Below the pieces are notes generated by a model. It worked only from the letters and a program-made list of their open reading frames with translations, was not told the origin of the DNA and searched no databases. 25,190 nucleotides of DNA from a virus, in IMG/VR virus record IMGVR_UViG_3300035698_020643, positions 1 to 25,190 of that record, one strand, 5' to 3'. Position 1 is the first letter of the stretch, and every line of letters begins with the position of its first letter. Of this stretch, positions 1 through 25,190 are shown one piece after another. Made by a program: the position numbers and the translations under genes.

Positions 1-5
1 ATATA

Positions 6-671
6 ATGCACATAAATAATTTTCCTTTAACAAGTCATATAATTCATTCAGGTAATCCAAACGATTTAGAAAGAGCTTATTATGATAATGGTGATGGAAC
101 AACTATTGATTCAACAACTGCTTTTAATTCGACAGGAACAAATATAACTTTATTTGAATATGATAATTCAATTATATATATGGCAAGTGCTACAAGCACA
201 GAGTTTACAAATATGGCTTTTGATATTTCAACTGAGAGCCAAAGAAATATAAATGCTGAATATTATTATTGTACTGGAGATGATACTTGGGTAGCTTTAC
301 CTGGTGTAACAGACACAACAGATGGATTTAAACAATCAGGTTCTATAAACTTTATGAATCCAGTTGATAGAGGACAATGTAATGAAGAAATTGACAGTAC
401 AGCTTTTGCAGATACAGACGCTAGAAGTTATATAGCCATTAAAAGAAGACGAAGCAATAATTGGGTTGGACAAAAACCTATAGAAAACTTAGTTAGTATT
501 TCAGGTGGTGGTTCTTATCTTTATATGGACAGCTACGGACTGAAACCAGTCCCATCAAGCGGTGCGCCATACGCTTGCTCTGCAACCACAGCAGGAATGC
601 AATATTACGACAGCTCTGATACTCATTTCTACGGCTGCAATGCAACTTCTTGGACACAATTAGACAACTAA
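6..671 (+). CDS. Tail-fibre-like protein, probably 5' partial
   Basis: The first ATG is at base 6, but the frame is still open to the window edge, so the real start may lie upstream. The last ~45 residues carry a pattern common at the ends of phage fibre and host-contact proteins: cysteine, small residues, GMQYYDSSDTHFYGC, then a W and a terminal LDN. The first ~165 residues are rich in S, T, N, D and Y, as expected for a beta-rich surface domain, but I recognise no family. Bases 6 to ~510 are clearly more AT-rich and use different codons from the final ~160 bases and the next genes, suggesting that the variable part was swapped in upstream of a conserved end. The TAA stop overlaps the next ATG (TAATG). 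Fibre role is inferred from the C-terminus and neighbours. Confidence 0.6.
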   Translation: MHINNFPLTSHIIHSGNPNDLERAYYDNGDGTTIDSTTAFNSTGTNITLFEYDNSIIYMASATSTEFTNMAFDISTESQRNINAEYYYCTGDDTWVALPGVTDTTDGFKQSGSINFMNPVDRGQCNEEIDSTAFADTDARSYIAIKRRRSNNWVGQKPIENLVSISGGGSYLYMDSYGLKPVPSSGAPYACSATTAGMQYYDSSDTHFYGCNATSWTQLDN

Positions 672-1039
672 TGGATCTCAAAACTAAAATCACGACAAGC
701 GTCCTCACCGCAGTGACGGCTCTCGGTGGCACAGTAGCCAGCGTGGAAGTACTCGCAGAGAACGGAGTGGACAATATCATCTCTGACCAAGTCGTCAGCT
801 CACAGAGCGTTAAAAACACCCTCACGGTCTTAAAGTGGGAGAATGGCGACGAATTGAAAAGATTGAAAGAACATCTTAAACCACTCGCTAACAAAATAAG
901 GAAGAACGAGAGGGTAGAAGTCCTCAAACTGGACGAATACTACGCACTTCTCGCCTTCGGAGCTGATGTAAATGTGGTGCTGGAAGGTGGAGGAAACGTA
1001 AAAGACCTCGTAAATAATTATTTATTTAATCAACTTTAA
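671..1039 (+). CDS. Hypothetical protein, 122 aa
   Basis: I do not recognise this protein. The ATG at 671 is preferred over an earlier in-frame ATG at 650 because it overlaps the preceding stop as TAATG, an arrangement used repeatedly in this window. Residues ~6-30 are small and hydrophobic and could be a membrane or signal-like segment. The rest is charged and probably helical, with a KWENGDELKRLKEHLKPL stretch. The DNA has the same composition as the downstream small membrane genes, and the gene lies directly before a holin-like gene, so a role near lysis or the virion end is possible. Nothing in the sequence proves it. Confidence 0.6.
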   Translation: MDLKTKITTSVLTAVTALGGTVASVEVLAENGVDNIISDQVVSSQSVKNTLTVLKWENGDELKRLKEHLKPLANKIRKNERVEVLKLDEYYALLAFGADVNVVLEGGGNVKDLVNNYLFNQL

Positions 1040-1051
1040 CCCCCTATTATT

Positions 1052-1246
1052 ATGGATAAAATCATCACACTTCTCGGTCAAAGGAGAATCTGGGTAGGAA
1101 TCGTCAGCACTTTAGCTTTCTTCCTCCCAAGCATCGGAATAGATATTCCGGTTTTAACTGACTTGCTGACTGCTTTCGGTGGTGCAATCGCTAGTCTCAT
1201 TGTTGCTGGTCTCGCTCTCTGGTCTTACGCTTTCCCAAAAAAATGA
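1052..1246 (+). CDS. Small two-helix membrane protein, holin-like
   Basis: The 64-residue protein has two hydrophobic segments, at about residues 13-28 and 36-60, joined by a short turn (IDIPVLTD), and ends in a short basic tail (FPKK). This size and topology fit class II phage holins, which open the inner membrane for lysis, but many small phage membrane proteins look alike. The start is preceded by TTTAACCCCC, an example of the motif seen before many starts here. Its stop overlaps the next start (ATGA at 1243), so the two are probably translated together. Holin is a suggestion from topology and neighbours, not from a recognised family. Confidence 0.6.
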   Translation: MDKIITLLGQRRIWVGIVSTLAFFLPSIGIDIPVLTDLLTAFGGAIASLIVAGLALWSYAFPKK

Positions 1247-1518
1247 GTGAAACAATCAGACATCACATTTTAAAAATCACCGTTGCGACGGTCTGTATAT
1301 CATTGTTGTTTGTCTGTGGGGTTACATGGAAAGCTGCAACGGCAAAAGCTATGAGTGATGCAAGAGATGAAACTCAAGATTCAAGAATAACATCACTGGA
1401 AACAACATTAAGCGGAATCATAGGAGAAATGAAGCTGATGAACACAAGCCTAATCCAAATCAAAGCAGTCCTCGGAGTTTCAGACATAGACCTTCCTCGT
1501 GAAGCCCTTAAACAATAA
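1243..1518 (+). CDS. Membrane-anchored coiled-coil protein, possibly spanin- or holin-accessory-like
   Basis: The 91-residue protein has a short N-terminus, one transmembrane segment (about residues 11-30, ending FVCGVTWKAA) and a charged helical part (about 36-75) with regularly spaced hydrophobic residues that look like a coiled coil. This N-in, single-span plus coiled-coil layout is shared by inner-membrane spanins and some holin-accessory proteins. No lipoprotein partner with a lipobox was seen nearby, so a two-component spanin is not demonstrated. The start overlaps the stop of the preceding holin-like gene as ATGA. Function is inferred from topology only. Confidence 0.6.
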   Translation: MSETIRHHILKITVATVCISLLFVCGVTWKAATAKAMSDARDETQDSRITSLETTLSGIIGEMKLMNTSLIQIKAVLGVSDIDLPREALKQ

Positions 1519-1520
1519 AA

Positions 1521-1697
1521 ATGCCCCTCAGAATCAAAGTCGGGGCGAAAGCTCCTCACATCCGAGTCGGTGCGAATGCTCCGATAATCAAAATCGGAGT
1601 TCCGTCGCAGAAAGTCAGAATTCCTCAACCTACTAAACACATTAAACCTACAAAGTTTTTTATTCCCCCAAATAAACGCAGAAAAAACTTTGCCTAA
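1521..1697 (+). CDS. 58-residue basic protein with a short internal repeat
   Basis: This small gene begins two bases after the previous TAA and ends at TAA 1695-1697. The first ~34 residues are three to four repeats of about nine residues: IKVGAKAPH, IRVGANAPI, IKIGVPSQK, then VRIPQPTK. The repeat can also be seen in the DNA as similar units (AGTCGGGGCGAAAGCTCC, AGTCGGTGCGAATGCTCC). The tail is rich in P, K and R. There is no hydrophobic span. Alternating beta-type residues separated by G/A/P suggest a small beta-repeat structure, perhaps a virion-associated peptide. I know of no family for it. The repeat and tight spacing make it likely that the gene is real. Confidence 0.5.
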   Translation: MPLRIKVGAKAPHIRVGANAPIIKIGVPSQKVRIPQPTKHIKPTKFFIPPNKRRKNFA

Positions 1698-1724
1698 ACA
1701 TGTTTCCATTCAAAAATTTTATTT

Positions 1725-2366
1725 ATGAGTAATCTTACAATTTCCGAATGCCGTGACCTGCTAGACAGGGACTTGAGCTTTCGCACGTCCACTGGCGACG
1801 TGGGCTCCGACTTATTCGATGATTTTATAAATGAGATCGAAGACATCTATTTTGATTTAGATATCCAGGCTAATCCAAAGAAGTATCTCACAGCGACAGC
1901 AATCTCAACCGCGCTAAATCCAACTCCTCTGGCTACGGCTTACGATATGGACGTGATGGGTGCTGGGATATTCGAGGCGAACAGCGACGGAACTATCTCG
2001 GATGTGCCGACACACAAGACAAATCGAGGCTCAAGCGTTTCAGGCTATTTTATTGACGAGCAAACTGACGAGGATGGAGCGAATGTTGTCTGGACACCAC
2101 CCTCAATCGCCGCAGCGGTAAAATGGGCTGTATTCGTGCCTTACAGGACGGTCAAAGCTGCTGATGGAACGACTACGACTCTTTTTCCATCAAGAAAAGC
2201 AGCGTTCATTAAACGAGCACTTCTCCGCTATTGGTCTTTGTGGAATCGTGGCAAAGACGGAATGCTCGCCGCAGCCGACTCAGAATTCCTAAATCAGTTA
2301 AAACACATCATCAGTAATTCCGCTGTTCAGAAGGAAGACGCTTCACTAAATTTAGATTCATTTTAA
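1725..2366 (+). CDS. Phage structural protein, neck/adaptor-type (hypothetical)
   Basis: The 213-residue protein has an acidic N-terminus with a helical region (LFDDFINEIEDIYFDLDI), a beta-type middle, and a helical C-terminal part ending SLNLDSF. The section around residues 127-165 (PSIAAAVKWAVFVPYRTVK) resembles nothing I can name. Position suggests a connector or neck component: it directly precedes a propeller-like tail protein and overlaps its start (TAATG, stop TAA at 2364-2366). The assignment to the neck is inference from gene order. No Shine-Dalgarno sequence precedes the ATG. Confidence 0.6.
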   Translation: MSNLTISECRDLLDRDLSFRTSTGDVGSDLFDDFINEIEDIYFDLDIQANPKKYLTATAISTALNPTPLATAYDMDVMGAGIFEANSDGTISDVPTHKTNRGSSVSGYFIDEQTDEDGANVVWTPPSIAAAVKWAVFVPYRTVKAADGTTTTLFPSRKAAFIKRALLRYWSLWNRGKDGMLAAADSEFLNQLKHIISNSAVQKEDASLNLDSF

Positions 2367-4210
2367 TGTTTCCAACACCCCTCCCAAATGTCGCACCTCC
2401 AAAAGAGACAATTCAATCTGCCTCTAATCTTTCTGGTCTCAATCAAAGGGATTTCGCGAAACTGATTAAAAACGCGGTCTTCAAAATGACGAATCACTGG
2501 AAGTCTGGAATCGGAGAGCTGAGGAAAGCCCCCGGGTCTGATTTGGAATATGAGGTAACGACCGGGACGGATGCTGGGGATGCTCTTACTTTCTTGAAAC
2601 CGTGGTTTCCCGGGTATCAGGTGTTTGCTTATGGCACAGTCCTAAAAGTCCGTGATACAATAGCAGGGACAACTATCGACGTAAAAGATGATTTCACAGC
2701 TGATGTTACAGACGGTCGAAAATATTCTTCTTATTTTTATGTTGCTGATGGTAATGATGGCGATAATATCGGGTATCTCAAGGCTACCTTAGCTTACGAC
2801 ACGCAGACTGCTAATTACACTGTCGGAAAGATACTCACAGGCGCGACCAGTGCGGCGAGAGCGGTAATAATTGCTGACGCTGATGGAGGAACTACTGGCA
2901 CACTCACGCTGAGGATTCTCTCTGGTTCTTTTTCGGACGGCGAGGTAATCGCAGATAATAATTCTACCCCAGGCTCGGCGAAAGCTAATGGGACTTTAGC
3001 TGTTTCGTGGACTGAGATTGCAGATGCTCCGGCATGCGAGATACTTACGATTATTGGTGGAAATCGTCTCGGGACAGGTAATACTGATACTGATGTCTCC
3101 GAGGTGCATATCTCAAGGGTCGATCAACTTTCAGGAGTTCCATTCGCTCTGACCGCCGATTGGACGGTCGCTACTGACCCTGACTCTCCTTTCAAACAAA
3201 CTTTCCCCGACGGTGGAGAGGTACAGGCTTTTGGAGAACTTGGCTCACAGACTGCGGTACTACTAGACGATGGCAAATTTGGCTTCAGAATCACCCAAGT
3301 GGATGTTTCTGGAACCGGACTTGTTCTCGATACTCCGATTGATTTTCAGAATATAGACTTTGGAGCATCTAGCCAAGCTACATCAACCAGCCAAGGCGTA
3401 ATCTACGTCAACGAATCTGGTGTTTGGATTATGGCGAGCGGAGGACTGACAAAAACTCCATATTCTGCTGTGGATGACAGAATCTCTAGACCTCTCGGAA
3501 GAGAGTTTACAAAAGACTACACCTTCGTAGGAGCACGAATCGTGAAAGACGATGACAACGAACTATTATTAATCGCATGTCGGGATAATTCTTCGACCAA
3601 TAACAAAGTTTTGGTCTATCACCTCGTCAAAGAACTTCGAGGATGGGCTGTTTGGACCAAGAATATCTCTTGTTGGCTAAAGGACGGAAAAGACATCTAC
3701 TTTGGCAGCGCAAGCGATACTTCTGTCTCAAAGTTCGACTACGACCTCGGGGCTGATAATGACTTAGAAATTTACACCGAACTTGTCTTGGAGTGGAACT
3801 CCCCAAGTGAAAGCCTCGTCAGTCCTAAAATGGTCTCAATGGCGGGTAGACTTGGAAGCGAAACACAATTTGACTTTTCGATTGATGTTTTTGATAAAGA
3901 GTGGTCGTTTTCCAGTCGGATTGCTCTAAACGGAAATGCAGATACTGAATACTCGTGGACTACCTCGGGAGTCGGGGCAAGACTGCCAGCAGTCGGTAGT
4001 GGCGCAATAGGAGCCGCTGCGGTAGGTGGGCGGGGCGTAGGTGATGGAAGTTCTCTTATCCCGTCTCGTGGACAACGGAGGCTCGGAATGAGTGAATATC
4101 TACGAGTCAGAGGACGATTGACCTCTTTCGATAAATCTCAAAGTGTAATAAACTTATTCACAATATTCTTCGAAACAGCAGGACAGGCTGAAGCATCTAA
4201 TTTAACTTAA
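2366..4210 (+). CDS. Large tail/neck protein, probable beta-propeller-like tail nozzle or stabilisation protein
   Basis: The 614-residue protein is almost entirely beta-type. The part from about residue 225 (ILTIIGGNRLGTG, then repeats such as GELGSQTAVLLDDGKFGF and GVIYVNESGVWIMASGG) has the repeated-blade look of podovirus tail-nozzle and DNA-stabilisation proteins, which close the neck of the particle. Residues ~149-212 form an insertion with a TVGKILTGATSAARAV and GTTGTLTLRILSGSFSDGE pattern, a decorating module seen in many phage tail proteins. The C-terminus has a glycine-rich stretch (GAIGAAAVGGRGVGDGSS) before a final strand-rich segment. The start overlaps the previous stop. Structural role is well supported by context; the exact tail part is inference. 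Confidence 0.6.
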   Translation: MFPTPLPNVAPPKETIQSASNLSGLNQRDFAKLIKNAVFKMTNHWKSGIGELRKAPGSDLEYEVTTGTDAGDALTFLKPWFPGYQVFAYGTVLKVRDTIAGTTIDVKDDFTADVTDGRKYSSYFYVADGNDGDNIGYLKATLAYDTQTANYTVGKILTGATSAARAVIIADADGGTTGTLTLRILSGSFSDGEVIADNNSTPGSAKANGTLAVSWTEIADAPACEILTIIGGNRLGTGNTDTDVSEVHISRVDQLSGVPFALTADWTVATDPDSPFKQTFPDGGEVQAFGELGSQTAVLLDDGKFGFRITQVDVSGTGLVLDTPIDFQNIDFGASSQATSTSQGVIYVNESGVWIMASGGLTKTPYSAVDDRISRPLGREFTKDYTFVGARIVKDDDNELLLIACRDNSSTNNKVLVYHLVKELRGWAVWTKNISCWLKDGKDIYFGSASDTSVSKFDYDLGADNDLEIYTELVLEWNSPSESLVSPKMVSMAGRLGSETQFDFSIDVFDKEWSFSSRIALNGNADTEYSWTTSGVGARLPAVGSGAIGAAAVGGRGVGDGSSLIPSRGQRRLGMSEYLRVRGRLTSFDKSQSVINLFTIFFETAGQAEASNLT

Positions 4211-4215
4211 TTATC

Positions 4216-5472
4216 ATGGCTGACAGCACAAGCGTAACCGACTTCAACATTGGACATTTTTTTAATGTTTCAACGGTGACCAATACAGTCTCCGCGACCG
4301 CGACTTTTGGAATTAAGATTACAAAAGCTTTTGTTGACAAAGACGGAGCTGTAATTACCGGGAATTTCTTCTTAAACATTCTCGATCCTGATAATAATAA
4401 AGTCGAAAGAATCTACGTTCCTGCTTCTGGTGTTTCTACCGACGGTCTGACAATCGGAGTTGAAACGACTGGTGAGGTTACGAGAGGACTAAAACCAACC
4501 GGAAATGATGTTGATAATGGCTCTTCGACTTATTCATTTAAATTAAGATCAGGAATGATTGTGGCAGCAACGATGGATCCGATTATTATTACAGAATTTC
4601 AAAGAGCTTTGCTGGCTGAGATATCTTGCAAGATCAAGTTCGGAGCAAATCCAACCTTCGACGCTGGAATATCAATCGCGCCAAACACCTACGCAACAGT
4701 CGCCGCGCGAAACGCTGACATCCCCTCACCATCTGACTGGCTTTTTGCCGGAGTCGATGATACTGGAATGACCTACTACAACCCAACAACAGTTCAGTGG
4801 GAAACTCTCGGCTCTGAAACCCCAACCCCAACCGCAACAAATGTAGTTCAAGGCAAAGTATATAAAGCATCAGTAGCAAATCAAGGAGCGCAAACAGCTG
4901 GTGTATATGCCCTAATGGCAGAGAATCTCGTAAAAACAAGTAGCGGAGCAGCAGATGAAAATAAAGTGCCAGTGCTAAACGCAGACGGAGACATAGAAGA
5001 TGGTTTTATCCCAAGCACAATCGGTATTACAGGTGAAATAAAACTGTGGTCAACCGCATCTGCTCCGACTGGGTGGCTCATCGCAAACGCTGCTGCGGTG
5101 TCTCGGACAACTTACGCTGCTCTTTTCGCAGTCGTCGGAACGACATACGGAGTCGGCGACGGCTCGACAACTTTCAACCTGCCTGATTTCAGAGGAAGAA
5201 CGCCGATTGGGGCTGGGACGGGCGATGCAGCGGATGCGACTGCTCACGCCCTCGCTGATACAGAAGGAACTGAAACTCACCAGCTTACTGAGAACGAAAT
5301 GCCATCGCATACTCACGATATTACGCTAAAAGGGATTGGTGGTTCTGGCGGTCAATCAATTTATTCATATGTTACAGGAGATGTTGCCATAACTTCTGAT
5401 TCAAAAGGAGGTGATGCAGCTCACAACAACCTCCAACCATCCCTCACAATCAACTTTATTATCAAGACTTAA
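4216..5472 (+). CDS. Phage tail collar-domain fibre protein
   Basis: The 418-residue protein ends in a clear phage tail collar domain (residues ~270-360): GEIKLWSTASAPTGWL, FNLPDFRGRTPIGAG and EMPSHTHDI, followed by a C-terminal LQPSLTINFIIKT. This arrangement is typical of short tail fibres and microcystin-dependent-type proteins, whose tips contact the host surface; the histidine-rich SHTH may bind metal. The middle (about residues 150-200) has a TGMTYYNPTTVQWETLG motif similar to the end of the first gene in the window, so the two share a small fibre module. The start is preceded by TTTAAC nine bases upstream. Family assignment is firm; receptor specificity is unknown. Confidence 0.9.
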   Translation: MADSTSVTDFNIGHFFNVSTVTNTVSATATFGIKITKAFVDKDGAVITGNFFLNILDPDNNKVERIYVPASGVSTDGLTIGVETTGEVTRGLKPTGNDVDNGSSTYSFKLRSGMIVAATMDPIIITEFQRALLAEISCKIKFGANPTFDAGISIAPNTYATVAARNADIPSPSDWLFAGVDDTGMTYYNPTTVQWETLGSETPTPTATNVVQGKVYKASVANQGAQTAGVYALMAENLVKTSSGAADENKVPVLNADGDIEDGFIPSTIGITGEIKLWSTASAPTGWLIANAAAVSRTTYAALFAVVGTTYGVGDGSTTFNLPDFRGRTPIGAGTGDAADATAHALADTEGTETHQLTENEMPSHTHDITLKGIGGSGGQSIYSYVTGDVAITSDSKGGDAAHNNLQPSLTINFIIKT

Positions 5473-5480
5473 ACAACTTA

Positions 5481-7922
5481 ATGCTTAATCTATACCAATC
5501 ACGAATAGGAGAATCATCCCTCACTTCGGTGAGAGAACAGCGGATGATTTTCCTCACGCCGGAGGAGCAGCGAGCCATCAACAGAGGCTCTGCTGGACTC
5601 TCAAAAGATGGAGATCAAAAGCTGCTCGGAAGTTTAGGGTTTTTCACAAACAAAACAACCGGAGCGATAAGTGATAGAAGTGGGACGCTTTTAAACAAAC
5701 CAGCCATTGAATCCGCAGCGGAAATAGTAGAGAGTCCAGTAGCAGTTCAAACCACCGCAACTAGATTAAACGACCTCCAAAACCGAGCCTCAGCCCCCGG
5801 TGTCTCACAAGCAGAAAAAGAAAGACTCGAAACCGTCATTCGTGGACTCAACGCAGAAACACCCGAACAGACCGCAAAGACTCAAATGTCCGACGCACAA
5901 TCTCAAGCAGAAGCAGCCCGAATAAACAGAGCAAAGAGGGAAGAAGACATCCGAACAAAAGAGGGTGAAGCTGGCAGGATGATCGAGAGAGGACAGGGAG
6001 CACTCCTACAGGCTAAAGGCGGACGAGAAGGTGTCCAGTCCTCCACAACCGCAGGAATCATCGCAGCATCAAAAACAGGAGGAGAAAAACTACTCTCCCA
6101 AGCAATCTCCGCCGATCCTGAAATCAACAGACTAAACGCGATTGAGAGCGGAAACATCGCCAAAGTCAACGCTCTTTCAGAAGCCATAAAAACAACAAGA
6201 TTTGATCGTGCTGAAGATGTCCTCGCGTTGCAAGATCAATTTGAAGACCTCCAAAAAGAACTAACAGCTAACGCCACAGACAAAGCATTAAAAACAATCA
6301 CCCAACTAGGCTCATCAGTCGCTCAATTCGATGTGAATGATTTTGTCGATTTCGCAGTCGCTCAAGGACTCGACCCAACAGTCGCCAAAGCAATTCACTC
6401 GGACAATGTAGCTCTCGCCCTAGCTCAAAAGAGCAAAGACGAAACAGCAATCCAACAGGCAGAAGCTACTCTCCAAAAAACCCTAGCAGACATTGCTCAG
6501 GTCGGAGTAAGCGATACAGATAAAACGGTAGCGGCATTACAGCGACTCCTAAACGCTGGTACGATCACACAGGAACAATTCAGTGCGGCGGTCCAAGAAG
6601 AAATAGGGATTGGCGCAGATCCGACAAAGCTCGGATTCACAACTGTTAACGGTAAATTATACTCTACCGATCCAAAAACAGGCAAAGCCACTTTAGCCGC
6701 AACTGACGAAAACAATAACCCAATCGCTCCAGCATTCAGTCAGGTAGGGAATGGTCAAATTACTTATAATTACGGATCTGCTAGTTTGAATGCTGGTGAT
6801 AATCCTTTATTGCAAAATGGTAAATTTGGAACTCCGGGCATAGATATTGATGGAAACACTGGCGATGTTATTCAAGCATTTGTGAGTGGCACGGTTACTT
6901 CTGTTGCCAATGATAATGGATATGGGAATCAAGTTATTGTTACAGACGAACAAGGAAATCAGCATATGTACTCTCATCTTCGTGAAATTCCTGAATTTCT
7001 CGCAGAAGGTCAAACTGTTACTGACGGAATGGTTCTAGGATATATGGGGAATACTGGATCGGTATTCGGAATTGAAGGTAATCGTCCAGGCGCAGGAGAC
7101 ACAGAAACAGGAAGTCATCTTGATTACCGGATTAAAGGGCAGCCAGTTATGCAGCCAAATGGTCAAAGCTCTGCATGGATTAACCCAAATGTATTTATAG
7201 CCAATAAGCCAGTTGACTTTAAAGAAGAATTGATTCCACTTTATAAAAAGTTTGGAACAGAAGGACTAGCCGCAGCTGATTGGACCGCTATCGACAAGAT
7301 GGGGATTTCACCAGAAGACTTTGCGAAACAAGCTCTTGCCAGCGCAACTACATCCGACGAAGACCAAGCGAGGATAACATTTGCCGAAGACTTGATAGAG
7401 AAAGCTCAAGTTCTTAAAAACTTCAAAGCTCTTGCAGCTAAAAAAGACAAATCAACATTTGGTATTCCGGGACTTGGTGGTGAACTCATTGATCCAAGAA
7501 CTACTGCTGCTCTCGCACCATTTGGTCTTACATTACCGTTTTCAGAATCAAGAAACTTCAAAGTAGCTTTTGATGCTTTCATCTCAAAACTATCTTTAGA
7601 CAATTTAGTTCAATTAAAATCTCAAGGTGCAACATTCGGAGCTTTGTCTGACAACGAGTTAAGGTTTATTACAAATGCTGCTTCTAAATTAAATATTGGT
7701 ATGGGAGAAGCTGATTTCCAAGAGGAGTTAAGCAAACTTATTTTAATATTTGAGTCAGCTATTCCAAATTTAGAACGCTCATCACTTGCAACCGGGACAG
7801 AAGAAACACCAACAGAATTTGCAGATAATTTTGTTGATAATTATCCAGTATCTAATCCGCAATTCTTTGGGTCTGAACCACAGAAAGAAGAAGCTGCTCC
7901 TAAAATTCAACCAACTACATAA
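5481..7922 (+). CDS. Large virion-type protein with degenerate M23 (LytM) peptidase domain
   Basis: The 813-residue protein has a helical, coiled-coil-rich N-terminal half (strongest at residues ~85-170), an M23-like domain (~440-570) and a helical C-terminal part. The M23 fold is recognisable from PGIDIDG, the DGYGNQ-type turn NDNGYGNQVIV, MYSHLREI, VLGYMGNTGS and SHLDYRI. Normal M23 enzymes bind zinc with HxxxD and the second histidine of HxH. Here the first histidine is T451 (D455 is kept) and the HxH second histidine is D548 (H546 is kept); H499 is also present. The domain is therefore either inactive or uses an altered metal site. Its DNA (about 6730-7210) is more AT-rich than the preceding part, suggesting domain exchange. 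An internal virion or tail-tip role in cell-wall passage is inferred. Confidence 0.75.
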   Translation: MLNLYQSRIGESSLTSVREQRMIFLTPEEQRAINRGSAGLSKDGDQKLLGSLGFFTNKTTGAISDRSGTLLNKPAIESAAEIVESPVAVQTTATRLNDLQNRASAPGVSQAEKERLETVIRGLNAETPEQTAKTQMSDAQSQAEAARINRAKREEDIRTKEGEAGRMIERGQGALLQAKGGREGVQSSTTAGIIAASKTGGEKLLSQAISADPEINRLNAIESGNIAKVNALSEAIKTTRFDRAEDVLALQDQFEDLQKELTANATDKALKTITQLGSSVAQFDVNDFVDFAVAQGLDPTVAKAIHSDNVALALAQKSKDETAIQQAEATLQKTLADIAQVGVSDTDKTVAALQRLLNAGTITQEQFSAAVQEEIGIGADPTKLGFTTVNGKLYSTDPKTGKATLAATDENNNPIAPAFSQVGNGQITYNYGSASLNAGDNPLLQNGKFGTPGIDIDGNTGDVIQAFVSGTVTSVANDNGYGNQVIVTDEQGNQHMYSHLREIPEFLAEGQTVTDGMVLGYMGNTGSVFGIEGNRPGAGDTETGSHLDYRIKGQPVMQPNGQSSAWINPNVFIANKPVDFKEELIPLYKKFGTEGLAAADWTAIDKMGISPEDFAKQALASATTSDEDQARITFAEDLIEKAQVLKNFKALAAKKDKSTFGIPGLGGELIDPRTTAALAPFGLTLPFSESRNFKVAFDAFISKLSLDNLVQLKSQGATFGALSDNELRFITNAASKLNIGMGEADFQEELSKLILIFESAIPNLERSSLATGTEETPTEFADNFVDNYPVSNPQFFGSEPQKEEAAPKIQPTT

Positions 7923-10603
7923 TGCCAACAATACAACAAATTCTCGACGATGCAAAAGCAAATCCTAATACCCCCCAAGCTACACAGCTTAGAGAAGTGA
8001 TAGAATCTGGTGCTTTGGATGAAAGAGCCGCTGTAGAAGGTGTGCAACTTCCTGGACGACCGAAGCCAGCGGTTCAAAGAAAACAGATAGAATCTGGCGC
8101 AGAAAAGAATATTTTTCAAAAGGCTGCTGCTGGAATTTCTGAATCTTTTAAGTCTGGACAGGAACGATTAGTCAAAGGAGCTGAATTGATAAGTGATGAT
8201 TCTGGTAAGCCATTTGTACCAGGGAAAGAAGAGATCAACACTGATGTTCTCGGACCGCGCACACTCGAAGGTTTGAGAAAACAGCCTGATTACGCTGATA
8301 ATTATTACGAAACTGGTGCTGATGCTTTACCTGAATTTGAAGCGTTCGCTGCTGAGAAAGCGTTACCAGCGGGTACACAACCAGGAAGAGCCAAAGATGA
8401 AGGTGCTTTGAATAGAAAATTTGTTGGAGCAACAGAGGCTGCTCTTGGTGCAGCTGAGGTAATCTTTTCTCCTCTTATTGGAGCTTTTGGCGCAGCGGTA
8501 CAAGACATATCTGGTGAAGTCATGAAAAATGTTAAAAACGATCAATTTGAGTGGTATCTTAAAAAAGGAGCGACAGAAGAAGAAGCCGGAGAAGCTGTTG
8601 AGTCTGATTTGAAAAACCTAGAAACAAAATTCGAGCCAATAAAAGATTTTATTGAAAAACATCCTGGTCTTGTTAATACAGCAGAAATTGGTCTTTGGTT
8701 GTGGACAGGTGGAAAGTCAAAAGCAGTTGCATCATCCGCAGAGAAAAAATTATTGAAGTTAGGAGATGATTTATTGCCACCACCAGGAGGTCCAAGTGGA
8801 AGTGGTGCTGTTGCTGATTTTAAACAATTTGTAAAAGAGTTCAGACCAATCACAAAAGCCGAAGCAGTCGTAAAAGAAACTGGCTTTATCCAAATCGGAA
8901 AGCAGAAAATCCCTACTTCAAAACCAACCGTGTCAGGTGGGATTCTCCAGAGTATGCACAAACCAATTCCTACTAAGGCACAGGCTTTTGCTGAGTCGTC
9001 TGGTAAACCAATGGGTGAATGGCTTGTGGAAAGAGGAATTATTGACACTCCCGAGAACACAGTTAAGAAGCTTTTTGATAGATTTACAAAATCCAAGTCT
9101 CAAGCTGATATTGGATTTGAGGCGATTCCTGGCAGATTCCAAGACCCTATTTTGTCTAAAGTTGCAAATGAACTTTTGATCCTAGAAAGAGAGATTGCTA
9201 AAAAAGGTGCTGCATCGGCAGATAAGAAATTTATTGAACATCTGGCAAATAGTCTTCAAGAAGGAGGACTTACAATGCCAGAGATAAACTCTCTGAAAAG
9301 ACTTTATGGTAGAAAAGTAAAAACTGAGTTTGTGAAAGATTCGACAAAAACCAGTACAGAAATTCAAGCTAAAACTAATGTAGATAATAGTTTAAGGAAA
9401 TGGCAATCAGGAAAAGCAGAAGAATTAGGATTTGATGATCTGGCTGCCATCAACATAGAAACAATGCAGTCTCGGGCAGTAATGGATGCGATAGGTGAAA
9501 GATTCTTGCGAAAGCAGAGCAACAACGCGGTTAGTTTAACTGATTGGATTGTTGCATCTGGAGGTGCTGCTAATCCTGCTTTCTTTGGTGCTTTGTTTGG
9601 AAAAAAACTTGTAAGTGCGGATGCGTTTCAAGCTCTCTTCGCAAAAGCATTAGCCAAAAAAGCAACGGTCGGTGAACCAGCAATAACTTCTCTCGGTGTT
9701 ATTGAAAGAAAGGCAAAAATTCAGGAAGGTGCAGCAGCTATTCGCGAAACCAAAAGTGCCACCCAGCCAGTCCTACCCCGAGAAGGAAAAATCCTAGAAA
9801 AGCCATCGGATGTAAGTGTAACCAAGCCAAAGTCTTTTAGCAAGGCGGGAGCTGCCGAAGTGCCAACTAGCTCACAAGTAAAAAAAGCAGCACAAACTAA
9901 ACTTGACGCAAACTTTGATGAGATGGTCGAAGAATCTATCAAGAAAAACGGTAAGATTTCTAGCGCTGACAGTGATAAAAACTTATTCAAAGATGTAGGT
10001 TATGATGGCACAAATGCTGAATCAGTACATCAAGTGTCAAAAGAAATAGCGAATGAAACATTCAAGAGAAATCTGAATAGAAATCCAGGGAAATATGGAG
10101 TTCTTTATGCTGGCGGTAGCGGATCTGGAAAAACATCTTCGATCACTGCCGTTTTACCGGATAATCTTAAAAATGCTGCTGCGGTTTATGATGGTAATTT
10201 GTCGAAGCTTTCTTCTTTTAGCCAAAAAGCATTTGCTACCAAAAAAGCAGGCAAAGATCTTCAAATAGTGTACGTTTATCGAGATCCATTGGATGCTTGG
10301 GAAAATGGAGTGATCGCCAGAATGCTTGGGACCAGAGAAACAGGCAGAGTTGTCCCAGGTAACATATTTGTTGGAAATACTCACGGCGCATTTGATGTAG
10401 TAAAACAAATCCCAGAATCACAAATGGTTGTTATCGACAATTCGCTTGGAAAAGGAAAAGCTGCTAGAATGGCAGCTGGTAAGTTTGATAAAATTAAAAT
10501 GCAATCTCCAGAACAGATGAAAAAGGAAATCGATGCAATAACTAATAAATATTATGACCAAGGAAAAATCACCATCGAACAGCGAGACGCTCTCCTTGAA
10601 TGA
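7922..10603 (+). CDS. Large phage protein with C-terminal zeta-toxin-like kinase domain
   Basis: The first ~690 residues of this 893-residue protein are helical and charged, with a hydrophobic stretch near residues 174-193 (AALGAAEVIFSPLIGAFGAA), and match nothing I can name. Residues ~700-893 look like a zeta-toxin/UDP-sugar kinase fold: a Walker A motif GGSGSGKT (731-738, lysine 737), an aspartate in VYDGN (D757) where zeta enzymes have the catalytic base, then YVYRDP (R787) and a TGRVVP...H segment as in the family lid region. Zeta toxins phosphorylate UDP-N-acetylglucosamine and block wall synthesis. No epsilon-type antitoxin lies adjacent. Such domains occur at the ends of large phage or effector proteins, so delivery with the particle is possible but inferred. 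It ends LLE-TGA, but coding character continues in the +1 frame to 10703. Confidence 0.7.
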   Translation: MPTIQQILDDAKANPNTPQATQLREVIESGALDERAAVEGVQLPGRPKPAVQRKQIESGAEKNIFQKAAAGISESFKSGQERLVKGAELISDDSGKPFVPGKEEINTDVLGPRTLEGLRKQPDYADNYYETGADALPEFEAFAAEKALPAGTQPGRAKDEGALNRKFVGATEAALGAAEVIFSPLIGAFGAAVQDISGEVMKNVKNDQFEWYLKKGATEEEAGEAVESDLKNLETKFEPIKDFIEKHPGLVNTAEIGLWLWTGGKSKAVASSAEKKLLKLGDDLLPPPGGPSGSGAVADFKQFVKEFRPITKAEAVVKETGFIQIGKQKIPTSKPTVSGGILQSMHKPIPTKAQAFAESSGKPMGEWLVERGIIDTPENTVKKLFDRFTKSKSQADIGFEAIPGRFQDPILSKVANELLILEREIAKKGAASADKKFIEHLANSLQEGGLTMPEINSLKRLYGRKVKTEFVKDSTKTSTEIQAKTNVDNSLRKWQSGKAEELGFDDLAAINIETMQSRAVMDAIGERFLRKQSNNAVSLTDWIVASGGAANPAFFGALFGKKLVSADAFQALFAKALAKKATVGEPAITSLGVIERKAKIQEGAAAIRETKSATQPVLPREGKILEKPSDVSVTKPKSFSKAGAAEVPTSSQVKKAAQTKLDANFDEMVEESIKKNGKISSADSDKNLFKDVGYDGTNAESVHQVSKEIANETFKRNLNRNPGKYGVLYAGGSGSGKTSSITAVLPDNLKNAAAVYDGNLSKLSSFSQKAFATKKAGKDLQIVYVYRDPLDAWENGVIARMLGTRETGRVVPGNIFVGNTHGAFDVVKQIPESQMVVIDNSLGKGKAARMAAGKFDKIKMQSPEQMKKEIDAITNKYYDQGKITIEQRDALLE

Positions 10604-10703
10604 GATAAAAGAGATGCTGGCCAAGAATAAAAAACCTGACGGTGGTTTGTCTGCTCAAGCAGCTATTGACGGTTTGAATAAGTCTGTTGCAGAGGGGAAC
10701 TAA
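10602..10703 (+). CDS. Out-of-frame C-terminal continuation of the zeta-toxin-like protein (or 29-aa separate ORF)
   Basis: After the TGA at 10601-10603, the +1 frame stays open to TAA 10701-10703 and encodes NEIKEMLAKNKKPDGG, a short linker and IDGLNKSVAEGN. Joined to the preceding residues it reads DALL then NEIKEMLAK, a smooth continuation of a helix. The stop of this frame overlaps the stop of the convergent minus-strand gene at 10700-10702, so the two coding regions meet exactly, as expected of a real gene boundary. The explanation may be a +1 frameshift at CTT-GAA-TGA, a base missing or added in the assembly, or a separate 29-residue ORF from ATG 10614. Confidence 0.4.
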   Translation, partial: EIKEMLAKNKKPDGGLSAQAAIDGLNKSVAEGN

Positions 10704-10867
10704 TCCCATTCTCCGCTTCGTCGTTTTACGGATCGTGTCGCTATGAAGTTCAAAGAAGCTAAGATTACTTCCGGATCAATACCGTGTTTTTTGGAACGAT
10801 CCCTAGATCCTTTAGAAATTTTAGGATTGTGGGACAGCAGGTGCGCGATGTTGTTTCTTGTTTTCAT
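10700..10867 (-). CDS. Small basic hypothetical protein, 55 aa
   Basis: This is the last gene of the minus-strand operon. The start chosen is the ATG at 10867, which overlaps the stop of the upstream gene as ATGA; a longer version from 10984 would run far into that gene. The protein is basic (KTRNN, SRDRSKKHG, SVKRRSGEWD) with a possible helix IDPEVILASLNFIATR. No family is recognised. The basic character and short length could suit a nucleic-acid-binding protein, but that is only a guess. Its TAG stop overlaps the stop of the plus-strand frame coming from the other side. Confidence 0.5.
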   Translation of the reverse strand: MKTRNNIAHLLSHNPKISKGSRDRSKKHGIDPEVILASLNFIATRSVKRRSGEWD

Positions 10868-11181
10868 TGGTAAAGTTTTTTCATTGCCACGATGGACTCG
10901 CCGCAACAGTTTGAAATATAGTAACCGATAAAGTTTTTGTCTGCGAATGGAGAGAAGTAATCGCTTGAGCTTCCGACGAACCAAAGTCCAGTCAGCCCTA
11001 GGCTGTTTTTGCTTTCGAGATTTAGTTTTTCAGGATCTTGTTTTGCGAAGTCGCCTTCAACTGGCATCACGCAGTCAACCATTCCGTCGAAACTACTATT
11101 CATTTTTATAAACAAGTTGTTGTTTTTGGCTTCTCTTTTGATGAAGCTCTTGATTGTGGCTAGGGTGATTTTTTTAAGCAT
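10864..11181 (-). CDS. Conserved-looking phage hypothetical protein, 105 aa
   Basis: The protein starts MLKKITLATIKSFIKREA, followed by a mixed alpha/beta part with FDGMVDCVMPVEGDF and GLWFVGSSSDYFSPF, and looks like a compact single domain. It resembles small uncharacterised phage and plasmid proteins that begin with the LATIKSFI helix, but I cannot name a function. It lies downstream of the DUF3560 gene with a 12-base gap, and its stop overlaps the next start, so it is fourth in the minus operon. The pre-start sequence is CTTAATCCCC, a variant of the TTTAAC motif. Confidence 0.65.
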   Translation of the reverse strand: MLKKITLATIKSFIKREAKNNNLFIKMNSSFDGMVDCVMPVEGDFAKQDPEKLNLESKNSLGLTGLWFVGSSSDYFSPFADKNFIGYYISNCCGESIVAMKKLYQ

Positions 11182-11193
11182 CTTGGTTGGGGA

Positions 11194-12009
11194 TTAAGAA
11201 TTAAGCCGTTTGAGTTCTTCGATAACATTTTTCGCAGCGTAGCGACCATTGGAATTTAACATCCGCTGCCATGCTTTGTTGTAGGGAGACCAACGAAAAC
11301 CGCGAGATTTTAATATTGTCCGAATCTCCTCCGCTGGTTTTCCGTCGAAGATGAATCTGATTCTGTTGTCGTCTTTGTTCTCCGTCAGTTTGTAGCCTTC
11401 GCCTTCCACGTCTTCGTTTTCCACAATCTGAGTTTGCTTTTGCAGTTGCTCAATCCGCTTTTTTACGCTCCGAATGTTCGCGCTGTCGCCAAAAAAATAA
11501 TAGGCGCTGATTCTTTCGGGTGGAAAAGCGTAATAAGTCCGTTTGTTTAGCATTTCGGTAAATACTTTTTTGTCGGGGTTGTCGTCTTCCATTGCCTCGA
11601 CTTCTTTTAACGCGTTTTCGAGTGTTTTAAATTTCCTCAATTTGCCGTTGTATTTTTTCATATATTCCGCCGTCTTCTCCAGTCCTTCCAGCTTCTCTTT
11701 TAATTTCCTGACCGCTTCGGGATCGTCCGAGCTAATCCCAGCCTTGCCGACTCCCTCGGCTTTTGCTTCGTAGTGTTCCGCCTTTTCTCTCTCTTGCACG
11801 GATTTACCAATTTTCCCAGTTGCGCGGCTTCTAAAGGCTCTGTCGCCTCGCTCGCTATGATGTCCGACGAGGATCGGCTGCCCGAATGGGATTTGGTCGA
11901 GCGCTTTCCAACCTTCACGTGAAAGCCTGTCTGCTCTCGTGGTGAGTGCCGCCGCGGTCTGCTCGTATCGCTCCTTCCGCGCTTGTTGTTTTTCTTCGTA
12001 GTGGTTCAT
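11194..12009 (-). CDS. DUF3560 domain protein
   Basis: The N-terminal ~60 residues match DUF3560: an arginine-rich helix (QQARKERYEQTAAALTTRAD) followed by IPFGQPILVGHHSER (residues 40-54). The middle is helical, with a charged coiled-coil part around residues 98-150. The last ~50 residues (RIRFIFDGKPAEEIRTILKS, then RGFRWSPYNKAWQRML) form a small domain found at the ends of many plasmid and phage proteins of this kind. The family is widespread on plasmids and phages but its biochemical role is unknown. It is the third gene of the minus operon, 10 bases after the preceding gene. Confidence 0.85.
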   Translation of the reverse strand: MNHYEEKQQARKERYEQTAAALTTRADRLSREGWKALDQIPFGQPILVGHHSERGDRAFRSRATGKIGKSVQEREKAEHYEAKAEGVGKAGISSDDPEAVRKLKEKLEGLEKTAEYMKKYNGKLRKFKTLENALKEVEAMEDDNPDKKVFTEMLNKRTYYAFPPERISAYYFFGDSANIRSVKKRIEQLQKQTQIVENEDVEGEGYKLTENKDDNRIRFIFDGKPAEEIRTILKSRGFRWSPYNKAWQRMLNSNGRYAAKNVIEELKRLNS

Positions 12010-12019
12010 ATTAGTAAAA

Positions 12020-12265
12020 TTAATTAATAATCCAGGGCTTGAGTCCAGGAGTTTCGGTCAAAGGTCGATAGACTCCCTTTGTTTTGAAGACTAGCGGTCG
12101 AGTCAGTTTGTTGAGTTTTGCTGTTAGTTTTGCCTTGATATTGGTGATAGCTTTTTTGAAATCTCGCTCGTGACATTTCCTTATTTCACCATCTATCTTG
12201 TTGATCTCGGCAGGATTAATATCCGCCGTGAGCGTGAAGCAATCGTAGAATGTAAGTGTAGTCAT
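12020..12265 (-). CDS. Hypothetical protein, 81 aa
   Basis: The sequence shows a short beta start (LTFYDCFTLTADI), a helical lysine-rich centre (DFKKAITNIKAKLTAKLNKL) and a C-terminus with RPLVFKTKGVYRPLTE. No family is recognised. TTTAAC lies 11 bases before the ATG and contains the stop of the upstream gene. It is the second gene of the operon read from the 12.55 kb promoter, and its place before a DUF3560 gene suggests an accessory rather than a structural role. Confidence 0.55.
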   Translation of the reverse strand: MTTLTFYDCFTLTADINPAEINKIDGEIRKCHERDFKKAITNIKAKLTAKLNKLTRPLVFKTKGVYRPLTETPGLKPWIIN

Positions 12266-12277
12266 TTTGGTGAGGAG

Positions 12278-12478
12278 TTAAAGTCCGATGAAATTGGCGA
12301 AGTTATCTAACACTTTGATCTTTTGCGTTCCGTTTGCCGTTCCGTATTGTTTTGCAATGCCTGTAAATTCTCCCTTCTCTTTTTTGCAGAACTCTAAGAA
12401 CTTTTTTTCGAGGGGCTGGTATTGGAAGCCCAACATCTTGAACACTTTGTCGGCGGCGGTAGTATTTTTGGTAGTCAT
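12278..12478 (-). CDS. Hypothetical protein, 66 aa, first gene of the minus-strand operon
   Basis: This soluble, lysine-rich protein (KVFKMLGFQYQPLEKKFLEF and later KVLDNFANFIGL) is of unknown family. It is the promoter-proximal gene, about 75 bases downstream of a convincing minus-strand promoter. TTTAAC lies nine bases before the ATG, here without an upstream gene stop, showing that the motif is not just a by-product of stop codons. Being first behind an operator-controlled promoter, it may be an early or regulatory-state gene; the sequence gives no direct clue. Confidence 0.55.
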   Translation of the reverse strand: MTTKNTTAADKVFKMLGFQYQPLEKKFLEFCKKEKGEFTGIAKQYGTANGTQKIKVLDNFANFIGL

Positions 12479-12554
12479 TTTTTATTAGTTAAAGAATTAA
12501 AAAGAACAGAAGTCAAGTGACTCGTTAAGGGGGAATGAGGGGAAGCACGGTTAA

Positions 12555-12583
12555 AGTATATCAGATTGCATATGCAAATGCAA
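12555..12583 (-). promoter_or_regulatory. Promoter of the minus-strand operon
   Basis: Read on the minus strand: -35 TTGCAT (12583-12578), a 17-base spacer, -10 TATACT (12560-12555). The spacer contains the perfect palindrome TTGCATATGCAA, so a protein bound there would directly block RNA polymerase. Predicted from consensus and position only. Confidence 0.5.
12566..12577. promoter_or_regulatory. Palindromic operator 1 (TTGCATATGCAA)
   Basis: This perfect 12-base palindrome lies wholly inside the spacer of the minus-strand promoter and is followed by ATGCA. A second copy with one mismatch lies 55 bases to the right. The likely binder is the ribbon-helix-helix protein encoded at 12662; that link is inferred from adjacency. 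Confidence 0.5.
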
Positions 12584-12620
12584 GTGTATTCTAATAAAAT
12601 CAACATTCTGTCAAGACGAA

Positions 12621-12632
12621 TTGCATATACAA
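12621..12632. promoter_or_regulatory. Operator 2 (TTGCATATACAA)
   Basis: This site differs from operator 1 by one base and is also followed by an ATGCA a few bases later, so the similarity extends beyond the palindrome. It lies 29 bases before the regulator start and is well placed for autorepression of that gene. Confidence 0.45.
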
Positions 12633-12661
12633 AAATGCACTTATGAAATAGAGTCTGGCGC

Positions 12662-12877
12662 ATGAATAAGAAAAATAGAATTTACCGCGAGGAGGATTCT
12701 CACTACGACGCTGTAAAACAAGCGGCGGAATCTCTCGGCATGAAGATAAGTTCAGTCACTAGAATTTTGTTGAAAATGTTCGCTGAAAACCCTAAAATGA
12801 TTCCGTTAGATAATCTTTCCGATAGTAAAAATAACAGCGCAAAGCGCAAGAATGTGAAGCGGAAAAGCAAATGCTAA
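12662..12877 (+). CDS. Ribbon-helix-helix (CopG/Arc-like) transcription regulator
   Basis: The 71-residue protein has the layout of a ribbon-helix-helix DNA-binding protein: a short strand (NRIYREED), helix A (HYDAVKQAAESLGM), the turn and helix B (KISSVTRILLKMFAEN), then a very basic tail (KRKNVKRKSKC). The family binds palindromic operators as dimers of dimers. It is transcribed divergently from the five-gene minus operon, and two near-identical palindromes lie in the intergenic region, so it probably represses both itself and that operon. An antitoxin role is less likely because no toxin partner is adjacent. The family call is by pattern; regulation is inferred. Confidence 0.65.
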   Translation: MNKKNRIYREEDSHYDAVKQAAESLGMKISSVTRILLKMFAENPKMIPLDNLSDSKNNSAKRKNVKRKSKC

Positions 12878-12956
12878 TCCGATTATTACAATCCAAAATA
12901 GACATCCAAGCCAATCATTCATACTAAAATTATCTCACGATTTTAAAATAAAGCAA

Positions 12957-13532
12957 ATGCCACCAGTCAGAAATTCCGACGAGTATAATCTAGCGCCGAT
13001 GTGCCAGCGGAAAGTTTTAGCACTTTTGGAAGAAGCAAAAACTGAATTGCCTAATTTGGTAATTTTTGAAACTCGCCGATCAGTAGAACGACAAGCATAT
13101 TACTATGGGCTAGGACGCTCAAAATGGGCTATGATGCTTGCGTATCCAACCAAATCAGAATATTGGAACTACGCAGCACCAAACTCTCCAAAGCGCACAT
13201 GGACGACCTATTCTCTCCACCTCACTGGCAACGCTGTTGATTTTTGTTTCGATTACGGAGACGGATATTCTTGGAATGGAGATTGGCAGAAACTCCGAGA
13301 ACTTGGGAAAAAACATAAACTGCAATCTCTCTACCCATATGAGAGCGCTCACCTACAGCATAATAAAATTTATGATTTAACTCTCAACCTCATGGAAGAT
13401 ACCGAAAAACTCGCAGGAGAACTTTGGCAAGAAGGGGACAAGATGCAGCTAGAAGGGCAGCGACTAATCGACAAAAGCGTCGAGATAAAAAATCGCGCTC
13501 ATCAAATTGCCGAATCTGCGCGTAACAGCTAG
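12957..13532 (+). CDS. M15-family peptidase endolysin (L-alanyl-D-glutamate / D-Ala-D-Ala type)
   Basis: The 191-residue protein shows the M15 peptidase pattern: an N-terminal CQRKVLALLEEAK helix, ETRRSVERQAYYYGLGRS (the region after the first beta hairpin), SLHLTGNAVD with zinc ligands H88 and D95, and YESAHLQ with the catalytic-type E129 and third ligand H132. Such enzymes cut the peptide part of peptidoglycan and serve as endolysins in many phages. There is no signal peptide, so release would need a holin. The C-terminal ~55 residues are a charged helical extension without a known wall-binding domain. It stands alone on the plus strand between two oppositely transcribed units. Confidence 0.85.
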   Translation: MPPVRNSDEYNLAPMCQRKVLALLEEAKTELPNLVIFETRRSVERQAYYYGLGRSKWAMMLAYPTKSEYWNYAAPNSPKRTWTTYSLHLTGNAVDFCFDYGDGYSWNGDWQKLRELGKKHKLQSLYPYESAHLQHNKIYDLTLNLMEDTEKLAGELWQEGDKMQLEGQRLIDKSVEIKNRAHQIAESARNS

Positions 13533-13617
13533 GCTGTCCAGCCAGAACATCTTCGACCGGATAATTCAGGTTCTTTTCTGGTGGCTTTGTCTTTGTGGAA
13601 TAGTCGCTTTTTTTTAA
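13507..13617 (+). CDS. Possible 36-aa single-span membrane protein (TTG start)
   Basis: Starting at TTG 13507 inside the end of the endolysin gene, in the +1 frame, a frame runs to TAA 13615-13617 and encodes a basic N-terminus (MPNLRVTARLSS) followed by a strongly hydrophobic segment (IIQVLFWWLCLCGIVAFFF). A small membrane protein overlapping an endolysin could be a holin or antiholin. Against it: no ATG, a homopolymer T run in the last codons, and short length. The window does have other likely TTG and GTG starts. Confidence 0.25.
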   Translation: MPNLRVTARLSSQNIFDRIIQVLFWWLCLCGIVAFF

Positions 13618-13619
13618 CT

Positions 13620-13647
13620 AAAAAAGCCCTGCGCACTCAGCAGAGCT
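13620..13647 (-). terminator. Rho-independent terminator of the minus-strand lysozyme unit
   Basis: Read on the minus strand: AGCTCTGC, loop TGAGTGC, GCAGGGCT (8 base pairs, one of them U-G), then a run of six T. It lies 27 bases after the stop at 13674. The plus strand shows no comparable T run after the hairpin, so termination is mainly in the minus direction. Confidence 0.7.
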
Positions 13648-13673
13648 AATTTAGAATTTAACCACTTTCTTGA

Positions 13674-14297
13674 CTACATTGTAACATAAAAGCGAGTTAC
13701 GTTTTCTAGCCAAATTTTACTGCGATCTCCGCCTGTCCACCTAATCGCGTCTGCGAGAGTCGGGAATCCTCCGTATGATTTCCTCCAGTTCCACTTGAAA
13801 CTGGCGTAGGATGCGGCTACTGTGTCAAATTTGACGAATTTGCCTCGTTCACGAATTCCAAAACAATTATTGTGAGTAATTCCGACTCCTCGGGTGCAGT
13901 CCCCTGTCTCAGCTATTGCTACTGCCCGAGAGAGGCGATCGAGATCGACCGCGCCCGCTCCTCGGCTATTTTCATTTCCTCCTCTCTGAGACTGATAATC
14001 GTTTGGTTGACTTTCGCTAATTCGACTTCCGCTTCCGACAGTAAAACTTCCGCCGTGTATTTTTGCGCTAGGTAATTTGACTTCACGATTCTCGCATCCG
14101 CTTGCTCCACATGAATATCTTGGAGCCGTAATTCCGCTGTACTGCCATTCGCGAGCAAAGAGGGCAGGAACAAAAAGCAAACAGCATACAAAGCTAATGC
14201 CAAAATTACTCCTGCGATTATTTCTTGTTTGCGGTTTTTGAAAATCCGCTTCGACTGGTTTCCGAGATTTTGTGTTGGTGTGTTTTGCATGATTCAT
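13674..14297 (-). CDS. Lysozyme-like C-terminal domain, in a frame that overlaps the membrane/coiled-coil gene
   Basis: The last ~85 residues read as a lysozyme-like (glucosaminidase-type) domain: DLDRLSRAVAIAETGDCTRG, THNNCFGI, ASYASFKWNWRKSYGGFP and WTGGDRSKIWLENVTRFY. I recognise the ETGxCT...NNCFGI pattern from uncharacterised bacterial and phage proteins. The frame can be opened at ATG 14297, but before 13960 it is a composition shadow of the overlapping 123-residue frame, and no start codon lies close to the domain. The domain frame is -1 relative to the overlapping gene, so it may be reached by -1 frameshifting, or an assembly error may have split one gene. If read from 14297, the segment FGISFVCCLLFVPALFA would serve as a signal peptide. 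All three remain possible. Confidence 0.5.
   Translation of the reverse strand: MNHAKHTNTKSRKPVEADFQKPQTRNNRRSNFGISFVCCLLFVPALFAREWQYSGITAPRYSCGASGCENREVKLPSAKIHGGSFTVGSGSRISESQPNDYQSQRGGNENSRGAGAVDLDRLSRAVAIAETGDCTRGVGITHNNCFGIRERGKFVKFDTVAASYASFKWNWRKSYGGFPTLADAIRWTGGDRSKIWLENVTRFYVTM
13919..14290 (-). CDS. Membrane-anchored coiled-coil protein, likely N-terminal half of a lysozyme fusion
   Basis: The 123-residue frame has a basic N-terminus (RIFKNRKQ), one transmembrane segment (IIAGVILALALYAVCFLFL) and a charged helical part (KYTAEVLLSEAEVELAKVNQ, then LREEEMKIAEERAR) that looks like a coiled coil. It stops at TAG 13919-13921, just as the lysozyme-like domain begins in the -1 frame. The ATG at 14290 is supported by TTTAAC ten bases upstream. 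As a separate protein it resembles an inner-membrane spanin; joined to the next frame it would be a membrane-tethered wall hydrolase. Confidence 0.6.
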   Translation of the reverse strand: MQNTPTQNLGNQSKRIFKNRKQEIIAGVILALALYAVCFLFLPSLLANGSTAELRLQDIHVEQADARIVKSNYLAQKYTAEVLLSEAEVELAKVNQTIISLREEEMKIAEERARSISIASLGQ

Positions 14298-14346
14298 GGG
14301 GTTAAAAATTAAGTAAAAAAGGTTTATTATCAACTTAATTTTAGCT
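14291..14346. promoter_or_regulatory. Divergent intergenic region with 10-base inverted repeat and candidate promoters
   Basis: AAAATTAAGT (14305-14314) and its exact reverse complement ACTTAATTTT (14333-14342) face each other across 18 bases. On the minus strand TTGATA (14333-14328), 16 bases, TAATTT (14311-14306) could be a promoter; on the plus strand TATTAT (14325-14330) could be a -10 for the early genes. The symmetry suits a shared operator. Prediction only. Confidence 0.35.
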
Positions 14347-14613
14347 ATGGCGGAATTAGTATTAGTTTTGTTTTTAGCATTATTAGTTTTGGTGTGCTAT
14401 AATTTTAGCACAGATAGTAAACGATTGCAAGTGTATTTTCTTGACCACAGCAGCACAGCAATTAGAATACACCCAATGAATAAGCGCACGCTAAATCACG
14501 CAGCTTGGACACTGAATCACCAGCTCGACGAAATCGGAATTATGATTGCGGTACTTGCCCCGATTATTTTTTCGATTTGTGTTGCGGCTAACCACGCTCT
14601 CAAAAATGCCTGA
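14347..14613 (+). CDS. Two-span membrane protein, 88 aa
   Basis: The first ~20 residues (ELVLVLFLALLVLVCYNF) and residues ~64-82 (IGIMIAVLAPIIFSICVAA) are hydrophobic spans, separated by a soluble loop with several histidines (TLNHAAWTLNHQLDE). I do not recognise it. It is the first gene of the long plus-strand early region and follows an intergenic area with a shared inverted repeat. Its end overlaps the next start by eight bases. Confidence 0.55.
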   Translation: MAELVLVLFLALLVLVCYNFSTDSKRLQVYFLDHSSTAIRIHPMNKRTLNHAAWTLNHQLDEIGIMIAVLAPIIFSICVAANHALKNA

Positions 14614-14734
14614 AGTCCCACCTTGCTCTTGCGGATCACGCCGATGGCGAGTGCTCAAAAAAGGCAGAAAATGGAAATGTAAAAAATGTTTCATAATTAG
14701 ACATGAACGAAAAAAAGTTAAAAAATCTCGTTAG
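14606..14734 (+). CDS. Small zinc-ribbon protein, 42 aa
   Basis: Starting at ATG 14606, which overlaps the previous stop, the protein has CSCG and CKKC pairs about 17 residues apart, joined by a basic strand (RRWRVLKKGRKWK), and ends in a very basic tail (RHERKKVKKSR). This is the plan of a minimal zinc ribbon, likely to bind nucleic acid. A longer version from an ATG at 14546 would run inside the preceding gene and is not preferred. Role unknown. Confidence 0.5.
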   Translation: MPEVPPCSCGSRRWRVLKKGRKWKCKKCFIIRHERKKVKKSR

Positions 14735-14816
14735 AAAATTCGTAGGCGCACCAGTATTTACCAAGAGGAAAATTAACTTCAACCAACCAATATTTTATAA
14801 ACGCAAAATCTCATGA
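14703..14816 (+). CDS. Very small basic protein, 37 aa
   Basis: The ATG at 14703 lies inside the end of the zinc-ribbon gene and the TGA at 14814-14816 overlaps the next start as ATGA. Overlap at both ends is the normal spacing of real genes in this region. The peptide is rich in K, R, N and F (MNEKKLKNLVRKFVGAP, then FYKRKIS). No function can be given. Confidence 0.4.
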   Translation: MNEKKLKNLVRKFVGAPVFTKRKINFNQPIFYKRKIS

Positions 14817-15004
14817 CACCACAGGACTACATCGATGCAATCCGAGCAGCCGCAATCGCACTGGAGGAAGAAGGAATAATCATGCCCCAAGAGACTAAAG
14901 AGCTCAATGCAATCGCAAGGATGGCAGAGGAATCAATGCAAGATGAAGCCCGCGACGACGCTCTGGCGGACATTGAAGGTCGAAATAATCCTATAACGGC
15001 ATGA
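14813..15004 (+). CDS. Small acidic helical protein, 63 aa
   Basis: An entirely helical-looking acidic protein (DYIDAIRAAAIALEEEGI, then RMAEESMQDEARDDALADIE). It is coupled by ATGA overlaps to the gene before and to the nuclease gene after it. No family is recognised. The tight coupling suggests that it is made together with the nuclease, possibly as a small partner, but that is inference. Confidence 0.5.
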   Translation: MTPQDYIDAIRAAAIALEEEGIIMPQETKELNAIARMAEESMQDEARDDALADIEGRNNPITA

Positions 15005-15564
15005 AAATCATCTCCAGAAACTTCCCGAAAATGCGCGGCGATGTAAAAGTCGATTATCTTTTTCAGACTTTTGAAAACATCCACGAACTCGCGAAAATGC
15101 GCGGCGGTGTAGTCGGAAAGCTCTGCACCTTTTTGAGCGATGTCTATAAAAACGGAATACCGGAAACTCAAACCAAAAGCATCAGCGAACTTCCGCTGCT
15201 GATTTGCAAATCAGAAAAGAGACCAGACCAGATAACATCAATCGCCGCCGAAGCAAATGCACGAGGAAACGGAAGGCAGCAGCACGATGTCTTGCAAAGC
15301 TATTTTTTAGATAATGACAGATTCACGATCGCCACCGAAACACCAGTTTGGCGTGACGGAGTTCTCGGACACATCGACCTTATTAGAATAGCTGATGATG
15401 TAGTTGAGGTTTGGGACTACAAACCAGACGCTCATCGGGAGACAAAGGCAGCCAGCCAAATATTGAGATACAGAAACTTTTTAGCAAAATGCACCGGAAT
15501 CCCACTGTCGAACATTCAAGCAGGATACTTCGACGAAAAAAACGCATATTTCCTTAAATTTTAA
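15001..15564 (+). CDS. PD-(D/E)XK superfamily nuclease (RecB/Cas4-like)
   Basis: The 187-residue protein has the RecB/Cas4-type nuclease core: a helix with QQHDVLQSYF, then GHIDLI (D126) and EVWDYK (D139, K141) as the D...(D/E)xK metal site, followed by SQILRYRNFLA, the Q-x3-Y helix typical of the family. These enzymes digest or trim DNA ends. The next gene encodes a Rad52-like annealing protein four bases later, so the pair probably forms a phage recombination module comparable in role to lambda exonuclease plus Beta. The start overlaps the preceding stop as ATGA. Family is confident; exonuclease polarity is unknown. Confidence 0.8.
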   Translation: MKIISRNFPKMRGDVKVDYLFQTFENIHELAKMRGGVVGKLCTFLSDVYKNGIPETQTKSISELPLLICKSEKRPDQITSIAAEANARGNGRQQHDVLQSYFLDNDRFTIATETPVWRDGVLGHIDLIRIADDVVEVWDYKPDAHRETKAASQILRYRNFLAKCTGIPLSNIQAGYFDEKNAYFLKF

Positions 15565-15567
15565 AAA

Positions 15568-16161
15568 ATGAATGACAAAGAAAGTCTCGTAGTCTACGAG
15601 CCTAAAGTAATCTCGACAGAAGAAGAAGCCGGGAAGACACTAGCGAATCAATACTTCGCGGAAAACAAAGTCGGAGATTTTACGAAGGTCCCGCGAGAAG
15701 TAAAACTAGCCTTGCTCCAAATCACACACCCGCGATTTATAAAAAAGCGAAAAGTCGCCGCAGTCCAGATTCCATACATCGACCACTTCTACGCTGAGAA
15801 ATGTTTGAACTTTATTTTTAATTTCGAGGTGAGTTGCGAAATAATCTCAAAAGAATTCATCAAACAAGAAAAAGGAACTGAAGCAGAAGTTCAGATGAGA
15901 TTTACTTTTGGGACCGGAGAAAAAAAAATCACTCGCGATGTGTACTCATCTCATAAAGGATTTCCAAACCCAGCCACTACTCGCGGAGATATTCTAAAGT
16001 CGGCAATCTCAAAATCATGGAGCGTAGTAGCGCGGACATTCGGAGTCGGAACGAATCTCGCCGCAATGGAACAGAAAGCTTATGCCAGAGTAGCCAAAAA
16101 AGCACCACCTAAACCAGCCGAACCCAAGAAGGCTGTAGAAAAAGCTTGGGACAAAGTTTAA
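15568..16161 (+). CDS. Rad52-like single-strand annealing protein
   Basis: The 197-residue protein fits the Rad52/DdrA-type annealing fold: IPYIDHFYAEKCLNFIF (the early helix with the Y-(I/V)-x-H-x-Y-like motif), a strand region ending VQMRFTF, RDVYSSHKGFPNPATTRGD, and DILKSAISKSWSVVARTFGV (residues 141-160), which parallels the GDALKAA...ALKRAARxFG signature. The C-terminus is a lysine/proline-rich tail. Such proteins bind single-stranded DNA and pair complementary strands. It follows the nuclease gene directly. The match is by motif memory, not by alignment. Confidence 0.7.
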   Translation: MNDKESLVVYEPKVISTEEEAGKTLANQYFAENKVGDFTKVPREVKLALLQITHPRFIKKRKVAAVQIPYIDHFYAEKCLNFIFNFEVSCEIISKEFIKQEKGTEAEVQMRFTFGTGEKKITRDVYSSHKGFPNPATTRGDILKSAISKSWSVVARTFGVGTNLAAMEQKAYARVAKKAPPKPAEPKKAVEKAWDKV

Positions 16162-16171
16162 CCATGAAAAG

Positions 16172-16588
16172 ATGACTGAAGAAATACAACCACCATCGAT
16201 TGAATCACCTGATAGTAAAATAATTTGCCCGACTTGCAGAGTTGGCAAAATAGATAAACCCAAGAACAGAGATAATAAGTGGTTTAGAGGACTAGGAGAT
16301 GAAGATTTATGGAGCGCATACAGCCATGTTTTAAAGCTTAAAGAAGATGGAACTTGGTCAATTCCGATTAGAATATCTTCTTTTTACAGATGTAAGGAAG
16401 AAAATTGTGATAATAGAAAATTATTTGGAATAAATCTAGGAGGATATGACGAAAAAGGGTTTTCTCATGGAAGCTTTCCGATGGTGAGTAAAAAATATCT
16501 TAGAGAAAATTTCAAATTCATATCAAGAGAAACTGGTGACACCGTAGTTTTAAAAATCTCTGACCAAACCACACTAAATAATCTTTAA
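16172..16588 (+). CDS. Zinc-binding hypothetical protein, 138 aa
   Basis: Two cysteine pairs are visible, CPTC near residue 19 and CKEENC near residue 75, probably forming one zinc site around a beta domain (DEDLWSAYSHVLKLKEDGTW). The family is unknown. TTTAAC lies nine bases before the chosen ATG; an ATG seven bases earlier stops after two codons. The gene is noticeably more AT-rich than the recombination genes on both sides, which suggests that it arrived separately. It sits inside the recombination block. Confidence 0.55.
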   Translation: MTEEIQPPSIESPDSKIICPTCRVGKIDKPKNRDNKWFRGLGDEDLWSAYSHVLKLKEDGTWSIPIRISSFYRCKEENCDNRKLFGINLGGYDEKGFSHGSFPMVSKKYLRENFKFISRETGDTVVLKISDQTTLNNL

Positions 16589-16598
16589 CAACTTACCT

Positions 16599-17279
16599 AT
16601 GTCCAAAATCCCTTCCTCAGATGAGGCAACCAAAGAACTCTCGGAATACGATCCGCAGATAAAGACAATCATCGCTGCCGCTAACGCCCTCAAAGTTACG
16701 AATGAGGAAGAAAGCCAACACGCAGCGAAATTCCTCGGCGACCTCAAATCCGAAACTGACCGACTCGAATCAAAACGAAAAGAACTAACCGTCGGACTCA
16801 ACGCTACGCTAAAAGTAATCAACAACGGAGCAAAAGTAAGATCAGAACCACTCAAGCAAGCAGATAAAATCGTAAAAGCGAAACTCGGAACTTACCTAGA
16901 CGAGCAAGCAAGGATAGCCGAAGAAGCCGCAGCTAAGGTTCGCGACGAACAGGAAGCAGCCGAAAAGAAAGCGATGGCAAAAGCAGCCGCGGCGAAGAAG
17001 GCAGGAGACGATGAAGCCGCCAAAAAAGCGACAGAGGAAGCAGAGGAGATAAAAAATGTGGAGCCAGAGGTAGAAGCTGCTCCAACATCAGTGCGAACCG
17101 ATGCGGGGCTTGTAAGTAGCAAAAAAGTTTGGACTTTCGAAATCGAGGACGAAACCAAAGTCCCGGACTCATTCAAAATCGTGGACGAAAAAGCGGTCCG
17201 CAAATCAATCGCAGACGGAGAGAGAGAGATACCTGGAATCAAAATTTTCCAAAAAACTCAAATCGCCACTCGATCATAA
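16599..17279 (+). CDS. Coiled-coil phage protein of the recombination block, 226 aa
   Basis: Residues ~20-155 are long alanine-, lysine- and glutamate-rich helices. The C-terminal ~60 residues form a distinct beta domain: VWTFEIEDETKVPDSF, then a helix and EREIPGIKIFQKTQIATR. This helical-plus-W-F-E-I...IPG(I/V)-I layout occurs in uncharacterised phage proteins next to annealing proteins. It might organise DNA ends or protein partners in recombination, which is inferred from position only. The start is preceded by TTTAAC nine bases upstream. Confidence 0.65.
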   Translation: MSKIPSSDEATKELSEYDPQIKTIIAAANALKVTNEEESQHAAKFLGDLKSETDRLESKRKELTVGLNATLKVINNGAKVRSEPLKQADKIVKAKLGTYLDEQARIAEEAAAKVRDEQEAAEKKAMAKAAAAKKAGDDEAAKKATEEAEEIKNVEPEVEAAPTSVRTDAGLVSSKKVWTFEIEDETKVPDSFKIVDEKAVRKSIADGEREIPGIKIFQKTQIATRS

Positions 17280-17339
17280 TACTTAAACCAAGTAAAAAGC
17301 GAATCGAAGAAATTAAAAAATCAATCTAACCCCTTTATT

Positions 17340-17783
17340 ATGATTACAAAAACCTTCAAAGTCGGAGATCAAGTAAGAATAAACTGGGAAAAGTCGAATT
17401 ATGAATATTCTGAAAATTATAAATATACCGGGACAGTATTTAATATTTATAATGAAGACTATTATGAAGTCAAAGGGTTTCTTCGTGATGATCCAGAATA
17501 TAGCTTAAGTTTTACATCAAAATACCTAGAACTTATTAAACCATCTAACTCCAAAACTACGAAATCGAAAAGCTCAAAACCCACAATCGAAGTAATCCAA
17601 GACAAGGTAATTAAATTTTCAGACAGTGCAACAAAGTATTATAAGGATGAAATTGAATTAGCGTTTTCTGTAGTAAAAAATCCTCAAGCAATAACTAGAT
17701 GTAAGCTTACTCCTATGCAAGCTCTCGGACTAGCCAAGAAAATCCGTCGAGAAGTAGCACGTCATAAAAAACTCAAATTCTAA
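17340..17783 (+). CDS. Hypothetical protein with N-terminal KOW/SH3-like strand pattern, 147 aa
   Basis: Residues ~5-55 look like a small beta barrel: FKVGDQVRINW, YKYTGTVFNIY, YYEVKGF and SFTSKYLELI. A serine/lysine linker follows, and then a helical C-terminus (LTPMQALGLAKKIRREVARH). No family can be named. TCTAACCCC precedes the ATG by nine bases without being part of an upstream gene. The next gene starts within its stop (TAATG). Confidence 0.55.
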   Translation: MITKTFKVGDQVRINWEKSNYEYSENYKYTGTVFNIYNEDYYEVKGFLRDDPEYSLSFTSKYLELIKPSNSKTTKSKSSKPTIEVIQDKVIKFSDSATKYYKDEIELAFSVVKNPQAITRCKLTPMQALGLAKKIRREVARHKKLKF

Positions 17784-17992
17784 TGAGACTCCCTACACGA
17801 GAACATTACGCCCAACCGCTCGTAAAGCTCAAGCAAATCAGAAATTTCTACGCCATGGAACGAGCCAAGAAATTAAATGAGCTTGATGTATTCGGACTTA
17901 CCAAGCAAGTAATTATGGGAATGGGCATGGAAGCCGAAGCGATAATTACGGAACTAAAATTCAATCAAGATTATGCACGAAAAAAGACTTAG
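17783..17992 (+). CDS. Small helical hypothetical protein, 69 aa
   Basis: The protein is helical and mixed-charge (VKLKQIRNFYAMERAKKLNE, then KQVIMGMGMEAEAIITEL). No family is recognised. It overlaps the preceding stop as TAATG and the following MarR-like gene by about 20 bases, so it is embedded in a coupled set of genes. Confidence 0.5.
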   Translation: MRLPTREHYAQPLVKLKQIRNFYAMERAKKLNELDVFGLTKQVIMGMGMEAEAIITELKFNQDYARKKT

Positions 17993-18314
17993 AAAACTTT
18001 TAACCAATTTCGATATGACCCCATCTCAACTCACAATGCTCTGGCTCATCAATCAATCTCCTTGCCGTCCGTCTGACCTAACAAAAGAGGTTGTCGGCAC
18101 AAAGTCGAATGTCTCCCAAAGGCTAAACGCAATGGAGAGCGAGGGACTGATAACCAGAGGAAAGTTCACCTCAGACGGTCGCGAAACTACCGTAAAAATC
18201 ACGCCAAAAGGGAAAGAGCTTTTGAAAAAATCAAAGGTGGAACTTTCACGATTTGAACTCTCTGCAAATTTAACTTTGTACAATAAACTAACCGAGGCTG
18301 TTAAAAGGCTTTAA
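17973..18314 (+). CDS. MarR-like winged-helix DNA-binding protein
   Basis: The core reads as a MarR-type winged helix: FDMTPSQLTMLWLINQS, the DNA-reading helix region DLTKEVVGTKSNVSQRLNAM, and ESEGLITRGKFTSDGRET as the wing, then the VKITPKGKELL helix. At 113 residues it lacks part of the usual dimerisation helices, so it may be a minimal form. The start at 17973 overlaps the previous gene by 20 bases; ATG 18015 is an alternative that keeps the whole core. It probably regulates early phage genes; the target is unknown. Confidence 0.75.
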   Translation: MHEKRLRKLLTNFDMTPSQLTMLWLINQSPCRPSDLTKEVVGTKSNVSQRLNAMESEGLITRGKFTSDGRETTVKITPKGKELLKKSKVELSRFELSANLTLYNKLTEAVKRL

Positions 18315-18315
18315 A

Positions 18316-18408
18316 ATGAATAAATTCGAAATATTAATCTACGGAATGTGTATCGGTGCTGTGGTAACTATCGCGCTGATGTGGTCAGGTTACATTTACT
18401 TCAAATGA
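18316..18408 (+). CDS. 30-aa single-span membrane peptide
   Basis: This gene starts one base after the MarR-like stop and overlaps the next ATG as ATGA. It encodes a peptide that is mostly one membrane span (ILIYGMCIGAVVTIALMWSG) with a short charged start. Its conserved spacing on both sides supports it being real. No function can be assigned. Confidence 0.45.
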   Translation: MNKFEILIYGMCIGAVVTIALMWSGYIYFK

Positions 18409-18740
18409 GTGACGACAAAAAAAGAACGCTGAGACAAAATCGTGCTTTGCACCTCTACTTTACGATGGTTGCCGACGAGTTGAATGACGCTGGTCTCGAC
18501 ATGAAGAAAGTTTTGAATCCTGGAATCGACATACCCTGGAACGGTGCGTCGGTAAAACATTTTCTTTGGCGGGCTATTCAGAGAGTTCAAATCCAAAAAA
18601 AATCCACTACCGAGCTCACGACTAAAGAAATTGACATTGTTTTCGACACACTCAACCGTCACCTCGGCGAGAAGCTTGGCATCCACACTCCGTTTCCTTC
18701 AATCGAGGAAATCATGATTCAAATGCAAATTAAAAAATGA
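18405..18740 (+). CDS. Conserved phage early protein, 111 aa
   Basis: Starting at the ATGA overlap (18405), not at the upstream ATG 18348, the protein begins MSDDKKRTLRQNRALHLYF and contains MVADELNDAGLDMKKVL, VKHFLWRAIQRVQ, STTELTTKEIDIVFDTLNRH and ending motifs with HTPFPS. I have seen this RQNxALHLYF...STTEL...LNRHL pattern in many phage early regions near recombination genes; I know of no solved function. Some resemblance to NinB-type proteins is possible but not shown. Confidence 0.7.
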   Translation: MSDDKKRTLRQNRALHLYFTMVADELNDAGLDMKKVLNPGIDIPWNGASVKHFLWRAIQRVQIQKKSTTELTTKEIDIVFDTLNRHLGEKLGIHTPFPSIEEIMIQMQIKK

Positions 18741-18823
18741 CATACACTCCCGGCGAGTCAAGATGAAATACTTTATTAAGGTTTAAAATTTGGTTAAAAT
18801 ATCCATACTTAACTTTACTTACC

Positions 18824-18958
18824 TTGCCAGCTCCAACAAAAGAACAAATCATGGATGCGCTTCAAAGCGTGTTTTTTAATGATTTGGAGTTTCTTGAGGA
18901 GGTAAATAATTTCACATACATGCGCAAAGCCCAATTAAGGAAGCGCAAACTTAACTAA
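18824..18958 (+). CDS. 44-aa hypothetical protein with probable TTG start
   Basis: The frame is open from 18767 to TAA 18956-18958, with the only internal ATG at 18851. A TTG at 18824 gives a natural N-terminus (MPAPTKEQIMDALQSVFF) and is preceded by CTTAAC ten bases upstream and by ACTTACC, the same leader seen before the gene at 16599. The protein is acidic in the middle and basic at the end (RKAQLRKRKLN). Function unknown. Confidence 0.4.
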   Translation: MPAPTKEQIMDALQSVFFNDLEFLEEVNNFTYMRKAQLRKRKLN

Positions 18959-18965
18959 AAAGAAA

Positions 18966-19799
18966 GTGCCACGACCACGCAAAAATAATGCCGAATATTT
19001 CTCTCACGATAAAGACATGAGAAATGATGAGAGGATGCTCGCCGTACGCAATAAGTTCCAGCATGTCGGTTATTCAATATGGAATATGATTCTTGAAAAA
19101 CTAACAAATGCTGAAAATTTTGAGTTGAAATATGATAATAAAAGTTTGGAATTATGGTCAGGAGATTTCCAGTCGGTACTCGGTGCCGAGATCAAAGAAA
19201 TCGTCGAATATTTTATTGATCTTGAGTTGCTTATTGAAGAAGACGGCATGATTTTTTCTCCAGAATTAAAAAAGAGATTACAACCTGTTTTAGATAAACG
19301 AGAAAGAGCACGCCGTGATGCTGAAGACCAGAAACGCGATGATGATGGTCAATTCGCTACCGATAACCCCGATGATTCCGATGTTCCTGTGGCAGAAACA
19401 CCACAAAGTAAAGTAAAACAAAGTAAAACAAATAATATTAAACCTACCACCTCCCCCGAAGCGGAGGAGTTGACAGTTTTTCTTTTTCAGAAAATACACG
19501 AAGTAAATCCCGCGTTCCGTTTCGATGAATCGGTGATGAAACGAAAGATTGCTACATCCGCCGGCGACATCGACAAAATGCTGCGGATTGACAAGCGCAC
19601 ACGAGATCAAATCATGGTCGTGATTGATTATGTTTTTGGAGGTGAGATTAACGGAAGAACATTCCCGGGAGATACTTTTTGGCAAACAAATATCGAAAGC
19701 GGACTTAAATTAAGAAAGCATTTCGTGCGATTAGTTGGTAAAATAGGGGTAGATGTGAAAAAAGAGGAGGAATCTAAAGGATTATCAATTAGGCAATAA
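18966..19799 (+). CDS. Lin1244/Lin1753-like (DUF4373) replication-associated protein, GTG start
   Basis: The N-terminal ~100 residues match the Lin1244/Lin1753-like domain (DUF4373): MPRPRKNNAEYFSHDKDM, DERMLAVRNKFQHVGYSIW and LLIEEDGMIFSPELKKRL. The GTG at 18966 is chosen because family members usually start with an M-x-R-P-(R/K)-K segment followed by YF, and no earlier or nearby in-frame ATG preserves it. A charged linker (~105-145) leads to a C-terminal helical region with QKIHEVNPAFRF and FPGDTFWQTNIESGLKLRKHF. These proteins occur in phage replication modules and are thought to act as initiator or helicase-loader relatives. Context fits replication. Confidence 0.7.
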   Translation: MPRPRKNNAEYFSHDKDMRNDERMLAVRNKFQHVGYSIWNMILEKLTNAENFELKYDNKSLELWSGDFQSVLGAEIKEIVEYFIDLELLIEEDGMIFSPELKKRLQPVLDKRERARRDAEDQKRDDDGQFATDNPDDSDVPVAETPQSKVKQSKTNNIKPTTSPEAEELTVFLFQKIHEVNPAFRFDESVMKRKIATSAGDIDKMLRIDKRTRDQIMVVIDYVFGGEINGRTFPGDTFWQTNIESGLKLRKHFVRLVGKIGVDVKKEEESKGLSIRQ

Positions 19800-19820
19800 A
19801 CTACAATTTAATTTATTATT

Positions 19821-20246
19821 ATGTTTAAAACATCAGACACACCGACCAAGTTTATGAACCAACTCACAACAAATCTCGTAACTCACCGACTCACAGTAGA
19901 AATGGGAGGAGGAGAGAAGAAGAACTTTTTACTGAGCAAAGCTGAGGCTAGACAAATTCAAGCAGGGCTGAATAATAAAGCACTGCAATTTTTAGATATT
20001 GGAGATGAGTCATTTCCAAAATACGGATGCAGACTTGCAAAACTTTCAGAACTTGAATTGAAAAAAATGGCGGAAACTTTCGTGGACTACTGCCACGAGC
20101 ATGTCCACGCTGCTGAGGTGGTGGAAGGAAAAACGCGGACTATTTTCATCCGCAAAAGGATGAGGCAATTCAGCGACAGCCGCGAGGAGATTTTGGATGA
20201 TGAGCGCGGGTATTATTTGGATGGTGAATTTATTAAAATCAAATGA
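19821..20246 (+). CDS. Hypothetical protein, 141 aa
   Basis: The N-terminal half is a beta-type domain (LTTNLVTHRLTVEMGGG) and a helix (SKAEARQIQAGLNN). The second half is charged and helical with YCHEHVHAAEVVEG and RKRMRQFSDSREEI. No family is recognised. It overlaps the VRR-NUC gene start (ATGA at 20243), so the two are likely co-translated. Confidence 0.55.
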   Translation: MFKTSDTPTKFMNQLTTNLVTHRLTVEMGGGEKKNFLLSKAEARQIQAGLNNKALQFLDIGDESFPKYGCRLAKLSELELKKMAETFVDYCHEHVHAAEVVEGKTRTIFIRKRMRQFSDSREEILDDERGYYLDGEFIKIK

Positions 20247-20620
20247 AAACACTTACAACAATCCCGACAGAGCACCAAGAGGCTGTCTGCCTCGTAGAGT
20301 GGCTAGAAATCAACCAGAAGCTCGGAAACATCGTTTTGTTCTCACATATACCATCCGAGACATTCACGCGCTCTTGGGGCGTTAAAATGAGAAATAAGGC
20401 GGAAGGGGTGCGGAAGGGCGTTCCAGATTACGTTATCATCACTGGTGGACATGTGATATTCGTCGAACTCAAGAGAAAAAAGCGTTCAGTTGTCTCGCCA
20501 GAACAGAAACAATGGATTGAAGAAATTAATAAATGTTCAGAGGTTGAAGCGGCAATTTGTAAAGGTGCCTCGGATGCAATTGAATTTATTAGCGAATTTT
20601 TCCCTGTAAAAAAACTTTAA
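20243..20620 (+). CDS. VRR-NUC domain nuclease
   Basis: The 125-residue protein is a stand-alone VRR-NUC domain: an early helix EHQEAVCLVEWLE with the conserved glutamate, GVPDYVII (D62) and FVELKRKK (E75, K77) as the metal-binding PD-(D/E)XK site, then SPEQKQWIEEINK. Viral VRR-NUC proteins of this size are thought to process branched or structured DNA. It begins within the stop of the previous gene and is followed by an HNH-type gene. The start is set by the ATGA overlap. Activity is inferred from the family. Confidence 0.85.
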   Translation: MKTLTTIPTEHQEAVCLVEWLEINQKLGNIVLFSHIPSETFTRSWGVKMRNKAEGVRKGVPDYVIITGGHVIFVELKRKKRSVVSPEQKQWIEEINKCSEVEAAICKGASDAIEFISEFFPVKKL

Positions 20621-20622
20621 AT

Positions 20623-20880
20623 ATGCTTTGTCGAACCCAAAAAGAAGCGTTCTCGGCGGTTGCCGATAGAGACGACCTCGGAGGAGAGCGTTGGAAGTGC
20701 GCCGACTGTCCGAAAGTGCTGACAACACTACGCGCACACAATTTTGCTCACGTATTGCCGAAAGGGAAATACCCAGAACTAAAGTGCGAAACTTCAAATA
20801 TTTTAGTAAAATGCTATCGCTGTCATTCTAACAACGATCACAATCTCGATGTACAAGATTCAGATTGGCTAGACTCATGA
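20623..20880 (+). CDS. HNH-like zinc protein, 85 aa
   Basis: Cysteine pairs at C26-x2-C29 and C64-x2-C67 hold a likely zinc site. Between them lie HNFAHVLPKG (H39, H43), YPEL and SNILVKC, with H68 after the second pair, the layout of small phage HNH endonucleases. These cut or nick DNA in packaging, recombination or homing. It lies just after the VRR-NUC gene and overlaps the next start (ATGA). The fold call is good; the catalytic assignment is by pattern only. Confidence 0.65.
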   Translation: MLCRTQKEAFSAVADRDDLGGERWKCADCPKVLTTLRAHNFAHVLPKGKYPELKCETSNILVKCYRCHSNNDHNLDVQDSDWLDS

Positions 20881-21020
20881 AATGCAAAAAATGTCAGATC
20901 GAATTCTCACAGCTAACTCTCCAAGAAGGAAATTGGTTCTGTAAAAGCTGCCGGGACGTCTCGGCTCCAGAGAACAGGGTGAAAATTATTAAAAAATCAC
21001 GGAGAGCCAATTTAATATAA
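20877..21020 (+). CDS. Small zinc-ribbon protein, 47 aa
   Basis: CKKC (C3, C6) and CKSC (C22, C25) are spaced 15 residues apart as in a zinc ribbon, followed by a basic C-terminus (RVKIIKKSRRANLI). It starts inside the stop of the HNH-like gene (ATGA). It resembles the zinc-ribbon gene at 14606, but the sequences differ. Function unknown; likely nucleic-acid binding. Confidence 0.55.
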   Translation: MKCKKCQIEFSQLTLQEGNWFCKSCRDVSAPENRVKIIKKSRRANLI

Positions 21021-21029
21021 CTTTATCCT

Positions 21030-21224
21030 ATGCCCATCACCACCCGACATCTCGATTGGTCAGATAAAAAACATGATTTTGACGACATGGAAGGAGGAGA
21101 AAAAAACACCATCTCCATGAAAGAAGCCAGAGAGGAAATGGTCAAGAGGATAGATATGCTTCTACACACCCAAGAGGGCAGGGAGAAGATTGGGAAAGTG
21201 CTTGGATGTAAGATTGAAAGTTAA
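21030..21224 (+). CDS. Small hypothetical protein, 64 aa
   Basis: A charged, probably helical protein: acidic in the first half (SDKKHDFDDMEGGEK), with a longer helix MKEAREEMVKRIDMLLH after it and an ending KIGKVLGCKIES. No family is recognised. It ends five bases before the structured RNA at 21230, so that RNA would be transcribed directly behind it. Confidence 0.5.
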   Translation: MPITTRHLDWSDKKHDFDDMEGGEKNTISMKEAREEMVKRIDMLLHTQEGREKIGKVLGCKIES

Positions 21225-21229
21225 AATAT

Positions 21230-21350
21230 GGCGGTGCGGCGTGGATGACCGACACGCATTGCGCTAATAACGCGAAGGTGGAGAATGTTGCCACCAACGG
21301 CACAAGGACGCTTGTGTGAGAGATAGCAGGTGTGAATCCTGCCACCGCCA
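21230..21350 (+). ncRNA. tRNA-derived structured RNA with two extra hairpins (non-canonical tRNA-like element)
   Basis: All stems are perfect or have one G-U pair. Acceptor stem GGCGGTG (21230-21236) pairs with CACCGCC (21343-21349). D-arm GCGTG/CACGC (21239-21243/21253-21257). Anticodon arm TTGCG/CGCGA (21259-21263/21271-21275) has a 7-base loop CTAATAA, with T33 and anticodon position AAT. T-arm is GCAGG/CCTGC (21326-21330/21338-21342). The variable region is about 50 bases and holds two further hairpins, GGTGG/CCACC (21277-21281/21291-21295) and CACAAG/CTTGTG (21301-21306/21311-21316). After the acceptor comes A then CCT, one base from CCA. Departures from true tRNA: base 8 is C, the D-loop lacks GG, and the T-loop is TGTGAAT instead of TTCxAxT. 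About 59% GC by hand count, against an AT-rich surround. Ordinary tRNA function is doubtful. Confidence 0.6.
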
Positions 21351-21364
21351 CCTAAAAAAACACT

Positions 21365-21544
21365 ATGAATAAAGGATTAGGAATTTACGGACAACTGAGT
21401 GGTAAGAAACTCAAATTAGATGAAGTCCCTGACGGATTCAACAAAGAAATGTACGAAGTATTTATCGAAGCTCGTGAAGCAGATATAAAAATTCTAAAAA
21501 AAGCAATTAAGCTCGCCAAGCAGAAAAAGCGATTAATTAAATAA
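21365..21544 (+). CDS. Small lysine-rich hypothetical protein, 59 aa
   Basis: This gene starts 15 bases after the structured RNA. The protein has a short N-terminal segment (GLGIYGQLSGKKLKLDEVP) and a long basic helix (YEVFIEAREADIKILKKA, then KLAKQKKRLIK). No family is recognised. Placement behind the RNA raises the possibility that the RNA acts on this gene, but there is no direct sign of it. Confidence 0.5.
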   Translation: MNKGLGIYGQLSGKKLKLDEVPDGFNKEMYEVFIEAREADIKILKKAIKLAKQKKRLIK

Positions 21545-21569
21545 CCCCTTTTATTACCAGACAACACAG

Positions 21570-21773
21570 ATGAATTTACCAGATTGTATATTCTGCGGAA
21601 AGGAAATTGAGATGGGAGAAATATTCCTAGCTCACATTAAAAAAGATATGGAATCAATTACTCACTTTCAATGCCGTCCGTGTGGGAGAGAAAATGAAGA
21701 CAATAGACTAGATAAGAACGGAGGTAAATGGATACTTGTAAAATTAACACTTGATGGAATAGTAAATCTTTAA
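21570..21773 (+). CDS. Zinc-finger-like protein, 67 aa
   Basis: CIFC near the start and CRPC near residue 36, with histidines between them (LAHIKK, THFQ), make a likely zinc site. The end is beta-type (KWILVKLTLDGIVNL). It belongs to the group of tiny zinc proteins scattered through the early region. Function unknown. TAACCCC lies 22 bases before the start rather than the usual ~10. Confidence 0.55.
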   Translation: MNLPDCIFCGKEIEMGEIFLAHIKKDMESITHFQCRPCGRENEDNRLDKNGGKWILVKLTLDGIVNL

Positions 21774-21824
21774 TCCATGACAACTGACCTCCTCCGTGAC
21801 GAAAAATAAAGAAACACTACTACC

Positions 21825-21968
21825 ATGAATAAACTTAAAAAAGGCGACACGGTAAAAACATTCTTCGGTGATGCCAAGGTGCTAGAAATCAAAGGGGAAA
21901 TATGTAAAGTATGGAATCGTGCAAAAGGTGTTCAGAATCTGTTAATTACTTCTTTAAAAAATGAATAA
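21825..21968 (+). CDS. Small beta-rich protein, 47 aa
   Basis: The protein begins MNKLKKGDTVKTFFG and continues AKVLEIKGEICKVW, a strand pattern like a minimal SH3/KOW barrel, ending LLITSLKNE. It overlaps the next gene by eight bases. No specific family is recognised. The KGDxV start resembles that of the 147-residue protein at 17340. Confidence 0.45.
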   Translation: MNKLKKGDTVKTFFGDAKVLEIKGEICKVWNRAKGVQNLLITSLKNE

Positions 21969-22128
21969 AGAAATTTGCATCACGAGAGAAATCTTCAAAA
22001 TAATTTCGATTGTTCTAATTACTTTCATCATAACCACAATCGCAATCGGGTGGACTGAATATAATTTCTTAAGAAGACATTTTTATTACCACCAAATCCA
22101 ACTGACAACGCAATATTGTGTTAATTAA
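21961..22128 (+). CDS. Single-span membrane protein, 55 aa
   Basis: Residues ~12-31 (FKIISIVLITFIITTIAIGW) are a clear membrane span. The remainder is a polar tail rich in aromatic residues and histidine (NFLRRHFYYHQIQLTT). It is overlapped by the previous gene and lies 12 bases before the methyltransferase fragment. No function known. Confidence 0.5.
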   Translation: MNKEICITREIFKIISIVLITFIITTIAIGWTEYNFLRRHFYYHQIQLTTQYCVN

Positions 22129-22140
22129 TTCATTAAAAAA

Positions 22141-22260
22141 ATGAACAAAATAATACATGGTGACGCTCTCGAAAAACTCAGCGAACTGCCGGATAACTCG
22201 GTGGATTCAATCGTAACAGATTTGACTTTCATAAGTAGAGGGTGTAATATTTTAGTATGA
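22141..22260 (+). pseudogene. N-terminal fragment of a DNA methyltransferase, cut at the catalytic motif
   Basis: The 39-residue frame reads MNKIIHGDALEKLSELPDNS and then VDSIVTD, the standard start of beta-class DNA methyltransferases, which should continue with PPY. Instead it goes LTFISRGCNILV and stops. The complete enzyme at 22652 begins in the same way (NKIYHGDCLEVMR...PDN..D...CDPPYG). The break therefore falls exactly before the catalytic motif. The stop overlaps the endonuclease start (ATGA at 22257). Confidence 0.6.
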
Positions 22261-22661
22261 ATGATAAAATATCTGATTTACAGGTTGGAATTGCGGGAGA
22301 ACACTTAGTTTGTGCTGACTTAATTACAATGGGTCATAGAGCATTTTTATCAGACCAGGGATTACCATATGATATTGTCGCAGAAATAGACGACAAGCTA
22401 TACAGAATACAGGTGAAGACAACAAGTAAATTTAGAGCTATACCACAAAGAAAAAAATACACTCCTGCATATTTATTTTGGATTAAAAGATGTGGTAAGG
22501 GTGGGAAAAAAACGTATACAGAAAAAGATTTTGACTTCATGGCGTTGGTAGCATTGGACAAAAAAATTGTTGGTTATATTGAAAGAGACCAAGCTAAATC
22601 AACCATGCACATTAACGAACAAAAATTAAAAGCATTAACGTTTGAAAAATTATGGAAATAA
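22257..22661 (+). CDS. PD-(D/E)XK endonuclease, I-Ssp6803I-like (possible homing endonuclease)
   Basis: The 134-residue protein has GIAGEHLVCADLITMGHRA (E15), LPYDIVAEID (D39) and YRIQVKTTSK with Q52-x-K54, followed by a beta/charged region. The E...D...QxK set matches what I recall of I-Ssp6803I and the PD-(D/E)XK endonuclease family it belongs to, in which Q replaces the usual E/D. These act as homing enzymes or stand-alone nucleases. It begins in the stop of a broken methyltransferase fragment and ends 10 bases inside a complete methyltransferase, so it may have inserted into such a gene. A restriction partner for the following methyltransferase is the main alternative. Confidence 0.65.
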   Translation: MNDKISDLQVGIAGEHLVCADLITMGHRAFLSDQGLPYDIVAEIDDKLYRIQVKTTSKFRAIPQRKKYTPAYLFWIKRCGKGGKKTYTEKDFDFMALVALDKKIVGYIERDQAKSTMHINEQKLKALTFEKLWK

Positions 22662-23854
22662 ACAAGATTTACCACGGAGATTGTTTGGAAGTGATGAGAA
22701 CTTTTCCAGATAACTGCATTGATGCATTGTGTTGCGATCCACCTTACGGAATTTCGTTTATGGGAAAGAAGTGGGATTACGATGTGCCGAAAGTTGAGTT
22801 GTGGCAAGAAGTTTTGAGGGTTTTAAAGCCGGGTGGACACGCTCTTGTTGCTTGCGGAACTCGAACACAACATCGAATGGCAGTCAATTTGGAAGATGCT
22901 GGATTTGAGATAAGAGATATAGTGGCTTGGATATATGGGAGTGGATTCCCGAAAAGTTTGAATATCGGAAAGGCGGTTGATAAGTTACAAGGGAATGAGA
23001 GAGAGGACTTAGGAATAAGCGATGCCACAAGACCAAATCACCAAAAAGGGAATGCTGGAATGCAAAGGTTACTAAATAACAACAACCCTCATTCTGAAAT
23101 AAGACTAACCAAAGGCTCATCTCCTTACGAAGGCTGGGGAACAGCTCTAAAACCAGCTATGGAATTATGGACTCTCTGCCGCAAACCTCTCGAAGAAAAA
23201 ACGGTGGCTCAGAATGTTTTGAAATATGGAACAGGTGGGATAAATATTGATGGGTGTCGGGTAGAGGGAACTGATGAAATACCAACATTTACACGAGATT
23301 TAACAAATGCTCATGGAAATAATTTTGGTGCTGGAACAAAAATACCAACTAAATCAAATGGAGTAACTGGACAAGGCAGATTCCCAGCAAACCTAATCCA
23401 CGACGGAAGTGATGAAGTGGTAGAGGGGTTTCCAGAAAACACACAAAGATTTTTTTACACAGCCAAGGCTTCAAAGAGCGAAAGGAATAAAGGATTGGAG
23501 GGGTTTGAGGAGAAGGAGAAATATAAACTTGATAACTCTGGTAATTCGCACGAAATACATTCTAAAAACAACAAGCGAGTTAACCCTAAAACTGGAGTAT
23601 TGGAAGAAAGAAAACCAACTGACGGAAAGAGCAAAAATTCTCACCCAACGGTAAAACCAGTAGCTCTAATGCGATACCTCTGCCGACTCATCACTCCAAA
23701 AGGTGGAACAATTCTCGACCCATTTGTCGGAAGTGGTACGACTGGAATCGGGGCGAAGTTAGAGGGATTTGATTTTATCGGAATTGAAAGAGAGGAAGAA
23801 TATTGTAAAATTGCAGAGGCGAGAATCAATGCACTAGAACCAAGACTTTTATAA
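22652..23854 (+). CDS. Beta-class DNA methyltransferase (N6-adenine/N4-cytosine type)
   Basis: The 400-residue protein carries DPPYG (D29-Y32) near the N-terminus and DPFVGSGTT (F358) near the C-terminus, with VLRVLKPGGHALVACG in between, the order of motifs IV then I that defines class beta. The middle part from ~110 to ~330 is the target-recognition region. The enzyme transfers a methyl group from S-adenosylmethionine to an amino group in DNA, commonly to protect phage DNA from restriction. It overlaps the endonuclease gene by 10 bases. Base specificity cannot be read from sequence alone. Confidence 0.9.
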   Translation: MEINKIYHGDCLEVMRTFPDNCIDALCCDPPYGISFMGKKWDYDVPKVELWQEVLRVLKPGGHALVACGTRTQHRMAVNLEDAGFEIRDIVAWIYGSGFPKSLNIGKAVDKLQGNEREDLGISDATRPNHQKGNAGMQRLLNNNNPHSEIRLTKGSSPYEGWGTALKPAMELWTLCRKPLEEKTVAQNVLKYGTGGINIDGCRVEGTDEIPTFTRDLTNAHGNNFGAGTKIPTKSNGVTGQGRFPANLIHDGSDEVVEGFPENTQRFFYTAKASKSERNKGLEGFEEKEKYKLDNSGNSHEIHSKNNKRVNPKTGVLEERKPTDGKSKNSHPTVKPVALMRYLCRLITPKGGTILDPFVGSGTTGIGAKLEGFDFIGIEREEEYCKIAEARINALEPRLL

Positions 23855-23912
23855 TTCTATTTTATGCCCCACACAATAGAAGAAAGACCGCCTAGAATAA
23901 AATATTAAAAAA

Positions 23913-24725
23913 ATGAAAACACTAGATGAAATCACGAATTGGAAAGACATGATTGGTAATGTTATGAATACTGATTGCTTGGAGGCGATGAAGTTGATCC
24001 CAGACAATTCGATTGATTTAGTTCTGACTTCTCCACCTTATGATAATTTGAGAGATTACGAGGGATATTCTTTTAATTTTAAAGAAACTGCTAAACAAAT
24101 TGAACGAGTATTAAAACATGGAGGTGTGTGTGTTTGGGTTGTTGGAGACGCTGTTGTAAATAATTCAGAAAGTGGAACAAGTTTTAAGCAAGCACTTTAT
24201 TTTAAAGAAATTGGATTAAATTTACACGACACAATGATTTATGAAAAAAATGGTTCACCATACCCAGAAAAAAATAGATATTATCAATGTTTTGAGTATA
24301 TGTTTGTTTTTTCAAAAGGAAAACCAAAAACAGTTAATCTAATATCAGATAGGAAAAATAAATGGTCTGGGAGTTGGGGGAACAGAAGCGTAAGAAATAA
24401 AGCAGGAGAATTAAAAGCAGGAGAAAAAATCGAGTGTAATGAATTTGGAGTTAGATTTAATATTTGGAGAATAAATAATGGTTTTGGTTTTAGCTCAAAA
24501 GATAAAATTTCACATCAACATCCAGCAATATTCCCAGATAAACTAGCGCAGGACCACATCAAAAGCTGGAGTAACGAAAGAGACTTAATTCTCGACCCAT
24601 TTCTCGGAAGCGGAACTACCGCCAGAGCTTGCAAAGATTTAAGCAGGCGTTTTATCGGAGTTGAAATTTCAGAAAAATACTGCGAGATAGCAGAAGAAAG
24701 ATTATCTCAAGAAGTTTTATTTTAA
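23913..24725 (+). CDS. Beta-class DNA methyltransferase, second complete copy
   Basis: The 270-residue protein has SPPYD (S40-Y43) and DPFLGSGTT (F230) with the beta-class order, plus [18 protein letters not shown] between them. SPPY is more typical of N4-cytosine and some N6-adenine enzymes. It is unlike the preceding methyltransferase apart from the shared motifs, so they are separate acquisitions rather than a recent duplication. The start at 23913 gives an N-terminal addition before [12 protein letters not shown] 23951 would be a shorter option. Likely role is modification of phage DNA. Confidence 0.85.
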
Positions 24726-24727
24726 CC

Positions 24728-24880
24728 ATGACCAACACCCTCCCCTCGTTTATGAATAAAGAATTTACCTTCATCCAGTTCGCAAGAGAGAGTATGAGGT
24801 TTTGGAAGATTCTAGGATTCCAAGTTTTCAACCCTGTCGCAATAATTAAATCTTACAGAATATATAAATCTAAATTATGA
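24728..24880 (+). CDS. Small hypothetical protein, 50 aa
   Basis: This gene begins two bases after the preceding methyltransferase stop and ends in an ATGA overlap with the next gene. The protein is aromatic and basic (FMNKEFTFIQFARESMRFWK, then SYRIYKSKL), with a short amphipathic helix and no full membrane span. No function can be given. The close spacing on both sides supports it being real. Confidence 0.45.
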   Translation: MTNTLPSFMNKEFTFIQFARESMRFWKILGFQVFNPVAIIKSYRIYKSKL

Positions 24881-25140
24881 AAAAAGAATATACAACATTC
24901 CGCTACATCAGAGGCACAAGATACGATATTGCTTTGACAAAACGAGTCGAAGGAATGCCGGGATTTGCACCAGAATATCGAGAAACTGATGTTTGTAAAA
25001 TTTGTGTGAAGTATTTAGGTAGTGAACCCCCGTTTGTTCAGTTTTTTGGTGAACCACCAAATTTAGAGATTGATGAAGTCAAAGAAATATTAACGCTTCT
25101 GAAAAGAGGATTTGTTAAAACAGACTTTAAATTATTATGA
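24877..25140 (+). CDS. Hypothetical protein, 87 aa
   Basis: An alpha/beta protein: TTFRYIRGTRYDIALTKRVE, an acidic segment with CKICVKYLG (two cysteines three apart, no second pair), PPFVQFFGEPPNLE, and a final helix DEVKEILTLLKRGFVK. No family is recognised. It is coupled by ATGA overlaps on both sides. Confidence 0.55.
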   Translation: MKKEYTTFRYIRGTRYDIALTKRVEGMPGFAPEYRETDVCKICVKYLGSEPPFVQFFGEPPNLEIDEVKEILTLLKRGFVKTDFKLL

Positions 25141-25190
25141 ACATAAAAAACATCTTCTCGAAGCCAGAACAAAAAATACACATAGAAGAC
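25137..25190 (+). CDS. Start of a gene cut by the window end
   Basis: The ATG at 25137 overlaps the previous TGA and opens a frame of 18 residues (MNIKNIFSKPEQKIHIED) that runs off the window. Too little is visible to name it. Confidence 0.45.
   Translation, partial: MNIKNIFSKPEQKIHIED

What the first reader, a model, noticed from the sequence alone, without database searches (positions are those of the whole stretch)
21230..21350. A tRNA-like cloverleaf with two extra hairpins and missing elbow bases: candidate new structured RNA
Seen: six stems, all fully paired (one G-U in total), in 121 bases: acceptor, D, anticodon, two added hairpins in a ~50-base variable region, and T-arm, ending ACCT where a tRNA gene might end ACCA. 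The T-arm and 3' end differ from a normal tRNA at only a few positions, so descent from a tRNA is likely. But the bases needed for the tRNA elbow (T8, GG in the D-loop, TTC in the T-loop) are absent. A decaying pseudogene should lose stems as fast as loops; here stems are intact and loops changed, which suggests selection for the shape in another role (regulatory RNA, decoy for tRNA enzymes or nucleases, or translational element). A phage attachment site using tRNA 3' sequence is an alternative, but no integrase is seen.
Basis: partly seen in the sequence, partly recalled or inferred. Interest (0 to 1): 0.8.

Follow-up and report, generated by a model that had tools for sequence, protein, structure and literature searches.

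The report
Unannotated tRNA-like RNA class in phages
The odd cloverleaf in this virus is probably a diverged member of a large, apparently uncatalogued class of phage RNAs that keep the upper half of a transfer RNA (acceptor, D- and T-arms) but have replaced the codon-reading arm, so they look like tRNA mimics rather than working tRNAs.

Summary
The six-stem cloverleaf at 21230-21350 (+) is real (MFE z = -3.63, 0 of 200 shuffles). Neither ARAGORN nor Rfam 15 calls it. Following its T-arm led to a large unannotated class of tRNA-like RNAs in phages. Of 112 distinct elements, 95 have a fully paired 7-bp acceptor, in 62 different sequences. They have no anticodon arm and no encoded CCA. They lie in tRNA clusters or downstream of ArpU-type late regulators, sometimes in tandem. 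The window belongs to a diverged branch (T-loop TGTGANT, shared with L003, L005, L179). Selection for the shape is shown for the class, not for the window's own central hairpins. Function is unknown; I favour a processed, stable tRNA-elbow mimic that acts as a decoy. Closest precedents: T4 RNAC/RNAD and the tRNA domain of tmRNA.

The parts
21230..21350 (+). whole tRNA-like element, acceptor to discriminator base A
   Evidence: fold; covariance-model match with exactly these ends
21230..21236 (+). acceptor 5' strand GGCGGTG (7 Watson-Crick pairs with 21343-21349)
21239..21257 (+). D-arm GCGTG/CACGC with 9-nt loop; the covariance model prefers GCG (21239-21241) paired with CGC of CGCTAA (21262-21267) around a 20-nt insert
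21259..21275 (+). 5-bp, 7-nt-loop hairpin in the anticodon position (loop CTAATAA); not called as an anticodon arm by ARAGORN
21277..21295 (+). first extra hairpin GGTGG/CCACC
   Evidence: no covariation data
21300..21317 (+). second extra hairpin GCACAAG/CTTGTGT
   Evidence: no covariation data
21326..21342 (+). T-arm GCAGG/CCTGC with loop TGTGAAT
   Evidence: same or nearly the same loop in L003, L005, L179
21343..21349 (+). acceptor 3' strand CACCGCC, followed by ACCT instead of ACCA
21030..21224 (+). upstream small ORF (64 aa, no Pfam match), same strand
21365..21544 (+). downstream small ORF (59 aa), same strand; the element fills the gap between the two
   Evidence: read

Best explanation
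Shown: the element matches a model of a large class of phage-borne RNAs that fold as the acceptor-D-T half of a tRNA, lack an anticodon arm, carry a length-variable hairpin before the T-arm, and end without CCA. Inferred: it is transcribed with its neighbours, cut out at its acceptor ends by host tRNA-processing enzymes (RNase P at 5', RNase Z or exonucleases at 3'), and persists as a stable small RNA presenting a tRNA elbow and acceptor end. Most likely use (inferred): a decoy or sponge that occupies a tRNA-binding host protein, such as a tRNA-cleaving defence nuclease or a tRNA-handling enzyme, and cannot take part in decoding. Likelihood of the parts: structured tRNA-like RNA of this class about 0.85; excised stable RNA about 0.65; decoy use about 0.4.
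For: Class: 120+ viral stretches; 95 of 112 elements with 7/7 acceptor pairs in 62 different sequences, acceptor pairs 1-6 each in all four Watson-Crick types; covariation score 0.689 against 0.162 shuffled and at most 0.118 slid (on rows chosen for full pairing); a third helix ending 2 nt before the T-stem in 38 of 67 against 13 expected. Window: model R1 hits 21230-21350 with 19.1 bits, E = 0.003; best elsewhere in the window 9.5, best in 92 kb of other viral DNA 10.6. Link between branches: L005 has a type-0 and a type-1 element with the same acceptor and 5' end GGCTCTGTGGCG. Not tRNAs: the same phages carry separate canonical tRNA-Leu genes with TTCRANY loops and anticodons. tRNA-like processing: arrays with 2-6-nt spacers next to canonical tRNAs (L177; L003, 2 nt after tRNA-Thr). 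Mostly outside long ORFs and same-strand (70 of 80 not inside an ORF of 100 aa or more).
Against: No transcript or end mapping was seen for any member. The window match is modest, and its D-loop and T-loop differ from the class consensus. The decoy role has no direct evidence; no partner protein is known. The window lies in no tRNA cluster and has no detected tRNA.
Confidence: 0.42

Rival explanations
1. Cis-acting punctuation: the tRNA-like fold is a processing signal in polycistronic phage transcripts. RNase P/Z cut there to separate messages or protect their ends, and the excised RNA has no job of its own.
For: Elements sit between same-strand genes and in front of ribosome-binding sites, often at the start of the late region after ArpU.
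Against: Tandem arrays of three in L177 and L098 are hard to explain as punctuation. The near-invariant D-loop and T-loop sequences exceed what cleavage needs.
Confidence: 0.2
2. An aminoacylated, tmRNA-like or non-ribosomal tRNA-like molecule: charged without an anticodon (LeuRS and AlaRS do not need one, from general knowledge) and used in rescue or another aminoacyl-dependent reaction.
For: tRNA-Leu-like D-arm, A73 in the majority (71 of 112); one member lies 2 nt after a phage tmRNA.
Against: No CCA is encoded. A 13-bp acceptor/T helix in type 0, and G55 in the T-loop, are unusual for EF-Tu and translation. No tag ORF was found.
Confidence: 0.15
3. The window element is a chance or decaying tRNA pseudogene that merely resembles the class.
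For: Acceptor plus T-arm alone arise in 46% of shuffled windows; only identical copies of this element were found; E = 0.003 is not extreme.
Against: z = -3.63; all six stems intact; exact-end match to a model built without it; other viruses share its T-loop in tRNA-like elements, next to a tRNA in L003 and next to class members in L005.
Confidence: 0.15
4. An ordinary tRNA with an unusual anticodon arm (AAT in loop CTAATAA) and a long variable region, used in decoding.
For: 5-bp, 7-nt-loop arm with T33 in the anticodon position.
Against: No ARAGORN or Rfam tRNA call. T54-T55-C56, G18-G19, T8 and CCA are absent. The class has no conserved anticodon arm.
Confidence: 0.05

Closest known systems
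Phage T4 RNAC and RNAD (species 1 and 2 RNA)
   Same: Small RNAs of 119-139 nt encoded in a phage tRNA cluster; RNAC ends in a tRNA T-arm; RNAC and RNAD classed as late RNAs and checked by Northern blot (PMC9697503); biological roles unknown (PMC3014915).
   Different: No sequence similarity was detected to the window or the class; RNAC keeps the canonical TTCGAAT T-loop; matches found only in T4-like phages.
tRNA-like domain of tmRNA (RF00023)
   Same: Acceptor and T-arm of a tRNA with no anticodon arm; encoded by some of the same phages.
   Different: Here about 85-180 nt, no tag ORF found, no above-threshold RF00023 match to the elements, tRNA-Leu-like D-arm with G18G19 in type 0.
Bacillus cereus tRNA-Other (pseudo-tRNA)
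   Same: A tRNA-like RNA that does not work in translation; deletion changes cell-wall and antibiotic phenotypes (PMC3399842).
   Different: Has a Trp anticodon and lies beside a chromosomal genomic island; not this architecture.
Listeria rliG and rli62 sRNAs (RF02415, RF01486)
   Same: Lie in the same interval after the ArpU-like activator; an rliG match overlaps the start of the element in L057.
   Different: Different sequence and fold; phages A118 and A500 have rliG but no class element in that interval.

Membership tests
Phage tRNA-like class found here (model R1) | match to a covariance model built without the window | tested here: met
   19.1 bits, E = 0.003 over the window, exact ends; background maximum 10.6 bits in 92 kb
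Phage tRNA-like class found here (model R1) | 7-bp acceptor stacked directly on a T-arm with T54, G55 and A58 | tested here: met
   GGCGGTG/CACCGCC; loop TGTGAAT
Phage tRNA-like class found here (model R1) | tRNA-Leu-like D-loop GAATAGGTAGA and 6-bp T-stem (type-0 branch) | tested here: not met
   window D-arm differs and T-stem is 5 bp, so it is placed in a diverged branch, not in type 0
Phage tRNA-like class found here (model R1) | compensatory change in the member's own stems | tested here: inconclusive
   only identical copies L002 and L004
Canonical elongator tRNA | recognised by ARAGORN or the Rfam tRNA model | tested here: not met
Canonical elongator tRNA | T54-T55-C56, G18-G19, T8, CCA end | tested here: not met
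   loop TGTGAAT, no GG in D-loop, C8, end ACCT
tmRNA | tRNA domain plus tag reading frame | tested here: not met
   no ARAGORN or Rfam tmRNA match in the window
T4 RNAC/RNAD | sequence similarity | tested here: not met
   blastn of the element found no T4-like RNAC/RNAD; R1 does not hit the T4 region L052
T4 RNAC/RNAD | stable transcript during infection | not testable with these tools
   needs RNA data

The most novel reading that the evidence does not exclude
A previously unrecognised, widespread class of phage small RNAs that are purpose-built tRNA mimics (tRNA elbow and acceptor, no decoding arm), used against host tRNA-targeting defences or host tRNA-handling enzymes. The window carries a strongly diverged branch with coordinated changes in the D-loop and T-loop.
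Probability: 0.35. Interest if true: 0.88.

Novelty: new variant of a known kind. Interest (0 to 1): 0.72.

Why it matters
An RNA present in well over a hundred viral contigs, including sequenced phages of Listeria, Enterococcus, Lactobacillus, Weissella, Brochothrix and Bacillus, appears to be missing from Rfam 15 and unannotated in the records looked at. If these RNAs are stable tRNA mimics, they open a testable route into what phage tRNA clusters do beyond decoding, a question left open since T4 RNAC and RNAD. They also offer a natural series of minimal tRNA elbows for RNase P, CCA enzymes and tRNA-targeting defences.

Tried and rejected
Rfam at E up to 1 on the window and up to 0.5-1 on class members: no family covers the elements. 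Blast of the window region against phages: the apparent Stenotrophomonas phage hit is not a tRNA-like fold, and the Ruegeria and Lactobacillus hits are ordinary tRNAs. Neighbour-gene relatives: 52%-identical relatives L014-L016 show no comparable element by the descriptor. Two T-arm hits, L007 and L008, and one gap-pattern hit, L178, look like chance or coding matches. A mixed alignment of all branches (A2) misaligned L003 and one L005 element, so no model was built from it. A type-0 D-arm with the window's T-loop was not found in the viral collection, so the two branches do not intergrade by that pattern. Default-filter model searches miss the window element; it appears only with filters off. 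Cobalamin-riboswitch resemblance of the T-loop (from memory) was dropped: no Rfam match. Literature: ten searches found no description of the class; most subscription papers are not in that library.

Full report
OBSERVATION. The strand folds at -50.3 kcal/mol (shuffles -38.35 +/- 3.29, z = -3.63, 0 of 200 as low), and the MFE and centroid structures both give the six-stem cloverleaf. ARAGORN finds no tRNA or tmRNA in the window and Rfam 15 has no match at E <= 1. The single sequence is less unlikely than it looks. A perfect 7-bp acceptor adjoining a perfect 5-bp/7-nt T-arm occurs in 139 of 300 shuffled windows; with a D-arm in 12 of 300; with a T..A loop in 8 of 300. Outside evidence was therefore needed.

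FROM THE T-ARM TO A CLASS. A scan of IMG/VR with the T-arm GCAGGTGTGAATCCTGCC returned the same virus twice (L002, L004, identical element), two tRNA-like elements in other viruses (L003/L006, 2 nt after a tRNA-Thr; and L005) and two chance hits, L007 and L008. L005 holds at least four such elements in series. One has a tRNA-Leu-like D-arm GTGGCGGAATAGGTAGACGC and a T-loop TGCAAAT; another has the window's type of loop, TGTGATT; the two share the same acceptor and 5' end GGCTCTGTGGCG. Searching with these pieces gave two further branches. Type 2 is a D-arm with GAAGAGAGA loop and a 7-bp terminal hairpin with loop AGNRTGG, in seven distinct elements, of which L043 lies on a contig assigned to Paenibacillus sp. 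TCA20. Type 0, the Leu-like branch, occurs in many sequenced phages at unannotated places.

TYPE 0 IS A REAL STRUCTURED RNA. In 112 distinct elements (the pattern does not look at the acceptor), 95 have all seven acceptor pairs and 101 all six T-stem pairs. There are 62 different acceptors, and acceptor pairs 1 to 6 each occur as all four Watson-Crick types. On 55 non-redundant rows the covariation score is 0.689 against 0.162 in shuffles and at most 0.118 when slid. Those rows were chosen for full pairing, so the percentage paired there means nothing; one search is the unselected figure. Members outside the pattern show D-stem changes: GTG/CAC in L127 and ACG/CGT in Listeria phage PSA. A third helix ends two bases before the T-stem: 38 of 67 elements have at least four pairs there against 13 expected (maximum 26), and 19 have at least five against 3.5. 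The anatomy is thus: acceptor 7 bp, TG, D-arm (3 bp, 11-nt loop with G18G19), linker, variable hairpin, AT, T-arm (6 bp, TGCAAAT), acceptor, usually A73, no CCA. Most known tRNA tertiary partners are kept (T8, A14, A15/T48, G18G19, C56, T54/A58; positions assigned by me). The departures are G55 and the missing anticodon arm.

THEY ARE NOT ORDINARY tRNA GENES. Neither ARAGORN nor the Rfam tRNA model at E <= 1 recognises them. The same phages carry separate canonical tRNA-Leu genes with TTCRANY loops and anticodons (L105, L144, L080, L117, L164). They occur in tandem: three in L177, L098 and L175, with 2-6-nt spacers in L177 directly after a tRNA-Met. In temperate Firmicutes phages they lie after the ArpU-type late activator and before HNH/terminase genes, in others in tRNA clusters or 2 nt after a tmRNA. 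Only 3 of 398 genomes of the phylum of the Paenibacillus genome have a strong match (stricter filters, few candidates scored per genome), which fits a virus-borne RNA.

THE WINDOW'S ELEMENT. A covariance model of the 55 type-0 rows (R1), made without the window, was run over the whole window with filters off. Its only good match is 21230-21350 (+), both ends of the model included, 19.1 bits, E = 0.003; the next is 9.5 bits. The best of 92 kb of other viral DNA is 10.6 bits and the best non-element match in 51 kb of relatives is 10.0. With default filters the match is lost, so it is a distant member. The model pairs GCG of the D-arm with the CGC of CGCTAA, a motif shared with L005, L179 and type 2. 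The window's branch (type 1: window, L003, L005, L179) has T-loop TGTGANT and a 5-bp T-stem; the window also lacks the GG of the D-loop. The change of C56 to T together with the loss of G19 could be a coordinated exchange (GA in several type-1 D-loops), but with four or five sequences this is only a suggestion.

HOW IT MAY WORK. Shown: shape under selection in the class, same-strand intergenic placement, tRNA-like spacing in arrays. Inferred: excision by RNase P and 3' enzymes, stability, and use as a tRNA-elbow mimic. The decoy idea rests on the absence of a decoding arm, on conserved elbow and acceptor, on phage carriage, and on published tRNA-targeting phage defences (for example PMC10264068, PMC13096335, abstracts seen). 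Cis processing and a charged tmRNA-like role remain open.

KNOWN OR NEW. T4 RNAC and RNAD are the nearest precedent: small RNAs in the T4 tRNA region, checked by Northern blot (PMC9697503), roles unknown (PMC3014915). They are not similar in sequence. tmRNA, B. cereus tRNA-Other (PMC3399842) and Listeria rliG/rli62 differ as listed. Ten literature searches found no description of the class, but the library lacks most subscription journals, so novelty is probable rather than proven. I file it as a new variant of a known kind: phage-encoded tRNA-like RNAs.

Noticed in passing
L177:2363-2511, L177:2632-2779, L098:11362-11509 (-), L179:10764-10877 (-), L005:2773-2953 (-): Several class members contain a second, canonical-looking T-arm (TTCGANT loop) inside their middle region, as if tRNA pieces had been inserted into or fused with the tRNA-like frame.
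   Followed up: partly
L072:3708-3805, L144:10417-10514: ARAGORN-nt 'tRNA-???' genes with four-base anticodons (aaag, gaag) directly between a tRNA-Leu and a class element.
   Followed up: no
L005:7900-8135 (-) and L005:2440-2680 (-): Further intergenic stretches that by eye look strongly self-complementary; no Rfam match in that locus.
   Followed up: no
L189:680-1125, L190:365-938, L057:238-724: In Listeria phages the interval between the ArpU-like activator and HNH/terminase holds rliG or rli62, the tRNA-like element and the mcrA RNA in series, a cluster of structured RNAs.
   Followed up: partly
window 13757-13888: A second 7-bp plus T-arm-like arrangement (loop TTGTGAG) without a D-arm; at the rate expected by chance.
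   Followed up: partly
window 22652-23854 and 23913-24725: Two adjacent DNA methyltransferase genes (phrog_67) after a PDDEXK-like small protein.
   Followed up: no
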